A stretch of DNA of 64,000 bases from the NCBI GenBank assembly GCA_017465905.1, contig JAFTVE010000012.1, positions 1 through 64,000 on the forward strand. The letters run 5' to 3'. The stretch comes from Bacteroidaceae bacterium. Its GTDB lineage: Bacteria > Bacteroidota > Bacteroidia > Bacteroidales > Bacteroidaceae. Made by a program: the position numbers and the translations under genes. The notes beneath the pieces were generated by a model. The model was given only the letters and a program-made list of their open reading frames with translations, ran no database searches and was not told the origin of the DNA. Shown in pieces: positions 1 through 64,000 of the stretch; position 1 is the first letter of the stretch; every line of letters starts with the position of its first letter.

Positions 1-183
1 CTGTCCCATCAACCGAGATGTCAAGCGGAACAGTATGGAATCAGAGAAAGCGTAAACCTCGCCAGTAGGGCTAGAGAAAAGGTGTAAATCTTTTCAGCTA
101 ATGAAGCAAAAAAACGTCTACTGAAATCAGGAAAAGACATTGTTTGGTCCTTTTTTCTCGTTATCCTCATAGATAACTTAAAA

Positions 184-283
184 TATCCACGGATATTTAC
201 TTACGTATCCACGGATATTTACTCGCGTATCCATGGATATTTCATTACGTATCCGCGGATATTTCATTAAATATCCACGGTTA
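184..283. repeat. 22-bp-period dyad array 1 (5 copies)
   Basis: Five copies of a 12-base dyad TATCCnnGGATA start at 184, 206, 228, 250 and 272, so the period is exactly 22 bp. The two central bases vary (AC, AC, AT, GC, AC) while both arms are kept; the last copy has lost its right arm. The 10-base linkers are AT-rich and similar (TTTACTTACG type). The array lies in the roughly 350-base non-coding stretch at the window start, where I see no convincing gene. The function is unknown; a dimeric DNA-binding protein is possible. Confidence 0.9.
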
Positions 284-374
284 CGCAAGTTTTTCTGTAC
301 TGAGAACTTGTTTTTCGGACAAATACTTTGTGCTTTTAGGGAGTAACCGTTGTGATTAGTTATGGGAATATCCT

Positions 375-411
375 AAAAAAAAATGCCCTCCGCCGTAGAG
401 GCGGAAGGCAT
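375..411 (-). terminator. Intrinsic terminator of ruvB
   Basis: Arms at 383-394 and 400-411 form a 12-bp stem with one mismatch and a 5-base loop. On the minus strand the stem is followed by a run of eight T (375-382). It lies 28 bases beyond the ruvB stop codon. Confidence 0.85.
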
Positions 412-438
412 GGTGTGGAGTTACTTTCTATAAGTCGC

Positions 439-1464
439 TTAGTCGAACAAGCCACGTATGTTCTGGTAGACGCTCTTGCCGAGGTGCTTGTAGGCGAGTT
501 CTGTGACTTCGCGGCCTCGGGGGGTACGCTTAAGGAAACCCTCCTTGATGAGGAAGGGTTCGTATACCTCTTCCAAGGTGCCGGAGTCTTCACCGATGGC
601 CGTGGCAATGGTGCCGAGACCTACTGGGCCACCGCCAAACTTGTCGATGATGGTGCAGAGTATCTTGTTGTCAATCTCGTCGAGTCCGTAGCGGTCGATG
701 TTGAGCGCTTCGAGTGCATACTGTGCTATCTCTAGATCAATAGCTCCGGTTCCCTTTACTTGTGCAAAGTCGCGCACACGGCGCAGCAGGGCATTGGCAA
801 TACGGGGAGTGCCACGGCTACGACTGGCAATTTCGCCGGCAGCCTCATAGTTGCAAGGTACGCCAAGGATGTCGGCCGAGCGAGCAATGATGCGGGTGAG
901 TATGTCGGTATCGTAGTACTCAAGGTGCATATTGATGCCAAAGCGGGCGCGGAGTGGGGCGGTGAGCATACCGCTGCGTGTGGTAGCGCCAACGAGCGTG
1001 AAGGGATTGAGGTCTATCTGTATGCTACGTGCCGAGGGACCCTTGTCGATCATGATGTCGATGCGGTAGTCCTCCATAGCAGAGTATAGATACTCCTCCA
1101 CCACGGGCGACAGGCGGTGTATCTCGTCGATGAAGAGCACGTCGTTGGGCTCGAGTGAGGTGAGCAGACCTGCCAGGTCACCGGGCTTGTCGAGCACGGG
1201 ACCCGAGGTGATCTTGAACCCTACGCCCAGTTCGTTGGCGATGATATTGCTCAGCGTAGTCTTGCCCAATCCGGGAGGACCGTGAAGCAGCACGTGGTCC
1301 AGTGCTTCGGCACGCAAACGGGCAGCTTTAACGAAGATGCGCAGATTATCCACCACCTTGTCCTGCCCCGAGAAATCCTCGAAGCGTAGTGGGCGTAGGG
1401 CATTCTCATAGTCCTTGTCCTTGCCGCCGAGCTGCTGTTTGCGTATGTCGAAATTCTCTTCCAT
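439..1464 (-). CDS. ruvB: Holliday junction branch migration helicase RuvB
   Basis: This is the 341-residue AAA+ motor of the RuvABC complex, which drives branch migration at Holliday junctions. It is full length for the family. Visible motifs are Walker A GPPGLGKT (62-69), Walker B FIDEIH (111-116), sensor 1 GATTR (159-163), the arginine-finger region around APLRARFG (169-176) and the sensor 2 motif [10 protein letters not shown]-terminal winged-helix domain follows, with the typical FGGGPVGL stretch. The start lies 13 bases downstream of the DUF4861 stop, so ruvB may share the transcript of the uronate genes, and it ends at a strong terminator. Confidence 0.97.
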
Positions 1465-1477
1465 TTATACTTTAGTA

Positions 1478-2713
1478 TCAATAAGCTACCTTTAGCGGAT
1501 TGCGTACGCTCTGTGCATAGGTGTTGAGGTACTCGGTCCAATCCTCCATTGACTCGAAGCCATACTTGCTCCAACCTGAACCCCAATAGTAGGTGTACTC
1601 TGTCTTGGGCTTGTAGTTGCTGATGGCGAGCACGTGACCTGATGCACCGCGTTCCTTGGCTTCCTTGTCGGAGAACATGGCAGCCTTGGCCTCAGACACC
1701 TTGTCGGGCATCACTGCACCTACATAGATAACGCCGTTGCCGTTGTTGATGTTGTCGGTGAGGTCGGCATAGGCAATGTAGCCCTTATCGCCTTCAAGCA
1801 CATAAGCGGTGGGGTTTTCGGGATGGATTACAAGACCTGTAGCCAAGGGAGTAGCCTTTTGCAATCCTTCGTAACTGATAACGGTCTTGTTGAGCTGTGA
1901 GCCCTTGGCCAATGAGATGATACGGGTCTCTACTACACCTTCATTGCCGGCAACAGTGAGCGGATTATAGGTAAGCTTCACTGTGAAGCGCAGAGGACCA
2001 TTCTCGAGTATTTCATACTCCTTCCAGCAATAGGGATATACTATAGCATCGCCATCCATGAGAGCCGATGTGCCGCAACCAAGGGTAGGACCTACCTTGT
2101 AGCAGTCGAGGCCATTACCATGGTCTACGTGGTAAGACACAGAGTGATAAAGTTCGTTAGCCTCATCGTACTTACGTTCCTTGCGCAGGCGGGCAATCTC
2201 GGCCTGTGTGTCGGGATTGAGCTCATTGGCGTAGCGCTGCTCCACCACGAGTCCGGGCACGCGCTTCACCCAAGCATCGTAGCCAAAGGCGCGCTCGCCT
2301 TTTGCCTGTAGGGCAGGACCGTAGGCACGGTAGGCAGTGCGGTCGTTCTCCCAAGCGATATCATCGACACGTTCGGGGTAATGGCGGCCATACACAAGGG
2401 GTTCGGCCTCGATGGGCTCGCCCACAGCTACGGTATACACGGCCTTGTCGCCAGCCTTGACATTGACGGGGAACAGGAGGTTGTCGTCATAAGTGATTTG
2501 GTAGGCTACCTGATTGCCCTCAGCATCGAGGACGATGTATTGTTCCTCATCAATGAGTTGTACCTTCTTGGCCACCTCGCTGATGGGTACCTCAACCATC
2601 TCGGCACGGTCAAAGGAGAGGTCGTTGGTCACCGTAACGGTGAAGTCGGTACTCTGCTTGGGACCACATGCAGCGAGTAGGGCGAGGAGGGGGAGGGAAA
2701 AATACTTTTTCAT
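1478..2713 (-). CDS. DUF4861 domain lipoprotein
   Basis: This is a 411-residue exported protein. The N-terminus has a short lipoprotein signal with lipobox LLAAC, so Cys16 is probably the lipidated residue. The rest is a beta-rich domain typical of DUF4861, a family often found in Bacteroidetes polysaccharide loci. It sits downstream of kduD and kduI on the same strand, which suggests a role with pectin or rhamnogalacturonan breakdown at the cell surface or in the periplasm. No catalytic residues can be assigned from sequence alone; the functional link is inference from context. Confidence 0.85.
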   Translation of the reverse strand: MKKYFSLPLLALLAACGPKQSTDFTVTVTNDLSFDRAEMVEVPISEVAKKVQLIDEEQYIVLDAEGNQVAYQITYDDNLLFPVNVKAGDKAVYTVAVGEPIEAEPLVYGRHYPERVDDIAWENDRTAYRAYGPALQAKGERAFGYDAWVKRVPGLVVEQRYANELNPDTQAEIARLRKERKYDEANELYHSVSYHVDHGNGLDCYKVGPTLGCGTSALMDGDAIVYPYCWKEYEILENGPLRFTVKLTYNPLTVAGNEGVVETRIISLAKGSQLNKTVISYEGLQKATPLATGLVIHPENPTAYVLEGDKGYIAYADLTDNINNGNGVIYVGAVMPDKVSEAKAAMFSDKEAKERGASGHVLAISNYKPKTEYTYYWGSGWSKYGFESMEDWTEYLNTYAQSVRNPLKVAY

Positions 2714-2800
2714 ATTGTACTGATTTTTATGGATGAATAGTTTTAGGAGTTGCAGGATTTCGACTCCTGCAACTCCTAAATTATGTACCTTCTAAAAAGC

Positions 2801-3601
2801 TTAGGGCTGCTTGCCGATATAAGCCAAGATACCGCCGTCAACGTAGAGCACGTGACCGTTTACGGCATCAGAAGCCTTCGAAGCGAGGAACACTGCGGGA
2901 CCACCCAACTCTTCGGGGTCGAGCCAGCGACCTGCGGGAGTCTTGGCACAGATGAATGAGTCGAAGGGGTGACGTGAGCCGTCGGCCTGACGCTCGCGCA
3001 AAGGTGCGGTCTGCGGAGTAGCGATGTAGCCCGGGCCGATGCCGTTACACTGGATGTTGTACTCGCCATACTCTGAGCAGATGTTGCGGGTGAGCATCTT
3101 CAAACCGCCCTTGGCTGCTGCATAAGCTGATACGGTCTCGCGGCCGAGCTCTGACATCATAGAGCAGATATTGATGATCTTACCTTCACGGCGCTCCATC
3201 ATCTCGGGGATAACGGCGCTAGAGCAGATGAACGGACCTACGAGGTCGATGTCGATAACCTGCTGGAACTCTGAGCGCTTCATCTCGTGCATGGGGATGC
3301 GCTTGATGATGCCGGCATTGTTTACGAGGATGTCGATCTGACCTACCTCGGCGTGAATCTTCTCTACGAGCTCCTTTACAGCCACTTCATCGGTAACGTC
3401 ACATACGTAGCCGTGTACGTTCTCGATGCCTGCCTCCTTATAGTTGGCCAAGCCCTTCTCCAAAGCGGCTTCGTTGATGTCGTTGAAGATGATGTTCTTG
3501 ATACCTGCCTGCACGAATGCCTTGGCGATGTTGAATCCGATACCGTAAGATGCGCCGGTAATCCAGGCGTTCTTACCCTCTAATGAAAACAAGTTTTTCA
3601 T
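2801..3601 (-). CDS. kduD: 2-dehydro-3-deoxy-D-gluconate 5-dehydrogenase KduD
   Basis: This 266-residue short-chain dehydrogenase reduces 3-deoxy-D-glycero-2,5-hexodiulosonate to 2-keto-3-deoxygluconate in uronate catabolism. Visible features are the cofactor motif TGASYGIG (15-22), NNAG (94-97), the catalytic Ser147 region, and YAAAK with Tyr160 and Lys164. The assignment to KduD rather than another SDR rests on the FSLEGK start, the overall sequence pattern and the neighbouring kduI. The intervening gap to kduI holds a four-helix-bundle gene and AT-rich micro-repeats. Confidence 0.93.
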   Translation of the reverse strand: MKNLFSLEGKNAWITGASYGIGFNIAKAFVQAGIKNIIFNDINEAALEKGLANYKEAGIENVHGYVCDVTDEVAVKELVEKIHAEVGQIDILVNNAGIIKRIPMHEMKRSEFQQVIDIDLVGPFICSSAVIPEMMERREGKIINICSMMSELGRETVSAYAAAKGGLKMLTRNICSEYGEYNIQCNGIGPGYIATPQTAPLRERQADGSRHPFDSFICAKTPAGRWLDPEELGGPAVFLASKASDAVNGHVLYVDGGILAYIGKQP

Positions 3602-3672
3602 TTAATTATGAATTATGAGTTATGAATTATGATTACTATAATAAATTATGAATTAAGAATTATGAATTATGA
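3602..3672. repeat. AT-rich micro-repeats (AATTATGA units)
   Basis: The gap between kduD and the next gene is made almost entirely of degenerate copies of AATTATGA-type units. Matching units occur again at the other side of the same gene (about 4040-4075). Such units recur at many gene junctions in this window. Confidence 0.8.
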
Positions 3673-4043
3673 GGCTTGCCATTCTTTATTTTTCTCAACA
3701 CGGAAAGGATGATGGATGTAGCTAATTTGATTAGTTCCTCACAATCATACCTTAGCGATTCATAAAGACGGGTATCAATCAATTCTACGCGCTGAGACAA
3801 TTCTAACCAATATAACGTTTCTTCGGCCTCTTTTAAGGCTATTCCATATTTATGGACAAAGTCCTGTTCAGACTCGGCTCTTACTGCTTCGGAAAGATTG
3901 GCTCCAATGGAAGTACCAGAACGGAAGACTTGGTCGGCAATGCTATATTTACGTTTCTCTATCAAGAACTCGTTCAGGTGATACATCCTGACTGAAAAGT
4001 TCATTGCTTTTTCGCGAATTATATTGCGCTTGTCTTCGCTCAT
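3660..4043 (-). CDS. Four helix bundle protein (23S rRNA intervening-sequence family)
   Basis: This 127-residue all-helical protein matches the family encoded within intervening sequences of some 23S rRNA genes (S23/avd-like). Recognisable family patterns are the FSVRMYHL start region, the RSGTSIGANLSEA motif (about 42-54) and the KEAEETLYWLEL stretch. The role is unknown; relatives form pentameric helical bundles and may bind nucleic acid. It sits between kduD and kduI, both flanks being AT-rich micro-repeats, so it looks like an insertion into an otherwise compact uronate operon. The ATG lies 23 bases after the kduI stop. Confidence 0.88.
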   Translation of the reverse strand: MSEDKRNIIREKAMNFSVRMYHLNEFLIEKRKYSIADQVFRSGTSIGANLSEAVRAESEQDFVHKYGIALKEAEETLYWLELSQRVELIDTRLYESLRYDCEELIKLATSIILSVLRKIKNGKPHNS

Positions 4044-4066
4044 AATTCCTAATTCATAATTCTGAA

Positions 4067-4909
4067 TTATCGAAGATCGGTAATCTTCGAAAAGTCCTGA
4101 TCGCCATAGTCGAGATTCTCGCCACCCATACCCCAGATGAAGGTGTAGTTGTGTGTGGCGGCAGCGCTATGGATTGACCACTCGGGAGAGAGCACGGCTT
4201 GGTCGCCCTTCATCCAGATGTGGCGGGTCTCGTCAACCTCACCCATGAAGTGGCATACAGCATGCTCTTCGGGAACTTCGAAATAGAAGTAAGCCTCCAT
4301 GCGGCGGCTGTGTACGTGAGCAGGCATGGTGTTCCATACGCTACCGGGAGCCAGCTCGGTCATACCCATCTGAATCTGGCAGGTGGGGAGCACCTGATTG
4401 ACGAGCATCTTGTTGATGTTGCGGTCGTTGGAGCCTTCGAGCGAACCCATGTGTGCAACAACGGCATCGGCCTTGGTTACCTTTTTGTTGGGGTAGTTGC
4501 GGTGTGCGGTGCATGAGTTGAAGTAGAACTTGGCGGGGTTCTGGGGATCCTTGCTCTCGAAGATTACATCGCGGTCGCCCGAACCGATGTAGAGCGCCTC
4601 CTTATAGTCGAGCTCAAAGGTCTCGTCGCCAGCCTTCACTACGCCGGGGCCACCTACGTTGAACATACCGATCTCGCGGCGAGTGGTGAAGAAGGGTGCC
4701 TTCAGGGGATCGATGGCCTCGAGCTTGAGCGCCTCGTTCACGGGCATGGCACCGCCCACTACCATACGATCGTACATAGAGTACACCATGTTTACCTCAT
4801 CGGCTGCAAACACCTTTTCAATGAGGAAGTCGCGACGGATACGCTTGGTGTCGTAGCTTTTCGCGTCCTCAGGATGTGCTGCATAACGCACTTCATAGTT
4901 TGTCTTCAT
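4067..4909 (-). CDS. kduI: 5-dehydro-4-deoxy-D-glucuronate isomerase KduI
   Basis: This 280-residue cupin isomerase converts 5-dehydro-4-deoxy-D-glucuronate to the hexodiulosonate used by KduD. The metal-site pattern MPAHVHSRRMEAY (HxHxxxxE) and a later His in the SIHSAAATHNY stretch are visible. The reading frame is open up to 4960, but I place the start at MKTNYEVRYA (4909). A promoter box at 4958-4965 would put the transcript start near 4951, inside the longer version, and 280 residues matches the usual family length. Confidence 0.95.
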   Translation of the reverse strand: MKTNYEVRYAAHPEDAKSYDTKRIRRDFLIEKVFAADEVNMVYSMYDRMVVGGAMPVNEALKLEAIDPLKAPFFTTRREIGMFNVGGPGVVKAGDETFELDYKEALYIGSGDRDVIFESKDPQNPAKFYFNSCTAHRNYPNKKVTKADAVVAHMGSLEGSNDRNINKMLVNQVLPTCQIQMGMTELAPGSVWNTMPAHVHSRRMEAYFYFEVPEEHAVCHFMGEVDETRHIWMKGDQAVLSPEWSIHSAAATHNYTFIWGMGGENLDYGDQDFSKITDLR

Positions 4910-4957
4910 AGCTTTACTTTTGTTATGATTGGTAATAATGTTTTTATTGTATCTCTG

Positions 4958-4965
4958 CAAAGTTA
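4958..4965 (-). promoter_or_regulatory. -7 box of the kduI promoter
   Basis: On the minus strand this reads TAACTTTG, a perfect Bacteroidetes -7 box (TAnnTTTG). A weak T-rich -33 region lies about 20 bases upstream. The predicted leader to the kduI ATG is about 42 bases. Confidence 0.6.
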
Positions 4966-5034
4966 CAAGAAAAAATCAAAATACCACTAAAAAGCATTGC
5001 TTTTCTGCGAATTCGTTTTTGTAACCTTGTGCAT

Positions 5035-6303
5035 TTAGTCTGTCACTTCTGTGGGGCGTATAAGGTATAGCTTGTCTCCAGGTCGTATGCGGCCAGGAAC
5101 TTTGAATGATACGTGTACTCCCTTCTTTACTGTATCTACTGGCTTGAGGTTTACGCGTGCCTCATCCAATGTGAGATACATGGCACCTGTGGTATGCCCC
5201 GTAATGAGTAGCTTGTCGCCCACGTGCAACTCGGTGGCTTCGATGAGGAATTCAGCTACACTGATGTTTGTGAAGTAGCGTATGCCTTTGCCTGCATATA
5301 CCTTGCGCTCGGTAGCGGCAGAACCATAGTTGCGGGTCCATTCACCCAAGCGTTGTCCCAAGTAGTAACCATTCCAGAATCCTCGGTTGAAGACAGTGCG
5401 CAAGCGCTCATCCCATTCGTCCTTCTTCTCTTCGGTAAGCGTACCGTTGAGATGACTCTCGATGGCCTCGTTGTAGCATTCGACTACGGTTTTTACATAT
5501 TCGGGACCACGGGCACGTCCCTCTATCTTGAATACACGCACGCCTGCCTCCATCATCTCGTCCATGAAACGGATGGTCTTGAGGTCCTTGGGCGACATCA
5601 CATACTTATTGTCTACCTCCAGTTCGATGTCTCCGTCAGTCTCGCTGAGAAGATAGGGAGCATAGCCTCTGCGGCATACCTGCATGCAAGCGCCTCGGTT
5701 AGCCGATGCGTTCAGCTCGTGCAGACTCAGGTAACACTTGCCCGACACTGCCATACAGAGCGCACCGTGGCAGAACATCTCGATGCGTATGAGCTCGCCC
5801 TTGGGACCGCGTATTTGCTCGCTCTGGATAGTTTTATATATGGCTGCCACTTGCTTGAGGTTGAGCTCACGGGCGAGCACCACCACATCGGCAAAGCGAG
5901 CGTAGAACTTGAGTGCCTCAGCATTGCTGATATTAAGCTGAGTGCTAAGATGCACCTCCTGTCCTATGCTGTTGCAGTAACTCATCACGGCCACGTCGGC
6001 AGCAATAACGGCAGAGATGCCTGCCTCGTGGGCTGCATCTACAATCGTACGCATCAGTGCTATATCCTCATCGTAAATGATGGTATTGACGGTAAGATAG
6101 CTCTTGATGCCATGTTCGTCGCAGGTAGTGGCTATCTCACGCAAGTCATCGATGCTGAATGTGTTGGCCGAACGGGCACGCATGTTAAGGTTCTCGATGC
6201 CGAAATATATACTGTCGGCACCTGCATTGATAGCTGCCGCAAGTGATTCGCGCGAACCTACGGGAGCCATAATTTCAAAGTCTTTCCGATTCATAGGGGA
6301 CAA
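5035..6303 (-). CDS. U32 family peptidase / tRNA- or rRNA-modification protein
   Basis: This 422-residue protein belongs to the U32 family (YegQ, RlhA, UbiU/UbiV and relatives). The family signature lies at 175-193 (MFCHGALC followed by SGKCYLS). Cys178, Cys183, Cys190, Cys206 and Cys210 are clustered, consistent with the iron-sulfur site known in family members. The N-terminus reads as a TIM-barrel start (MAPVGSRESLAAAINAGAD). Members are linked to RNA hydroxylation or oxygen-independent ubiquinone synthesis rather than proven proteolysis, so the exact activity is uncertain. A second ATG four codons in is an alternative start. It is followed downstream by kduI's promoter, so it is probably a separate unit. 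Confidence 0.88.
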   Translation of the reverse strand: MSPMNRKDFEIMAPVGSRESLAAAINAGADSIYFGIENLNMRARSANTFSIDDLREIATTCDEHGIKSYLTVNTIIYDEDIALMRTIVDAAHEAGISAVIAADVAVMSYCNSIGQEVHLSTQLNISNAEALKFYARFADVVVLARELNLKQVAAIYKTIQSEQIRGPKGELIRIEMFCHGALCMAVSGKCYLSLHELNASANRGACMQVCRRGYAPYLLSETDGDIELEVDNKYVMSPKDLKTIRFMDEMMEAGVRVFKIEGRARGPEYVKTVVECYNEAIESHLNGTLTEEKKDEWDERLRTVFNRGFWNGYYLGQRLGEWTRNYGSAATERKVYAGKGIRYFTNISVAEFLIEATELHVGDKLLITGHTTGAMYLTLDEARVNLKPVDTVKKGVHVSFKVPGRIRPGDKLYLIRPTEVTD

Positions 6304-6486
6304 AGATACGAATAAACGAGCGAAATAATATCAAGCTTGCTTGAATATTTCATTGCTAATGCAAGTATCTCCTCGATAAAACCGCAAGGATGCGAGTAAG
6401 CTTGAACTTCTTGAGCAAAAACGTGACTCTACATCCTCAATGAAAGATTTTTTAAGAATTGTATAGAATAATTCGTGAAAACATCG

Positions 6487-6494
6487 TAATTTTG
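6487..6494 (+). promoter_or_regulatory. -7 box for the SulP gene
   Basis: The sequence is TAATTTTG, a perfect -7 box, 74 bases before the sulP-like start. I see no clear TTTG -33 box. Nothing else recognisable lies in the 265-base divergent gap 6304-6568. Confidence 0.5.
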
Positions 6495-6568
6495 CATCGT
6501 CAAATGTCACTTACACCTGATTCTGTATAAGTATATAAAGGTATTAGCATATATAGACGTTTTCTTGT

Positions 6569-8251
6569 ATGAAATTATTTGAATTCCAACCTAAGTTATT
6601 CTCTTGTTTGAAGGGGTATAACAAAAGTACCTTCATGGCCGACCTCATGGCTGGTATTATCGTAGGTATTGTGGCTTTGCCATTGGCTATCGCATTTGGT
6701 ATAGCTTCGGGTGTGACTCCCGAAAAGGGTATTATCACGGCTATCATCGCCGGTCTGCTCATTTCTGTATTTGGTGGCAGTAAGGTACAGATTGGTGGGC
6801 CCACAGGAGCCTTCATTGTTATTGTCTTTGGCATCATCGCCGACTATGGTATGAACGGACTCATCATTGCCACTTTTATGGCAGGTATTTTCCTCATTCT
6901 GATGGGAATACTGCGTGTGGGAACTATCATTAAGTACATCCCTTATCCTATTATCGTGGGCTTCACGAGTGGTATTGCGCTCACTATTTTCACCACGCAG
7001 ATTAAGGACCTCTTCGGCATGCAGATTGCCGATGTCCCTGCTGATTTCGTGAGTAAGTGGGTAGTATACTTCCAGCATTTCAATACGATGAATATATGGC
7101 CTCTGCTCATAGGTTTGGCAAGTATCCTGATTATCGTATATACCCCCAAGATAAGCAAGAAACTGCCCGGCTCGCTGCTTGCCATTATTCTGATGACCGT
7201 AGTAGCATTGCTTTTGAAAAACTATGCCGGTGTGACTACCATAGAGACTATAGGTGACCGCTTCACCATTAATCCCAACATGCCGACTCCTGAAGTGCCC
7301 AAGATTACATGGGAGGTGTTCACGAAACTCATGTCGCCAGCTCTTGTGATAGCTATGTTGGGAGCTATAGAGTCATTGCTTTCGGCTGCTGTGGCCGATG
7401 GCGTAATAGGCGATAAGCATGATAGCAATCAGGAACTTGTAGGCCAAGGTATAGCCAATATGGCTTGCTCGCTCTTTGGTGGTATCCCTGCCACTGGAGC
7501 TATAGCCCGTACGATGACCAATATCAACAATGGTGGACGTACACCTATCGCCGGCATTATCCATGCACTTGTGTTGTTGCTTATCTACTTCTTTCTGATG
7601 CCTTTGGCTAAGTATATCCCTATGTCGTGCTTGGCAGGTATTCTGGTGGTAGTATCGTACAATATGAGTGAGTGGCGCAGCTTCAAGGCCATTTTGAAGA
7701 ATCCCAAGAGCGACATCACTGTGCTGCTCGTCACCTTCTTCCTAACCGTCATCTTCGACCTTACTGTGGCTATTGAGGTGGGCATCCTTATTGCCTGCTT
7801 GCTCTTCATGCGCCGTATGTCTGAGGTGACAAAAGTATCGGTGGAAACGGAAGAAATTGACCTCAATGCCGATAGTGACCTGCCTTACAATAATGAACAT
7901 CTCATCATTCCTGACCGTGTGGAGGTATATGAAATCAACGGCCCCTATTTCTTCGGTATTGCCAACCGTTTTGAGGAGGTGATGAACGATGTGGGCAAGC
8001 ATCCCGCTGTACGCATCATACGTATGAGAAAAGTGCCATTTATCGACTCCACGGGTGTACACAACCTTACGAACCTCTGTAAAAAGTGCCTGAAGAAAGA
8101 TGTGCATATCGTTCTTTCGGGTGTTAATGACAAAGTGCTTGATGTGCTCACAAAGGCAGGATTCGATGAACTCATAGGCAAGGAGAATATCTGTAGCCAT
8201 ATTACCATCGCCTTAGAGCGTGCTCGAGTATTGGCCAGTGAAATAAAATAG
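6569..8251 (+). CDS. SulP family anion transporter with STAS domain
   Basis: This 560-residue inner-membrane transporter has the SLC26/SulP layout: about 10-14 hydrophobic segments between residues 25 and 420, then a cytoplasmic STAS domain (about 445-550) with the IDSTGVHNL stretch. The GGPTGAF signature (about 76-82) is present. Substrates in the family include sulfate, bicarbonate and dicarboxylates; sequence alone does not decide. It stands alone between a divergent U32 gene and a convergent gene, and ends at a strong hairpin. Confidence 0.93.
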   Translation: MKLFEFQPKLFSCLKGYNKSTFMADLMAGIIVGIVALPLAIAFGIASGVTPEKGIITAIIAGLLISVFGGSKVQIGGPTGAFIVIVFGIIADYGMNGLIIATFMAGIFLILMGILRVGTIIKYIPYPIIVGFTSGIALTIFTTQIKDLFGMQIADVPADFVSKWVVYFQHFNTMNIWPLLIGLASILIIVYTPKISKKLPGSLLAIILMTVVALLLKNYAGVTTIETIGDRFTINPNMPTPEVPKITWEVFTKLMSPALVIAMLGAIESLLSAAVADGVIGDKHDSNQELVGQGIANMACSLFGGIPATGAIARTMTNINNGGRTPIAGIIHALVLLLIYFFLMPLAKYIPMSCLAGILVVVSYNMSEWRSFKAILKNPKSDITVLLVTFFLTVIFDLTVAIEVGILIACLLFMRRMSEVTKVSVETEEIDLNADSDLPYNNEHLIIPDRVEVYEINGPYFFGIANRFEEVMNDVGKHPAVRIIRMRKVPFIDSTGVHNLTNLCKKCLKKDVHIVLSGVNDKVLDVLTKAGFDELIGKENICSHITIALERARVLASEIK

Positions 8252-8274
8252 TAGATTACTATTGTAGAAAATAG

Positions 8275-8309
8275 GACGGCCGAGGTCACAATTGCGTGCC
8301 TCGGCCGTC
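8275..8309. terminator. Bidirectional terminator between sulP and GNAT gene
   Basis: Perfect 11-bp arms GACGGCCGAGG (8275-8285) and its complement (8299-8309) enclose a 13-base loop. A T-rich tract follows on the plus strand and an A-rich tract precedes it, so it can serve both convergent genes. Confidence 0.85.
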
Positions 8310-8331
8310 TTCATTATCTTTTCTTATAGTT

Positions 8332-9471
8332 TTACTTGGAACCTATATCCTTCTTGTAAGCACGGCGGCGCTTGTGGTGCTCACGTTCGAAATAATCCCA
8401 CTGTGCCTGCATCTTGGTGTTGCTTTCCAGCTCGGGATTGCTCTCTGACCATTTGTAACCCAATTGATTATGTACGGGAATAATGTCGTCGAATATCAGT
8501 GCCACAGCACCCTTTCCCTGATATTCGGGTTTCACAGCCACGAGCAGCATCTCGGTGGTTTTTGTTTTATTCCATTTCAATGCTTTGATGAGATGCCACC
8601 AGCCAAAGGGAAACATAAAGCCACGTGCCTTTTGGAATGCTTCTGCCAAGAAAGGAAGCAATACGCCAAAACCGATAAGATTGTCGTCCTTATCCACGAT
8701 AATCGGTACCAAACGAAGATCCAGCAGAGGCAGGTAGCTATTGATATACTGCTGTATCTGCTTGGGCGAGAGGGCTGAATAGCCATATAGGTGGGCATAC
8801 GCTTCGTTGAGTAGTTCGAAGATAGCTGTTCCTCGTTCGCGGGCGAGCTTGCTGTGTGAGGTATACTTCACTACACGAAGACCATATTTCTCCTTTACTA
8901 TGCGTGTGATGCGTGCATGCTTCTCGGGCAGTTCCGTGGGGGCTGTAAGCAGGTATTCCATCCAGTCCACATCCTTTGTGTAGCCCATGCGCTCCATGTG
9001 TACGGGGTAGTATGGGTAGTTGTAGATGGTGGCCATAGTACTTATGCGGTCAAATCCCTCGACGAGCATACCCTCGGGGTCAAAGTCTGTAAAGCCCAAC
9101 GGGCCATGCACTTCTGTCATTCCGCGCTCACGTCCCCACTCTTCAACAGTAGCGAACAGCGCATCGGCTACTTCTGCATCATCGATGAAGTCGACCCAAC
9201 CGAAGCGCACTGCTTTCTTGTTCCAAGCCGAGTTGGCCTTATGGTTGATGATAGCTACAATACGCCCTACCACCTTGTCATCGCGCAGAGCGATGAATGG
9301 CTGTGCTTCACAAAACTCGAAGGCTGCATTCTTTTTCGGGTCAAGGGTGTCGCGCACATCGCTGTATAGCTCTGGGACTGCGTAGGGTGAGCCTTTGTAT
9401 AGTTCATAGTTGAAGCAGATGAATTGCTTCATCTCTTTTTTTGTAGTGACTGGTCTGATTGTTACGGACAT
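8332..9471 (-). CDS. GNAT-like N-acetyltransferase family protein
   Basis: This 379-residue protein resembles the large YghO-like GNAT proteins. The N-terminal part carries the FIALRDDKVVGRIVAI strand pair (about 59-74) and the GPLGFTDFDPEG stretch; the C-terminal half contains VAVKPEYQGKGAVALIF, which resembles an acetyl-CoA-binding loop (QGKG). The substrate is unknown. It is a single gene, convergent with the SulP gene across a shared terminator, and about 130 bases from the upstream methyltransferase gene on the same strand. Confidence 0.75.
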   Translation of the reverse strand: MSVTIRPVTTKKEMKQFICFNYELYKGSPYAVPELYSDVRDTLDPKKNAAFEFCEAQPFIALRDDKVVGRIVAIINHKANSAWNKKAVRFGWVDFIDDAEVADALFATVEEWGRERGMTEVHGPLGFTDFDPEGMLVEGFDRISTMATIYNYPYYPVHMERMGYTKDVDWMEYLLTAPTELPEKHARITRIVKEKYGLRVVKYTSHSKLARERGTAIFELLNEAYAHLYGYSALSPKQIQQYINSYLPLLDLRLVPIIVDKDDNLIGFGVLLPFLAEAFQKARGFMFPFGWWHLIKALKWNKTKTTEMLLVAVKPEYQGKGAVALIFDDIIPVHNQLGYKWSESNPELESNTKMQAQWDYFEREHHKRRRAYKKDIGSK

Positions 9472-9601
9472 ATAGTAAGTATAAAATGTGTTGTCGGGTA
9501 TATGAAAATGTTCGCTCTCTTATAATCAGTGAGCGGGTAAAGTTAACACATTTTTACGATTAAATGCGCAGAATGGGAATAAAATGTGCGAAAAACGTCT
9601 A

Positions 9602-10786
9602 TTAAGGGGCGAATTTCACCTTTTCGCCATGGATAATGACTTTTTTATCGTCGGCCAGTGTTGTGGCAAAGAGGTAGGCATCGCCTCCGTCGGACATTTT
9701 TAGGCGTTTGCGCAGCGCTTCGGGTCGTTCGGGAAAATTGCGTACGGAAATATTGGCTTTCTTGAGTTCAGAAGAGAGGCGCTTGAGTTCATTTTTGCCG
9801 AATCCATCGATGTTTTTCACTTCGAACACGCGCCCTGGGAAGTTGGGGACAAGGGTGTCGGAGGTGTAGAGATGGGTGTTGCGATGCAGTTTCTTGAGTC
9901 CATAGCGTGTGGCAGGTAGGCGGAAGCATCCTGCTTTCATCATTGAGCTGTTGGGCTCGTAAAGGAAGCGCCCTATGGTAGAGGTATAGGAGCAATGGGC
10001 ATCCTGTTCCTCTTCGAGTGTGTAGTCAAATGTCTGTGCACTCTCACCATGGAAGTTTACAGTGCGGATGTTTATGCTACGACTCATTTTGTTGCCCATG
10101 ATAAAGAGCAGCTCTTTACATTCATTATTAACTGATACTACATGTACTTCGTTCACCGAAGTCAGTTGGTTGATAGCTTGTGAGATGTCGAGCATGGGTG
10201 AGCACTTGACCATCACCTTTGTCGCTTTTTGTAGGAGTGCTGTCTCCAACTGGCATACGTCAGGCTCGCAGTCACTCAGCGCCACGACTTTGTTGCCTGC
10301 TCCGTCTCTTCGGGCAGGGTCTAGGAATATCCAGTCCTGCTGTGGCAGTGAGGATAGTATCTCTGTGCTGTTCCCATTTACGACTTTGATTGGCAATCTC
10401 AATAGTGCGAAGTTGTGTCGGGCTATCTGGCATAGTTCCTCGTTCCGTTCTATATAGGTGACCTCTTCAAAGTGCTCCGACATATAGCTGCAGTCAATGC
10501 CGAAGCCACCCGTTAGATCTGCCAACCGATGTCCCTGCATGAGCGAAGCCTTGTATCGGGCTGTAGTTTCTGATGAGCACTGCTCCATTGACAAACGGAC
10601 GGGATATATCACACCATCGGTAGCTGCCCAGGTAGGCAGTTTTGTGGATGCCAGTCTACGGCCTTCAATCTGTGTGGCAACCATTCGCATGTCTACATGC
10701 GGATAGCGTGATGCCTGCAAAGCCAAATGACGTACGTCGTCACCAGCATGTTCGCGGATAAAGGCCAGAGTCTGTTCGTCAATCAT
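9602..10786 (-). CDS. Class I SAM methyltransferase with THUMP-like C-terminal domain
   Basis: This 394-residue protein has the SAM-binding motif DLTGGFGID (90-98) and a DPARR motif (156-160) at the motif IV position. The C-terminal part (about 310-394) is a THUMP-like RNA-binding domain, so the substrate is probably RNA. The family is common in Bacteroidetes but its target base is not known to me. The gene is divergent from pgeF, 120 bases away. Confidence 0.85.
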   Translation of the reverse strand: MIDEQTLAFIREHAGDDVRHLALQASRYPHVDMRMVATQIEGRRLASTKLPTWAATDGVIYPVRLSMEQCSSETTARYKASLMQGHRLADLTGGFGIDCSYMSEHFEEVTYIERNEELCQIARHNFALLRLPIKVVNGNSTEILSSLPQQDWIFLDPARRDGAGNKVVALSDCEPDVCQLETALLQKATKVMVKCSPMLDISQAINQLTSVNEVHVVSVNNECKELLFIMGNKMSRSINIRTVNFHGESAQTFDYTLEEEQDAHCSYTSTIGRFLYEPNSSMMKAGCFRLPATRYGLKKLHRNTHLYTSDTLVPNFPGRVFEVKNIDGFGKNELKRLSSELKKANISVRNFPERPEALRKRLKMSDGGDAYLFATTLADDKKVIIHGEKVKFAP

Positions 10787-10858
10787 TGCGTATGGTATTC
10801 TTTTTGCAACAGCGAAGATACATCAACAACGGGAAACGGCAAAATTTAGCACTCTATT

Positions 10859-10890
10859 TTTGTAGATATTGCAAACATCGTGTACCTTTG
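10859..10890 (+). promoter_or_regulatory. Promoter of pgeF
   Basis: TTTG at 10859-10862 is separated by 20 bases from TACCTTTG at 10883-10890. This is a textbook Bacteroidetes -33/-7 pair. The leader to the first ATG is only about 10 bases. Confidence 0.8.
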
Positions 10891-10906
10891 TCTTTGAATC
10901 TATCAT

Positions 10907-11725
10907 ATGACTGCTATGAACAACACTGCCCAGCTCCATCTCTATCCGACACCCAATGGCAAGGTCACGGCATTCAGTACCACTCGCCATGGCGGATGTG
11001 GAAGCGATACATATGCATCTTTCAACTGTACCCCCTATGTTGGTGACGAGCCAGCCTTTGTTCGTGCCAATCAGGAGCAGCTATGCAAGCTGTTGGGAAT
11101 ATCTTTGGAGAGGCTTATCATCCCTTATCAGACCCACAGCTGCAATATCCTGACCATTGATGAGAACTTTATATACTTGTCGTCCGATGCGCGTCAGGCC
11201 ATTTTGCAGGAGAAGGATGCCGTGATGACCAGTATCCCTGGATTGTGCTTGTGCGTATCGACAGCTGACTGCATACCCATTCTGCTTTACGATGCAACCC
11301 ATCGGGCCATAGCGGCTGTTCATGCCGGCTGGAGGGGGACGGTATCACGTATCGTGACTCAAACATTGCAAGCTATGCAAAAGACTTATGGTACGATGGG
11401 CACCGATATTCATGCTGTAGTGGGGCCGGGTATCTCGCTTGATGCTTTCGAAGTGGGCATTGAGGTTTACGATGCTTTCAAGGAGGCTTCATTTGATATG
11501 GAGAGGATTGCTCGCTGGTACCCTGAGAAAGGCAAATATCACATTGATCTTCCTGTAGCGAATCGTCTGCAGCTACTTGCTGCCGGTGTGCCTCTTGGGC
11601 AGATTCATGATAGCGGCATCTGTACATATTCACGTTGTCGCGACTTCTTCTCAGCTCGTAGGTTAGGGGTAAAGTCGGGCAGAATACTCAATGGAATCAT
11701 GCTAAACACACCCCCCAACTCATAA
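10907..11725 (+). CDS. pgeF: Peptidoglycan editing factor PgeF (multicopper/laccase-fold, YfiH family)
   Basis: This 272-residue protein belongs to the YfiH family, once called polyphenol oxidase. Members keep wrong amino acids out of the cell-wall stem peptide and can also act as purine nucleoside phosphorylases. The metal-site residues are visible: His77 (QTHS), Cys122 (TADC) and His139 (VHAGWRG). The length is normal. ATG codons at positions 1 and 4 are both possible starts; the promoter spacing slightly favours the second. A 25-base gap of ACTCATA-type micro-repeats separates it from the next gene. Confidence 0.92.
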   Translation: MTAMNNTAQLHLYPTPNGKVTAFSTTRHGGCGSDTYASFNCTPYVGDEPAFVRANQEQLCKLLGISLERLIIPYQTHSCNILTIDENFIYLSSDARQAILQEKDAVMTSIPGLCLCVSTADCIPILLYDATHRAIAAVHAGWRGTVSRIVTQTLQAMQKTYGTMGTDIHAVVGPGISLDAFEVGIEVYDAFKEASFDMERIARWYPEKGKYHIDLPVANRLQLLAAGVPLGQIHDSGICTYSRCRDFFSARRLGVKSGRILNGIMLNTPPNS

Positions 11726-11750
11726 CTCACAACTCATAACTCACCCCCCC

Positions 11751-12419
11751 ATGTATACTATTACCGTATCCGAAGAGATAAAGGAGAAGTGGCCGGAATA
11801 CCGCGGAGCAGCCGTATATGCCACCGTTACGAATAGCTCCTACGATGAGGCTTTATGGGAAGAAATCGCCCATTTCACCGAACATTTACGTGCTACTGAG
11901 ACCACAGACAGCATCAAGCAGCAGCCCGTCATTACAGCCACTCGCGATGCTTACCGGGCATGTGGCAAGGACCCCAGTCGATATCGCCCTTCAGCGGAGG
12001 CATTGCGCCGTCGCCTACTCCGCGGACTCGAGCTATATCAGATCGATACGCTGGTGGACCTTATCAACCTGGTGTCATTGCGTACGGGATACAGTATTGG
12101 CGGTTTTGACGCTGATAAGATTGTAGGTACTGACCTCTGCCTCGGCATTGGCAATCACGATGAGCCCTTCGAGGGCATTGGTCGTGGTCCGCTAAACATT
12201 GAGTATATGCCTGTCATCCGCGATGCCATAGGTGGCATAGGCACCCCGACCAGCGACCATGAGCGCACGAAGATGGGCCTCGATACCCACCATATACTTG
12301 CCATTATCAATGGATATAGCGGTGGCGAGGGGTTGCAGGAGGCTGCAGAGATGACAATCGAACTTCTGCGTCGATATGCTTATGCTACAGACTGTAGAGC
12401 TTGGATGTTTGGTGAATAG
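11751..12419 (+). CDS. B3/B4 domain protein (PheRS-beta-like tRNA-binding domain)
   Basis: This 222-residue protein consists of a B3/B4 domain of the kind found in the phenylalanyl-tRNA synthetase beta chain. Matching stretches include the CGKDPSRYRPSAEALRRR region (about 72-89) and NLVSLRTGYSIGG. Stand-alone members are thought to act on mischarged or free amino acids or tRNA, but the role is not established. It probably shares a transcript with pgeF. Confidence 0.85.
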   Translation: MYTITVSEEIKEKWPEYRGAAVYATVTNSSYDEALWEEIAHFTEHLRATETTDSIKQQPVITATRDAYRACGKDPSRYRPSAEALRRRLLRGLELYQIDTLVDLINLVSLRTGYSIGGFDADKIVGTDLCLGIGNHDEPFEGIGRGPLNIEYMPVIRDAIGGIGTPTSDHERTKMGLDTHHILAIINGYSGGEGLQEAAEMTIELLRRYAYATDCRAWMFGE

Positions 12420-12552
12420 CGGTTTTTGCAGATTTTGTTTCATTTGTTCGCATTATCTCGCGAAAAAGTGCTAACTTTACCCGATAATTTCAGTTTGTAA
12501 GTTTGTGGCGCTTTAGCTCAAAAACTGACAAACTCAAAAAACTCAAATCAAC

Positions 12553-14484
12553 ATGAGCGACGAACTAAATATGCCCATTGAGGAACAGGTAGCGTATACT
12601 GACGACAACATACGCCACCTGAGTGATATGGAACACGTGCGCCTGCGTCCCGGTATGTATATCGGTAAGCTGGGCGACGGCTCACAGAACGACGACGGTA
12701 TCTATGTGCTTCTCAAGGAGGTTATCGACAACTCCATCGACGAGTTTAAGATGCATGCAGGCAAGCGCATTGAGATTGACATCACCGACCACAAGCGTGT
12801 CAGCGTGCGCGACTATGGCCGCGGCATCCCTCAGGGCAAGCTGATGGAGGCTGTGAGTGTGCTCAATACCGGCGGTAAGTACGACAGCAAGGCCTTCAAG
12901 AAAAGTGTGGGCCTGAACGGTGTGGGTGTGAAGGCAGTGAATGCGCTGAGTGCACACTTCGAGGCCAGCTCATACCGCGACGGCAAGGTGCGTACGGTAG
13001 TGTTCGAGAAGGGCAACATGGTGAGCGACACCACCGGGAATGCAGGCCCCGAGGAGACGGGTACACGCATCGTCTTTGAGCCCGATAACACGCTGTTTGT
13101 GGGCTACTCGTTCCGCTCGGCCTATATCGAGACCATGTTGCGCAACTACACCTACCTCAACACGGGTCTCACCATCATGTACAACGGCAAGCGCATCCTC
13201 TCGCGCAATGGTTTGGTAGACCTGCTCACCGACAACATGACGGCAACATCGCTCTACCCCATCATACACCTCAAGACCGAGGACATAGAGATTGCCTTCA
13301 CCCATACCGACCAGTACGGCGAGGAGTACTACTCCTTCGTCAATGGCCAGCATACCACACAGGGCGGTACTCACCAAAGTGCCTTCAAGGAGCATATTGC
13401 CCGCACCATCAAGGAGTTTTACAACAAAAACCACGAATTCACCGATATCCGCAACGGTATCGTGGGTGCCATCGCCATCAATGTGGAGGAGCCGGTTTTT
13501 GAGAGCCAGACCAAGGTGAAGCTGGGCTCTACCGCCATGGAACCCGGTGGCCGCAGCCTCAACAAGTTTGTGGGCGACTTCATCAAGACCGAGGTAGACA
13601 ACTACCTGCACCGCAACACCGAGGTGGCCGACACCATGCTGCAGAAGATTCAGGAGAGCGAGAAGGAGCGCAAAGCCATTGCCGGTGTCACCAAGATAGC
13701 CCGTGAGCGTGCCAAGAAGGTCAACATGCACAACCGCAAGCTGCGCGACTGCCGCATTCACTTCAACGACGCCAAGGGCGACCGCACCGACGAGTCGTGC
13801 ATCTTCATCACCGAGGGCGACTCAGCGAGCGGCTCCATCACCAAGAGTCGCGACGTGAATACACAGGCCGTATTCAGCCTGCGCGGTAAACCGCTCAATT
13901 CGTTCGGCCTCACCAAGAAGGTGGTCTACGAGAACGAGGAGTTTAACCTCCTGCAAGCCGCGCTCAACATCGAGGATGGCCTCGAGGGGCTCCGTTACAA
14001 CAAGGTCATCGTGGCCACCGATGCCGATGTCGACGGCATGCACATCCGCCTGCTGATGATTACCTTCTTCCTGCAGTTCTTCCCCGACCTCATCAAGAAG
14101 GGCCATGTATACATCCTGCAGACGCCGCTTTTCCGTGTGCGCAACAGGAAACGCCTCATCAAGGGCTACAAGAAGGAGAACGACACCGACCGCAAGAGCG
14201 ACTTCATCACCCGCTACTGCTACTCCGAGGAGGAGCGCCTGAAGGCCATCGCCGACCTCGGCCCCAATCCCGAGATCACCCGATTCAAGGGTCTCGGTGA
14301 GATTTCGCCCGACGAGTTCAAGCACTTCATCGGCAAGGACATCCGCCTGGAGCGTGTCAGCCTCCACAAGAACGATGCCGTGATGGACCTCCTCGAGTTC
14401 TACATGGGAAAGAACACCATGGAACGCCAGAACTTTATCATTGACAACCTCGTGGTGGAGGAGGATAAACCGGATGAGGAATAA
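12553..14484 (+). CDS. parE: DNA topoisomerase IV subunit B
   Basis: This 643-residue type IIA topoisomerase ATPase subunit has the GHKL ATPase features ([29 protein letters not shown]) and a TOPRIM domain with [17 protein letters not shown] and RFKGLGE. It is distinct from the second B subunit at 49.6 kb, which reads as GyrB. The ParE-type features are the [13 protein letters not shown] sequence and the lack of long insertions. No A subunit is adjacent. coaD follows 33 bases downstream. Confidence 0.92.
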
Positions 14485-14517
14485 CCAGTTGAAAGTGGAA
14501 AGATGAAAGATGAAAGT

Positions 14518-14964
14518 ATGTTCACAACTCGTATCGCTCTTTTTCCCGGTACCTTCGATCCCTTTACGATAGGGCATGATGCTTTGGTGCGCCGTGCGCT
14601 TGGCATCGTCGACGAGCTGTACATCGCCATCGGCATCAACATTGAGAAGCGCACGCTGCTTACTCTTGACGAGCGTATGGAGCGCATATCGGCTCTATAT
14701 AAGGATGAGCCGCGCATCCATGTCGTCAGCTACGAGGGGTTGACCACCGACTTTGCCGCGTCCGTCGGTGCACAGTTCATCATCCGGGGCGTGCGCAGCA
14801 GCGTCGACTTCGAGTATGAGCGCAGCATTGCCGATGTCAACCGTATGCTCACCGGCATCGACACCCTGCTGCTCATCAGCGAGCCCCAGTATGCCGCCAT
14901 CAGCAGCAGCATGGTGCGCGAGCTCGCCCGCTTCGGCAAGGACATCGCTCCCTACCTCCCCTGA
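14518..14964 (+). CDS. coaD: Pantetheine-phosphate adenylyltransferase CoaD
   Basis: This protein carries out the penultimate step of coenzyme A synthesis, transferring AMP from ATP to 4'-phosphopantetheine. The nucleotidyltransferase motif FPGTFDPFTIGH is at the N-terminus and the ISSSMVREL motif near the C-terminus. I place the start at MFTTRIALFPG (14518, 148 residues). An ATG at 14503 is in frame, but the bases before 14518 are micro-repeats (GAAAGATGAAAG) of the type seen at many junctions. Direct repeat 1 begins at its stop codon. Confidence 0.93.
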   Translation: MFTTRIALFPGTFDPFTIGHDALVRRALGIVDELYIAIGINIEKRTLLTLDERMERISALYKDEPRIHVVSYEGLTTDFAASVGAQFIIRGVRSSVDFEYERSIADVNRMLTGIDTLLLISEPQYAAISSSMVRELARFGKDIAPYLP

Positions 14965-15042
14965 GGATAGCGCATAGGAGCCCCCCGATGCCCCTCAAAG
15001 TCAGAGGACAGCCACCCACCGACTCACTTCTTGATGGTAAAC
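14961..15042. repeat. Direct repeat DR1, left copy
   Basis: About 82 bases starting at the coaD stop align with 16484-16567 with few differences (CTGAGGATAGCGCATAGGAG is almost shared). DR1 ends with a sequence that would encode FTIKK-stop on the minus strand, matching the FAIKK-stop end of the LolA-like gene next to DR2. So DR1 keeps the coaD side and a tail fragment of the next gene. Confidence 0.85.
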
Positions 15043-15080
15043 CATGAAGATACTTACGCTTGCAGTGAATAGGCGGCAAA

Positions 15081-15182
15081 GTGCACCTTCTTGTGTACAA
15101 AAAGTGTACAAATAAGTGTAAATCTTTTTGGCTTAACTATTATGGCACTCAGCGGATTATGCCAACAAAAGTGTACATTTGC
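15081..15182 (+). repeat. Inverted repeat, left arm
   Basis: It aligns with the reverse complement of 16351-16450 at roughly 80 percent identity, including the shared block CAACAAAAGTGTACATTTGC and the block GTGTAAATCTTTT. GTGTACA motifs recur inside each arm. Confidence 0.85.
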
Positions 15183-15295
15183 TTTTTGAGGTGATTTATT
15201 CCCGATTGTCCAATGGAATAGACTAAGCCACCGGATAGTCTTATGCCATATTGCCAATATATTACTCCAAGTTGCCGAATATGATTTTATTTTAT

Positions 15296-15303
15296 TACTT
15301 TTG
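15296..15303 (+). promoter_or_regulatory. -7 box for the CPBP gene
   Basis: TACTTTTG fits the -7 consensus, with TTGC at 15272-15275 exactly 20 bases upstream as a near -33 box. The leader to the ATG is about 20 bases. Confidence 0.6.
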
Positions 15304-15327
15304 CAAATAATTTGAAATCTTATTGTT

Positions 15328-15984
15328 ATGGCAGCTAAAATTAAAGGCGTATTGGTCCTGATAGGAGTATTCCTTATTTTCTGGTGGGGAGTGTCATTCA
15401 CAACAGGTTTTTTGTATAATGTATTTTCTTCGTCCGTTTTATCAGCCTTTGCGGCTAAGCTGATTTTCTCGTTTCCTTTCTTATATGTAATATTCAGGAA
15501 ATCGAAAATCTCTTTTATTAATGAAAAGACCGTTAACGAAAAGACTTGCCCTTGGTGGGTTCTATTGGGTCTTGGACTTGCAATTGCATTAATGGCAAGA
15601 ATCTATTATCATCTTTTCAGTCCATACTCGGCTGGTTCCGAAAATATCACTTATCATGGATTGGAAGCGATTTGCATGTTTATAAGTAGTGTGTTGATTA
15701 CTCCTATAATAGAAGAACTGTTTTTTAGGAAGTGGATGGTAACGTATCTTGAAAGAAAAGATATCAAACCTATATATATACTTCTCATTACATCAGTTTT
15801 GTTTTTCATTGTCCATACGAATACCCAATACATGTATTTTCGATTTGACACGTTACTCTCTGGAGCAATATTGTATTATATCTATACCCGCTATCGTAAT
15901 ATAAAGTATTGCATATCTGTACATATTATATGGAATATGGTTGTGAACTTAATTTCTATCGCAAATCAACATATGTTATTATAA
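15328..15984 (+). CDS. CPBP family intramembrane glutamic endopeptidase
   Basis: This 218-residue membrane protein has about six to seven hydrophobic segments and the CPBP (Abi, type II CAAX protease) motifs: EELFFRKW (motif 1, EExxxR) and FIVHTNTQYMY (motif 2, FxxxH). The third, N/H-containing motif is near IWNMVVN. Family members cleave within the membrane; some act in bacteriocin immunity or stress. Codon use is AT-rich compared with both neighbours, and the gene is the only cargo of the repeat-bounded insertion, which points to horizontal gain. The substrate is unknown. Confidence 0.85.
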   Translation: MAAKIKGVLVLIGVFLIFWWGVSFTTGFLYNVFSSSVLSAFAAKLIFSFPFLYVIFRKSKISFINEKTVNEKTCPWWVLLGLGLAIALMARIYYHLFSPYSAGSENITYHGLEAICMFISSVLITPIIEELFFRKWMVTYLERKDIKPIYILLITSVLFFIVHTNTQYMYFRFDTLLSGAILYYIYTRYRNIKYCISVHIIWNMVVNLISIANQHMLL

Positions 15985-16130
15985 CATCTGATACTACAAC
16001 CGACTCATGTCAACTGTAACAGGTGAAAACAAGTTTCTTTATTAATTGCCAGAAAACATACCACCACCTCTTCTGCTATATCCCAACTTGTAACCTATCA
16101 TCATCGCTGTTCTATAGTGCCAAAATTATT

Positions 16131-16218
16131 TATCCCTGCAAATAGAAAACGTTCTACCTGCAAGTAGAAAACATTCTGCCTGCAAGTAGAAAAGTTTCTA
16201 CCTGCAAGTAGAAAAAGC
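16131..16218. repeat. 22-bp-period dyad array 2 (4 copies)
   Basis: Four direct units start at 16131, 16153, 16175 and 16197, exactly 22 bp apart. Each holds a dyad of the form TCTACCTGCAAGTAGA followed by a short A-rich linker. The first copy is degenerate. The period matches array 1 at 184-283, though the core sequence differs. Confidence 0.9.
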
Positions 16219-16350
16219 GATAGGCAAGGAGATGCTGGAGAACAATAGGTTAGAGGCTACGATTTGGCTTTGTCATTGTCTGAAAGCCTCACAGCTTCGC
16301 AACCTTTGAGAGCAAACAACGAAAAATGTGTAAAAAACACATGCCCAAAG

Positions 16351-16450
16351 GCAAATGTACACTTTTGTTGGCGTAATCCGCTGAGCATCATCGTAGTTAA
16401 GCCGAAAAGATTTACACAAAAATTACATCTTTTGTACACAAAATGTACAC
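16351..16450 (-). repeat. Inverted repeat, right arm
   Basis: This is the partner of 15081-15182 in opposite orientation. The minus strand carries the same GTGTAAATCTTTT, CTCAGCGGATTA and CAACAAAAGTGTACATTTGC blocks. Confidence 0.85.
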
Positions 16451-16483
16451 ATCTCTAGCTGTTTTCAGAGTTTCAAGAAATGT

Positions 16484-16567
16484 CTGAGGGATAGCGCATA
16501 GGAGAGCCCCGATGCCCCTCAAGTCGGGAGGGACAGCCACTCACATGCTCATTTCTTAATGGCAAAC
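16484..16567. repeat. Direct repeat DR2, right copy
   Basis: This aligns with DR1 (14961-15042). It starts with the same CTGAGG(G)ATAGCGCATAGG seen at the coaD stop and runs into the last codons of the LolA-like gene, so it keeps the gene side of the presumed original junction. Confidence 0.85.
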
Positions 16568-17160
16568 AGACTATTGTCGAGCTTTGCTCCCTCACTGATG
16601 TCGGTCAGCGTATAGGAGGTGTAGTCGCCATTGGTGTAGTGCATCATGATGGTGCTGATGCGCTTCGTGCCTTTGTCGTAGCGTGCCTCCACCTTACTGA
16701 TGCCTCCGCGTGCCTTCTCGTCGTCGAGCTCCACCTCCACGATGTGGCAGTCGTCCAGTTCGTCCACATTCATCTTTGTCATATACTCCTCGGCTTCGTG
16801 ATAGTCGCCCGTCATGGCAGCCAGCAGCATGATGCGCATCATCTTGGCAGTGCCGCTCTTGGCGCTCATCACGCGGCGCTTACCCTTGGTCACCATCATC
16901 ACCTGCATGTCGTTGATGACAAAGCAGTCGCCTGCAGGCTCATCATAGTGGATTGACATGAGCCCCGGGGCATACTGGAAGCTGGCCGTGCTGCTGACGG
17001 TAGTCTCCAAGGGGGCTACGTACTTGTCTTGCTGTAGGCGCGACACGATACTTGTGGTACTACTGCCTACTTGCTTGATGGCATCGAGCACGGCGTGGTC
17101 TTGCGCTGCCATCCACATGGGAGCAGCAATAATCATTAGGGAGAGAAGGATTTTTTTCAT
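16549..17160 (-). CDS. LolA-like outer membrane lipoprotein carrier family protein
   Basis: This 203-residue protein has a signal peptide (MKKILLSLMIIAAPMWMAAQ). The mature part reads as the LolA fold: an early TTVSSTASFQYAPGLMSIHY strand pattern and the VINDMQVMM turn. LolA-like carriers accompany MMPL exporters in aryl polyene and flexirubin clusters, where they probably move the lipid across the periplasm. Here it is the last gene of the cluster, but it is separated from the MMPL gene by 495 bases, so it may have its own promoter. The assignment is moderate because the sequence is divergent. Confidence 0.7.
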   Translation of the reverse strand: MKKILLSLMIIAAPMWMAAQDHAVLDAIKQVGSSTTSIVSRLQQDKYVAPLETTVSSTASFQYAPGLMSIHYDEPAGDCFVINDMQVMMVTKGKRRVMSAKSGTAKMMRIMLLAAMTGDYHEAEEYMTKMNVDELDDCHIVEVELDDEKARGGISKVEARYDKGTKRISTIMMHYTNGDYTSYTLTDISEGAKLDNSLFAIKK

Positions 17161-17241
17161 GAATTATGATTTATGAATTATGATTTTTTTAATGGCACAC
17201 GGATGACACTGATTTTACGGATTGCCACAGATTTTTTTTTT

Positions 17242-17414
17242 GGTAATAATATAGATGTTGTCCAAGCCTCGGTATTGTCCCCCTAGATTAGGGGGACGAG
17301 CGAAGCGGAGGGGGTCTTATCTACGAGAAGCGTACCACCTCCCCCTCTTCGAGGGTACTCCTCCTAACCTAGGAGGAGAATTTTAAGAATGTGGACAACT
17401 CCTATATTATTGCC
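17242..17414. repeat. Hairpin-rich 173-bp element with 24-bp inverted ends
   Basis: The ends 17242-17265 and 17391-17414 are inverted copies (GGTAATAATATAGATGTTGT against its near complement). Inside are two further hairpins, CCCCCTAgatTAGGGGG and CTCCTCCTAacCTAGGAGGAG. The element looks like a MITE or REP/BIME unit. The rest of the gap 17161-17655 holds only micro-repeats (ATTATCC and TTTCAA units) and no gene. Confidence 0.75.
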
Positions 17415-17655
17415 TTTTTTTTTCATTATCCATTATCTATTATCCATTGTCCATTATCAAGTTGCCGTCCGGATGGCAGTTTTCGTTTTCGTCTTCGTTA
17501 ATCTTTCAACTTTATAAATGCTTTCGCATTTAAGAAGACTTGCTGGCTCGGCATAACCCCGCACGCGGTTTCTGCACTCGCAACGCTGCGTCTTTCAATT
17601 TTGACCTTGGCCCCTTTGGGCGTCGACCTTCGGTTCATCTTTCAACTTTCAATTT

Positions 17656-20106
17656 TCAATTTTCATAAAACTTCCTGAACAGGTAGGGCTGCAGTGCATA
17701 GGAAATGATTACTGTGGAGGTCATACCTATAATGGTGACCAAACCTACCGAGCGTATGGCGGGGTGCACGGCAAAGAATAGCGAGCCTACACCCACGAGC
17801 AGCACGAAGGCCGAGAACACGATGGCCGACTTGTGGGGCAGCAGCAGGTCGCCCGTGCCGCGCTGGCGTGCCAGCAGCCCCTCCATGATGAAGATGCTGT
17901 AGTCGACGCCGATGCCGAAGATGAAGGTCGACACCACGATGTTGATGAGGTTAAACTGCATGCCTGTCAGGGCCATCACGCCAATCACGATGTACCAGCT
18001 CAGTGCCATGGGCAGGAAGGCGATGATGGAGAGCACCACGCTGCGGAACGAGATGAGCAGCACCACAAACACGAACGCCATGGCTATGTATAGCGCGGTG
18101 TTGAAGTCGTCGTTGATGAGCTTCACCGTCTGCCCCGTATAGTAGTAGGGGTCCACCACAAGGAAATGGGGTGAGGCCGCATTCACGGCATCGCAAAGGG
18201 CGGTGAGTTGCTCCTTGGGTACTTGCACGGGGAAGAATATCATGTACCTGTCGCCGCTCTTCTCTACGATGATGGATTGAAGCATCTCGGGCAGTGCCTC
18301 GCTCTCGAAGATATAATTAGGTTCATAGTCGGCCTTGGCCATTGCGAAGAAGGGGGCAAACATACGTGTATTGAGACCTGCCTCCGGCGCATGATTCTCG
18401 ATGAGCCGGCTCACCTGGGCCAGATGCTCCTCATCCCAGTAGTTGCGCCATTGTGCCAGTCGCTCGCGTTGCTGGGCTTTTGATACGAGTAGCCCCGAGG
18501 GGTTGGTATAGCTGCGCAGCAGGCTGTCGGCCTTGAGCGCATCGAGCGTGGTGGCCAAGGCATGGGCATAGGTGATGGCGCTGTCGGGGTGCTCGGCTGC
18601 AGCAGCAAAGTAGGTGGTGGTGCAGCCCGAGGGTGATTTTGAGGCCAGCAGGTCCATCGTACGCTGCACGTCGGGCTCGGTGTAACCGATATTCTTCAGG
18701 TCAGAATCAAAGGTAAGGCTTCGCGAAGCGATGATGCATACCACGCTCAGCACCACGATACCCCACACGAGCACGGGCTTGCGGTCGAAGGGATAGCTGT
18801 TGATACGGTCGATGAGCATGAAGGCTCTGCGGCTGCGCCGTGTGCGTCGCTTGCTGAAGAAGTGTGGCAGATAGAAGAGGCAAAACAGCGTAGTGCCCAC
18901 TATCTCGAAGGCCGCAAAGAAACCAAAGTCTTGCAGCAGTTCGCTCTTGGTGAGCAGCAGGCCCATGAAGGAGCCTATGGTAGTGAGTGCACCGAGGATG
19001 ACGGGGCGTGTCTGGTCGCGCAGTATCTGTATGGGGTCTTCCACATACTTCGTATGGGTGAGCACGTGTAGGCAATAGCTGAGTGCCACGCCCACTACTA
19101 CGGCACCGAGCCCCAGCACCATGAGCGACATCTTGCCCTTGATGAGGTATACCATACCCAAGGCAAAGATGCTGCCGTAGACTACAGGCATCACCAGGAG
19201 GGGTATGGTGCTCTTGTTGCGGAAGCAGAAAGCGATGACAAAGCAGATGATGAGCAGCGCCACACCGATGGTGCGCACGAGGTCGAGCTTGATACAGGTG
19301 GAGTTGTAGGCACTCTGTATGGGCGAGCCGCTGTAGCCTATGCGCACATCGGGATAGTTCTCCTCAACGATGCGGATAGCCTCCTCCATCTCGTCTACGA
19401 GTTGGCCGTTCTTGCCCGACTCGCTGGAGCTGATTGACGGGAATATATACCCTTGGCAGACGGATTCGTCGCCCGTGAAGAGGTGGTTGTTCACCAGTGC
19501 CAGTTGCTTGCCTTCACCGCTCCCTGCAAACTGATGTGCCAGGCGCCGGCCGAGCACGCTACGCAGTCCTATGGGGTCGTGCGTGATGAGTGGTTGCAGC
19601 ATGGGGCCCATCTCGGAGAGCAGCATATCGTAGTTGTCGGTCATCACCTGCGCCACATTGTCGGCCGTGAGCAGACTGTCGATAAGCGCATAATCCTCTG
19701 CCTCAATATACGAGGGTAGATTGGCCAGCAAGTAATCGACGGCGCCGGCGAGCATCTCCTCGTCGAGCGCGTAGAGCGTAGACTCCACGTAGCGGTGTGT
19801 GGTGTCAATCTCCTCGAGCAGGGCAAAAAACTCATCGCACGCCTCGGTAAGCATGTAGGAGTCCACCTCATCGGTCTCTGGCTCGAAGATGACAGTGATA
19901 CGGTCCTTCACCCTCAGGTCGGCAAAAGCCAATTGCCCGCTGCCCGTATCGGCTGCGGGAACCAGTTTGGATATATCCTCCTCCAAGTGGAGCCGGGAGC
20001 TGAGATACCCAAACACGCCCAGTGTGACCACGAGCGTGAGGTACATGACAAACTTATGCTTACTGAAATAGCGGTATGCCGCTACCGTGATGTCCGATGC
20101 TTTCAT
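17656..20106 (-). CDS. MMPL/RND-family lipid exporter
   Basis: This 816-residue inner-membrane protein has the two-part RND layout: one N-terminal membrane helix, a periplasmic loop, about five helices, then the same again. The second half ends in a helix-rich tail (YSIFIMEG followed by several hydrophobic segments). Proton-relay-type polar residues lie in the YSIFIME region. In polyene clusters such proteins export the finished lipid. It follows the ketoreductase gene by 31 bases, so it is part of the same transcript. Confidence 0.88.
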   Translation of the reverse strand: MKASDITVAAYRYFSKHKFVMYLTLVVTLGVFGYLSSRLHLEEDISKLVPAADTGSGQLAFADLRVKDRITVIFEPETDEVDSYMLTEACDEFFALLEEIDTTHRYVESTLYALDEEMLAGAVDYLLANLPSYIEAEDYALIDSLLTADNVAQVMTDNYDMLLSEMGPMLQPLITHDPIGLRSVLGRRLAHQFAGSGEGKQLALVNNHLFTGDESVCQGYIFPSISSSESGKNGQLVDEMEEAIRIVEENYPDVRIGYSGSPIQSAYNSTCIKLDLVRTIGVALLIICFVIAFCFRNKSTIPLLVMPVVYGSIFALGMVYLIKGKMSLMVLGLGAVVVGVALSYCLHVLTHTKYVEDPIQILRDQTRPVILGALTTIGSFMGLLLTKSELLQDFGFFAAFEIVGTTLFCLFYLPHFFSKRRTRRSRRAFMLIDRINSYPFDRKPVLVWGIVVLSVVCIIASRSLTFDSDLKNIGYTEPDVQRTMDLLASKSPSGCTTTYFAAAAEHPDSAITYAHALATTLDALKADSLLRSYTNPSGLLVSKAQQRERLAQWRNYWDEEHLAQVSRLIENHAPEAGLNTRMFAPFFAMAKADYEPNYIFESEALPEMLQSIIVEKSGDRYMIFFPVQVPKEQLTALCDAVNAASPHFLVVDPYYYTGQTVKLINDDFNTALYIAMAFVFVVLLISFRSVVLSIIAFLPMALSWYIVIGVMALTGMQFNLINIVVSTFIFGIGVDYSIFIMEGLLARQRGTGDLLLPHKSAIVFSAFVLLVGVGSLFFAVHPAIRSVGLVTIIGMTSTVIISYALQPYLFRKFYEN

Positions 20107-20137
20107 CCTAATCCTATATTATTTCCTATAAAAATCA

Positions 20138-20869
20138 TCAAGTATACAGGCCACCGTTGATTGAGATGACCTCTCCAGTGATGTAGCTCGAATGTTCCGA
20201 AGCGAGGAACGATACCAGATGAGCCACCTCCTCGGCACTGCCAAAGCGCCCCATGGGGATACCTTGCTTGAGCGATTCCTCGTCGAGCCCCTCGGTCATG
20301 TCGGTAGCGATGAACCCCGGTGCGATAGCGTTGACGGTAATGTTGCGGTTTGCCACCTCAAGGGCAAGGGCCTTGGTGGTAGCGATGAGGGCGCCCTTGG
20401 CGGCAGAGTAGTTGCATTGTCCGGGCAGTCCCTTAATGCCACTTACCGATGCCATATTGATGATGCGTCCGTGGCGTTTGCGGGCCATGCGCTTGAGCAC
20501 GGGTTGTGTGACGTGGTAGAAACCGTCCAAGGTAGTGTTGATGACATTGTGCCACTGGGCATCCTCCATGAAGAGCAACACAGCATCGCTGCGCATGCCT
20601 GCATTGTTGACAAGCACATCGATGTAGTCGTCCTTGCCGTGAGCCGCTGCCCAAGCCTCCAGTGCAGCGTGCGTGGCTTCCTTATCCGACACGTCGAAGG
20701 GCAGCAGTTCGGCTACGCCGCCTTCGGCCTCAATCAGTTGTTTCACCTCGATGGCCTTCTGCTCGGCCGAACGGTAGTTGATAAGTATGGCAAATCCGTC
20801 TTTAGCCAGCTGCAGGCATACGGCGCGGCCTATGCCACGTGAGCCACCGGTAACTAATGCGTATTTCAT
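20138..20869 (-). CDS. 3-oxoacyl-ACP reductase (FabG family)
   Basis: This 243-residue short-chain dehydrogenase has TGGSRGIG (7-14), NNAG (88-91), Ser141/Ser143, and YSAAK with Tyr154 and Lys158. It would reduce the 3-oxoacyl-ACP intermediate made by the cluster ketosynthase. The C-terminus ITGEVISINGGLYT is typical of FabG. I do not use the symbol fabG because the housekeeping copy is probably elsewhere. Confidence 0.93.
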   Translation of the reverse strand: MKYALVTGGSRGIGRAVCLQLAKDGFAILINYRSAEQKAIEVKQLIEAEGGVAELLPFDVSDKEATHAALEAWAAAHGKDDYIDVLVNNAGMRSDAVLLFMEDAQWHNVINTTLDGFYHVTQPVLKRMARKRHGRIINMASVSGIKGLPGQCNYSAAKGALIATTKALALEVANRNITVNAIAPGFIATDMTEGLDEESLKQGIPMGRFGSAEEVAHLVSFLASEHSSYITGEVISINGGLYT

Positions 20870-20905
20870 ATTTTGGTTTATTGTTTAGGGTGTAGAGTTT
20901 AGTGT

Positions 20906-22372
20906 TTAGAGTTTGGGGACTTCTCCGTTCATTACATATCCTGCTGTCTGTATCGAGGCCATGAGCACTCCGAGCATACCGTGCAGGGTGAGGTTCTGTC
21001 CTGTGAAGAAGAGGTTGGGCACAGGAGACTTGGGGGTGAGGATGGTCTGCATCAGTGCATCACAATCCTTTCTGATGCCGTAGGCCGAGCCCTCCACTGT
21101 GCCAGTATAGTCGCGGTAGGTGAGTGGGCTGCTGGTGTATACTTTCTCAATGTTGCCTGCCAGTTCAGGGATATAGCGCATGGCAAGCGCAATGGCTTCG
21201 TCGGCCTTACGCTGCTTGAAATCCTTGTATGCTTCGGGCCGATGTCCTATGCGGCTGTCGCTCCACTCGGCTACCTGCTCCCATAGCATTGGGCTAATCA
21301 GGTCAACGGTGGTGGCCCATCCGTCGGTCTCGGCCGAAGGCCAGGCAAAGTTTATGAAGAGACTCTCTGTGAGGCTGCCCTTACCATAATTGGCGTGCCA
21401 GATGTCGGGCATCTCATGGATGTAGATGCCTCGGTTGCGGTACTTCACCGTGTGCGGCTTCAGCACCAGTTGGGTGGTAAACATACCGTAGCTGTTTGTC
21501 AAGTTGTTGATGCGACGGCGGTATATGTTACGTATCATGCTGCTCTCCTTGATGAGCGCAAGGGTCGTGGCGGGGTGGGCATTCGACACGATGGTACGGG
21601 CTGTATATGCATTGCCATCGGCTGTGATGACCTCTGCTATGCGCCCCTCACGCTCCACGAGTTCTGTCACTCGGGCACGTGTGATGAGTGTACCGCCCAT
21701 TGCCTTGAACTGGTCGGCAATGTGGTGCACGAGGGTACCTCCTCCACCTTGCAGGCGGTAGGAGCCTTGGATGAATGAGTTGATGGATTGCGAGAAGGCA
21801 TAGAGCGGGAGTTGCTCGGTAAGCTCGCTCTTGACACAGCCTCCTGCGATGACTTGACGCAGCACAGGGCTTTTCATCTGCTCATTGAAGAAGCGGTAGG
21901 CCGAGGTGGTGAAGCTGTCGGTCTCGAAGATGTTCCAGTCGGGACGAAGCGAGTCGTACAGGTGGTCGCTGATGCCTCTGAACACGTCGACCAATGCCGT
22001 AATGCCCTTCCTGTCATCGGGGAACTGCTCCACGAGGGTCTCGATGAAGCGGTCGTAGTCGTGTGAAAAACGATAGGACTGCCCTTGATAGATGACCTCC
22101 TCGAAGAAATCATCGTCGAGGCGATGCCATGGGAGCTCTTGGAGGTTGAAGTATTCGACCAGTGGATGCATCATCTCTCCTTGACCTACACCACCCACGT
22201 AGTGAAAGCCTGTGTCGAAATGATGGCCGGCACGGCGAAACACTTGGAAGGCACCGCCAATTTCAGTCCCCTGCTCAAGGATACACACATTGAGCCCTTG
22301 CTTGGCCAATGCATAGCCGCATCCCAAGCCGCCGAGGCCCGCACCTATGATAATGACATCGTATGACTGCAT
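20906..22372 (-). CDS. Phytoene desaturase-like FAD-dependent oxidoreductase
   Basis: This 488-residue flavoprotein has the dinucleotide-binding motif GAGLGGLGCG (10-19), followed by an acidic residue at the end of the second strand (CILEQ). The C-terminus carries FFTGQNLTLHGMLGVLMAS, the usual second FAD contact of CrtI-like enzymes. It may desaturate the acyl or polyene chain. Similar genes occur in Bacteroidetes polyene-type clusters. It is 17 bases after the dehydratase and 36 before the ketoreductase. Confidence 0.88.
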   Translation of the reverse strand: MQSYDVIIIGAGLGGLGCGYALAKQGLNVCILEQGTEIGGAFQVFRRAGHHFDTGFHYVGGVGQGEMMHPLVEYFNLQELPWHRLDDDFFEEVIYQGQSYRFSHDYDRFIETLVEQFPDDRKGITALVDVFRGISDHLYDSLRPDWNIFETDSFTTSAYRFFNEQMKSPVLRQVIAGGCVKSELTEQLPLYAFSQSINSFIQGSYRLQGGGGTLVHHIADQFKAMGGTLITRARVTELVEREGRIAEVITADGNAYTARTIVSNAHPATTLALIKESSMIRNIYRRRINNLTNSYGMFTTQLVLKPHTVKYRNRGIYIHEMPDIWHANYGKGSLTESLFINFAWPSAETDGWATTVDLISPMLWEQVAEWSDSRIGHRPEAYKDFKQRKADEAIALAMRYIPELAGNIEKVYTSSPLTYRDYTGTVEGSAYGIRKDCDALMQTILTPKSPVPNLFFTGQNLTLHGMLGVLMASIQTAGYVMNGEVPKL

Positions 22373-22389
22373 AATAGCTTTTTACTGTT

Positions 22390-22773
22390 TTATTCGTTCA
22401 CACACAGCTCACCACTCAATGTAAGGTAGGCCTGCTCCTGCCCATTGACATTGGCCTTGATGGCATAGCCCTCCTCACTCTCCGTGAGGTTTATGTGTAC
22501 CAGCAATTCGCTTTCGCTGGCAGGTGTAAGCAGTGAGATGAAGCGGCAGTTCTTGATGTTGGCGAAGCTCAGCGGAGCCTCTGTTATCTGTTGGGCACAC
22601 TCCTTGACCATCTCTACGGTGCATACACCGGGAGATATGGGGTTGCCTTGGAAGTGGCCTCTGTAGATTTCGTGATTGGGGTTGAGCGTTACGTGAAAGA
22701 TGGTATCCTCATCGCGACGTTCAACGGAATGGATTGTAAAGTATTTGTTCAGTAGCATTTCTCTGTTCTTCAT
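22390..22773 (-). CDS. FabZ-like 3-hydroxyacyl-ACP dehydratase (hotdog fold)
   Basis: This is a 127-residue hotdog protein when started at MKNREMLLNKYF (22773). The catalytic stretch HEIYRGHFQGNPISPGV matches the FabZ pattern HxxxxGHFPGxPxxPGV with one proline replaced by Gln. The start ATG overlaps the thioesterase stop as TAATG, which suggests coupled translation and favours this start over an upstream one at 22800. Confidence 0.85.
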   Translation of the reverse strand: MKNREMLLNKYFTIHSVERRDEDTIFHVTLNPNHEIYRGHFQGNPISPGVCTVEMVKECAQQITEAPLSFANIKNCRFISLLTPASESELLVHINLTESEEGYAIKANVNGQEQAYLTLSGELCVNE

Positions 22774-23216
22774 TATCGCTGTCCCCACTTCTTCTGCCAT
22801 TCCTTGTAGAAGGCAGGGGCGGCAAGTTCTGTCTCGTGGTTATCTTCACGCACAAAATGCTGTGTAGTGGTGGCCTCGGTCATTACTGCATGGTCGCTCT
22901 TGCGAAATATCTGGTAACGGTAGATGATCTTCGAGGCATGGGTAGGTACATATTCAATGCGTACGATGATGGTCTCCTCGTAGGGGATGACCTGCTTGTA
23001 CTGTATATGCAGATCGGTGACGGGAACGATGTATCCGTGGTCGAGGAAAGACAGGTATTCGAGTCCGTACTTGTGTCCGAATACTTCGCGTGCTGTCTCC
23101 AGGTACTTCACATAGTTCCCGTGCCACACTACGCGCAGCGCATCGATGTCGTAGAACGAGATAGTGCGCTCATATTCGGCCCACAGCAGGGGCTTGTCGG
23201 TATTACTTGCTTTCAT
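22773..23216 (-). CDS. Acyl-CoA/acyl-ACP thioesterase (YbgC/4HBT type)
   Basis: This 147-residue hotdog thioesterase has the 4HBT pattern FYDIDALRVVWHGNYVKYLE (21-40) with the catalytic Asp at 23 or 25, and a YLETAREVFG helix. It probably releases or transfers the growing chain. Its first 14 bases overlap the upstream dehydratase gene and its stop overlaps the next start (TAATG), so the three genes are tightly coupled. Confidence 0.88.
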   Translation of the reverse strand: MKASNTDKPLLWAEYERTISFYDIDALRVVWHGNYVKYLETAREVFGHKYGLEYLSFLDHGYIVPVTDLHIQYKQVIPYEETIIVRIEYVPTHASKIIYRYQIFRKSDHAVMTEATTTQHFVREDNHETELAAPAFYKEWQKKWGQR

Positions 23217-23628
23217 CGGTAGCCAGCTTCATCTTACAGGTAGCCACCAGCTGGTCGGCCACCTTGGTTTCTGCCGTGATGAGGGTGATATCATTGATTT
23301 CCGACACGATGCGTATGGTTGTATGCAGCGTATCGCCTTTGCTGGGATAGACGGTAAACCTACAGTTCTTCACATCACCTATGTATCCCAACTTAACGCT
23401 GTCGGCCTCCACAAGGTGCTTATACCCTGTGTAGGCCGCAGCAGTCTGGGCTATATGTTCAATGATTCCCACTTCGGCAAACTTGTCGCCTACACAGAAG
23501 ATGTTGTCTTCACGTATGGTGAGCTCCGATGCGTAGTTCTTCTCATCGATGCGGCTAAACGTGTCGAGCATCACGATGGGTGCCCGCTGCGGTATCAGCT
23601 GCTCAATGTCCGTAGTGGTATATGACAT
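23203..23628 (-). CDS. Hotdog-fold dehydratase of the polyene cluster (ApeP-like)
   Basis: This 141-residue hotdog protein starts with the LIPQRAPIVMLD motif (10-21) of the 3-hydroxylacyl-ACP dehydratase-like family seen in aryl polyene clusters. It carries the EHIAQTAAAYTGY helix (57-69), which holds the general Glu of the fold. It lies 6 bases after the ACP gene. The function as a second dehydratase is inferred from family and context. Confidence 0.82.
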   Translation of the reverse strand: MSYTTTDIEQLIPQRAPIVMLDTFSRIDEKNYASELTIREDNIFCVGDKFAEVGIIEHIAQTAAAYTGYKHLVEADSVKLGYIGDVKNCRFTVYPSKGDTLHTTIRIVSEINDITLITAETKVADQLVATCKMKLATDESK

Positions 23629-23634
23629 AGAGGA

Positions 23635-23877
23635 TTAAGCCAAGCGAGTGTATACAAACTCGTACAGGTCACCGAAAGTGCGGATGGTAGCAATCTCGGA
23701 GTTCTGGATGGTAACACCAAACTCCTCATCTACGAGGCCGACCATATCCACGAGGCTGAGGCTGTCGAGGTGCAGAGTCTCCTTGATGGGAGCATCAGCG
23801 GTGATCTCAGAGGTTTCTACTTCAAATTCATCGGCCAGGATAGTGACCATCTTTTCAATCATTTCGTTCTTTTCCAT
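23635..23877 (-). CDS. Acyl carrier protein
   Basis: This 80-residue ACP carries the phosphopantetheine site LDSLS with Ser39. Acidic residues dominate the helices, as expected. It is specific to this cluster, lying between the ketosynthase (38 bases) and the dehydratase (6 bases). Confidence 0.95.
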   Translation of the reverse strand: MEKNEMIEKMVTILADEFEVETSEITADAPIKETLHLDSLSLVDMVGLVDEEFGVTIQNSEIATIRTFGDLYEFVYTRLA

Positions 23878-23915
23878 TGTTCTTGTCGTTAAAAAGGTTT
23901 ATAGATTCTTTTATT

Positions 23916-25142
23916 TTATAGATTCTTTATGATAAGCGTCGAGTTGGTACCGCCAAATCCGAAAGAGTTGCTCAAGAAGGTGTCAAACTCGTAGTTGTCG
24001 ACGCGCTTGCCCGGGATATTCAGTTTGGCAGAGTCCTCATCGGGGTTCTCGAAGTTGAGGTTGGCAGCCACAAACTTGTTTTTCATCATCAGTATGGAGT
24101 AGATGACTTCACTGGCACCGGCCATCCACATCTCGTGGCCTGTCTGTCCCTTGGTGGAGGTCACATAGGGCATCTTGTCGCCAAACACACTATAGATAGC
24201 CTTGGCTTCGTTGGTGTCACCGATATGGGTCGATGTGGCATGAGCGTTGATGTAGCCAATCTCATCAATGCTGACACCGGCTTCGCGCAATGCCATTTCG
24301 AGCGATGCGCGAGGACCATCGACATTGGGCGAAGAGATATGGTCGCCATTCGATGAGAAACCATAGCCCAGCACTTCGGCAATGATGGGAGCGCCGCGCT
24401 TGACGGCCGACTCGTAGCTCTCGAGGATTACCGTAGCAGCGCCGCCACCAGGCACGAGACCGTCACGGTCGCGGTCGAACGGGCGTGATGCACGTGTGGG
24501 GTCGTCCTCACGGGTAGAGAAGGCACTGATACCATCGAAGCTACCAATAGAGAAGGGGTTTACCTCCTGAGCGCCACCGCATACGATGCAGTCTTGCAGA
24601 CCCCACTTGATGAACAGCGAGGCCAGACCGATAGCGTGCGAACCGCTGGCACAGGCAGCCGATACAGTCATGTTGATGCCACGCAGTTTGAACAGGCAGC
24701 CAAGGTTCATCGTTACGGTAGAGTTCATCGACTGGAAGATGGCACCCGAGCCTACGAGGCGGGTGTTTTTCTTCTCGCGCATCACGTCGACACTCTTCAC
24801 CACGGCATCGGCACTACTGTCGTTACCATAGAGCAGGCCTACGGGGTGTGCGTTGATGTATTCCTGGTCGAGCCCGGCCATCTTCAGCGCATCGGCTGTG
24901 GCCAGATAGGCATACTGTGCCTCCTCAGGCATATACACACGGTGTGCACGGTCTACAATACCTTTCAGGTTGGGGGTGTCGAGCTTAGCTGTCAGTCCCG
25001 ACTGGAACCCCATCTCTTTACGGACGGGGTCAAATACGATACCGGACTTTCCTGTATACAGGGCCTCCTTCACCTCGTCCAATGTCTTTCCGAGGCAGGA
25101 GTAGATACCCATGCCGGTAATTACTACTCTTCTGTTGTTCAT
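23916..25142 (-). CDS. Beta-ketoacyl-ACP synthase (KAS II-like)
   Basis: This 408-residue ketosynthase keeps the Cys-His-His triad: Cys164 in SAACASGSHA, His301 in NAHATSTHIGD and His336 in KGQTGHEMW. It should therefore be a working elongating enzyme and not a chain-length factor. The start overlaps the acyltransferase stop (TAATG), so the two are co-translated. It is the only ketosynthase in the cluster; aryl polyene clusters usually have two or three. Confidence 0.92.
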   Translation of the reverse strand: MNNRRVVITGMGIYSCLGKTLDEVKEALYTGKSGIVFDPVRKEMGFQSGLTAKLDTPNLKGIVDRAHRVYMPEEAQYAYLATADALKMAGLDQEYINAHPVGLLYGNDSSADAVVKSVDVMREKKNTRLVGSGAIFQSMNSTVTMNLGCLFKLRGINMTVSAACASGSHAIGLASLFIKWGLQDCIVCGGAQEVNPFSIGSFDGISAFSTREDDPTRASRPFDRDRDGLVPGGGAATVILESYESAVKRGAPIIAEVLGYGFSSNGDHISSPNVDGPRASLEMALREAGVSIDEIGYINAHATSTHIGDTNEAKAIYSVFGDKMPYVTSTKGQTGHEMWMAGASEVIYSILMMKNKFVAANLNFENPDEDSAKLNIPGKRVDNYEFDTFLSNSFGFGGTNSTLIIKNL

Positions 25143-26527
25143 TATCCTATATTATATAAATGTTTCTTTAATTCATTGAAAAGACGGTCGCGTTTGGCTG
25201 TCAATGCCGCAATGGCCTTCTTGTCGGCGAAGTGGAAGTTCCATACGCCACGGAACTTGGCAAACCACCGCTGGTAGTATATGACAAAGAGCACCATCAG
25301 CACGAAACTGATAACATGTCCTATGGCACCAAGCCAGTTGCCGCAACACAGCATCACCAGTGCAGGGATGAAGCAGCACAGCGGGAAGGTGACGAGCGCC
25401 ATGGAGCCAACGTTGAATGAGCTGATGAACATCGGGTCGATGGCTCCGTTGATCTTCAGGCGGTGGAAGAACTTGGGTACGAGGAATACGGGCCAGGTGA
25501 GAGCAAGTCCCGAGATGAACAGGGGTAAGGTAACCAGCAGCACTATCAGACGTGCCATCAGATTGCCCATGCCGGGACGCTTGGCCAATACCCAGTCGCG
25601 CATGCCGAGTCTGCGGGTCTCAGTATCCACTTCACGCGCGTTCCTATATATATTATCCATAGCCTCGGGGGCTTTAGCTTTGGCTGCTTCGAGCGCTGCG
25701 AAGAGCTGCTTGTCCGAGGCCAGCTTGTCTACCACATAATCGGGGTTGCGGCCATCTTTGAGGGCATACTCACGGCCCAGCTCGCTGCTGCGGAGGTAGT
25801 CGATGGCGGTGTAGTTGTCCAGGTCGGTGATGTTGAGCATCATGTCGCCGATTTGCTTCTCCACAAGTGCGTTCACCTCACGGATGGTCGTGCGGGGCTT
25901 CTCCTTATACTTGGCGTAATAGGGCGACAGGGCGATGGGGGTGCCAAACTGCACCATCATGTCGTATCGCGGATGGAAATACTCCTCATAGTGGTGAGCA
26001 AAGGGCTGTATGTAAATCTCTTTCTCGAAGTGAGCCGTCTCGGCAGCCTCGAAGGCCAGCTTCAGGTAGGCCAGCGAGAAGTATCCCAGCCAGCGCTTGT
26101 CTTGATGTCCCGATTCGGGGAAGAGCATCAGTGTCTTTCCCTCGCTCAGTACGCGGCGAGCCACCTCGAAGGTCTTGTCATTGCCCGCCATAGCTGCCTT
26201 TCCCTCAAAGCCCAGACGCGACACGGGCAGCAGGCCCAGACCATCGAGCAGGGTGCAGAAGAGCTTGTTCTTGAACACATCGCTGCGCACCATGCAGTAG
26301 GGTTTTCGGTCCTTGATGACAATTTCCGTGTTGAGGGGGTCGTTGAGGCAGTTCTGGTGGTTGCCTACAAGCAGCGTAGGCTCTCCAGGTTTAGGCAGGT
26401 TTTCTACTCCTATGGAATAAATTTTGGGATAGTAAAGCGAGTTGATGAATATTACATAGTTGCGGAATCCGCGGTATATCCATCCTCCACGCTCGCTGTC
26501 ATTCTTCTTGCTCATCTCTAAAAACAT
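25142..26527 (-). CDS. PlsC-type acyltransferase with C-terminal membrane segments
   Basis: This 461-residue protein has an N-terminal lysophospholipid-acyltransferase domain: NHQNCLNDP (NHxxxxD motif, about 56-64), then the FPESGHQD region. Two to three hydrophobic segments lie at about 325-430 and would anchor it in the membrane. In polyene clusters this type of enzyme attaches the chain to a lipid. It is the first gene of the operon. An internal ATG at 26515 (MSKKNDSERG) is an alternative start. Confidence 0.85.
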   Translation of the reverse strand: MFLEMSKKNDSERGGWIYRGFRNYVIFINSLYYPKIYSIGVENLPKPGEPTLLVGNHQNCLNDPLNTEIVIKDRKPYCMVRSDVFKNKLFCTLLDGLGLLPVSRLGFEGKAAMAGNDKTFEVARRVLSEGKTLMLFPESGHQDKRWLGYFSLAYLKLAFEAAETAHFEKEIYIQPFAHHYEEYFHPRYDMMVQFGTPIALSPYYAKYKEKPRTTIREVNALVEKQIGDMMLNITDLDNYTAIDYLRSSELGREYALKDGRNPDYVVDKLASDKQLFAALEAAKAKAPEAMDNIYRNAREVDTETRRLGMRDWVLAKRPGMGNLMARLIVLLVTLPLFISGLALTWPVFLVPKFFHRLKINGAIDPMFISSFNVGSMALVTFPLCCFIPALVMLCCGNWLGAIGHVISFVLMVLFVIYYQRWFAKFRGVWNFHFADKKAIAALTAKRDRLFNELKKHLYNIG

Positions 26528-26616
26528 TCAAACTTCTTCATGCTTACGGTCGTGTATCCTATTGATCCTCTGTGCTGTAGTGAGGTACACGCTCTCTTAG
26601 GTCTCAAATTGAACGG

Positions 26617-26624
26617 CAAAATTA
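26617..26624 (-). promoter_or_regulatory. -7 box for the polyene-type operon
   Basis: The minus strand reads TAATTTTG here, which gives a transcript start near 26610 and a leader of about 80 bases before the acyltransferase. No clear -33 TTTG is seen, so activation, perhaps by the divergent AraC-type regulator, is possible. Confidence 0.5.
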
Positions 26625-26710
26625 GTACTTTCCGTCCGCACCTGAATGACCAAAAACGATACATTATTGTCCTATTTCTGCAATCTGTTTTGTATCTCTG
26701 TTTTTATCAT

Positions 26711-26718
26711 TAATTTTG
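26711..26718 (+). promoter_or_regulatory. -7 box of the araC-type gene
   Basis: TAATTTTG at 26711-26718 has TTTG about 18 bases upstream. The leader to the ATG is about 20 bases. Confidence 0.65.
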
Positions 26719-26743
26719 CACGTAGACAAGCAATCTGTGGCTT

Positions 26744-27601
26744 ATGGAAGACTGTGGATATGGCGTTCGCCTACTTACCTCATTCGATGCGGTTACCGAC
26801 CATCCCGTCGAGGTCGACTACTTTGCCATGTCGCTCTGCACTAGCGGCACAGCATCGGTGACTGTCAATCTGGATAAATACAGTATTAAGTCCAGCGATA
26901 TGCTGTTCTTCGCGCCCAACGACTTCGTCCACATCGAAGCTGCGACCGTCGACTTCGCCATGAAGCAGATCTATGTCACCAGTGTAGACCTCATCCGCGA
27001 GGCTGCCACACATATACTCTCCTTCATCAAGGACGTAGACTCCTCGCGCACCTTCTTCATCAGGGAGAGGGAGAGCTACAGCAAGGGCGAGCGGATTATG
27101 GCCGACTTCTGCACCATATATGACTTCCTCTCCCTGGTGCTTGCCAACGAGAACTCCACCAGCAAATATGAGCAGGGCGTATGCATCTTCCGTTGCCTGC
27201 TGCTGGCCCTGCGCGACAAGATCTCGGCACGCTACAGGCAGGGCATCACAGAGTCCGTAAGCAGCGCATTGGGCTACTTCAACCGCTTTGTCATACTGCT
27301 GAGCGAGCACTGCAAAGAGCACCACGAGGTAAGCTACTATGCCGGCGAGCTGCACGTGACAGCCCAGTACTTGGGGCGCATCTGCCGTAAGTATGACGGG
27401 CGCGGTGCCAAGGAAATCATCACCGACACGCTGATACTGCAGATGAAATCGACCATCAAGAACACCGAAAAGTCGCTGAAGGAGATAAGCTACGAATACA
27501 ACTTCCCCAACTTCTCCTTCATGAGCCGCTTCTTCCGCCGCTACGTGGGCATCACCCCCTCGGAGTTTCGCGCGAGGTACCGTGAGGGGAAGGACAGTTG
27601 A
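26744..27601 (+). CDS. AraC family transcriptional regulator
   Basis: This 285-residue regulator has an N-terminal cupin-like sensing part and a C-terminal AraC/XylS double helix-turn-helix (about 190-280), ending with the LKEISYEYNFPNFSFMSRFF pattern and YVGITPSEFR. It is divergent from the polyene-type operon with 216 bases between starts and convergent with the efflux operon. It is a good candidate regulator of either. The ligand is unknown. Confidence 0.9.
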   Translation: MEDCGYGVRLLTSFDAVTDHPVEVDYFAMSLCTSGTASVTVNLDKYSIKSSDMLFFAPNDFVHIEAATVDFAMKQIYVTSVDLIREAATHILSFIKDVDSSRTFFIRERESYSKGERIMADFCTIYDFLSLVLANENSTSKYEQGVCIFRCLLLALRDKISARYRQGITESVSSALGYFNRFVILLSEHCKEHHEVSYYAGELHVTAQYLGRICRKYDGRGAKEIITDTLILQMKSTIKNTEKSLKEISYEYNFPNFSFMSRFFRRYVGITPSEFRARYREGKDS

Positions 27602-27638
27602 TAATTATGATACTTTGTATCAAGATTGTCAATTAGCC

Positions 27639-29204
27639 TCATCGCTGCCGCCTGAGCATGCCATATACCTGCACCAGGGTGGGGTAGGTGCGGCGGATGT
27701 TGTGCTTGAAGTGTGCCATCGTGATGAGCAGCAAGGTGATGATGCCGATGACGGTAGCCAGGCCGAAGAGGTCGCGCAGGCTCACGAGCATGGCGCTCTG
27801 ACTGACGGCGTGGGCAGCCTCACCAAATGTATCGACGTGGCTCATGGCAGTGGGGCTATACTGCGAGCCGAGCAGTGCCATCTGCTCGCTCATGCTTCCC
27901 TTGAACAGATGTCCGAAGATGGCTGCACCCATGGCCGAACCGCACCCGATGCGCACGAAACCAAGGATGGTGAGCACCTGGAAACGGTGGGCGAAGGGTA
28001 CGACACCCTCGATATAGGTGGTGAGCACCACGAATACCATCACGTGGCCCATGCCATAGAGCAGGGCGGGGAGGTAGAAGGCCTCGACGGGTGTGTGGGG
28101 CGACACGAGCGTGAAGAGCAACGCTTCATACATCGTCAGCAGCAGGAAGGAGAGGAAGGTGAGCCGCTTCCAGCCCCACCCGAGGTGCTCGATGCATTGG
28201 GTACTCACGATGCCGCCAAAGATGACACCTATCAGGGCCGAGAGGCGTATGCCGGTGGTATTGACCGCCGAGAAGTGGAGCACCTCGCCCGTGAGGATAT
28301 GCTGCAGCACGCTCTCGGTAGACATCATCACACAGGCTACGAGGAAGAGCACCACTACCTGCAGCAGGTTGTGGTAGCGGAACGCGGCAAAGGGAAGGTA
28401 GGGATGGCGGTCCCGCTGCATGCGCCACAGGTTGCACCCCAGGGTGATGAGAATGATGCCTATGGCCAGGTGCATGTAGGGCGAGTGTAGCCAGTCGAGG
28501 TAGCTGCCATAGACGAAGATGAAGGCGAAAGCCAGCAGCATTACGCTCCACAGCAGTAGCCCCATCCATCCTATACCGAGAAGGGGCTGGGGCGGCATGG
28601 CGCGGAAGTTGCGCATGCAGGTGAGGGCCAGCAGGGCGAGCAGGAGCAGTGCCCCGATGGAAAGGTAGTTGACATACTGCCACGGCATGGCATGGGTGAT
28701 GTGGGCACTGACGATACCCGACAGTTCGATGCTGCCGAAGACGATGGTGAACACCAGCGAGAGGAAGGGGGCAAAGTTGTAGCGCGGAGCCACCTTGAGC
28801 ATCACCGAGGAGAACACCTCGAACGAGCCCCACAGCTTGAGCATGCCGAAGAGGAGCGACAGGGCTACCATGAGCGGCACAAACCGTATGTGCAGGCAGA
28901 TGGCGCTGAGGGTGGCCATCCCCAGGGTGCAGGTGAGCAGTATCTGGCGGGTGGTGAAGCGAAACTTCAGGCGGAAGAGCAGCGGGAAGGTCATGGTGAC
29001 ACCTATCATACCGGCAAAGCCACACATGAGGATGTCCTCGGAGAGGAGCGAGAGGTCGCTGCTGATCTGTGTGGAGAGGCCCATGAAGACGGCGTCGCTC
29101 ATCTGAAACACGATGGGGTATATCAGGATGAGCCAGAAACGCCACCCCTCGGGCACGAAGTCGCGAAACATGGGGAGGGCAAAGCCTCCTTGTTGGTGGG
29201 TCAT
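27639..29204 (-). CDS. MFS multidrug transporter (EmrB/DHA2-like)
   Basis: This 521-residue membrane protein has about 14 hydrophobic segments and forms the inner-membrane pump of a tripartite efflux system with the HlyD- and TolC-like proteins encoded upstream on the same strand. The N-terminus begins with a helix-rich RFWLILIYPIVFQM stretch. The substrate is unknown; neighbouring position suggests it could relate to the polyene cluster, but this is inference. The gap to the HlyD gene holds a repeated hairpin element. Confidence 0.88.
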   Translation of the reverse strand: MTHQQGGFALPMFRDFVPEGWRFWLILIYPIVFQMSDAVFMGLSTQISSDLSLLSEDILMCGFAGMIGVTMTFPLLFRLKFRFTTRQILLTCTLGMATLSAICLHIRFVPLMVALSLLFGMLKLWGSFEVFSSVMLKVAPRYNFAPFLSLVFTIVFGSIELSGIVSAHITHAMPWQYVNYLSIGALLLLALLALTCMRNFRAMPPQPLLGIGWMGLLLWSVMLLAFAFIFVYGSYLDWLHSPYMHLAIGIILITLGCNLWRMQRDRHPYLPFAAFRYHNLLQVVVLFLVACVMMSTESVLQHILTGEVLHFSAVNTTGIRLSALIGVIFGGIVSTQCIEHLGWGWKRLTFLSFLLLTMYEALLFTLVSPHTPVEAFYLPALLYGMGHVMVFVVLTTYIEGVVPFAHRFQVLTILGFVRIGCGSAMGAAIFGHLFKGSMSEQMALLGSQYSPTAMSHVDTFGEAAHAVSQSAMLVSLRDLFGLATVIGIITLLLITMAHFKHNIRRTYPTLVQVYGMLRRQR

Positions 29205-29233
29205 AGTGTTGGTGGTTATTTTTGAATTATTTT

Positions 29234-29390
29234 TGTAGTTAAAGGTAGTTAAAGGGAAGAGGTACTTTTAGGAGTCAGGAGTTAAAGGGAGTTATCGCTT
29301 CGCTCAGGAGATAAAGGCCATTAGCTCTTTCGCGCGTTATAACATTCGGCCTTTATCTCCCTTTCACTCCTTTATCTCCCATATCTCCTA
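29234..29390. repeat. Hairpin repeat, copy 1 (between MFS and hlyD genes)
   Basis: This block of about 155 bases is nearly identical to 30490-30648. Its core is a perfect 13-bp stem GGAGATAAAGGCC (29307-29319) and its complement (29348-29360). Further TTAAAGGGAG arms lie outside it. Confidence 0.85.
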
Positions 29391-29427
29391 ATTGAAATCC
29401 GTGTAATCTGTGGTCTAAGAAAGAAGG

Positions 29428-30459
29428 TTACTTCAACTCACACTCCACGTTCAGTCCGCTGCGCAGAAGCGCCATGTCGGCAGGGCTATTGGTGTTGTCG
29501 AAGACAATTTTCACCGGAATGCGCTGCTCCACCTTGACGAAGTTGCCCGCCGAGTTGTCCTGCGGCACCAGGGCATACTGTGCTCCCGTGGCGTTTGATA
29601 TAGAGGCTACTGTGCCCGTGTACTCCTTGTCGGGGATGGCATCGACACGGATGCTCACCTTGGCACCGGGGGTGATGTGCTTGAGCTGCTTCTCGCGGTA
29701 GTTGGCTATCACCCAGTGCTCGCTGTCGTCGACGATGGAGAAGAGGGTGCGACCGGGCTGCACCAGTTCGCCCTGCTGCACATCGATGCGCGAGGTGTGT
29801 CCATCACAGGGGGCGAGTATCACGGTGCGCGAGAGGTTCACCTTGGCCAGCTCCAAAGCGGCTTGAGCGGCTTGGATGGATGCCTCCGACTGGTCGAGCC
29901 GCTGTGTCTGCTCCGACTTCACCAGGCGCGTGCTCTGCTGCTGCCTACGCATGGTCTCATACTTGGCCTTCATCGAGAGGTAGTGGGTCTCTACAGCATC
30001 AAACTCCTGACGTGTCACCGCCTCCTTGGCCAGCAGCTGCTGGTAGCGCTTGTAGTTGCTCTCGGCCAATGCCATATTGGCGCGTATCTCCTCCATGGCA
30101 GCGTCCGACACGGCGATGTTGCTTTCGGTAGTCTGTATCGAGGTTCCTTGAGCCGTGCGGTTGACGAGTGCGTTCTGGTAGCCCGCCTCGGCTTGTGCCA
30201 CGTGGAGGCGATATTCGGTGTCCTCGATGATGAGCAGCGTGTCGCCCTTGCGCACGTGGGTGTAGTCGTCGGTGCGCACCTCGGCCACGAAGCCCTGTAC
30301 CTTGGGTGTGATGGCTACCATGTGTTGGCGCACCTGTGCATTGTCGGTGAAGGTGGTGCTGCTGAGGTGGATAAACTTGCCGCAAACCCAGATGAGGCCG
30401 CAGGCTATGAAGGCAAGGATAAGGGTGTTGCCTATGATCTTCTGTTGTTTCTTGTTCAT
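29428..30459 (-). CDS. HlyD/EmrA family membrane fusion protein
   Basis: This 343-residue periplasmic adaptor has one N-terminal membrane helix (about 10-30), a biotinyl-lipoyl-like domain split by a long coiled coil (about 95-210), and a beta-barrel domain with the LAPCDGHTSRIDVQQGELV stretch. It joins the MFS pump to the TolC-like channel. It lies between two copies of the hairpin repeat. Confidence 0.92.
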   Translation of the reverse strand: MNKKQQKIIGNTLILAFIACGLIWVCGKFIHLSSTTFTDNAQVRQHMVAITPKVQGFVAEVRTDDYTHVRKGDTLLIIEDTEYRLHVAQAEAGYQNALVNRTAQGTSIQTTESNIAVSDAAMEEIRANMALAESNYKRYQQLLAKEAVTRQEFDAVETHYLSMKAKYETMRRQQQSTRLVKSEQTQRLDQSEASIQAAQAALELAKVNLSRTVILAPCDGHTSRIDVQQGELVQPGRTLFSIVDDSEHWVIANYREKQLKHITPGAKVSIRVDAIPDKEYTGTVASISNATGAQYALVPQDNSAGNFVKVEQRIPVKIVFDNTNSPADMALLRSGLNVECELK

Positions 30460-30489
30460 ATTGTTGATGATGTTTGTTCTATTTTTTTC

Positions 30490-30648
30490 TTGTAGTTATA
30501 GGGAGTTAAAGGGAGGAGTACTTCTTGGGAGTCAGGAGTTAAAGGGAGTTATCGCTTCGCTCAGGAGATAAAGGCCATTAGCTCTTTCGCGCGTTATAAC
30601 ATTCGGCCTTTATCTCCCTTTACCTCCTTCTAACTTCCTTTATCTCCT
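30490..30648. repeat. Hairpin repeat, copy 2 (between hlyD and tolC genes)
   Basis: This is the second copy of the element at 29234-29390. The 13-bp core stem is at 30564-30576 and 30605-30617, with the same loop sequence (GCTCTTTCGCGCGTTATAAC). Confidence 0.85.
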
Positions 30649-30675
30649 AAATAGCTATCTCCCGAATAACCTAAT

Positions 30676-31989
30676 TTACAGCTCTCCGCATACAAAGCGT
30701 AGTTTATAGTAGCAGAATGCTTGGTTTGCATGGGCATTCTTGAGCTCCAGCTCGGCAGCGAGCACAGCGTTGGAGGCATCGAGCATATCGGTCAGCAGCG
30801 CTAGGTCGTTGTCGTAACGGTTGGCCGTAATGCGATAGTTCTCCCGTGCCAACTCTACGCTCTTGGTGCGTATGGCTACCTCGTTGCAAGCCTCTTGCAG
30901 GCGTATGTAAGCCTCCTCCACGGCATTCGTCAGCTGCTCCTCTACATGGGTAGTCTGGCTGATGCTCTGCAGAGTGCCGAGGCGTGCTGCACGCACCTTG
31001 TCGCCATTCTTGTAGAGTGCGCTCAGGTTGTAGCTGATGCCTACGCCCACAGCCCAGTAGTTGAAGTTCTTGTTGAGCACGGGCACCTCTATGGTGACGG
31101 GCCCATCGAGATGCTCTTGTGCAAAGAGGACTACGCGGGGCAGCTTGTCGGCTTGTGCCACGCGCTCCTTCAGACGACCCATTTCCACGAGGGTCTCCAT
31201 CTGCTGCAGGTCGGGAGAGTTGGTCATTGCCCTGTCTATCACGTCGCCCAGCACCTCCTGCTGCGGTGTCATCTCCGGTATGCAAGGCGCGATGACGATG
31301 CTCGCTGCCGAGTCGCTATCCATGTCGAGCGCTGTGAGCAACTGTCTGTTGTAGATGTCGCAACTGTTGGCGATGCGCTGGCGCTGCAACCTCATGTTCT
31401 CCAGCAGCAGCTCGTAGCGGGTGAGCGCATTTTGTAGCACTATGCCCTGCGCCTGCTTGGCTGCCAGCTGCTCCACCACCTTCTCGGTGAGGCGTATGTT
31501 CTCGTCGTACACCCCTACCTGGTTTTGTGCCTTGTAGAGGTTGAGGAAGTCGCCAAGCAGACGGAAGTGCACCTGCTGACGGCTCTTCTCATAGTCCAGT
31601 TCGCTCATGCGCTTGCCTTGGCGAGTGAGTGCGATGCCATTGTTTACCGCTCCGCCGGCATAGATCACTTGGTTGACGCTGAGGGCGAAGTTGGCTCCGA
31701 AGTGGGGTATCTCTACCGCCATGCCGTCTGAGAAGTCGCGCTCCCATACATAGCCATTGCCCAGGTAGCTGGCCGATAGTGATACATTGATGTCGGGCAG
31801 GCGCGATGCCTCGGCAGCCTGCAGCTCCTTGTCTGCCGCCTCTACACCGATACGCTTGGCGTGCAGACTCTCTTCGGTGCTGTCGGCGATGGCAAACAGG
31901 GCGTCGGGTGTAAGCTCCCGGATGCTCTGAGCCGCGATGTCGGTGGCCATGGCAAGTGCCAGCATGAAGATAAGATTCTTTCGTTTCAT
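30676..31989 (-). CDS. TolC family outer membrane efflux protein
   Basis: This 437-residue protein has a signal peptide (MKRKNLIFMLALAMATDIAAQ) and two tandem TolC/OEP repeats rich in long helices and coiled coils. It is the outer-membrane duct for the HlyD and MFS partners that follow it. It is the first gene of the operon, with a long untranslated leader of about 300 bases. Confidence 0.92.
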   Translation of the reverse strand: MKRKNLIFMLALAMATDIAAQSIRELTPDALFAIADSTEESLHAKRIGVEAADKELQAAEASRLPDINVSLSASYLGNGYVWERDFSDGMAVEIPHFGANFALSVNQVIYAGGAVNNGIALTRQGKRMSELDYEKSRQQVHFRLLGDFLNLYKAQNQVGVYDENIRLTEKVVEQLAAKQAQGIVLQNALTRYELLLENMRLQRQRIANSCDIYNRQLLTALDMDSDSAASIVIAPCIPEMTPQQEVLGDVIDRAMTNSPDLQQMETLVEMGRLKERVAQADKLPRVVLFAQEHLDGPVTIEVPVLNKNFNYWAVGVGISYNLSALYKNGDKVRAARLGTLQSISQTTHVEEQLTNAVEEAYIRLQEACNEVAIRTKSVELARENYRITANRYDNDLALLTDMLDASNAVLAAELELKNAHANQAFCYYKLRFVCGEL

Positions 31990-32296
31990 ACAATAAAATG
32001 GTTATAGTTGTTGATTGCTTGATATGCATTGCATCATCCCTGCGCTGCTGGGTATACAGCAGCGGTCGATGGCCATGTATCTGTAGCATTTGCTGACAGA
32101 TACGAGCGCCACAGTGGCATACCGCATCACGGCACGTCACTTCGGAGTGTAGGGATAAAGGATATTGTTATAGGAATTTGTTTCTAAGCTTCATCGTTGT
32201 ACGTTATTAGTTAATAATGACTAACTTAAAGCTGAAACTGGACTTACGTGCAGACGTTGCACAACGCGTTAATTATACGCTCAAGTAGTGTAAAAT
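31990..32296 (-). promoter_or_regulatory. Structured leader of the tolC-hlyD-MFS operon
   Basis: The stretch between the predicted transcript start (about 32296) and the tolC ATG holds three inverted repeats: GTATCTGT with its complement (32077-32084 and 32096-32103), CGCTGCTG with its complement (32043-32050 and 32057-32064), and GCCACAGTGGC (32108-32118). A GTG-started frame opens at 32140 and encodes a Cys-rich start (VTCRDAVCHCGARIC), but runs out of frame into tolC, so its translation is doubtful. No named riboswitch is recognised. Confidence 0.45.
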
Positions 32297-32302
32297 CGCC
32301 TA

Positions 32303-32334
32303 CAAAATTAGTGCAAACCGAACGGAAATGCAAA
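32303..32334 (-). promoter_or_regulatory. Promoter module of the tolC operon
   Basis: On the minus strand TTTG (32331-32334) and TAATTTTG (32303-32310) are separated by exactly 20 bases. The spacer belongs to the conserved module also seen before gyrB and the S41 gene. Confidence 0.8.
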
Positions 32335-32370
32335 TTTTTTTGCGATTTCCTGAGGTGCCGCCTAATTTCT

Positions 32371-32421
32371 GTCTATGCCCAGCATAGACTAAAATTAGTG
32401 GAAGGTGAACGGAAATGCAAT
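32371..32421 (-). promoter_or_regulatory. Second, degenerate promoter module plus 8-bp dyad
   Basis: A diverged copy of the same module lies at 32390-32421 (TAATTTTA and ATTG with 20-base spacing). Between the two copies is a perfect dyad, GTCTATGC cca GCATAGAC (32371-32389), a likely operator. Nothing else is recognised in 32422-32590. Confidence 0.55.
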
Positions 32422-32590
32422 TTTTTTTTGCGATTTTACCTGGCGAGAAAGTATGTCGAATGAATAAAGCGTCAACTACTCATTTAAGAAAGTTTAACTT
32501 TCTATAATCCGCAGAGAAATAGTGAATTACGTGCGCTATACAGTGCGTTTTGTAGTCATGCGTAGGGTCACAAGCGAGCGATTTTTTGCT

Positions 32591-32598
32591 TATTTTTG
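32591..32598 (+). promoter_or_regulatory. -7 box for the 103-residue protein gene
   Basis: TATTTTTG fits the -7 consensus and lies 28 bases before the start codon. There is no clear -33 box. Confidence 0.5.
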
Positions 32599-32626
32599 CT
32601 ATGGAAAAATGTAAACTTTACTATTT

Positions 32627-32938
32627 ATGTCAAAAGGAGCACAAACAATGATGGCCAAGGCCGAGAGCCTGGCCGAGGGTATGCTGAGAAACCTCAGCAA
32701 GGTACAATCTTTAGGATTCGGCAACGCCGACATCGAGCGCTTGAGAGAGGGTGTGAAGACCCTCGCCGCCACCGACAGCGCTGTGGAAGAGGCTGCAGCT
32801 GCACTCTCGGAGCTGCGCCGCACAAACAATGACACGATGAGCCGCCTCAACGACGATGTGGTGAACATCAAGAAGGCCATCAAGAGCCATTACGATAAGA
32901 TGGAGTGGCCCGACTTCGGCATTGCCGACAAGCAGTAA
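32627..32938 (+). CDS. Small helical protein of unknown function
   Basis: This 103-residue protein is predicted to be almost entirely helical, with heptad-like spacing (AVEEAAAALSELRRTNNDTM) and no signal peptide or membrane segment. I do not recognise the family. It has its own -7 box upstream and a strong terminator downstream, so it is a single-gene unit next to the sigma factor operon. Charged ends and the MSKGAQTMMAKAESLAEGM start give no clue to function. Confidence 0.7.
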   Translation: MSKGAQTMMAKAESLAEGMLRNLSKVQSLGFGNADIERLREGVKTLAATDSAVEEAAAALSELRRTNNDTMSRLNDDVVNIKKAIKSHYDKMEWPDFGIADKQ

Positions 32939-32961
32939 TGCCTACCAGCAACGTTAAGGAG

Positions 32962-32993
32962 TTCCCCGAAAACGCCACGGCGCTTTCGGGGAA
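32962..32993 (+). terminator. Terminator after the 103-residue protein gene
   Basis: Arms TTCCCCGAAA (32962-32971) and TTTCGGGGAA (32984-32993) form a perfect 10-bp stem, followed by TATTATTAT. Confidence 0.85.
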
Positions 32994-33072
32994 TATTATT
33001 ATCATTATCCTTCGTTGATGCGATATTTTTTCTCATTCGTGCAATGTTTTCCTATTTCTCGTGTATATAAGT

Positions 33073-33657
33073 ATGAGAACCGACACTTACGGGATGGAAA
33101 AGGAAACGCAGACACTCATACAAGCTCTTTGCAGGCAAGATGGACAGGCACAGCGTCGTGTGCTCCAGCTCTATGGCACGATGGTTTTCAGGCAGGTAGC
33201 CCGTATCGTCACCTGTCAGGAAGATGCCGAGGAGGTGTATCAGGATGTATTCGTCAAGGTGTTCCGCAACATCCAGTCGTACGACAGCAGGCAAGCCTCG
33301 CTCGCCACTTGGATGAGCCGCATCGCCTACAATGAGTCGCTGAACTTTGTGCGGCGTGCCCCACAACCGGTAATCTATGTTGATGACCGCGATGTAGACC
33401 TGGAGAGCATTCAGGACGAAGCGTCGGCCCAAGTATTCCAACAGCAGGACGAAGCGACGATACAGCTGATAGAGCGCGCTCTCGACTACCTGCCACCCGA
33501 GGAACTGGCTCTCATTACCATGTTCTACTTTGACGACATGAGCCTCAAGGACATTGCCTATACCACCGACTCCACTCCGTCGACCGTGGCTTCGCGACTG
33601 AGCCGCACGAGACGTAAATTATATAGAATCATTCAATCATTCGACTATGAACAATAA
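33073..33657 (+). CDS. ECF sigma-70 factor
   Basis: This protein of about 194 residues has sigma region 2 (DAEEVYQDVFVKVFRN and the TWMSRIAYNESLNFVRR helix) and region 4 (LPPEELALITMFYFDDMSLKDIA with the helix-turn-helix TPSTVASRLSRTRRKL). It is of the extracytoplasmic-function type. Starts at 33073 and 33094 are both possible, and a GTG at 33061 is in frame. The stop overlaps the next gene by 11 bases. Confidence 0.93.
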   Translation: MRTDTYGMEKETQTLIQALCRQDGQAQRRVLQLYGTMVFRQVARIVTCQEDAEEVYQDVFVKVFRNIQSYDSRQASLATWMSRIAYNESLNFVRRAPQPVIYVDDRDVDLESIQDEASAQVFQQQDEATIQLIERALDYLPPEELALITMFYFDDMSLKDIAYTTDSTPSTVASRLSRTRRKLYRIIQSFDYEQ

Positions 33658-34345
33658 CATCCCTGACACTCAGCCTAAGGACGCAGGATTGCGCGAAGCA
33701 GTAGCCCGCCGAGTCCGCAGATGTCCGCAGATGCCTGCCGGCCTCAATGAGCAGCTGATGGAGCGCGTAGAAGAGATGCAGCCCCAACACTCTTCGACCC
33801 CGCATCGCTGGATGTGGCCGTCAGTTGCCGCTTGCATAGTGGCAGCGCTTATCGTAGGTCACTCTTTGCTTGGCGGCAGTAGTGAGGTTGCACCCACAGC
33901 TTCGATGCAGGGTACTCAGGTAATCTATGCCTCAACCACCGATACCGCCTACAAAAGCCCTGCCTTCGTGGATGAGTTCATCGCAAGGTTGGCGGCCAAC
34001 TATGGTATAGAGCAGGAGCCAATGGATAGCGTCTCTGCGCTGGATGCCAATACCGCCAGCTTCACCTACGTTTTTCCCGACAGAAAGAGGATCGATGTCT
34101 TCGGTCGTCTGCTTCAAGTTGCTTGCTGGTACGACAACAATAGTCCCGGCTACCAGCTCCATATATCGCAGACGCAGTTTGTCTTCGAGCTGCAGGATAT
34201 ACGCGAAGGGCGCAGGTATATGTGGTTTGCCGAGAAGATAGGTGGCAACACCTTTCTCTATGGTGTGAACGCACCATTTGGTGCCACCCTCTCACTTACT
34301 GGCTATACAAATGCCAAGGCTAATTATTATTATTATACTTTTTAA
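33647..34345 (+). CDS. Probable membrane anti-sigma factor
   Basis: This 232-residue protein has a cytoplasmic N-terminus of about 55 residues, one membrane helix (about 57-75, WPSVAACIVAALIVGHSLL), and an extracytoplasmic part. It overlaps the sigma factor gene by 11 bases. The layout and context suggest an anti-sigma factor, but I see no zinc-binding HxxxCxxC motif, so the assignment rests on context. The following gene starts 12 bases later. Confidence 0.6.
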   Translation: MNNNIPDTQPKDAGLREAVARRVRRCPQMPAGLNEQLMERVEEMQPQHSSTPHRWMWPSVAACIVAALIVGHSLLGGSSEVAPTASMQGTQVIYASTTDTAYKSPAFVDEFIARLAANYGIEQEPMDSVSALDANTASFTYVFPDRKRIDVFGRLLQVACWYDNNSPGYQLHISQTQFVFELQDIREGRRYMWFAEKIGGNTFLYGVNAPFGATLSLTGYTNAKANYYYYTF

Positions 34346-34357
34346 TCTATAGTAGTT

Positions 34358-35494
34358 ATGGAAACAAGAACAAACAGAATCGTATTGCTTTGCCTCGTTG
34401 CACTGATTGGTGTTACAGCACAAGCACAAAAGAAAGATGCTAAAGTCCTTGCTAGCAGCAAAGGCGTGTATTTAGTAGGTGCTCCAAATGCGGAATTGGA
34501 TGAAGAAACAGGCATGAAAACTGTTGTATGGCACAAAACTGAGGATCGTAACAAACAAACTGAAACCCTTTGGGCTGAAACTGTGCCTACGGCAGAAAAT
34601 TTTAATGTTACTTTGCCCAAATGGATTAAGGACGGATTGACTTCATTGGGTTGGGAACTGACAGAAGAGGGCAAATATACCGTATTGCACTGCTATTTCC
34701 AAATGCCGGCAGACGTATTGAAGAACTTTTGGCTGGCTTCAGATGAGACAGGAATAGTGGATAAGAAAACGGGAATACACTATCGCGCAATCCGGTCTGT
34801 ACCCGACTGCTGGGGAAAGTACTTTGCGGTAAAAGCTTCGAAGGGCTCCATGCTCGATTTTCAGATATATTTCCCTAAACTTCCTGTAGAGACAACCGAG
34901 ATTGCTATCTATGGTGTACCCAATTGGCAGATGCGTGGTCGCAACATAAAACTGAAAAGAGCGAAAGAAGGAAATCCTTCATACGATGTCCTCCCAACAT
35001 TCCATACGCCCCGACTTGTAAAGGAAGAAGGAAAATACCACAAGGATGACGCCGACACATGGGTAGTCTATACCGATGCTCATTTGATAAAACCAGTAAA
35101 AGAGGGTACTATGGCACTTTGGCGTACTTCAGAGGCTACTTACTTGGCCTATGCCAAAGAACAAAACTGGATGCGCGAATATTTCGGAGTACATTCAGGT
35201 ACAGTACTTGTGGATGAATCAGGCAATAGATACAAGCTCAAGGAACTGGTAGGACTTCCGATTGATCGCAATTTCTGGATGGAAGGCTACTCAGGCGACT
35301 ATTTTGCACTCGTGTATGTATTTGAACCATTACCGTTGAATGTAGAGACGATATCATTTATGGAACCTGACGGCGAGCCATTCAAGGCGTGGGGAGCAAA
35401 CTGGGAAGGTCAAGCTGCTACGGGCCTCGATGTGGAAGACTTGAGACAAAACCAGTCGTTATTCGAATATAATAAGCGTAAGATTTTCAAATAG
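34358..35494 (+). CDS. Secreted protein with internal duplication, unknown function
   Basis: This 378-residue protein has a signal peptide (RIVLLCLVALIGVTAQAQ). The mature part holds two related halves: the stretch around YRAIRSVPDCWGKYFAV (about 145-195) aligns loosely with YKLKELVGLPIDRNFWM (about 290-340), each followed by a LP(V/L)(E/N)xET strand. I do not recognise the domain. Codons are more AT-rich than in the sigma factor gene. It probably belongs to the sigma/anti-sigma transcript and ends at a strong terminator. Confidence 0.75.
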   Translation: METRTNRIVLLCLVALIGVTAQAQKKDAKVLASSKGVYLVGAPNAELDEETGMKTVVWHKTEDRNKQTETLWAETVPTAENFNVTLPKWIKDGLTSLGWELTEEGKYTVLHCYFQMPADVLKNFWLASDETGIVDKKTGIHYRAIRSVPDCWGKYFAVKASKGSMLDFQIYFPKLPVETTEIAIYGVPNWQMRGRNIKLKRAKEGNPSYDVLPTFHTPRLVKEEGKYHKDDADTWVVYTDAHLIKPVKEGTMALWRTSEATYLAYAKEQNWMREYFGVHSGTVLVDESGNRYKLKELVGLPIDRNFWMEGYSGDYFALVYVFEPLPLNVETISFMEPDGEPFKAWGANWEGQAATGLDVEDLRQNQSLFEYNKRKIFK

Positions 35495-35528
35495 AATTTT
35501 AAAGTATTAAAGTTATGGTCAGACCAAT

Positions 35529-35564
35529 CCGCGCCGGGGCTGTGAAGTTCCGGTGTGGTTTTTT
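35529..35564 (+). terminator. Terminator of the sigma factor operon
   Basis: Arms CCGCGCCGG (35529-35537) and CCGGTGTGG (35550-35558) pair over 9 bp, including two G-U pairs, and are followed by six T. Confidence 0.8.
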
Positions 35565-35581
35565 ATCATGATTTTGCGATT

Positions 35582-35601
35582 CATAAACTGTACTTATTTT
35601 T
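35582..35601. repeat. 20-bp direct repeat, left of transposase
   Basis: CATAAACTGTACTTATTTTT is identical to 36798-36817 on the other side of the transposase gene. Extra partial copies of ATAAACTGTAC precede the right copy. Confidence 0.85.
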
Positions 35602-35677
35602 GCTCTATTGCTCTATTCTGATAGTATTGTAAGAATAATTTACTATCTTCGCAGCAGTAACAATATGCAGGCAAGCG

Positions 35678-36697
35678 ATGGCAAAAGTGCACTGGACACC
35701 GGAAGGATGGCGCTGCGAGAAGCAGAAGGAGCATCTGTATAGGGCTAAATGGATGGACTATCGGTCTCCATCCATCCAACTGCTTACGATGGTGACATCG
35801 GAGCGCATGCCACTGCTTGGCGAGTTGCGAGGCGAGCAGATAGTCCTCACTACGCTTGGGCATAAAGTAGCGGAAGAAATTGAACGCATACCCTCCTACA
35901 TAGGAGCATCGTCAATAGAAATCTACAATTATGTAATCATGCCCGACCACATACACATCCTCTTGCGCATCCATGACAGACTGCCCAAGCATCTGGGCCA
36001 GTATGTGCGCTGGTTCAAGCTGCAGTGCGACGATGCTTGTCGGGCACTCTCGGCTATTCCCGAGAGTAAGGGGCTCTGCCTCTTCGCCAAGGAGTACCAC
36101 GACCGCATACTGACAGGGAAGAACCAGCTCGCCCACATGGTGCGATACATCAAGGACAACCCTCGTCGCTTGGCATTGAAGCGTACCCATCGTGACCTGT
36201 TTCGTATCAGGCAGAATGTGACTATTGGCGGTATCCCTTGCGTTACACTGGGCAATATGTTTCTTGCCGACTATCCCCAGCGGCAAGTGCTGCAATGCTC
36301 CCGAAGGCTGACAAGCGAGCAGATAGCTGCCCGTAAGGAGGAGTGCCTGGCCGAAGCAGCCAATGGCATGGTGTATGTCACCGCAGCCATCTCCGAGGGC
36401 GAGAAGCTGATCTCCAGGGCACTCCGTGAGGCTGGCTTTCCCATCGTTATCCTTCTTGAACGGGGCTTCCCGTCGCCCGAGAGTCCTCACTACCGCTACT
36501 TCAAGCCGCAGGGAGTCTATTTTGAGGCTTGTGCTGCTGGCAAGCTGCTACTGGTGGAGCCGAGTTCCGCGCTGCTGGAGCGGCAAGATATCGCGGCGCG
36601 GGTAATTGCCAAGACGGGAGATATACCTCGCGACACGCAACGCTATCGGTTTGTGGCCATGAATGTGATTGCTGAGTGCATGTGTGAACTTGCATGA
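35678..36697 (+). CDS. REP-associated HUH (Y1) transposase with extra C-terminal domain
   Basis: This 339-residue protein begins with a Y1 transposase domain (about 15-195): the HUH pair is His91-Ile-His93 (MPDHIHILL) and the nucleophile is Tyr157 (MVRYIKDNP). Single-domain relatives end near here. It continues with about 145 residues that read as a Rossmann-like domain (TAAISEGEKLISRALREAGF, about 235-254, then FKPQGVYFEACAAGKLLL, about 275-292). I do not recognise a named activity for this part. The gene is framed by 20-bp direct repeats and has two hairpins at its 3' side, as expected for REP/BIME mobilisation. Confidence 0.85.
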   Translation: MAKVHWTPEGWRCEKQKEHLYRAKWMDYRSPSIQLLTMVTSERMPLLGELRGEQIVLTTLGHKVAEEIERIPSYIGASSIEIYNYVIMPDHIHILLRIHDRLPKHLGQYVRWFKLQCDDACRALSAIPESKGLCLFAKEYHDRILTGKNQLAHMVRYIKDNPRRLALKRTHRDLFRIRQNVTIGGIPCVTLGNMFLADYPQRQVLQCSRRLTSEQIAARKEECLAEAANGMVYVTAAISEGEKLISRALREAGFPIVILLERGFPSPESPHYRYFKPQGVYFEACAAGKLLLVEPSSALLERQDIAARVIAKTGDIPRDTQRYRFVAMNVIAECMCELA

Positions 36698-36749
36698 CTC
36701 GGCGGGACAACGCCGAGAACCGAACACCCTGTTCACTATAGCGGACAGG
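36698..36749. repeat. REP-like hairpin pair 3' of the transposase
   Basis: Hairpin one is CTCGGCG GGACAA CGCCGAG (36698-36717); hairpin two is CCTGTTC and GGACAGG with an 8-base loop (36728-36749). Neither has a T tract. They could be substrates of the adjacent HUH enzyme. Confidence 0.6.
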
Positions 36750-36797
36750 ATGTAAGGAGCAAGGCGAAACTCCCCATAAAACTGTACATAAACTATC

Positions 36798-36817
36798 CAT
36801 AAACTGTACTTATTTTT
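36798..36817. repeat. 20-bp direct repeat, right of transposase
   Basis: Identical to 35582-35601; see that entry. Confidence 0.85.
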
Positions 36818-36884
36818 ACTGTAACTGGCATGTTATGCAGGGAGTTATGCTACTAAAACTGTACATTCCCCTTTCCTTCTGTTT

Positions 36885-36912
36885 CTTTCGGCTTGCACTA
36901 GTTTTATCTTTG
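36885..36912 (+). promoter_or_regulatory. Degenerate copy of the conserved promoter module
   Basis: TTTCGGCTTGCAC is followed by TATCTTTG (36905-36912), like the module before gyrB, but the -33 box is poor. It lies 213 bases upstream of the S41 gene. A short open frame here (36835-37083) is not credible as a gene. Confidence 0.4.
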
Positions 36913-37056
36913 CTTGCTAAGAAGAAATTAGGCTGCGCCTCGGAATGCTTGCGCTTGGCTAGTCCAAGAAATGCTCAAATAAATTTAACTTTATTGAATC
37001 TCTGCCTCTCTCAACAAAGAAAATACAAGCATTTTCTCTGTTTTCGTTCGTTGAGA

Positions 37057-37088
37057 TTTGGCATTTCTCTCGGCTTGCACTAATTTTG
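37057..37088 (+). promoter_or_regulatory. Promoter module of the S41 protease gene
   Basis: TTTG (37057-37060), a 20-base spacer GCATTTCTCTCGGCTTGCAC, and TAATTTTG (37081-37088) form a perfect -33/-7 pair. The ATG is 37 bases downstream, after an ACTCATAA micro-repeat. Confidence 0.85.
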
Positions 37089-37124
37089 TCAATTCAAACT
37101 CATAAATCATAACTCACAACTCAA

Positions 37125-38711
37125 ATGAAGCGTTTATTACCTATTATCGCCCTTATGCTTTGCACCGTGGTTGGTGTAGCACAGACCAATAATGCCGATA
37201 TGGAGCAGGTGCGCAAGTTGGTGCTTGCCCATAGTGCTATCGCTAACCTCTATGTGGACGAACCCGATGAGGAGAAGGTGGTGGAGGCTGCCATACGTGC
37301 CATGCTCAAGGAGCTGGATCCGCACTCTACGTACCTCACCGCCAAGGAGGTAGAGAAGATGAACGAGCCGTTGCAAGGTAACTTCGAGGGCATAGGCGTG
37401 CAGTTCAACATGGCCGATGACACGCTCTTCGTCATCCAAACCGTGAGCAAGGGTCCTTCGGAAAAGGTGGGCATACTGCCGGGCGACCGTATCGTGACGG
37501 TGAACGACACGGCTATCGCCGGAGTGAAGATGGCACGCGACGAAATCATGAAACGCCTGCGTGGCCCCAAGGGTTCGGTAGTGGAGCTGGGCATCGTGCG
37601 CCGTGGGTATGATGAGAAGCTGACCTTCCGCGTGACACGCGACAAGATTCCCGTACACACGCTCGACGCTGCCTATATGATAGCTCCTAAGGTAGGCTAC
37701 ATCAAGATAAGCAGTTTCGGCGCCACTACACACAAGGAGTTCAGCGATGCACTGGCTACATTGAAGGAGCAGAAGATGCAACACCTCATCCTCGACCTGC
37801 AGGGCAACGGAGGAGGTTACCTGAAGGCTGCCGTGGATATGGCAAGCGACTTCTTGCAGCCTGGCCAGCAGATTGTATACACTGAAGGCAACAGCTCGCC
37901 TCGCTCGGAGTTCAATGCCGAGGGTAAGGGTCAGTTCTGCGAGGGACGCCTCGTGGTGCTCATCGACGAGTATTCGGCTTCGGCCTCGGAGATTGTCACC
38001 GGTGCCATACAGGATTGGGACAGAGGTGTCGTTGTGGGTCGCCGCTCGTTTGGCAAGGGACTCGTGCAACGTCCCATCCCCCTGCCCGACGGTTCGCTCA
38101 TACGTCTCACGGTGGCTCGCTACCACACTCCCTCGGGGCGTTGTATACAGAAGCCTTACGGCGAGGACATCGACTACCGCAAGGACCTGGTAGACCGCTT
38201 CAACAAGGGCGAGCTGATGCATGCCGACAGCATACACTTCCCCGACTCTCTCAAGTATCAGACCAAGCAGTTGGCACGCACCGTATATGGCGGCGGTGGC
38301 ATCATGCCCGACTACTTCGTGCCGCTCGATACGCTGACATACACCAAGTATCACCGTGAGCTGACGGCCAAGGGCGTTATCGTGAACACCAACCTTGCTG
38401 TCATAGACCGCTACCGCAAGGACTATGAGAAGCGCTATCCCGACTTCAAGACCTACAACAAGCACTTCGAAGTGGACGACACCATCCTCAGCATCCTGCG
38501 TGCCGAGGCCGACAAAGCTGGCGTGAAGCACGACGAGGAGCTGTATCAGGCATCGCTGCCCTACATCAAAGTGCAGCTCAAGGCACTCATCGCCCGCGAC
38601 CTTTGGGACATGACGCAGTTCTACGAGGTCTTCAACCACACCGACGAGACGGTGATGAAGGGATTGGAAATCATTCAGTCGAAGGAGTTTGGACTGAGTG
38701 GGAAGAGATAA
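37125..38711 (+). CDS. S41 family C-terminal processing peptidase
   Basis: This 528-residue exported protease has a signal peptide (MKRLLPIIALMLCTVVGVAQ), a PDZ domain (about 85-170, with GIGVQF) and an S41 catalytic domain. The Ser-Lys pair is Ser286 in YSASASEI and Lys311 in FGKGLVQ. A substrate-recognition strand GYIKISSFG lies at 191-199. It trims proteins in the periplasm, probably recognising C-termini. In many Bacteroides it follows coaD; here the two are about 22 kb apart. Confidence 0.93.
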   Translation: MKRLLPIIALMLCTVVGVAQTNNADMEQVRKLVLAHSAIANLYVDEPDEEKVVEAAIRAMLKELDPHSTYLTAKEVEKMNEPLQGNFEGIGVQFNMADDTLFVIQTVSKGPSEKVGILPGDRIVTVNDTAIAGVKMARDEIMKRLRGPKGSVVELGIVRRGYDEKLTFRVTRDKIPVHTLDAAYMIAPKVGYIKISSFGATTHKEFSDALATLKEQKMQHLILDLQGNGGGYLKAAVDMASDFLQPGQQIVYTEGNSSPRSEFNAEGKGQFCEGRLVVLIDEYSASASEIVTGAIQDWDRGVVVGRRSFGKGLVQRPIPLPDGSLIRLTVARYHTPSGRCIQKPYGEDIDYRKDLVDRFNKGELMHADSIHFPDSLKYQTKQLARTVYGGGGIMPDYFVPLDTLTYTKYHRELTAKGVIVNTNLAVIDRYRKDYEKRYPDFKTYNKHFEVDDTILSILRAEADKAGVKHDEELYQASLPYIKVQLKALIARDLWDMTQFYEVFNHTDETVMKGLEIIQSKEFGLSGKR

Positions 38712-38722
38712 GATGAAAAAAG

Positions 38723-38756
38723 AAGAGGGTGTGTTGCAATTTTGACACACCCTCTT
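38723..38756. terminator. Bidirectional terminator between S41 and EamA genes
   Basis: Perfect 12-bp arms AAGAGGGTGTGT and ACACACCCTCTT enclose loop TGCAATTTTG. A-rich and T-rich flanks lie on the two sides. The gyrB terminator is a diverged relative. Confidence 0.9.
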
Positions 38757-38778
38757 TCATTATGCAGTCTTTGTCGGA

Positions 38779-39669
38779 TTACTTCTTGCTCTTTACTAAA
38801 TATTCATTGAATACGATACCCGCTACAATCAGTGCCAGACCGATGTAGGTGGTGGGTACAATCTGCTCGCCCAATATAGTAGACACGAAGAAGAGCGAGA
38901 GGAAGGGCGAGAGGTAGCACAGCTGGTTGACGAGCGCGGGATTGGTGGTCTTGCGTATGGCCAGTCCGAAGCAGATGAAGGGGATACCCATCTCGAACGC
39001 TCCCACATACATGCCCGACAGGATGCCCGGCAGGGTGTTAAGGTCGACTCCTACAACCAGAGCACCCAGGCCCAGGTATATGCTACCGAAGAGGAAGCTC
39101 ATGAAGCAGGCCACGGTAGCATCGGCACGCTCCTTGTTCTTATTGTTGACCATCCAGTAGATTGCCCACAGGAAGGCACTCATGATACCCAATGCCAGCC
39201 CGAAGGGAGGTATGTCCATGCTGCCACCCTGCTTACCTCCTGCCGAGATGATGATGAGGCCGCCCAGCGAGATGAGCATGCCGATGTACTTCTTGCCTGG
39301 TATGGGCTGCTTGGTGAATATGGCCAGCAGGATAACCAGTAGTACCGGCCACATGTAGTTGACGGGCTGGGCTATCTGTGCGGGCAGCAGGTCGTATGAC
39401 TTGAACAGCACCAGGTAGTAGGCTACGGGGTTGAGCAGACCGAGCAGGGCAAAGTAGCCCCACATCTTGCGTGAGAGTACCTTCACCTCGCCCCACTTGC
39501 GCTGGATGGTGAGCACGATGGTAAAGATGATGAGTGAGGTGATGCTGGCTACCAACAACATCTCGAAGTGGGTGAGATGGGTGAGTGCGATTTTGAATGC
39601 AGTGGCTACGGTCGACCAGCTGAGCACAGCTGCCATAGCCAAGGCAATGGCTTTGTTATTTTCTTTCAT
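38779..39669 (-). CDS. EamA/DMT family transporter
   Basis: This 296-residue protein has ten hydrophobic segments in two five-helix halves, the drug/metabolite transporter layout. The first half carries VLSWSTVATAFK, the second GMYVGAFEMGIPF. Substrate unknown. It is a single gene, convergent with the S41 gene. Four 10-bp tandem repeats (TTAGGGGTTA type) lie at 39671-39720, just before its start. Confidence 0.88.
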   Translation of the reverse strand: MKENNKAIALAMAAVLSWSTVATAFKIALTHLTHFEMLLVASITSLIIFTIVLTIQRKWGEVKVLSRKMWGYFALLGLLNPVAYYLVLFKSYDLLPAQIAQPVNYMWPVLLVILLAIFTKQPIPGKKYIGMLISLGGLIIISAGGKQGGSMDIPPFGLALGIMSAFLWAIYWMVNNKNKERADATVACFMSFLFGSIYLGLGALVVGVDLNTLPGILSGMYVGAFEMGIPFICFGLAIRKTTNPALVNQLCYLSPFLSLFFVSTILGEQIVPTTYIGLALIVAGIVFNEYLVKSKK

Positions 39670-39742
39670 GTTGGGTTGTTGTTAGGGGTTATTAGGGGCT
39701 ATTAAGGACTGTTAGGGGGATGTGGCGCTAAGCTCTCAACCA

Positions 39743-40156
39743 TCAACCTAGCATAGCCAGTGCACGGTTCTCGGCGGCCTCCATGATTTCGCGCTCGCCG
39801 GGTCCCTTGTCGTTGATGCCGCAAAGGTGGAGTATGCCGTGGATGATGGTGCGGTGCAGTTCCTCATCGTATTCGGTGGCAAACTGCTCGCTATTGCTCC
39901 GCACGGTGTCGAGGCTGATGAAGAGGTCGCCACTGATGACGTCGCCCTCGGTGTAGTCGAAGGTGATGATGTCGGTGTAGTAGTCGTGTTGCAGAAACTC
40001 GCGGTTGACCTCGAGGATTCGCTTGTCGTTGCAGAAGATGTAGCTCACGTCGCCCACCTTCTTGCCATAGGTGGCTACTACGGCGCGTACCCATGCGGTG
40101 GTCTCGCGCTTCTTGATGGATGGCATCACGGTGCCTTCGGTGTGGTAGGTAATCAT
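39743..40156 (-). CDS. ybeY: rRNA maturation endonuclease YbeY (third metal ligand variant)
   Basis: This 137-residue protein belongs to the YbeY family, which matures 16S rRNA ends and takes part in ribosome quality control. The usual metal motif is HGxLHLxGYDH; here it reads HGILHLCGINDK, with Lys in place of the third His. The rest of the motif and the GPGEREIMEAAE tail are conserved. The same replacement is, to my knowledge, common in Bacteroidetes. It is 51 bases upstream of the SpmA-SpmB-like gene, separated by AATTATGA-type repeats. Confidence 0.88.
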   Translation of the reverse strand: MITYHTEGTVMPSIKKRETTAWVRAVVATYGKKVGDVSYIFCNDKRILEVNREFLQHDYYTDIITFDYTEGDVISGDLFISLDTVRSNSEQFATEYDEELHRTIIHGILHLCGINDKGPGEREIMEAAENRALAMLG

Positions 40157-40207
40157 GTTTGGTTAATTCTGAATTTTGAATTATGAATTATGAGTTCTCC
40201 GAGAGAA

Positions 40208-41440
40208 CTATCCAAAGAATAGGTAACAAATGAATATGGCCGAGAGTATACCGGCAAGGTCGGCCAGAAGGCCGCAGGTGACGGCATGGCGTGTCTTGCG
40301 TATGCCCACGCTGCCGAAGTATACTGCCAGAATATAGAACGTGGTGTCGGTAGCTCCCTGGAAGAGGCAGGCGAGGCGACCTACGAAGGAGTCGGCGCCG
40401 TACGTGGTCATGGCATCGACCATCAGTCCGCGTGCACCGCTGCCGCTCAGTGGCTTCATCAGCGCGGTGGGCAGAGCACCTACAAACTCGGTGTCGCCAC
40501 CCAGAGCTGCCACACACCAGGCAATGCCGTCGATGAGGAAGTCCATGGCACCCGAAGCGCGGAACACGCCGATAGCCACCAGTATGGCCACCAAGTAGGG
40601 GATAATGCGCACGGCGGTCTCGAAGCCCTCCTTGGCACCCTCGATGAAGGTGTCGTATACGTTGATCTTCTTACGCATACCCGCTATAATGAAGCTGGTG
40701 ATGATGCTGAAGAGGAAGACATTAGCAAAGGTCGATGACACCATGTCCATCTGCTCGCGGGGCATGGCACTGAAGCCCCAGATGATGAGGCCCACCAGCG
40801 TGCACAGGGCACCGAGGAAGAGCATGAGTGTACGGTTGAACAGGTTGATACGCTGGTACAGACAGGTGACGATGAGGCCCACAATGGTGGAGAAGAAGGT
40901 GGCCAAAAGGATGGGTACGAACACATCGGTAGGCTGCGCGGCACCCATCTGGGCACGGTATACCATCACGCTGATGGGCACGAGGGTCAAGCCCGAAGTG
41001 TTAAGCACAAGGAACATAATCATCGGGTTGGTTGCCGTGTCTTTCTTGGTGTTCAGTTCCTGCAGTTGCTCCATCGCCTTCAAACCCATGGGCGTGGCTG
41101 CATTGTCGAGCCCCAGCATGTTGGCGGCAAAGTTCATGAAGATGGTACCTGTGACAGGGTGCCCCTTGGGGATGTCGGGGAAGATCTTCGAGAACACCGG
41201 TGCCAGCCAGCGGGCCACCACATTGACCACTCCGCCCTTCTCGCCTATGCGCATGATGCCGAGCCAGAGAGAGAGCACGCCCGTGAGTCCGAGCGAAATC
41301 TCAAAAGCCGTCTTGGCCGATGAGAAGGTAGAGTTCATGATAGCGGGAAACACCTCCACGTCGCCCATGAAGATGAGGCGCACGAGCGCCACCACAAAGG
41401 CCACGAGAAAGAAGGCTATCCAGATATAGTTGAGTACCAT
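40208..41440 (-). CDS. SpmA-SpmB-like fused membrane protein (nucleoside recognition domain)
   Basis: This 410-residue membrane protein combines two gate-type domains. The N-terminal half (about 1-200) resembles spore maturation protein A, including NFAANMLGLDNAATPMGL; the C-terminal half (about 230-405) resembles SpmB, with GAKEGFETAVRIIPYLVAIL and SGSGARGLMVDAM. Non-sporulating Bacteroidetes have such fusions; a transport role for nucleosides or similar solutes is possible but not shown. Downstream of dgt by 36 bases, it may share that transcript. Confidence 0.88.
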   Translation of the reverse strand: MVLNYIWIAFFLVAFVVALVRLIFMGDVEVFPAIMNSTFSSAKTAFEISLGLTGVLSLWLGIMRIGEKGGVVNVVARWLAPVFSKIFPDIPKGHPVTGTIFMNFAANMLGLDNAATPMGLKAMEQLQELNTKKDTATNPMIMFLVLNTSGLTLVPISVMVYRAQMGAAQPTDVFVPILLATFFSTIVGLIVTCLYQRINLFNRTLMLFLGALCTLVGLIIWGFSAMPREQMDMVSSTFANVFLFSIITSFIIAGMRKKINVYDTFIEGAKEGFETAVRIIPYLVAILVAIGVFRASGAMDFLIDGIAWCVAALGGDTEFVGALPTALMKPLSGSGARGLMVDAMTTYGADSFVGRLACLFQGATDTTFYILAVYFGSVGIRKTRHAVTCGLLADLAGILSAIFICYLFFG

Positions 41441-41476
41441 ATGCGATTAATTGTTGAGGTTGATGATGCGAATGTG

Positions 41477-42811
41477 CTATACTGCCGGTAGGCTGTTGCC
41501 ATTGATCTTTCGGTAGAGGTCGAGGGCATATATGTCGGTCATGCCGGAGAGGTAGTCGAGCACAGCCTGCAACTTGCCATAAAGGGTGGGCGCATTGACT
41601 GCATATTGCGGGCTTACACGGTCGGTGAGAAGGCGCGAATACTCCTTTTCGGGGTGGGTGACAGCATCGACCATCAGATCGATTAGCGTATTGATGATAC
41701 GGAAACCGGCCAGCTCCACGTCAAGCACGTCGCGCGAACGGTATATCTTCCCAACGGCTACCTCGGAGCAGTGCTTGTAGGCATTGCGGCAGCGTTCGCC
41801 AGTATGCTTGATGAGGCTTCCCTCGAATGTGCCGGAGAGTATCTCCTCCTCGTGGCGCATGAAGACATCGGCACACTCATCGATGAGGATGCCTATTACC
41901 TTGGAACGCAGATAGGCGATTTGCTCATTGTGGTCGGTGACCATGCTGAAGGTCTCGTACACACGGGCACGGCGTTCCTCCTCTACGAAGGGCATCATGA
42001 GTGAGATGGTCTCGTCAAGTGTCAGCAACTTCAGCTTGTAGGCATCTTCAATGTCCATCAGCTGGTAACAGATGTCATCGGCAGCCTCTACGAGGTATAC
42101 AAGGGGATGGCGGCAATAGCGCAATGGCTCTTCCTCGGCGCTGAAGCGGATAAGGCCCAACTCATCGGCTATGGTGCGGAATGTCTCGGCCTCGGTATGG
42201 AAGAAGCCGAACTTGGGCTTTCCGCCTGCATAGCATGAGGCATAGGGGTATTTGACGATGGCGGCAAGGGTAGAGTAGGTGAGGGCAAAGCCACCGTTGC
42301 GGCGTCCATTGAACTGGTGGGTGAGCAGACGGAATGCATTGGCATTGCCTTCGAAGTGGATGATGTCGTTCCACTCCGTCTCGCTGAGCTGAGGGTATAG
42401 CTCACGTCCCTTGCCTTCGGAAAAATAAGTCGATATGGCACGCTCTCCCGAATGCCCGAAAGGCGGATTGCCCAGATCGTGGGCCAGGCAGGCTGCTGAT
42501 ACGATGCTGCCTATCTCCTCTACTCCGGTATGGCACAGCTCGGGATGCTTCTCTGTGAGTGAGCGGGCTACGCGGTTTCCCAGCGAACGGCCAACACAGG
42601 CCACCTCTAAGCTATGGGTGAGCCGATTGTGTACAAAGATACTGCCAGGGAGGGGAAACACCTGAGTCTTGTTCTGTAGCCGGCGGAAAGGGGCCGAGAA
42701 GATAAGGCGGTCGTAGTCGCGCAGAAACTCCGAGCGGGGATCCATTCCCGTGGGATGGGCAGCCTCCATGCCGAGGCGTCGCGCTGATATGAGTTGGTTC
42801 CAGTCCATCAT
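41477..42811 (-). CDS. dgt: dGTP triphosphohydrolase
   Basis: This 444-residue HD-domain enzyme cleaves dGTP to deoxyguanosine and triphosphate. Visible are the first His in NRLTHSLEVA (His66), the HD pair in CLAHDLGNPPFGHSGE (His111-Asp112) and a later EAADDICYQ stretch with the last Asp. The N-terminal RRLQNKTQVFPL pattern is typical of Dgt. ATG codons 1 and 2 are both possible starts. A hairpin lies in its leader. Confidence 0.93.
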   Translation of the reverse strand: MMDWNQLISARRLGMEAAHPTGMDPRSEFLRDYDRLIFSAPFRRLQNKTQVFPLPGSIFVHNRLTHSLEVACVGRSLGNRVARSLTEKHPELCHTGVEEIGSIVSAACLAHDLGNPPFGHSGERAISTYFSEGKGRELYPQLSETEWNDIIHFEGNANAFRLLTHQFNGRRNGGFALTYSTLAAIVKYPYASCYAGGKPKFGFFHTEAETFRTIADELGLIRFSAEEEPLRYCRHPLVYLVEAADDICYQLMDIEDAYKLKLLTLDETISLMMPFVEEERRARVYETFSMVTDHNEQIAYLRSKVIGILIDECADVFMRHEEEILSGTFEGSLIKHTGERCRNAYKHCSEVAVGKIYRSRDVLDVELAGFRIINTLIDLMVDAVTHPEKEYSRLLTDRVSPQYAVNAPTLYGKLQAVLDYLSGMTDIYALDLYRKINGNSLPAV

Positions 42812-42836
42812 AGCAATTCTTGTCTTCTGTTATTTC

Positions 42837-42874
42837 CCGGCATGTGGTATTCCTTGTCGTGGCTGACATGCCGG
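42837..42874 (-). promoter_or_regulatory. Hairpin in the dgt leader
   Basis: CCGGCATG (42837-42844) and CATGCCGG (42867-42874) form perfect 8-bp arms with a 22-base loop. The element lies between the predicted transcript start (about 42885) and the dgt ATG. Confidence 0.5.
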
Positions 42875-42891
42875 ATTCGGCTTTTCGACCC

Positions 42892-42899
42892 CAAAGTTA
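42892..42899 (-). promoter_or_regulatory. -7 box of the dgt promoter
   Basis: The minus strand reads TAACTTTG. No convincing TTTG lies 20 bases upstream. Confidence 0.55.
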
Positions 42900-43041
42900 C
42901 ATCATTCTGCTCACAATAGCATGCATTACGCACAAAAAAAAGTTTCCACGGAGGCAGACGGACCTTTCATGCCCATGCGTGGGGAGCTGTGCTTTTCGGT
43001 TAAAAGTCCTTAAACTGTAAGGTTAATTGCCTTTTTTTGAT

Positions 43042-43049
43042 TACTTTTG
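43042..43049 (+). promoter_or_regulatory. -7 box of the ftsX operon
   Basis: TACTTTTG matches the -7 consensus. The predicted transcript starts near 43056, which excludes the open frame beginning at 43027 and supports the ATG at 43108. Confidence 0.6.
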
Positions 43050-43107
43050 TGCCAAATTTAGGAGAGGTGTGTCCTTTTGCGAAGGGAACGGCCCCTGTAC
43101 GTCACAT

Positions 43108-43977
43108 ATGAAACAAAAGAAGAAGAGGCTCATAGATATACAATTCGTGACAGCATGCATCAGCACATCGTTGGTGCTCTTGTTGTTAGGCTTTGTCGTT
43201 TTGGTAGTGCTTTCTGCTAAAAGTCTGTCTACTCATGTGCGCGAGAATTTGGAATTGTCGCTCTTGTTGAATGATAATGTGACAGAGAAAGAGGTGGAGC
43301 GCATTGTCAACTACGTGAATGCCCAAGAGTACACGAAAGAGACTCACTACATATCCAAAGAGGCTATCCTGGCCGACCAGACAGCCTCGATGGGACTCGA
43401 CCCTACGGAGTTTCTGGGCTATAATCCTTATACAGCCTCAATCGAAGTGAAGCTCAAGGCCGACCATGCCAATACGGACAGCATCATGCTGATTAAGAAC
43501 AAGCTGATGCGCTATACGCAAATACGTGAGATAGCCTATCCGAGCGAATTGATGGACAATGTGAATGACAACATCCGCAAGATAAGTTTCCTGTTGCTGG
43601 TGCTGGCTTTTGCCCTGTCGATGATTTCGTTTGCCTTGATTAACAACACCATCAAGCTCACCATCTATTCGCAGCGCTTTATCCTGCATACGATGAAGCT
43701 GGTGGGAGCCAGCTGGGCATTCATACGTCGGCCTTTCCTGATACGCAACTTGGGTATTGGTATTGCTTCGGGTGTATTGGCCAATGGTCTCATCGCGGGC
43801 AGCATATATCTGCTGTTGCGTTACGAGCCGCAGATGAGTTATCTGTTTACTTGGCAGACATTGGGGATAGTTGGAGGTTGTGTGATGCTGTTCGGCATAC
43901 TTATTACAATGATATGTGCATATTTCTCCATTAACCGTTTCCTGCGAATGAAGGCAGGAGACCTCTATTATATATAA
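43108..43977 (+). CDS. ftsX: Cell division protein FtsX
   Basis: This 289-residue protein has the FtsX layout: one membrane helix near the N-terminus (about 22-45), an extracytoplasmic domain (about 46-165), and three further membrane helices in an FtsX/MacB domain. With FtsE it controls cell-wall hydrolases at the septum. The open frame extends upstream to 43027 (a TTG codon), but the promoter box and the MKQKKKRLIDIQF start support 43108. It is the first gene of the six-gene operon. Confidence 0.92.
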   Translation: MKQKKKRLIDIQFVTACISTSLVLLLLGFVVLVVLSAKSLSTHVRENLELSLLLNDNVTEKEVERIVNYVNAQEYTKETHYISKEAILADQTASMGLDPTEFLGYNPYTASIEVKLKADHANTDSIMLIKNKLMRYTQIREIAYPSELMDNVNDNIRKISFLLLVLAFALSMISFALINNTIKLTIYSQRFILHTMKLVGASWAFIRRPFLIRNLGIGIASGVLANGLIAGSIYLLLRYEPQMSYLFTWQTLGIVGGCVMLFGILITMICAYFSINRFLRMKAGDLYYI

Positions 43978-44036
43978 CGTTGACGATAACGTTAACGATA
44001 ACTGACTATTGAACGAAAACTCATAAACCAATTGAT

Positions 44037-44276
44037 ATGAAAGAAAAATTAGCACTTGGAAAGACAAACTTTATCCTCATAGCGATAGGTATTGTCATCA
44101 TTATCGCTGGTCTGTTGCTGATGACAGGCCCCAGCTCTACAGAAACTCACTTTGAACCGGACATCTTCAGTACACGCCGTATCGTGGTGGCTCCCATCGT
44201 GTGCTTTGTGGGATTCGTATTTATGATATTTGCCATTATGTTCAAGCCAAAGAACAAAAAGCAGGACAACCGATAA
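44037..44276 (+). CDS. DUF3098 small membrane protein
   Basis: This 79-residue protein has two membrane helices (about 11-32 and 50-70) and a short charged C-terminus (KPKNKKQDNR). The family is found between ftsX and uppP in Bacteroidetes; its function is unknown. Confidence 0.9.
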   Translation: MKEKLALGKTNFILIAIGIVIIIAGLLLMTGPSSTETHFEPDIFSTRRIVVAPIVCFVGFVFMIFAIMFKPKNKKQDNR

Positions 44277-44291
44277 CACCATCTGCATACT

Positions 44292-45137
44292 ATGAATGTA
44301 TTTGAAACCATCGTTATAGCTATCGTTGAGGGACTGACGGAGTTTCTTCCAGTTTCTTCAACAGGGCATATGATTATCGCGCAGAACCTACTGGGTGTTG
44401 AGAGCACCGATTTCGTTAAGGCGTTCACCTTCATTATCCAGTTTGGTGCTATCCTTTCCGTGTTGGTGCTTTATTGGAAGCGCTTCTTCCAACTCAACCG
44501 CACCCCTGTACCTGAGGGGACATCCACGGTGAAGCGTTTTCTCCACAAGTATGATTTCTATTGGAAGCTGTTCATAGCCTTCATTCCCGCAGCTGTGTTT
44601 GGCCTTCTCTTCAGCGATGCTATCGATGCCATGCTCGAGCGCGTGGAGGTGGTGGCCGTGACACTCATCCTAGGTGGTATCTTCATGCTGTTCTGCGACC
44701 GCATATTCAACAAGGGCAGTGAAGATACTGTGGTCACCGAGAAGCGTGCCTTCATGGTGGGTCTTTTCCAATGTATCTCGATGATACCGGGCGTGTCGCG
44801 CTCGATGGCTACCATCGTGGGAGGTATGGCTCAGCGCATGACACGCAAGGCTGCTGCCGAGTTCTCCTTCTTCCTCGCCGTGCCTACCATGCTTGGTGCA
44901 ACGGTGTACAAGGTGTATGACCTCATCAAGGAGGGCGGAATGGAAATCATTACCGACAATATTTCCACCTTGCTGATAGGCAACGTGGTAGCCTTTATCG
45001 TTGCTTTGCTTGCCATCAAGTTCTTCATCAACTTTGTCACCAAATACGGGTTCAAGGCTTTTGGCTGGTACCGTATCGTGGTGGGAGCACTTATTCTTAT
45101 TCTGCTCTTTACGGGGCATAACTTGACTATTGTCTGA
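44292..45137 (+). CDS. uppP: Undecaprenyl-diphosphatase UppP (BacA)
   Basis: This 281-residue membrane enzyme recycles undecaprenyl diphosphate, the lipid carrier for cell-wall synthesis. Catalytic motifs are [14 protein letters not shown] (about 13-26) and PGVSRS (about 163-168). It has about eight hydrophobic segments. Its stop TGA overlaps the truB ATG. Confidence 0.95.
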
Positions 45138-45871
45138 TGGATTTTAAAGCAGGAGAGATTATCTGTATCAACAAGCCCTATACGTGGACCTCGTTTGCTG
45201 TGGTGAACAAGGTGCGTTACCTCCTTTGTCGCAAGATGGGAGTGAAAAAGCTCAAGGTGGGCCACACCGGCACGCTCGACCCTCTGGCAACAGGCGTGAT
45301 GATACTCTGCACGGGTAAGGCCACGAAGCGCATCGAGGAGTTCCAGTATCAGACAAAGGAATATGTGGCTCATATACGACTTGGAGCTACTACCCCCTCA
45401 TACGATCTGGAGAAACCCATCGATGCTACCTATCCTACGGAGCATATCACCCGTGAGATGGTAGAGGATACCTTGCGCAGCTTCATCGGCACTATCGAGC
45501 AGATACCCCCTTCGTTCTCGGCCTGCATGGTCGATGGCAAGCGTGCCTACGAATTGGCGCGTAAGGGCGAGGAGGTGCAGTTGAAGGCCAAGACACTTGT
45601 CATTGACGAGATTGAGTTGCTCGAATGCAACCTGCCCGATATCGCGATACGTGTGGTATGCAGCAAGGGTACTTACATCCGCGCCTTAGCCCGCGACATT
45701 GGCGAGGCATTGCAGAGCGGTGCACATCTTACAGGACTGGAACGCACCCGGGTGGGCGAGACCACCTTGACTGACTGCATGAGTATCGATGCGTTTACCG
45801 AGTGGCTGGAGGGGATAGAATGCTCAGACTCTGCCGAGTCACTGGACAACACAAGCAAGACTAACAAATAA
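45137..45871 (+). CDS. truB: tRNA pseudouridine-55 synthase TruB
   Basis: This 244-residue enzyme makes pseudouridine 55 in the T-loop of tRNA. The catalytic Asp48 lies in GHTGTLDPLATGV. The KGTYIRALARDIGEAL stretch is also present. The start overlaps the uppP stop (TGATG), so translation is probably coupled. The C-terminus is shorter than in E. coli TruB, as usual for this group. Confidence 0.95.
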   Translation: MDFKAGEIICINKPYTWTSFAVVNKVRYLLCRKMGVKKLKVGHTGTLDPLATGVMILCTGKATKRIEEFQYQTKEYVAHIRLGATTPSYDLEKPIDATYPTEHITREMVEDTLRSFIGTIEQIPPSFSACMVDGKRAYELARKGEEVQLKAKTLVIDEIELLECNLPDIAIRVVCSKGTYIRALARDIGEALQSGAHLTGLERTRVGETTLTDCMSIDAFTEWLEGIECSDSAESLDNTSKTNK

Positions 45872-45880
45872 TGATATAAT

Positions 45881-46933
45881 ATGAAACTTTCTCAATTCAA
45901 ATTCAAGCTTCCCGAGGAGCGTATCGCGAAGAAGCCTACTTTTCATCGCGACGACTCAAAGCTGATGGTCGTGCACCGGCAAACGGGAGAGATTGAGCAC
46001 AAGCTGTTCAAGGAGGTGCTCGGCTATTTTGACGAAGGCGATGCCTTCCTTTTCAATGACACCCGTGTGTTCCCTGCCCGCCTGTATGGCAATAAGGAGA
46101 AGACAGGCGCCCGCATCGAGGTATTTCTGCTGCGCGAGCTCAACGAGGAGTTCCGTCTATGGGATGTATTGGTAGACCCTGCCCGTAAGATTCGTATCGG
46201 CAATAAGCTTTACTTCGGCGACGACAATGCGATGGTAGCCGAGGTGATTGACAACACTACCTCACGAGGCCGTACCCTACGTTTCCTCTACGATGGGCCG
46301 CATGACGAGTTCAAGCAGGCACTCTATGCACTCGGTGTGGCGCCACTGCCTTATTATATCGAGCGCGAGGCTACGGAAGAGGATTATGATCGTTTCCAGA
46401 CCATTTTTGCCAAGAACGAAGGTGCCGTGACCGCTCCCGCTGCAGGCTTGCACTTCAGTCGCGAACTTATGAAGCGCATGGAGATCAAGGGAGTGGAGGC
46501 AGCATATGTCACCATGCACCTTGGTCAAGGAAACTTCCGCGAGATTGACGTGGAGGACCTCACCAAACATAAGACTGACTCAGAGCAGATGTTCGTGGAG
46601 CGCGAGGCCACGGAGATTGTCAACAAGGCAAAGGCCCAGGGACATAAGGTATGTGCTATCGGTACATCCGTAATGCGCATACTTGAGACAGCTGTTGGCG
46701 CCGACGGTCAGCTCAAGGAGTATGAGGGCTGGACCAACAAGTTCATCTTCCCGCCATACGACTTCCGCTTTGCCGATGCCCTCATCACCAACTTCCATAT
46801 TCCCTACAGCACCATGCTGATGGTGACGGCCGCTTATGGAGGCTACGACCTTGTGATGGAGGCCTACGATGTGGCGTTGAAGGGTGACTACCGCTTTGGA
46901 GCCTACGGCGATGCCATGCTCATTGTAGACTGA
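45881..46933 (+). CDS. queA: tRNA preQ1(34) S-adenosylmethionine ribosyltransferase QueA
   Basis: This 350-residue enzyme transfers and isomerises the ribosyl part of SAM onto preQ1 at tRNA position 34 to make epoxyqueuosine. Recognisable stretches are [41 protein letters not shown] and [13 protein letters not shown]. It is 9 bases after truB and is followed by folK. Confidence 0.95.
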
Positions 46934-46953
46934 TAGACTGAATACCAACCGTG

Positions 46954-47409
46954 ATGACTGCATATCTGGGCCTGGGCACCAATCTTGGCGAAGATAAGAC
47001 GGGTATTCTGAACCAGGCAATCGATCATATTGGCGAGCAGGCGGGCCGTGTGCTTGCCTGTTCGTCGTTCATGGAGTCGGAGCCTTGGGGCTTCAGCTCC
47101 GACAACAGGTTTCTCAATGCTGTGGTGGCTATCGACACTGCACTCTCTCCCCACGAGTTGCTTGAGACGACCCAGTCAATCGAGCAGCTGATGGGCCGCA
47201 CACACAAGACCGTCGACGGGAACTATACAGACAGGAACATCGACATTGATATCCTGCTATATGGCGATTCTGTCATTGCTACTGCGGAGCTTACCATCCC
47301 TCATGCCCATATGCTGCAACGCCGGTTTGTCTACATCCCGCTGCTTGAAATAGCTCCTGATGTCATATACCCGACGAATGGGATTCCCTTATCCGAGTTG
47401 GTAAGGTGA
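46954..47409 (+). CDS. folK: HPPK (folate pathway pyrophosphokinase)
   Basis: This protein of about 151 residues transfers pyrophosphate from ATP to 6-hydroxymethyl-7,8-dihydropterin in folate synthesis. It shows the AYLGLGTNLGED start, the SEPWGF loop, and the RNIDIDILLYG motif with its Asp pair. A GTG codon at 46951 and the ATG at 46954 are both possible starts. It is the last gene of the operon. Confidence 0.93.
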   Translation: MTAYLGLGTNLGEDKTGILNQAIDHIGEQAGRVLACSSFMESEPWGFSSDNRFLNAVVAIDTALSPHELLETTQSIEQLMGRTHKTVDGNYTDRNIDIDILLYGDSVIATAELTIPHAHMLQRRFVYIPLLEIAPDVIYPTNGIPLSELVR

Positions 47410-47434
47410 GTGTGTGAGTTAATTAAAACAGATC

Positions 47435-48562
47435 CTAATACGTTGGAAATTCATCGTTGGCAATGGCCTTGACAGCCATACACTCCATCTCGATGAGCCA
47501 TCCGGGACGGCAGACTGGAGCCAGCAGATAGACCTTGGGCGTCGTGGGGAAGCGCTCGTCGTACATCTCCTTGACGACCGTATAGTCGGCCATGTCGCGC
47601 AGGTATACAATCATGTGCCCCACGTGCTCATATGTACATTCGGCCTCGGCAAGCAGTGTCTCCACATTCTCCCACATGCGCAGGGTCTGTTTGCGCACAT
47701 CTCCCGGGTGCACAATTTCACCCTTGTTGTTGATGCTGGCTGTGCCTGAGATGAATACTTGGCGGCGGTCGCCATAGTCCACGTAGGTGCCACGCTCGAA
47801 GCTCACCCCATATTCATACGTGGGGTTCAAGTGTGTGGGTGCATACAGGTAGTGTATCTGTTCGGGTCGTATGCCCTCGATGGTATAGGCGTCAAATTGC
47901 ACCATCACCTCGGGGTCGGCATGACGGCCTGCAATGCCTGTGCTGGCGATGAAGTGGGTCTCCGAGGTCAGGTTTTGCGTATGAAACACCTCGTTGCGTG
48001 CTTTCACCACACCGGCATAGTTGACATCCACGTTCTGTACGAATATCCAGGTGCGGATGCAGTTGTCGGCCAAGCGGCATTCCTGTTCCGAGAGGCGCAT
48101 GATGTAGTCGTTGAAGAGCAGCCGCATTTGGTATTCCGACTTGGAGGCTTTGTTCCAATTCGAGCCTGTCCATAAATGACGATATCCATTATGGCTCACC
48201 TCATAGTCGCCATGAGGCAGCACACGAGTCTGCACTCCTCGCTGCAGGTACACCCACAGGGCAATTTTGGTGCCATCGAGTGGGGGTTGTTCAACGATGG
48301 ATACCGCACCGTCGGAGCTTTCGATGAGCATGGCCTGCAGATGTGCCGCCTGGTTGGCAGCATCGCTCAAGAAGAAACGTTTCAGTACGGCCACGGCACC
48401 GGGCAACGTTTCGGAAACGAGCTTCCCATAAGCTGTGAGCAGACTGTCCACCTGCTCGGCATACGTTAGTCGGGGGTTGGTAATACGCAGCATCGCGTGA
48501 TACTCGGCCACACCGTTCTCCACCTCAAAACTGAATATATCAATCGACGTTTGTTCTTGCAT
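47435..48562 (-). CDS. Two-domain Rid-fold protein, chorismatase-like (FkbO/Hyg5/XanB2 type)
   Basis: This is a 375-residue protein. The C-terminal part (about 255-370) is a YjgF/Rid domain ending PGWLIEMECMAV, whose Glu matches the catalytic Glu region of chorismatases. The N-terminal part has the family pattern RTWIFVQNV, then about 20 residues on KARNEVFH, and HFIASTGIAG, as in FkbO-type chorismatases. These convert chorismate to dihydroxycyclohexadiene acid or hydroxybenzoates. XanB2 supplies the starter for xanthomonadin, an aryl polyene. Many databases label such proteins simply Rid family. The activity is inference from pattern; the link to the cluster at 16-26 kb is a hypothesis. Confidence 0.6.
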   Translation of the reverse strand: MQEQTSIDIFSFEVENGVAEYHAMLRITNPRLTYAEQVDSLLTAYGKLVSETLPGAVAVLKRFFLSDAANQAAHLQAMLIESSDGAVSIVEQPPLDGTKIALWVYLQRGVQTRVLPHGDYEVSHNGYRHLWTGSNWNKASKSEYQMRLLFNDYIMRLSEQECRLADNCIRTWIFVQNVDVNYAGVVKARNEVFHTQNLTSETHFIASTGIAGRHADPEVMVQFDAYTIEGIRPEQIHYLYAPTHLNPTYEYGVSFERGTYVDYGDRRQVFISGTASINNKGEIVHPGDVRKQTLRMWENVETLLAEAECTYEHVGHMIVYLRDMADYTVVKEMYDERFPTTPKVYLLAPVCRPGWLIEMECMAVKAIANDEFPTY

Positions 48563-48587
48563 AACCCTGTCTATAGCGTTTATTTGG

Positions 48588-48619
48588 CAAAGATATATAT
48601 AATTCGTTGAATTGAAAAA
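48588..48619 (-). promoter_or_regulatory. Promoter of the chorismatase-like gene
   Basis: TATCTTTG on the minus strand (48588-48595), with TTTT 20 bases upstream, gives a leader of about 20 bases. Confidence 0.55.
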
Positions 48620-48723
48620 TTTGCAGCAAAATAACGTGTCTTACTTACGCTACATGAGCACAAGCGAGACCAATGCAGCCCTAGGCCGCGCAATACGCGT
48701 ATGATAACATTTGCCATGGCTGT

Positions 48724-48816
48724 TTAGGAGATACAGTTAGCTACGTCGAGGGTGCCAGCGATAGCGGTGAGCACTGCTATTAACACTTTGGGAATCTGTT
48801 TTCAGTCGATTTTCAT
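48724..48816 (-). pseudogene. Smalltalk protein gene broken by a stop codon
   Basis: The minus-strand frame reads MKID-stop-KQIPKVLIAVLTAIA and ends GTLDVANCIS. Smalltalk proteins are about 30 residues long and typically read MKxxWKxI, then a hydrophobic stretch and a C-terminal cysteine. Here the expected Trp codon TGG is TGA. The frame is otherwise open from ATG to TAA, so a single change explains it. Stop-codon readthrough is a less likely alternative. Confidence 0.65.
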
Positions 48817-49225
48817 GTTGTTTAGTGTTTAGAGATTAGTGTTTAGTTTTTTGGAAGTTGCAGGAGTGCAGGCAACAGTCCGTTCACTGCTATCCCTTCT
48901 TGCTGATTTGTTGTCTCACGCTCTAAGTTCGTCGCTCGAAGGGGCCAAAGGCAATCTTGCAAATCTCACGAAGCACGCATCGTAAACTCGCGTGTGCTAT
49001 CTGGCTGAGAACACTCGGCTAAGCCGACGAGCGCGGGCGAAGCGACGTGCCTCTGTGAGATTTGTGTGAGCCATAAAATTTATTCTGTGTGAGATGTATT
49101 CATAGGACCTAGTTCTTCGCGTTTTTGATTTCAGCCCCTTCGGGCATCGATCTAAAGGTTCGCGAGATTTGCATGCAAAATACTCCGCGAAAAAAATAGT
49201 AAATTATCCAATAGTAATTTGTTTT

Positions 49226-49400
49226 GTGAAGTATTTCTCGATAAATGAATTTGTCAGCAGTAGTACCACCACAGCGCTACGCGAGGGCATCGACAACCGC
49301 CCATCGAAGTGTGCATGCGCCTGTTGCACGTATTGGTACAGCAACACATATCTCTTACGTCCCTGACGACCTGCACTGTCAAGTCATTGGTGAGTGCTGA
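49226..49400 (+). pseudogene. Remnant of a peptidase M15 (D,D-carboxypeptidase-like) gene
   Basis: A GTG-started stretch reads VKYFSINEFVSSSTTTALRE and then GIDNRPS, the usual N-terminus of Bacteroidetes and phage M15A peptidases (KYFSIxEF, then GIDNxP). The next part continues only after a frame change (RLLHVLVQQHI), and no catalytic domain follows. The gene is therefore decayed and short. Apart from this remnant, the smalltalk remnant and the gyrB promoter, I see nothing supported in the gap 48620-49590. Confidence 0.6.
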
Positions 49401-49497
49401 TAGCAGTTTTGACCATCGATGTAAGTTGCAAGTCGCTTATGATGAAAGTCTCAGTAATAGAAAAAGTGGATTTTCCCGCCACTTTCGCTCTTTGAAA

Positions 49498-49529
49498 TTT
49501 GCGTTTTCGCTCGGTTTGCACTATCTTTG
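49498..49529 (+). promoter_or_regulatory. Promoter module of gyrB
   Basis: TTTG (49498-49501), a 20-base spacer CGTTTTCGCTCGGTTTGCAC and TATCTTTG (49522-49529) form a perfect pair. The leader is about 55 bases and supports the ATG at 49591. Confidence 0.85.
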
Positions 49530-49590
49530 TTTTGTTTTAGGCCCTACCCTCAAGGAGGACCATTCAAAGACCGAAAACATAATTGAAAAC

Positions 49591-51558
49591 ATGGACATAA
49601 ACGAAGAAATCAAAGCAAACGCAGCGAGCAGCTATTCGGCGGAAAATATCCAAGTACTCGAAGGTCTGGAGGCCGTACGCAAGCGCCCTGCGATGTATAT
49701 TGGCGACATCTCAGCCAAGGGTCTACACCACCTGGTATATGAGGTAGTGGACAACTCTATCGACGAGGCATTGGCAGGCTATTGCAGCCACATCGAGGTA
49801 TATATCAATGAGGACAACTCCATCACCGTGCAGGACAACGGACGCGGTATCCCCGTAGACTGGCACGAGAAGGAGCAGCGCTCGGCACTCGAGGTTGTAA
49901 TGACTGTGCTGCACGCCGGTGGTAAGTTCGACAAAGGCTCATACAAGGTGTCAGGCGGTCTGCATGGTGTAGGTGTATCGTGTGTGAACGCTCTGTCAAC
50001 CCACATGATGACCCAGGTATTCCGTGATGGGAAAATCTATCAGCAGGAGTACTCTTGCGGTAAGCCTCTCTACGCAGTAAAGACCGTAGGCGATGCCGAC
50101 CGCACCGGTACACGCCAGCAGTTCTGGCCCGACCGCACCATCTTCACCGCACACGAGTACAGCTACGACATCCTGGCCAACCGTATGCGCGAGCTGGCAT
50201 TCCTCAATGCCGGTATCACCATCACCCTTACCGACCTTCGCGACAAGGACGAGGAGGGCAACGTACGCACCGAGACATTCCACTCGGAGGAGGGACTGAA
50301 AGAGTTTGTCCGCTATGTAGACTCCTCGCGCGAGCACCTCTTCAACGACATCATCTACCTCAACACCGAGAAGCAGGGTGTGCCCATCGAGGTAGCCATC
50401 ATGTACAACACCTCCTACTCGGAGAACATACACTCCTACGTCAACAACATCAACACCATAGAGGGCGGTACCCACCTTGCAGGTTTCCGCACTGCGCTGA
50501 CCCGTACACTCAAGAAGTATGCCGAAGACACCAAGGCACTAGAGAAGGCCAAGGTAGAGATTGCCGGCGAGGACTTCCGAGAGGGTCTCACCGCCGTCAT
50601 CTCCATCAAGGTGGCTGAGCCTCAGTTTGAGGGACAGACCAAGACCAAGCTCGGCAACTCCGAGGTGGCAGGTGCCGTACAGCAGGCCGTAGGCGAGACA
50701 CTCGCCAACTACCTTGAGGAGCACCCGAAAGAGGCCAAGATGATTGTAGACAAGGTGGTGCTGGCCGCACAGGCGCGTATCGCAGCCCGCAAGGCACGCG
50801 AGAGCGTACAGCGCAAGAACCCCATGAGCGGTGGCGGACTGCCCGGCAAACTGGCCGACTGCTCCGACAAGGACCCCATGAACTGCGAGCTCTTCATCGT
50901 CGAGGGTGACTCGGCCGGTGGATCGGCCAAGCAGGGTCGATCACGCCTTACACAGGCCATCCTTCCCATCCGCGGTAAGATCTTCAACGTGGAGCGCGTG
51001 ATGTGGCACAAGGCCTTCGAGCACGAAGAGGTGAACAACATCATACAGGCCTTGGGCGTACGCTTCGGCCTCAACCCCGAGAACAGCAAGGAGGCTAACT
51101 ATGAGAAGCTGCGCTACTACAAGACCATCATCATGACCGATGCCGACGTCGATGGTTCACACATCGACACCCTCTTGATGACCCTCTTCTACCGCTACAT
51201 GCCCGAGCTCATCGAAAACGGACACCTCTTCATCGCCACCCCGCCCCTCTACCTCTGTAGCAAGGGCAAGAACAAACGCTACTGCTACGACGATGCCGAC
51301 AAGGATCGCTTCATCGCCGAATTCGGTAACGGCAGCGAGGCAGGCATCACCATCCAGCGCTATAAGGGTCTTGGTGAAATGAACCCCGAGCAGTTGTGGG
51401 AGACCACCATGAACCCAGAGACTCGACTGCTCAAGCAAGTGACCATCGAGAACGCCGCTGCAGCCGACTACGTATTCTCCATGCTCATGGGCGAGGATGT
51501 AGGTCCACGTCGCGAGTTTATCGAGAAGAACGCTACCTATGCCAACATCGACGCATAA
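49591..51558 (+). CDS. gyrB: DNA gyrase subunit B
   Basis: This 655-residue gyrase ATPase subunit has the GHKL features (YEVVDNSIDEALAGYC, DNGRGIPV, GLHGVGVSCVNAL) and a TOPRIM domain with EGDSAGGSAKQGR and DADVDGSHIDTLL. QRYKGLGEMNPEQLWETTM near the end is the typical gyrase C-terminus. The open frame extends upstream to 49309, but the promoter module at 49498-49529 and the MDINEEIKAN start fix the start at 49591. It is a single gene ending at a 13-bp hairpin. Confidence 0.96.
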   Translation: MDINEEIKANAASSYSAENIQVLEGLEAVRKRPAMYIGDISAKGLHHLVYEVVDNSIDEALAGYCSHIEVYINEDNSITVQDNGRGIPVDWHEKEQRSALEVVMTVLHAGGKFDKGSYKVSGGLHGVGVSCVNALSTHMMTQVFRDGKIYQQEYSCGKPLYAVKTVGDADRTGTRQQFWPDRTIFTAHEYSYDILANRMRELAFLNAGITITLTDLRDKDEEGNVRTETFHSEEGLKEFVRYVDSSREHLFNDIIYLNTEKQGVPIEVAIMYNTSYSENIHSYVNNINTIEGGTHLAGFRTALTRTLKKYAEDTKALEKAKVEIAGEDFREGLTAVISIKVAEPQFEGQTKTKLGNSEVAGAVQQAVGETLANYLEEHPKEAKMIVDKVVLAAQARIAARKARESVQRKNPMSGGGLPGKLADCSDKDPMNCELFIVEGDSAGGSAKQGRSRLTQAILPIRGKIFNVERVMWHKAFEHEEVNNIIQALGVRFGLNPENSKEANYEKLRYYKTIIMTDADVDGSHIDTLLMTLFYRYMPELIENGHLFIATPPLYLCSKGKNKRYCYDDADKDRFIAEFGNGSEAGITIQRYKGLGEMNPEQLWETTMNPETRLLKQVTIENAAAADYVFSMLMGEDVGPRREFIEKNATYANIDA

Positions 51559-51584
51559 GGCTACACGCTATTAGACATAGACAA

Positions 51585-51633
51585 AAGAAGAAAGAGGATG
51601 TATTCAAAATTGCAACACGCCCTCTTTCTTCTT
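51585..51633 (+). terminator. gyrB terminator
   Basis: Perfect 13-bp arms AAGAAGAAAGAGG (51585-51597) and CCTCTTTCTTCTT (51621-51633) enclose a 23-base loop. The loop contains CAAAATTGCAACAC, related to the S41/EamA terminator loop. Confidence 0.85.
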
Positions 51634-51640
51634 ATTAACA

Positions 51641-52205
51641 ACTTCTTTATGCTCATTAGATAGAGTGACTGAGCGCGGTTTGATGGCAATCTTTTCCCCT
51701 GCAATGCGAGTTTCTTTGCACGCTCCTCACGTTCTTTAATTAGAAGCTCTTTGAAGCGTTCCAAGAACTCAGTTGTAATCAGCTTAACATCCAACTCTTC
51801 TTTACCTACGAAACGCACTAAAGCATTAACAGCAGTTGTGTAGTTTGGAGCACCCTTTATCTCTGCATTAGCTATCCACTCACGACAGAACTTGAAGAAA
51901 TCTATTACTTGCGTTTTTGCCTGTTCGCCATTCAAGTAACTTAGCACATCATCAATTGTGTAGTCGTTCAGCTCAATTTGAAGCTTCGAACACTTCTCTT
52001 GATAAGCACGAATTAGTGCGTCTACATTCCTTTTGATTGGAGAGTTTGGCTTGATTTTGAAGTCTTTAGTTAAGTCTTTTGGAGTAGCAAACAAACTTGT
52101 AGAGATTCTCTTAAATTTTCTGTTGAGGGTAAATCTCAGCTTTACATTATAAGTTTTGTCACTTCTTTGTTCTTCTCTCTTAATTTCTTCTCTGATTGTT
52201 AGCAT
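51641..52205 (-). pseudogene. Truncated tyrosine recombinase (integrase), N-terminal part
   Basis: About 188 residues match the arm-binding and SAM-like core-binding domains of Bacteroidetes integrases: the start has NVKLRFTLNRKFKRISTSLF, followed by DDVLSYLNGEQAKTQVIDFF and the FLERFKELLIKERE stretch. The catalytic domain (R-H-R-Y) is missing. The frame runs on into the gyrB terminator hairpin and ends with unrelated residues. The gene points away from the adjacent tRNA 3' end, the usual place for an integrase of a tRNA-inserted element. Confidence 0.8.
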
Positions 52206-52315
52206 TTTACACGCGTTTTTAATTAGGAAACAATTAGGAAACAGAAACGTGTAAATATGCTTAAAAACGCAGATTTCTTGGTAGCGTAGACTACCATGAG
52301 CGGAAGAAACCTACA

Positions 52316-52366
52316 CAAAAAGAAAGAAGCTAAACACTTAATTTCTAAATGCTTAGCTTCTCTTTC
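52316..52366 (-). terminator. Terminator of the tRNA gene
   Basis: On the minus strand GAAAGagAAGCTAA pairs with TTAGCTTCTTTC (12 bp with a two-base bulge) and is followed by five T. Confidence 0.75.
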
Positions 52367-52372
52367 TTTCGG

Positions 52373-52446
52373 TGGGCCATCTAGGGCTTGAACCTAGGAC
52401 CTCCAGATTATGAGTCTGTTGCTCTAACCAACTGAGCTAAAAGCCC
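52373..52446 (-). tRNA. tRNA with CAT anticodon (elongator Met, or Ile2)
   Basis: The minus strand folds as a 74-base tRNA. The acceptor starts GGGCTTT, the D-arm has GCTCAGTTGGTTAGAGC, the anticodon loop is CTCATAA, and the T-arm is CCTAGGTTCAAGCCCTAGA type. The discriminator is A followed by CCG, so CCA is not encoded. CAT decodes Met, or Ile after lysidine modification; sequence alone does not separate these. Confidence 0.9.
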
Positions 52447-52594
52447 GACACAATGCTGAGGTTGCCCTCAAATTGCAGATGCAAAGGTAAGGGGTTTGTT
52501 TGGATTTTACAAGTGTTTGGCAGAAAAAACATTTAAAATGTCTGAAAATGGACCTTTCGCTGCCGTTGCTCTCGTTTTATTGGATGGTTTGTTG

Positions 52595-52602
52595 TAACTT
52601 TG
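52595..52602 (+). promoter_or_regulatory. -7 box of the HAD-ribF unit
   Basis: TAACTTTG fits the -7 consensus and lies 30 bases before the HAD gene start. No clear TTTG lies 20 bases upstream. Confidence 0.5.
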
Positions 52603-52632
52603 TGCATAACAATTGTGAGTCAGGTATAAAGT

Positions 52633-53244
52633 ATGATAAAGAATATTCTATTCGATTGGGGTGGCGTGCTCCTGCATCTCGACAAGCGCCGTTGTGTGGA
52701 GCAGTTTGCGGAATATGGTGTGGAGGTGAGCGATGAACTGACCAATCCTTACGGTCAGCGTACCGACTTGAAGGATTTTGAGCAGGGGCTGATGTCGGTG
52801 GAGGAGTTTCACGACACGGTGCGCCGCATATATGCGCCTACGCTCACCGATGAGCAGATTGACCATGCGTGGAATGCGCTGATATGTGAGATTCCGACCT
52901 ATAAGCTCGACATGTTGCTGGGGCTGAAGGAGAGCTACCGTCTGTTTCTGCTGAGCAACACGAATGCCGTGCATTGGGAGGAGGGGCGCAAGCGCTTCGA
53001 CTACAAGGGCTACAAGGCGGAGGATTATTTCGAACAGATATTCCTCTCGCATGAGATACATGAGCTGAAACCTTCGCCCGAGGTTTTCCTCAAGGTGGTG
53101 AAGCTGGCCGGTATCAAACCCGAAGAGACGCTCTTCATCGATGACCTGCAGGTGAGCTGCGATGCTGCTCAGGCATTGGGTTTCCATACCTACTGCCCAA
53201 AGGCGAATAGTGACTGGTGTGATGAATTGAAAATTGAAAGTTGA
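52633..53244 (+). CDS. HAD-superfamily hydrolase (YihX-like)
   Basis: This 203-residue HAD phosphatase has motif I FDWGGVL (Asp8, Gly10), a helical cap (about 20-90), motif II LLSNTN, motif III with Lys in LKPSPEVF, and motif IV FIDD. The second catalytic Asp of motif I is replaced by Gly, as in YihX-like members. The substrate is unknown, probably a sugar or nucleotide phosphate. The last residues (ELKIES) come from a GAAAATT micro-repeat that runs into the ribF leader. Confidence 0.9.
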   Translation: MIKNILFDWGGVLLHLDKRRCVEQFAEYGVEVSDELTNPYGQRTDLKDFEQGLMSVEEFHDTVRRIYAPTLTDEQIDHAWNALICEIPTYKLDMLLGLKESYRLFLLSNTNAVHWEEGRKRFDYKGYKAEDYFEQIFLSHEIHELKPSPEVFLKVVKLAGIKPEETLFIDDLQVSCDAAQALGFHTYCPKANSDWCDELKIES

Positions 53245-53264
53245 AAATTGAAAGTCCCGCCCCT

Positions 53265-54224
53265 ATGCATAGTTCTGCTTTTAATTCTCCATTGAAGTGT
53301 GTAGCCACGATAGGCTCGTTCGATGGGGTGCACCTGGGTCATCGGAGTTTGCTGAGTCAGGTGCGTAGCATTGCCGATGAGCGTGCGCTGAAGGCTGTGG
53401 CGGTGACTTTTGACACGGCACCGAGGAGGGTGCTGCATGGCGTTGGTGATGCTCATCTGTCGGCACTGGATGAACGAATGGCGCTGCTGCGTGGGGCGGG
53501 CATGGATGAGGTGGCGCTGCTCACCTTCACTCGCGAGATGGCACAGCTCACGGCACGGGAATTCATGCAGCAGGTGCTAAGGGAGCAGTTGGGTGTGGCG
53601 GTGCTGATTATCGGCTATGACCATCGCTTTGGACGAGGACGTATCGAGGGCTTCGATGACTACGTACGCTATGGCAAGGAACTGGGCATCGAGGTGGTGC
53701 GTGGCGAGGCTTGCATGTATGATGGCGAGGCTGTGAGCTCTACCCGGATACGTGGCTGCATAGCCGAGGGGCGTATCGCCGAGGCCAATACCTTGCTTGG
53801 CTACCGTTACTCGCTGATTGGTGAGGTGGTGGACGGCTATAAGGTGGGGCGCAAGATAGGGTTCCCTACGGCCAATCTCCGATTGCACGATGAGCATAAG
53901 CTGCTGCCTGCTGGTGGGGTGTATGCGGTTTATGTTAACTTTGTTGGCAACAATGAAGATAACGTCCAAGCGGACGGGAACAACTCTCAGCCAGAACACG
54001 TTGGTATGCTCAACATCGGGCAACGTCCTACGCTCAATAATGGCGAGGAACGTAGCATCGAGGTGCATATCCTTGACTTCGAGGGCGACCTCTACGGTAA
54101 GTCGCTGCAACTGGTATTTGTGGAGCGACTGCGCGATGAGCAACCCTTTGAGAGTGTCGACGACCTCATTGCCCAACTCCAGGCTGACAGGGAGAGGGTG
54201 AGGCAATTGACAATTCACAATTGA
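53265..54224 (+). CDS. ribF: Bifunctional riboflavin kinase / FAD synthetase
   Basis: This enzyme phosphorylates riboflavin and adenylates FMN to FAD. The N-terminal nucleotidyltransferase has GSFDGVHLGH, and the kinase domain carries GRKIGFPTANL. I place the start at 53265 (319 residues). An in-frame ATG at 53241 would overlap the HAD stop by four bases, but its first codons lie in micro-repeat sequence. The C-terminus also ends in ATTGACAATT repeats. Confidence 0.93.
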   Translation: MHSSAFNSPLKCVATIGSFDGVHLGHRSLLSQVRSIADERALKAVAVTFDTAPRRVLHGVGDAHLSALDERMALLRGAGMDEVALLTFTREMAQLTAREFMQQVLREQLGVAVLIIGYDHRFGRGRIEGFDDYVRYGKELGIEVVRGEACMYDGEAVSSTRIRGCIAEGRIAEANTLLGYRYSLIGEVVDGYKVGRKIGFPTANLRLHDEHKLLPAGGVYAVYVNFVGNNEDNVQADGNNSQPEHVGMLNIGQRPTLNNGEERSIEVHILDFEGDLYGKSLQLVFVERLRDEQPFESVDDLIAQLQADRERVRQLTIHN

Positions 54225-54271
54225 CAATTGAAAATTCACAATTCACAATTAATAATTCATAATTATATATC

Positions 54272-55024
54272 ATGTGGACAATCGTTAAACTAATACTTTT
54301 CTATTTTGCCTATCAGTTGGGGTTCACCGCTTTGGTGGCTGCGATATCGCACTTTGTAGTGCCTATAGATGGGATTATGATGACCTCCTTGGCTATGGTC
54401 GCCTCCACGCTGATGATGATGTGGCACCTCGTTCGCTTCAAGTATGTGAGCTTGTCGCATGATAAATACAAAGAGGTGAGCAGGCAGGTGCTGCTCGTGG
54501 CTGTGGTGTTTGTGTTTGCAGCCATGTATGTGCTCAATCTGCTTATTGAGCAGGCCGGCATTCCTAACACGATGGAGGATACCTTCATCGCCATGAGCCG
54601 CAACCCCTTCGGTCTGCTGTCCATCGCTCTGCTGGCTCCTATCCTGGAGGAGATGCTTTTCCGTGGCGCTATCGAGGGGCGTATGCTCCGTATGTTCCGC
54701 AATCCGTGGACAGCTATCGTCGTGTCGTCGCTCATCTTCGGTGTAGTACACATGAATCCGGCGCAGATACCTTTTGCCTTCCTTCTTGGTATGATGTTTG
54801 GTTGGCTCTACTACCGCAGCGGCAGTATGCTCCCCGGCATAGTGGGGCACGTGCTCAACAACTCGGTGGCTGCAGCGAACATGATACTCTATGGTAACGC
54901 CACGCTGGAGGAGCAGGTGCAGGACAAGCTCTCCATGTGGCTGTGGGCTGCCGTGGCATTCGCGGTGTTCATCGTGGCTACTGCATGGCTAAACCGCCAT
55001 CTAAAAAAACAAGAATCTGTTTGA
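54272..55024 (+). CDS. CPBP family intramembrane glutamic endopeptidase
   Basis: This 250-residue membrane protein has about seven hydrophobic segments and the CPBP motifs LEEMLFRGAIEGR (EExxxR) and FGVVHMNP (FxxxH), plus GHVLNNSVA near the third site. Unlike the CPBP gene at 15.3 kb its codon use matches the neighbours, so it is a resident gene. It follows ribF, separated by about 47 bases of AATTCACAATT repeats. The substrate is unknown. Confidence 0.9.
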   Translation: MWTIVKLILFYFAYQLGFTALVAAISHFVVPIDGIMMTSLAMVASTLMMMWHLVRFKYVSLSHDKYKEVSRQVLLVAVVFVFAAMYVLNLLIEQAGIPNTMEDTFIAMSRNPFGLLSIALLAPILEEMLFRGAIEGRMLRMFRNPWTAIVVSSLIFGVVHMNPAQIPFAFLLGMMFGWLYYRSGSMLPGIVGHVLNNSVAAANMILYGNATLEEQVQDKLSMWLWAAVAFAVFIVATAWLNRHLKKQESV

Positions 55025-55090
55025 AAATATCTCTCGGAGAACTCGAAATAATAAGAAAAACAGGTTCGAAAGTAAAAAAAGTTTGTCCTG

Positions 55091-55123
55091 TTGCAACTTT
55101 TTGGGGTGTTCGTTACGTCTAAT
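55091..55123 (+). promoter_or_regulatory. Possible ECF sigma promoter of the DUF2807 gene
   Basis: TTGCAACTTTTT (55091-55102) and CGTCTAAT (55116-55123) look like the -35 and -10 of an ECF-dependent promoter, not the housekeeping TAnnTTTG type. The spacing between TTGCAAC and CGTC is 18 bases. The start codon follows at 55159. Confidence 0.5.
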
Positions 55124-55158
55124 GTACAGAAAGCAGAACAACTAAAACGAAACAGATT

Positions 55159-55923
55159 ATGAGAAAGTCATTGATAACAGTATGTATGTGTGCTGGCATG
55201 TTGGCAGCAGCAATGCCTATGGAGGCCTCGACGGTGTGGAGCAGCTATATGAGTGAAGAGCCGAATGCGGCACCTGAGAGAAGCCGCGGCGTGGTGGCAC
55301 GCATGGACTTGCCCGAATTCAGCGCTATATACTGTGATGTGGTGGCCAACATTACCATCGAGCAAGGCAATGAATTCTTGATTGAGGCGCGTGGCCCCGA
55401 ACACCTCGTGCGTCTCATTGAGCCTGAAGTGAGCAAGAATGGTACGTTGACCGTGAAGTCGACCAAAGAGTATAAGGTGAAGAAAGACAACGGTATCAAC
55501 ATCCGTATCGTATCGCCTACCATTGACATGGTATATAATGATTGCGTGGGCAATATCCACTTGAAGGGTACAATCAAGACCAAAATGATGACGGTGACCA
55601 ACGAGGGCGTGGGCAATATCACCTTCGATAACCTCCAATGTGAGATTCTCCAGGTAATCAATGAGGGTGTAGGCAATATCGAGTTTACCGGAAAGGTGGC
55701 TGAGCGTGCTGTGTTCAAGTCTGACGGTGTGGGCAATATCAATGCCTATAACCTCGAGACTCCCGACCTCACGGCCGACCTCAATGGCGTAGGTGGCATA
55801 GAGTGCTATGTGACCCAGCGCTTCACCTGCTCGGCAAATGGCGTGGGCAGTATTTATTATAAAGGAGATCCCAAGCAGACGAATATCCAGAACAACGGCA
55901 TTGGGAAGGTGCGTCGCAGATAG
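55159..55923 (+). CDS. DUF2807 exported beta-helix protein
   Basis: This 254-residue protein has a signal peptide (about 1-23, VCMCAGMLAAAMPMEA) and a repeated beta-strand pattern in which VGNI recurs about every 20 residues (GNIHLKG, GNITFDN, GNIEFTG, GNINAYN). This is the DUF2807 (head-domain or auto-transporter adhesin-like) family. Such proteins often sit downstream of ECF sigma factors. The function is unknown. It is convergent with aroK. Confidence 0.9.
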   Translation: MRKSLITVCMCAGMLAAAMPMEASTVWSSYMSEEPNAAPERSRGVVARMDLPEFSAIYCDVVANITIEQGNEFLIEARGPEHLVRLIEPEVSKNGTLTVKSTKEYKVKKDNGINIRIVSPTIDMVYNDCVGNIHLKGTIKTKMMTVTNEGVGNITFDNLQCEILQVINEGVGNIEFTGKVAERAVFKSDGVGNINAYNLETPDLTADLNGVGGIECYVTQRFTCSANGVGSIYYKGDPKQTNIQNNGIGKVRRR

Positions 55924-55935
55924 CGGGTGGGGGAT

Positions 55936-56460
55936 TTATAGAATCTCTTCTTTGAACCGCTCTACCGATTCGCTTATCTGTTTGACGTTTTCCAGCTGGT
56001 TGGCACAGAAGCTATGTGTGGCGCGGCTGTAGTAGGGAAGGCGGCGGTTCAGTGTCTCGGTGATATAGCTGCGCAGCTCCTCGTCGGTCTTTCCGGCTAC
56101 CAAGGGGCGCTGGGTGCGGGCTATGGTGAGGCGGGTGAAGATGACATCCACTGAAGCGTCAAGGAAAACGGTGGTACCCTGTGCATTCATATACTCCATG
56201 TTGTCGAAGAAGCAGGGGGTACCGCCACCAGTAGCAATAATCACATCTTCAAACTCGGCTACCTCGTGCAGCATGTTGCGCTCAATCTGGCGGAATCCCT
56301 CTTCGCCTCGTTCGGCAAAGATTTGTGATACTGTAGCATGATAACGGCTTTCAATATATAGGTCAAGATCTACAAACTGTAGACCAAGGTCCTTGGCAAG
56401 CGCCTTTCCTAAGGTTGTCTTGCCTGCTGCCATGAATCCGACGAGAAGAATACGGGTCAT
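55936..56460 (-). CDS. aroK: Shikimate kinase
   Basis: This 174-residue enzyme phosphorylates shikimate at O3, a late step of the chorismate pathway. The P-loop is GFMAAGKTT (8-16). The substrate-binding stretch DLDLYIE and the GGTP turn are present. Its ATG overlaps the topA stop (ATGA), so translation is coupled. Confidence 0.95.
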   Translation of the reverse strand: MTRILLVGFMAAGKTTLGKALAKDLGLQFVDLDLYIESRYHATVSQIFAERGEEGFRQIERNMLHEVAEFEDVIIATGGGTPCFFDNMEYMNAQGTTVFLDASVDVIFTRLTIARTQRPLVAGKTDEELRSYITETLNRRLPYYSRATHSFCANQLENVKQISESVERFKEEIL

Positions 56461-58787
56461 TTCTTTCGTCTGCGTGGGGTGGCTGGCTTGTCGGCCGACT
56501 TTTCAATAATCTCCATGCATGCGGCGAGGTCAAGAGAGGCAGGATCGGTACCTGTCGGTATCTTGTAGTTCTTGCCGTTGGCTGCGATGTAGGGGCCATA
56601 GCGTCCGTTGAGAATCTCTATGTCGGGGTTTTCGGTGAAGGTCTTTATCAGTCGTTGCTGCTCGTACTGACGCTTCTCCTCGAAGAGCTGGATGGCTTCG
56701 TCCAGTGTCACCTGCATGGGGTCGAACTTGGTGGGCAGGCTTACGTATTGCTTGCCTTGCTGCACGTAGGGACCAAAGCGGCCTACGTTGACCACGATGG
56801 GCGCTCCTTCCCACTCACCGAGGGTGCGTGGCAGGGCAAAGAGTGCGAGGGCCTCGTCCAGGGTGATGGTGTCGAGTGACTGCCCTTTCTGCAGCTGGGC
56901 AAAGCGGGGTTTCTCTTCGTCGGAGGCCATGCCTATCTGCACTACAGGGCCATAACGGCCAATCTTTACGGATACCTGGCGTCCGCTCTGAGGCTCAGTA
57001 CCGAGTATGCGTTCACCCACCTTGTGCTCCTGCTTCTCGCTCATCGACTTTTCGATAAGTGGGGAGAAGTCTTTATAGAAGGCAGCAATGACTTCGTCCC
57101 AGGGTTTGTCGCCCTCGGCCACTTCGTCAAATTCCTTCTCGATGTTGGCAGTAAAGTTGTAATCCAATACCTGCGGGAAGTATTGTGTGAGGAAGTCATT
57201 GACCACTAATCCTATATCGGTAGGAACAAGGCGTGCCTTCTCGCTGCCATAGCTCTCTTTGGCTGTCTTGTCGGTTATCTTTCCGGCCTTCAATGTCAGC
57301 ACATTGATGGTGCGCTGTTGGCTTGGTTTGTCTTCTTTAACGATATAGTCGCGGTTTTGTATGGTGCTGATGGTGGGCGCATAGGTGGATGGACGTCCTA
57401 TGCCCAACTCTTCCAGTTTATGTACGAGCCCGGCTTCATTGTAGCGGAGCGGGTGCTGTGTGTAGCGTTCAGTAGCTTGCACTTCGGTGTATTGCAGCTT
57501 CTGTCCCTTGTGCATAGGGGGCAGCATGGGACCGTCTTGATTGTCGGTCTGCACATCCTCATCGAGCGACTCACGGTAGATACGCAGGAAGCCATCGAAG
57601 GTGACCACCTCGCCAGTAGCAGTGAAGAGGTAGTCTGACCCCGTCATGCTGATGGTGGCTGTGGTCTTGTCGATGAGCGCATCGGCCATCTGTGATGCGA
57701 GTGTACGTTTCCAGATGAGGTCGTAGAGGCGACGCTCGGCTGCAGTGCCTTCGATGGCAGTACGGTCCATATAGGTGGGGCGTATGGCCTCATGTGCCTC
57801 TTGGGCTCCTTTGGCCTTGGTCTTGAAGTTGCGCATCTTATGGTACTGCTCACCTATATTTTCGGTGATGACCTTCTTGCTGGCTCCGAGGCATAGGCTC
57901 GAGAGGTTCGTAGAGTCGGTACGCATATAGGTAATCTGTCCCGATTCGTAGAGTCGCTGCGCGATGGTCATTGTCTGTGATACGGAGAATCCCAGTTTGC
58001 GGGCGGCTTCCTGTTGCAGGGTCGAGGTGGTGAAGGGAGCAGCGGGTGACTTCTTCAGTGGCTTGGTCTGCACCTCTTCGATAGTATATGTAGCATCCTT
58101 GCATTGTGCGAGGAATGCCTCAGCCTGCTCCTTTTTCTTGAAGCGGGTGTTCAGTTCGGCCTTCATCTCTGTGGTGTTACCATCAGCATCAGGAACGAGG
58201 AACACGGCCACTACGCGGTAGGCTGCTTCGCTCTTGAAGGCCTGTATCTCACGCTCACGCTCTACAATGAGGCGTACGGCTACTGACTGTACACGTCCGG
58301 CCGAGAGCGAGGGCTTCACCTTCTTCCATAGTACGGGCGACAGTTTGAAACCTACGATGCGGTCGAGTACGCGTCGGGCCTGCTGAGCGTTGACAAGGTT
58401 GATGTCAATGTTGCGGGGCGCCTGGATAGCATTGGTAATGGCCGTAGGGGTGATTTCGTGGAAGACGATACGGCGAGTGTTCTCGGCCTTGAGCCCAAGT
58501 ACCTCGAACAGGTGCCAGCTGATGGCTTCTCCTTCACGGTCCTCATCGGATGCGAGCCATACGGTCTCGGCCTTGTCGGCTGCTTTGCGAAGTTCCTCCA
58601 CGACCTTCTTCTTGTCTGAAGGGATTTCGTAGGTGGGGACGAATGTGCGGGTATCTATGCTGAAGTCTTTCTTCTTCAGGTCGCGTATGTGACCGAAACT
58701 TGACATCACTTTATAGTCTTTTCCTAGGAACTTCTCTATGGTCTTTGCCTTGGCAGGGGACTCTACTATCACCAGATTTTTTTGCAT
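56457..58787 (-). CDS. topA: DNA topoisomerase I
   Basis: This 776-residue enzyme relaxes negative supercoils. The TOPRIM domain carries Glu9 in VIVESPAKA and Asp81/Asp83 in SDEDREGEA; the nucleophile is Tyr287 in ITYMRTDST. The C-terminus has topoisomerase repeats (GRYGPY twice) instead of zinc ribbons. The open frame extends to 59027, but I start at MQKNLVIVES (58787), because a -7 box at 58817-58824 lies inside the longer version. Confidence 0.95.
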   Translation of the reverse strand: MQKNLVIVESPAKAKTIEKFLGKDYKVMSSFGHIRDLKKKDFSIDTRTFVPTYEIPSDKKKVVEELRKAADKAETVWLASDEDREGEAISWHLFEVLGLKAENTRRIVFHEITPTAITNAIQAPRNIDINLVNAQQARRVLDRIVGFKLSPVLWKKVKPSLSAGRVQSVAVRLIVEREREIQAFKSEAAYRVVAVFLVPDADGNTTEMKAELNTRFKKKEQAEAFLAQCKDATYTIEEVQTKPLKKSPAAPFTTSTLQQEAARKLGFSVSQTMTIAQRLYESGQITYMRTDSTNLSSLCLGASKKVITENIGEQYHKMRNFKTKAKGAQEAHEAIRPTYMDRTAIEGTAAERRLYDLIWKRTLASQMADALIDKTTATISMTGSDYLFTATGEVVTFDGFLRIYRESLDEDVQTDNQDGPMLPPMHKGQKLQYTEVQATERYTQHPLRYNEAGLVHKLEELGIGRPSTYAPTISTIQNRDYIVKEDKPSQQRTINVLTLKAGKITDKTAKESYGSEKARLVPTDIGLVVNDFLTQYFPQVLDYNFTANIEKEFDEVAEGDKPWDEVIAAFYKDFSPLIEKSMSEKQEHKVGERILGTEPQSGRQVSVKIGRYGPVVQIGMASDEEKPRFAQLQKGQSLDTITLDEALALFALPRTLGEWEGAPIVVNVGRFGPYVQQGKQYVSLPTKFDPMQVTLDEAIQLFEEKRQYEQQRLIKTFTENPDIEILNGRYGPYIAANGKNYKIPTGTDPASLDLAACMEIIEKSADKPATPRRRKK

Positions 58788-58816
58788 AATTTCAGAGCGC
58801 TTCAGAAAATTTGCCG

Positions 58817-58824
58817 CAAAAGTA
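58817..58824 (-). promoter_or_regulatory. -7 box of the topA-aroK operon
   Basis: The minus strand reads TACTTTTG. The predicted leader is about 23 bases. Confidence 0.6.
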
Positions 58825-58890
58825 GACAAAAAAATCCAATCGCTCTTATATAATAGGTATAAAAGTGCTTTTTTTTGGTTAGCAACAGTT

Positions 58891-58942
58891 AAAAAGGCAA
58901 GGATGTAGGCTATCCCTGCTGTTTGGGGATAGCTCTCCTTGC
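58891..58942 (-). terminator. Terminator of the TPR/outer-membrane barrel operon
   Basis: On the minus strand GCAAGGA pairs with TCCTTGC and CTATCCC with GGGATAG, in nested arms, followed by five T (58891-58895). Confidence 0.8.
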
Positions 58943-58995
58943 TCATGTTTATAGTTGCCTCGCTTACCGTGGTGTGTGGCTCTGCCCGAAGACAA

Positions 58996-60720
58996 TCAGA
59001 ACTTGTAGGTAGCTCCAGCCAGGGCATGAATGCCTTGGGCTGAGTAGCTGTTATAGATCTGGTAATGTCGGTTGAGCAGGTTGTGTCCGTCGAGGGTGAT
59101 GGTCCAATGTTTGTTCAAGGCATAGCGGAGGCCAAGGCTGAGATCGAAAATGGGAGCCTCGCGGAGTGGATTGTCTGCAACGCCACTTGGCCACTCAAGG
59201 GAACTGCCTGGCATATTGTTGCCATAAGGAATATCGTCCCAGTTGAAGGGGCAAAAGAGGAGGTAGCGGAGGTCTGCAGTGGCAGTGAAGCCATTGAGGA
59301 TGTGGAGGCTGGCTCCTGCACGGGTGTCGAGCTGCGGAGCACGTGCCAGAAGGTATCGATAGTCGTTACCTACTATCCAATGGGTATAGGTGCCTTCGGC
59401 ATAGCAGGTGAAGAGCTGCTTGTAGTCGTAGCCGAGCTTGCCGCCACCATAAGCAGCCTGAGCATCAGCAGTGGCAAAGCCGGTATAGAGAATATTGTTC
59501 TCTACGGCTCCAGTCTCGAACAGATTGTTCTCCGTGATGCGATAGCCACCATTCAGGTGCAGGTGGAGCCCCTCGGTGAGGCGGACGTTGCCTTCGAGAC
59601 GGGCATTGATGAGGGTGTAGGCTGCAGATAGGGGACTCTCGGCATACCAATAGGGAGATAGGGTAGCAAGGGTGCTATATGTAGCAAGCTGGCGGCCACC
59701 GTCAAGAGTGAGGGCAGCAGTGAAGTTGCGTCCTGCATTGTAGCTGAAGCTGCATGCGGGAGATGCCTTGAAGCGCTGGCCAGTCTGACCTGAAAAATCG
59801 ACGTTGAGGCCGGCGGTCAGTTGGTAGTGGCCGAAAGTGCCGCGCCATTGGGGAGTAAGGCCCCAATAATTGACATCTTCATGCTTGTTGGGATGGTTAT
59901 AGGCGAGCATGTCGCTGTGTATGCCCAGAATGGCTGCATGTTGTTCATTGAAGCGCATACTCAGGGTGGCAGAGGTGCTGAAATGATTCTCTCCATGGCC
60001 TTGATGCATGCCTGCGTATGCTTGCTGGCCTATGTGGCTATAACCGGTAGCTACAACATATTGGAAACGCTCCTTGATGTCCCCCTTGACATAGAAGTGT
60101 CCATCAAGATGAACCGACTGCTGGAGGTCGGTCTCGTATGGGGTGTAGGTGTGTATGGCAGACAAAGATGATGAGGTGAAGTAGTTTAGCCAGTGCTGTC
60201 CGAAGTTAAGAGCTGCGCCAAGCTCAACAGCATCGAGTGTCAGGCGATAGGCGGCATTGGCTGTGGCTTGGTAGAGGTATGAGGACCATTTGTTGTCGTT
60301 GCTGGGTGTGGGCAGCTTGCCGTTCCAGCCCTGCAGGGCAGTGCTGAAGGAGAGAGCATGCCGTTGCCCAAAGTGTAGGTTATAGGCGGCCAGCATATCT
60401 GTGTTGTTGTAGTTGCCATAGCCTAAGTGGAGATAGCCAGGCAGCCCTTTTGCTGTGGTGATAGGCTGTGAGGTTGCCGGCAGTGCACGACGGTCAAACT
60501 GCGTGATGGGTATACCCTCCTGGGCATATACAATATCGGATTTCTTGATGGAGGGCTCTACCTCACCTGGGATGAACTGATGCTTTGTGGCACCGGATAT
60601 AATGGGGTTATAGGTGCTCTCTACGAGAACCATGCGATTGATTGTGTCGTTGGTGGCTGTCTGTGCCACAGCGCTTGCTGCGATGAGCAGGGCAGGGAGT
60701 AGGGTGATATATCTTTTCAT
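58996..60720 (-). CDS. Outer-membrane beta-barrel protein (TonB-receptor barrel-like)
   Basis: This 574-residue protein has a signal peptide (MKRYITLLPALLIAASAVAQ) and a long series of amphipathic strands. It ends in Phe (ATYKF), typical of outer-membrane barrels. The late stretch ALNKHWTITLDGHNLLN resembles TonB-dependent receptor barrels, but no plug domain or TonB box is seen. The partner TPR gene lies 20 bases upstream. I place the start at MKRYI (60720); an upstream ATG at 60735 is also in frame. The ligand is unknown. Confidence 0.75.
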   Translation of the reverse strand: MKRYITLLPALLIAASAVAQTATNDTINRMVLVESTYNPIISGATKHQFIPGEVEPSIKKSDIVYAQEGIPITQFDRRALPATSQPITTAKGLPGYLHLGYGNYNNTDMLAAYNLHFGQRHALSFSTALQGWNGKLPTPSNDNKWSSYLYQATANAAYRLTLDAVELGAALNFGQHWLNYFTSSSLSAIHTYTPYETDLQQSVHLDGHFYVKGDIKERFQYVVATGYSHIGQQAYAGMHQGHGENHFSTSATLSMRFNEQHAAILGIHSDMLAYNHPNKHEDVNYWGLTPQWRGTFGHYQLTAGLNVDFSGQTGQRFKASPACSFSYNAGRNFTAALTLDGGRQLATYSTLATLSPYWYAESPLSAAYTLINARLEGNVRLTEGLHLHLNGGYRITENNLFETGAVENNILYTGFATADAQAAYGGGKLGYDYKQLFTCYAEGTYTHWIVGNDYRYLLARAPQLDTRAGASLHILNGFTATADLRYLLFCPFNWDDIPYGNNMPGSSLEWPSGVADNPLREAPIFDLSLGLRYALNKHWTITLDGHNLLNRHYQIYNSYSAQGIHALAGATYKF

Positions 60721-60739
60721 TGTCATGATGTGCATAGGG

Positions 60740-63700
60740 TTATTGTTGGGTTTGAGGTTGTTCCAATGCCTTCAGGCGTGTCTCCACCATGGAGGCGATG
60801 TCGTCATCGGCGTGATAGCTCTGCTTGAGCGAGAGCAGGTACTGCTTTGCCTCGATATTCTTCTCCTTCTTTACATATACGTCGGACAGGAGAACGAAGC
60901 TGCGTGCAAGCCAATAGCTGTGGGGGGTACTTACATTGATATAGTCGAGTATCTCCTGCTCGGCCTTGTCGTAGTTCCCTGTATTGTAGTAGAGCTGTGC
61001 CAGGAGATACTTGGCTTCGGCTCCATAGACATTACGTGTGTCACCGGATAGCTGCTTCAGGTCTTCTATGGCTGCATCGTTGCGCTTCTTGTCCAGATAG
61101 ACCTTGGCGCGATAATAGCGCAGCTCGTTGCTTGTCTCCGGTGCCAGCATGCTGTTGGCAAGTACGGCTCCGGTCTCCTTCATGATGACATCTTGGTTGC
61201 CAAGTGCTCGGGCAGAACGCAGACGATGTATCTGTGCATGCAGTTTGGTTGACGGGTTGTCTGTGATATCAATGAGGCTACCATAGGAGGTCATGGCTAA
61301 TGTGTAGTCCTTGTGGTTGTAGGCCATGTCGGCAACCATGCGTGTAGCCTCCTCGCAATATTTGCTGTTGCGCTGTCCGGCTACAAATTGTAGATGTTGG
61401 CGTGCATCGTCATAGTCGTTCTGCTTGTAATGGATGCACCCTAAGTAATACCGTGTGTCGATGACATAGGCTCCATTGGGGAACTGATTGAGGTACTTGG
61501 TGAAACCATCGGTTGCCTGCTTGTCGTTCCCGCGTGTGTAGGCCAGCTCGGCAGCCTTATAGGTGAGGGAGTCGTGCTCATTGACATCTACCTTGACCAT
61601 GCCTTGAGCCTGTGAGGCGAATTCAACATAGCTGTCGACCATATTTTCCTCTACATAAAGGGTCTTGAGGTCGCGCATGGCCACATTAGCCTGCTCGCTG
61701 CCTGGATAATTGGTGATTACCGCCTTATAGGCATTGATGGCCTGGCGAATCTGATTGTTCTGATAATAAATCAAAGCTATCTCGTTGCCTGCCTTCGGAG
61801 CATATTGGCTGTGGGGGAAGCGAGTGGTCAGTTGCTCGAATACTTGGATGGCCTGCTCGCCCTTGTCGAGCTGTACATATGCACGTCCCTTCTCGTAAAG
61901 GGCATCGTCGAGATAGTCTGATTGCGGATAATTCTCGATGAGGAAGGTAAGTGTACCAATTTTGTCGGTGTATCGTCCGGATAGACCTTGGGCGAAGCCT
62001 TTCTGATAAACGGCATAGTCGGCAACTGAAGGCTCCATATTGATGGCTTTTTCGTAGGCGGTCTCTGCGGCGCTGTATTGGCGCGATTGGTAATAGCAGT
62101 CGCCAATACGCATCTGGGCGTCGGCCAACGTGGTCTTCTCAATGATTCCCTTTGTTGCCGCGCTTGATTGAAGCAGCTGTCCGAAGCGCTTGAAAGCTTC
62201 CTGATAGTTCTTTTGTGCAAATTGCGCATATCCCAAACCATACAGAGCCAACGCATAGGTGCGGCCATTGCGCTCTGTCGTAAGGTTAAGGTATTGGGTG
62301 TAGTCCTTGGTCGCTTGCTTGATGTTGCCACCACGGTAGTTGGCTTCGCCACGCCAGAAGAGGGCATCGGCTCTTGTCTGGCGGTCATAGTCGCCTACTC
62401 TCAGCGATTCGTTGAATCTGGTGATGGCTACGCCCATATTACCGTTGGCGAAAGCTTCGGTTCCTGCTTTATAGAGCAGCTTTTGCTTGGCCTCGAGGAT
62501 GGTGCTGCTGGGATGTTGAATCTTGGCAATGGATTGTAGGGCGGCATCATGATTCTTGGTGTGCATGTATGTCTCTACCAGATAGCTGTTTACGCGGTCA
62601 GCATATACGGATGACGGGAACTCATTGAGGAAGCGCTCCAATACCTTGACAGATTCTCCAAAGCCTGAATAGGCTGTTTCGTGCACGCATACCGTATAGT
62701 TATACATGGCACGCTCGCGTACCTGTGGGTCGGCGGTCATAGAGGCTGCCTGCTCAAAACAGAGGCGTGCCTTGTTCTTGTCGTCCAGGCTGAGGTATGA
62801 CAGGCCGGCATGCAATTGGGCATTCTGGGTAATGGCATCGTCGCCTTCGCTGACCATAGCAAATATCTCCGGTGCTCGTAGATGCTCCTTTGTGTTGAAG
62901 TGGGCCATACCAAGCTGATAGAGGGTCTCACGCTTGGGAGAGTCTGCAGCAGCCAGATACTCTTCCAGAACGATGGCTGCCTTGAGATAGCGCTGTTGCG
63001 CATAGAGAGCCTCTCCCTGTATGCGTTTCATGTCGAGGGTATATTCGTCTTGCTTATACTCTTCTAAGTATGCTTCGGCTGAGGCTTCGGCTTCGGAGTA
63101 CTCTTTGGTTGCAAGGGCTATCTCTGCCAAGTAGTATCGCGATGGGCGATGGAAGGCCTGGGCATCCTTGGTTTGATTGAATCCCTCTTCTGCCTTGTCG
63201 TAACGCTTGCCGATAAAATCGGTGTAGGCTGTATAGAACATTGCCTCTGTATCATAGCGGTCGCTTATCAGGCTCAAGATGCCCAATTGTGCTGAAGCCT
63301 CTTCGTAGCGTTCCTCTTGTATCATTGACAGGGCATAGGCAAGGACAACATCGTCGCGCTCCTTATCATTGAGCATGTCGGGGTCTATCTTGCCCATATC
63401 TTGAATGACAGCGGCGTAGTCTTCTTGGGCATAATGGCTAAGAAGGATCAGTGCCTTCATGCGATTGAGCTCCGGAGTGTCAGGATACTCGTTGATATAC
63501 TTTGTAATGATGCTTGCTGCAGATGCTGCATCCTGATAGTATGCGATGATGGCCAGCATTGCCGCGGTTTCGCGTTGCTGTATGCTGGAGCAGTTGCCTG
63601 ACTGTACCTCACGTAGCAGTTTGGCTGCCATCTCGTAGTTGTGCTCGTCCAAGAAACTGCGTGCCTGCTGTAATTGTAATTCAGGTACATCTGTAAGTGT

Positions 63701-63784
63701 GTTACTATTGCCTACAGTGTAGGTCTCTTGTGCCTGCATGGTCAGCGTCATGCATATCAAAGGTAATATGACGTACTTCTTCAT
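60740..63784 (-). CDS. Large TPR-repeat exported protein
   Basis: This 1014-residue protein has a signal peptide (MKKYVILPLICMTLTMQAQ) and then almost entirely tetratricopeptide repeats, recognisable from the recurring pattern A(x)xxYQxAIxxxP or A(x)YEKAI. It has no other domain that I recognise. TPR repeats usually bind partner proteins; here the barrel encoded 20 bases downstream is the obvious candidate. The frame is open to 63844, but a -7 box at 63823-63830 lies inside that extension, so 63784 is the start. Confidence 0.88.
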   Translation of the reverse strand: MKKYVILPLICMTLTMQAQETYTVGNSNTLTDVPELQLQQARSFLDEHNYEMAAKLLREVQSGNCSSIQQRETAAMLAIIAYYQDAASAASIITKYINEYPDTPELNRMKALILLSHYAQEDYAAVIQDMGKIDPDMLNDKERDDVVLAYALSMIQEERYEEASAQLGILSLISDRYDTEAMFYTAYTDFIGKRYDKAEEGFNQTKDAQAFHRPSRYYLAEIALATKEYSEAEASAEAYLEEYKQDEYTLDMKRIQGEALYAQQRYLKAAIVLEEYLAAADSPKRETLYQLGMAHFNTKEHLRAPEIFAMVSEGDDAITQNAQLHAGLSYLSLDDKNKARLCFEQAASMTADPQVRERAMYNYTVCVHETAYSGFGESVKVLERFLNEFPSSVYADRVNSYLVETYMHTKNHDAALQSIAKIQHPSSTILEAKQKLLYKAGTEAFANGNMGVAITRFNESLRVGDYDRQTRADALFWRGEANYRGGNIKQATKDYTQYLNLTTERNGRTYALALYGLGYAQFAQKNYQEAFKRFGQLLQSSAATKGIIEKTTLADAQMRIGDCYYQSRQYSAAETAYEKAINMEPSVADYAVYQKGFAQGLSGRYTDKIGTLTFLIENYPQSDYLDDALYEKGRAYVQLDKGEQAIQVFEQLTTRFPHSQYAPKAGNEIALIYYQNNQIRQAINAYKAVITNYPGSEQANVAMRDLKTLYVEENMVDSYVEFASQAQGMVKVDVNEHDSLTYKAAELAYTRGNDKQATDGFTKYLNQFPNGAYVIDTRYYLGCIHYKQNDYDDARQHLQFVAGQRNSKYCEEATRMVADMAYNHKDYTLAMTSYGSLIDITDNPSTKLHAQIHRLRSARALGNQDVIMKETGAVLANSMLAPETSNELRYYRAKVYLDKKRNDAAIEDLKQLSGDTRNVYGAEAKYLLAQLYYNTGNYDKAEQEILDYINVSTPHSYWLARSFVLLSDVYVKKEKNIEAKQYLLSLKQSYHADDDIASMVETRLKALEQPQTQQ

Positions 63785-63822
63785 TTTTGTGGTGTTGTAT
63801 TCATATATCATTATAATAGATG

Positions 63823-63830
63823 CAAAAATA
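63823..63830 (-). promoter_or_regulatory. -7 box of the TPR operon
   Basis: The minus strand reads TATTTTTG. It excludes the longer start at 63844. Confidence 0.6.
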
Positions 63831-63872
63831 CATCTTTTTTTCAATCGGTGGGGTATATTCAGCGTTTTTTGT

Positions 63873-63880
63873 TACTTTTG
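63873..63880 (+). promoter_or_regulatory. -7 box of the partial gene at the window end
   Basis: TACTTTTG matches the -7 consensus and lies 21 bases before the ATG at 63902. Confidence 0.6.
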
Positions 63881-63901
63881 CCACCAAAGAGCGAAAGAAC
63901 G

Positions 63902-64000
63902 ATGGTGAACAACTGGATACGAAGGAAACGCAATTCTCTTGGATTTGGGGTGCAGAGTCCTAATGACTTCTATTTCGTGCAGAATGTTCTGCGTGAGAAG
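63902..64000 (+). CDS. Partial gene, possible class I SAM-dependent methyltransferase
   Basis: Only 33 codons are visible, starting MVNNWIRRKRNSLGFGVQSP. The GFGVQSPxxFYFV pattern resembles the N-terminus of a Bacteroidetes class I methyltransferase family (GxGVHSPFxF). The catalytic domain lies beyond the window, so the call is tentative. Confidence 0.4.
   Translation, partial: MVNNWIRRKRNSLGFGVQSPNDFYFVQNVLREK

What the first reader, a model, noticed from the sequence alone, without database searches (positions are those of the whole stretch)
14961..16567. CPBP protease gene in a nested-repeat insertion between coaD and the LolA-like gene
Seen directly: ~82-bp direct repeats (14961-15042, 16484-16567) enclose ~100-bp inverted repeats (15081-15182, 16351-16450), which enclose one AT-rich CPBP gene and a dyad array. 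DR1 keeps the coaD stop plus the tail codons FTIKK-stop; DR2 keeps the same leading bases plus the LolA tail FAIKK-stop. This is what an insertion with an unusually long duplication of the coaD-lolA junction would leave. No transposase is present. Both arms of the inverted repeat contain GTGTACA motifs. It may be an undescribed non-autonomous cargo unit; CPBP proteins can act in immunity.
Basis: partly seen in the sequence, partly recalled or inferred. Interest (0 to 1): 0.8.

Follow-up and report, generated by a model that had tools for sequence, protein, structure and literature searches.

The report
Protease cargo in transposon-like inverted repeats
A bacterial membrane-protease gene sits inside what looks like a stripped-down copy of a mobile DNA element, whose fuller copies in related gut bacteria carry a DNA-bending protein and a helicase-like protein between long inverted ends but no recognisable transposase.

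Summary
An 83%-identical ~105-bp inverted repeat (15081-15186 / 16347-16450) encloses an intact AT-rich CPBP protease gene and a 22-bp-period array, inside an 83.5%-identical ~82-bp direct repeat. Congener G002 joins coaD to lolA directly, with one junction copy and no CPBP gene.

The arms are not private to this locus. A profile built from them gives 64 matches in 12 of 19 genomes of the genus (own included); 34 form adjacent convergent pairs. Pairs enclose other contents: HU-HIG + array + DUF3987; the array alone or with remnants; the array plus an AAA_14/DUF4143 gene. The segment is best read as a core-less, cargo-carrying member of a TIR-bounded HU/DUF3987 element family; 5 of 9 short copies keep HU or DUF3987 remnants, the window copy none.

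TIR iterons differ by subtype and track the DUF3987 C-terminal ~85 aa (probably winged helix), not its 77-98%-identical remainder. Eight complete units examined contain no third gene-sized ORF, hence no recognisable transposase.

The 82-bp direct repeat is not a family hallmark: none of 14 other paired copies has a comparable one. Mobility is inferred, not shown; whether G002 is never-occupied or a loss is unresolved. Nine paper searches found no description.

The parts
14961..15042 (+). Direct repeat copy 1: coaD stop, intergenic bases and a dead copy of the lolA 3' tail
   Evidence: 83.5% identical to 16484-16567; single copy in congener G002
15029..15069 (-). Remnant of a separate dispersed intergenic repeat that meets the direct repeat at a shared ATGGTAAAC
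   Evidence: 83-91% identical over 32-43 bp to 10 further places in the own genome; seven of the matches read out
15081..15186 (+). Left terminal inverted repeat (profile core 15092-15180), iterons GTGTACA/GTGTAAAT
   Evidence: outside copies 71-80% identical over 60-96 bp
15296..15303 (+). TACTTTTG, a match to the Bacteroidota -7 consensus TAnnTTTG (consensus recalled), 24 nt before the CPBP start
   Evidence: read directly; not tested against chance
15328..15984 (+). CPBP (Rce1-like) intramembrane protease gene, 218 aa; EELFFR, FFIVH and HIIWN motifs present (motif list recalled)
   Evidence: Pfam PF02517 E 6.6e-19; translation
16130..16215 (+). Tandem array of 22-bp-period units (TTCTACCTGCAAGTAGAA...), shared by the family
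   Evidence: pattern found inside 15 of 17 TIR pairs, this one included, and nowhere else in those loci
16347..16450 (-). Right terminal inverted repeat (profile core 16353-16440)
16484..16567 (+). Direct repeat copy 2, including the functional lolA 3' end
   Evidence: close to G002
14503..14964 (+). coaD, left neighbour (CTP_transf_like)
16549..17160 (-). LolA-like gene, right neighbour
   Evidence: Pfam LolA E 2.1e-6; 99% identical in G002, 97% in G014
36778..36884 (+). Solo TIR of another subtype (iteron CTGTACAT / CCATAAACTGTAC), a second trace of the family in this window
   Evidence: profile match 36782-36868 E 1.1e-8; local score 112 and 109 to the TIRs of L126 and L132, 48 to L130, 25 to L127, 16 to L019

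Best explanation
The segment 15081-16450 is a non-autonomous, cargo-bearing member of a family of TIR-bounded elements found in this genus of herbivore-gut Bacteroidaceae. A fuller member reads TIR - HU-HIG gene - 22-bp-period array - DUF3987 gene - TIR. Shown: the TIR pairs, the shared array, the HU/DUF3987 content of fuller members, deletion derivatives, the empty junction in G002, and the match between DUF3987 C-terminal class and TIR iteron class. Inferred: the DUF3987 protein (helicase-like ATPase with a probable C-terminal winged helix) binds the iterons of both ends, the HU-HIG protein shapes the complex, and strand transfer is done by an unidentified host or element enzyme. In the window copy HU and DUF3987 are taken to have been lost and a low-GC CPBP protease gene with its own promoter-like motif captured. 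It could be recognised in trans by the type-A DUF3987 on contig C15 of the same genome. The 82-bp direct repeat is a separate, locus-specific duplication, probably made by microhomology-mediated recombination.
For: Pairing: 64 profile matches in 12 of 19 genomes, own included. Of 20 adjacent matches within 8 kb, 17 are convergent, 2 are -- and 1 is ++; 34 of 64 matches lie in convergent pairs. Similarity does not rest on the profile alone: the left arm hits C15 at 77%, E 3e-13. Fuller units: of 11 loci with HU and DUF3987 placed head to head, 9 have an inverted repeat around them and 2 (L126, L141) are cut by a contig end; among the 9, ends of other loci score as high only within the same iteron class (L127/L022, L130/L133) and at most 59 elsewhere. 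The array lies inside all 8 fuller loci scanned, with 0 units outside. Eight complete units have no further ORF of 64 aa or more besides HU (or a frame antisense to it) and DUF3987. Deletion derivatives: 5 of 9 short copies carry HU and/or DUF3987 remnants at E < 0.001; reversed-sequence controls give nothing below 0.03. At a site sharing its left flank, G002 keeps an intact HU gene while own C30 keeps only the two ends of HU. Empty junction. Specificity: rank Mantel of DUF3987 C-terminus with right TIR 0.68, p 1e-4, 17 loci (0.63 in 14 without near-duplicates); N-terminus 0.14, p 0.13. With left TIR, about 2.5 kb away, 0.48, p 0.006, 9 loci; 0.43, p 0.014 with N-terminal similarity removed. 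Winged-helix leads are weak: AbiEi E 0.0041, AspA E 0.37-0.61. DUF3987 ATPases are predicted helicases of mobile elements in PMC5862659 (passages read).
Against: The window copy has no detectable HU or DUF3987 remnant (only 38 bp at 79% beside the right arm), nor do own C25 and three other short copies, so their descent by deletion rests on arms plus array. No target-site duplication was recognised, though short ones were looked for only by eye. G002 may be a loss rather than a virgin site: at three places in the lolA tail the left direct repeat agrees with G014 and the right one with G002. Some units share a place across species (left flank plus HU of G000:C8 at 95-96% in G014 and G004), so they are not recent jumps. 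30 of 64 matches are unpaired. N-terminal similarity also leans towards the left TIR (0.26, p 0.07), and the right-TIR correlation may partly reflect linkage to the adjacent DUF3987 3' end. The decay site does not share its right neighbour between the two genomes. No movement has been observed.
Confidence: 0.7

Rival explanations
1. A MITE or composite unit of an ordinary insertion sequence: the arms are ends of an IS whose transposase gene is elsewhere or lost, and HU/DUF3987 are passengers.
For: TIRs, an empty junction and deletion derivatives are what an IS family leaves. No structure or enzyme assay excludes an unrecognised transposase.
Against: The eight complete units examined have no third gene-sized ORF, and no inserted ORF in the paired loci that I searched with Pfam is a transposase (not every listed ORF was searched). 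The one Y1_Tnp-like gene beside a solo TIR in the window has no relative among the 222 loci held. No short target-site duplication was recognised by eye. Iterons track the DUF3987 C-terminus.
Confidence: 0.2
2. The modules are chromosomal, largely vertically inherited intergenic systems (chromosome structure or regulation), spread mainly by homologous recombination at shared repeats rather than by transposition.
For: Some copies share a site across species. The G002:C27 arms 7 kb apart bound a DUF3987 fragment and several other genes, which suggests recombination between arms. No target-site duplication recognised.
Against: Copies with type-A arms lie at unrelated sites in one genome (C15, C25, C47). 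In 7 of 7 other genomes that match the right neighbour of own C30 no TIR match adjoins it, though left flanks differ, so this is not a clean empty site. Decay of coding content fits a selfish element better.
Confidence: 0.2
3. The CPBP gene and its inverted repeat are an invertible or phase-variable segment.
For: Long inverted repeats around a gene can recombine (general knowledge); the pair here is 83% identical.
Against: The gene has its own promoter-like motif inside the arms, the arms are dispersed genome-wide with different contents, and a congener lacks the segment.
Confidence: 0.04
4. The 82-bp direct repeat is a true long target duplication of one insertion event.
For: Single junction copy in G002; score 92 against at most 21 for controls.
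Against: Nothing comparable at 14 other paired copies. The repeats do not abut the arms (38 and 33 bases between), the junctions carry microhomology, and the two copies differ by 16%, more than the coaD side (6%) or lolA side (3%) differs from G002.
Confidence: 0.15

Closest known systems
BrickBuilt MITE of Porphyromonas gingivalis (PMC4596501; outline and passages read)
   Same: Intergenic Bacteroidota element with a 23-nt tandem array between terminal inverted repeats; no transposase remnant inside.
   Different: Its TIRs are 12 nt and match IS5-family ISs; the passages read mention no HU/DUF3987 units. Here TIRs are ~80-110 bp with iterons, and fuller units carry HU-HIG and DUF3987.
Bacteroides/Parabacteroides module BT4734-like + DUF3987 + DUF4248 + HU + smalltalk + amidase
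   Same: DUF3987 near an HU-HIG protein.
   Different: DUF3987 only 23-25% identical, fused to PriCT_2 in the one tested; BT4734-like and amidase neighbours. No inverted repeat encloses the module in L220 or L221; L220 has a 38-bp one within or at the end of its DUF3987 gene.
Primase-helicase proteins of mobile elements with DUF3987 ATPase domains (PMC5862659, passages)
   Same: Same ATPase family, predicted there to be a helicase in mobile-element replication.
   Different: Pfam finds no primase domain in the protein tested here; the passages read do not discuss TIRs.
Tn7-like and other iteron-ended transposons (recalled; the cargo survey PMC8649781 seen only as a search listing)
   Same: Long ends with repeated binding sites, defence-like cargo.
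   Different: No transposase or transposition gene set in the units examined; no 5-bp duplication recognised.

Membership tests
TIR-bounded HU-HIG/DUF3987 element family (defined here) | Paired convergent ~80-110-bp TIRs with iterons | tested here: met
   15092-15180 / 16353-16440, profile E 7e-24 and 2e-23 (these arms are in the profile); independent similarity to C15, C25, C32 copies
TIR-bounded HU-HIG/DUF3987 element family (defined here) | 22-bp-period array between the TIRs | tested here: met
TIR-bounded HU-HIG/DUF3987 element family (defined here) | HU-HIG and DUF3987 genes between the TIRs (complete member) | tested here: not met
   no tblastn match in the segment: at most a non-autonomous derivative
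MITE / non-autonomous derivative | TIRs shared with larger copies, core genes lost | tested here: met
   loss itself is inferred
MITE / non-autonomous derivative | Target-site duplication | tested here: inconclusive
   none recognised at the arms by eye; the 82-bp repeat is not adjacent and is peculiar to this copy
Insertion sequence / transposase-encoding transposon | Transposase gene between the ends | tested here: not met
   window ORFs and eight complete units
CPBP intramembrane protease | Rce1-like domain | tested here: met
   PF02517 68.4 bits, cut-off 22.4
CPBP intramembrane protease | Catalytic EExxxR / FxxxH / HxxxN motifs (recalled) | tested here: met
   EELFFR, FFIVH, HIIWN in the translation
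Known anti-phage defence system | Match to a defence model | tested here: not met
   no PADLOC hit for the CPBP protein at E <= 0.01

The most novel reading that the evidence does not exclude
A transposase-free class of mobile element in Bacteroidota: a helicase-like DUF3987 protein with an exchangeable C-terminal winged helix reads subtype-specific iterons in both terminal inverted repeats, an HU-HIG protein and a tandem array assemble the ends, and relocation uses helicase/replication-based capture rather than a classical transposase. Deletion derivatives then act as cargo shuttles for defence-like and membrane-protease genes.
Probability: 0.33. Interest if true: 0.88.

Novelty: new variant of a known kind. 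Interest (0 to 1): 0.7.

Why it matters
If the family is mobile, its complete members carry only a DNA-bending protein and a helicase-like ATPase between their ends, so the enzyme that moves them is unknown, and the sequence offers a direct test: does the swapped C-terminal domain bind the swapped iterons? It would also explain part of the unannotated intergenic repeats in these gut Bacteroidaceae as decayed ends of one family, and give a route by which small genes (CPBP protease, YhcG nuclease, AAA_14/DUF4143 ATPase) change chromosomal sites.

Tried and rejected
Long direct repeat as target-site duplication: rejected, nothing comparable at 14 other paired copies (two of the 17 pairs, L089 and L095, were not tested there). 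Short target-site duplications: none recognised by eye in 16 pairs or 7 complete units; not excluded statistically. The Y1_Tnp-like gene beside the solo TIR at 36.8 kb as mobiliser: no relative in 222 loci. RNA families: one sub-threshold match, a CRISPR-repeat model inside coaD, in 14400-17600. Array as covarying hairpin: inner free positions are no more complementary than dealt-out halves (99 of 204 against mean 94.7), although the innermost pair alone is (47 of 51); no claim made. Integron attC and Xer/dif readings of the arm core were considered from memory and dropped for lack of evidence. Solved structures for the CPBP protein: none at E <= 0.1. Plasmid and phage relatives of DUF3987 are distant, 21-25% identical. 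Paper searches listed no description of such an element; a recalled HU-superfamily paper was not found in the library. A sub-threshold toxin-model row (14 bits, cut-off 720) is chance and was ignored.

Full report
What was checked. The window lies in an unnamed assembly G000 (2.84 Mb, 54 contigs, 79.7% complete), contig C47. The nested repeats are real: direct repeats 14961-15042 and 16484-16567 (83.5%), inverted arms 15081-15186 and 16347-16450 (83%). Between the arms are an intact 218-aa CPBP (Rce1-like) gene at 15328-15984 and an array of 22-bp-period units at 16130-16215. The CPBP gene has GC 0.335 against 0.514 for the window.

Empty junction. Of 19 genomes of the genus, 3 (own included) have a match to this LolA-like protein at E <= 0.001. 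Other CPBP matches are 28-37% identical over the domain only. In G002 (LolA 99% identical) coaD and lolA are joined with a single copy of the junction sequence and no insert. Of 16 other genomes with coaD I compared 9 with the window; only G002 shares the coaD-lolA neighbourhood, and 7 more distant ones were not examined. Polarity stays open. In the lolA tail the left direct repeat agrees with G014 at three places where the right repeat agrees with G002 (read), so the duplication may be older than the split from G002, and G002 may have lost the insert.

The arms are a family. A sequence-only profile of 10 own-genome arms gave 64 matches at E <= 0.01 in 12 of 19 genus genomes (150 of about 800-1,700 first-look candidates were scored per genome, so this is a lower bound). 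Adjacent matches within 8 kb are convergent in 17 of 20 cases; the three exceptions belong to the nested arms on G000:C15 and G014:C49. 30 of 64 matches are not in an adjacent convergent pair; several of those sit near contig ends. Contents between arms: HU-HIG and DUF3987 (own C15, G010:C6, G011:C27; in reverse, with HU internally deleted, in G004:C30; DUF3987 without HU in G006:C50); array without large genes (9 short copies: own C25 and copies in G010, G011, G012, G014); array plus an AAA_14/DUF4143 gene (G014:C11); and the CPBP gene in the window. On own C15 and G014:C49 a YhcG nuclease gene lies between the DUF3987-side arm and an extra arm. Own C25 and G014:C11 lie between the same two genes yet differ in cargo. 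The 7-kb G002:C27 pair encloses a DUF3987 fragment and several other genes and is probably compound.

Fuller units. A scan of named genomes with the DUF3987 protein, which finds close relatives only, returned 20 loci, all from assemblies titled Bacteroidaceae or Bacteroidales; the titles that name a host name deer, sheep, goat, buffalo or cattle. Adding own C15 and C8, HU and DUF3987 were found head to head in 11 loci; 9 have inverted repeats around them and 2 are cut by contig ends. In L133 the left arm is itself cut, and in L132 HU is internally deleted. Among these 9, ends of other loci score as high as a locus's own pair only within one iteron class (L127/L022, L130/L133); L140 reaches 58-59 with L127/L022 against its own 69; other cross-locus scores are 45 or less. 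Iterons by locus: GTGTAAATC, TTTACGCAAAAG, GTGTACAAATTT, CCATAAACTGTAC, ACGCAAATGTT, TTGTGCACGC, TTTAGGCAAAAG. The array pattern was found inside 15 of 17 TIR pairs (absent in compound L080 and in L094) and in 8 of 8 fuller loci, three of which repeat pairs already in the 17, with 0 units elsewhere in those loci. Eight complete units show only HU (or a frame antisense to it), DUF3987 and ORFs of 63 aa or less. The array also occurs without type-A arms at other own-genome places: C8 is a complete type-B unit and C30 a short type-B copy; C4 and C52 are not explained.

Specificity module. DUF3987 residues 1-452 are 77-98% identical between the 17 loci compared, but the last ~85 residues fall into classes: 40-77% identical between classes and 85-100% within, with L131/L138 at 72%. 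C-terminal similarity tracks right-TIR similarity (rank Mantel r 0.68, p 1e-4, 17 loci; 0.63 in 14 without near-duplicates), N-terminal does not (0.14, p 0.13). For the left TIR, about 2.5 kb away, C-terminal r is 0.48 (p 0.006, 9 loci), N-terminal 0.26 (p 0.07), and C-terminal 0.43 (p 0.014) when N-terminal similarity is removed. Physical linkage may help the right-end result, less so the left. Weak hits to AbiEi and AspA suggest a winged helix; no model could be made.

Decay. Of 9 short copies, 5 (L082, L085, L091, L092, L093) carry HU and/or DUF3987 remnants at E < 0.001, 4 (L020, L087, L088, L090) do not; reversed sequences give nothing below 0.03. G002:C21 and own C30 share the left flank (92% over 234 bp) and left TIR; G002 keeps an intact HU gene there while own C30 keeps only its two ends. 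The right neighbour of C30 lies on another contig in G002, so the site is orthologous on one side only. In the window copy neither core gene is detectable.

Direct repeat. The 82-bp repeat scores 92 where its controls reach 21. Of 14 other paired copies, 13 do not exceed their controls and one scores 22 against 19. The window repeat overlaps a different dispersed repeat at a shared ATGGTAAAC on the left and has a CTGAG in common at the right junction. I take it as a locus-specific recombination scar.

How it probably works. Shown: TIR pairs, array, core genes, class matching, decay, empty junction. Inferred: DUF3987 binds iterons at both ends through its C-terminus, HU-HIG shapes the complex, and an unidentified enzyme does strand transfer; core-less copies such as this one could be moved in trans, here by the type-A DUF3987 on C15. 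The CPBP gene is passenger cargo with its catalytic motifs and a promoter-like motif; its target is unknown.

Spread. The DUF3987 profile at E <= 1e-10 matched 6 of 151 sampled genomes of the family: 5 of this genus (one, G015, only weakly and in part) and 1 weakly in another. This form thus looks close to genus-restricted. Related modules in Bacteroides and Parabacteroides have other partners and no inverted repeat around the module in the two checked, though one has a 38-bp inverted repeat around most of its DUF3987 gene. A Phocaeicola record shows a 74-bp inverted repeat around the DUF3987 domain, one arm inside the open frame. Neither was followed further.

Print. Nine paper searches listed no description of such elements. 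The nearest is BrickBuilt (outline and passages). The library lacks most subscription journals.

Noticed in passing
window 36778-36884: A solo TIR of a different subtype (iteron CTGTACAT) directly downstream of a Y1_Tnp-like gene (35678-36697; 24.6 bits, cut-off 23); no partner TIR found in the window.
   Followed up: partly
window 15029-15069 and own contigs C35, C1, C29, C9, C12, C41, C49, C7, C6: A second common intergenic repeat (ACAGCGAGTGAAAGTATCTTCATGGTTTACC...), unrelated to the arms.
   Followed up: partly
L019 8283-13471 (own C15): Nested arms: a 242-aa gene plus arm on one side and a YhcG/DUF1016 nuclease gene plus extra arm on the other side of a complete unit; G014:C49 shares the YhcG form, and G006:C121 has arm and DUF3987 pieces beside the same neighbour without YhcG.
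   Followed up: partly
L222 4858-4930 / 6337-6409 (Phocaeicola massiliensis) and L220 4940-4977 / 6410-6447 (Parabacteroides distasonis): Inverted repeats (74 bp at 77%; 38 bp at 79%) around the DUF3987 domain, inside or at the ends of its coding frame.
   Followed up: no
L214 975-1062 / 3218-3304: A variant in which TIRs enclose DUF3987 alone, with a more distant HU gene just outside.
   Followed up: no
L020 8547-8735: A ~190-bp intergenic repeat with many copies in at least 11 of 19 genomes of the genus.
   Followed up: no
L081 4055-5230 and L083 1816-2889: Genes between arms match PADLOC candidate models PDC-S01 (AAA_14/DUF4143) and PDC-S02 (YhcG).
   Followed up: partly
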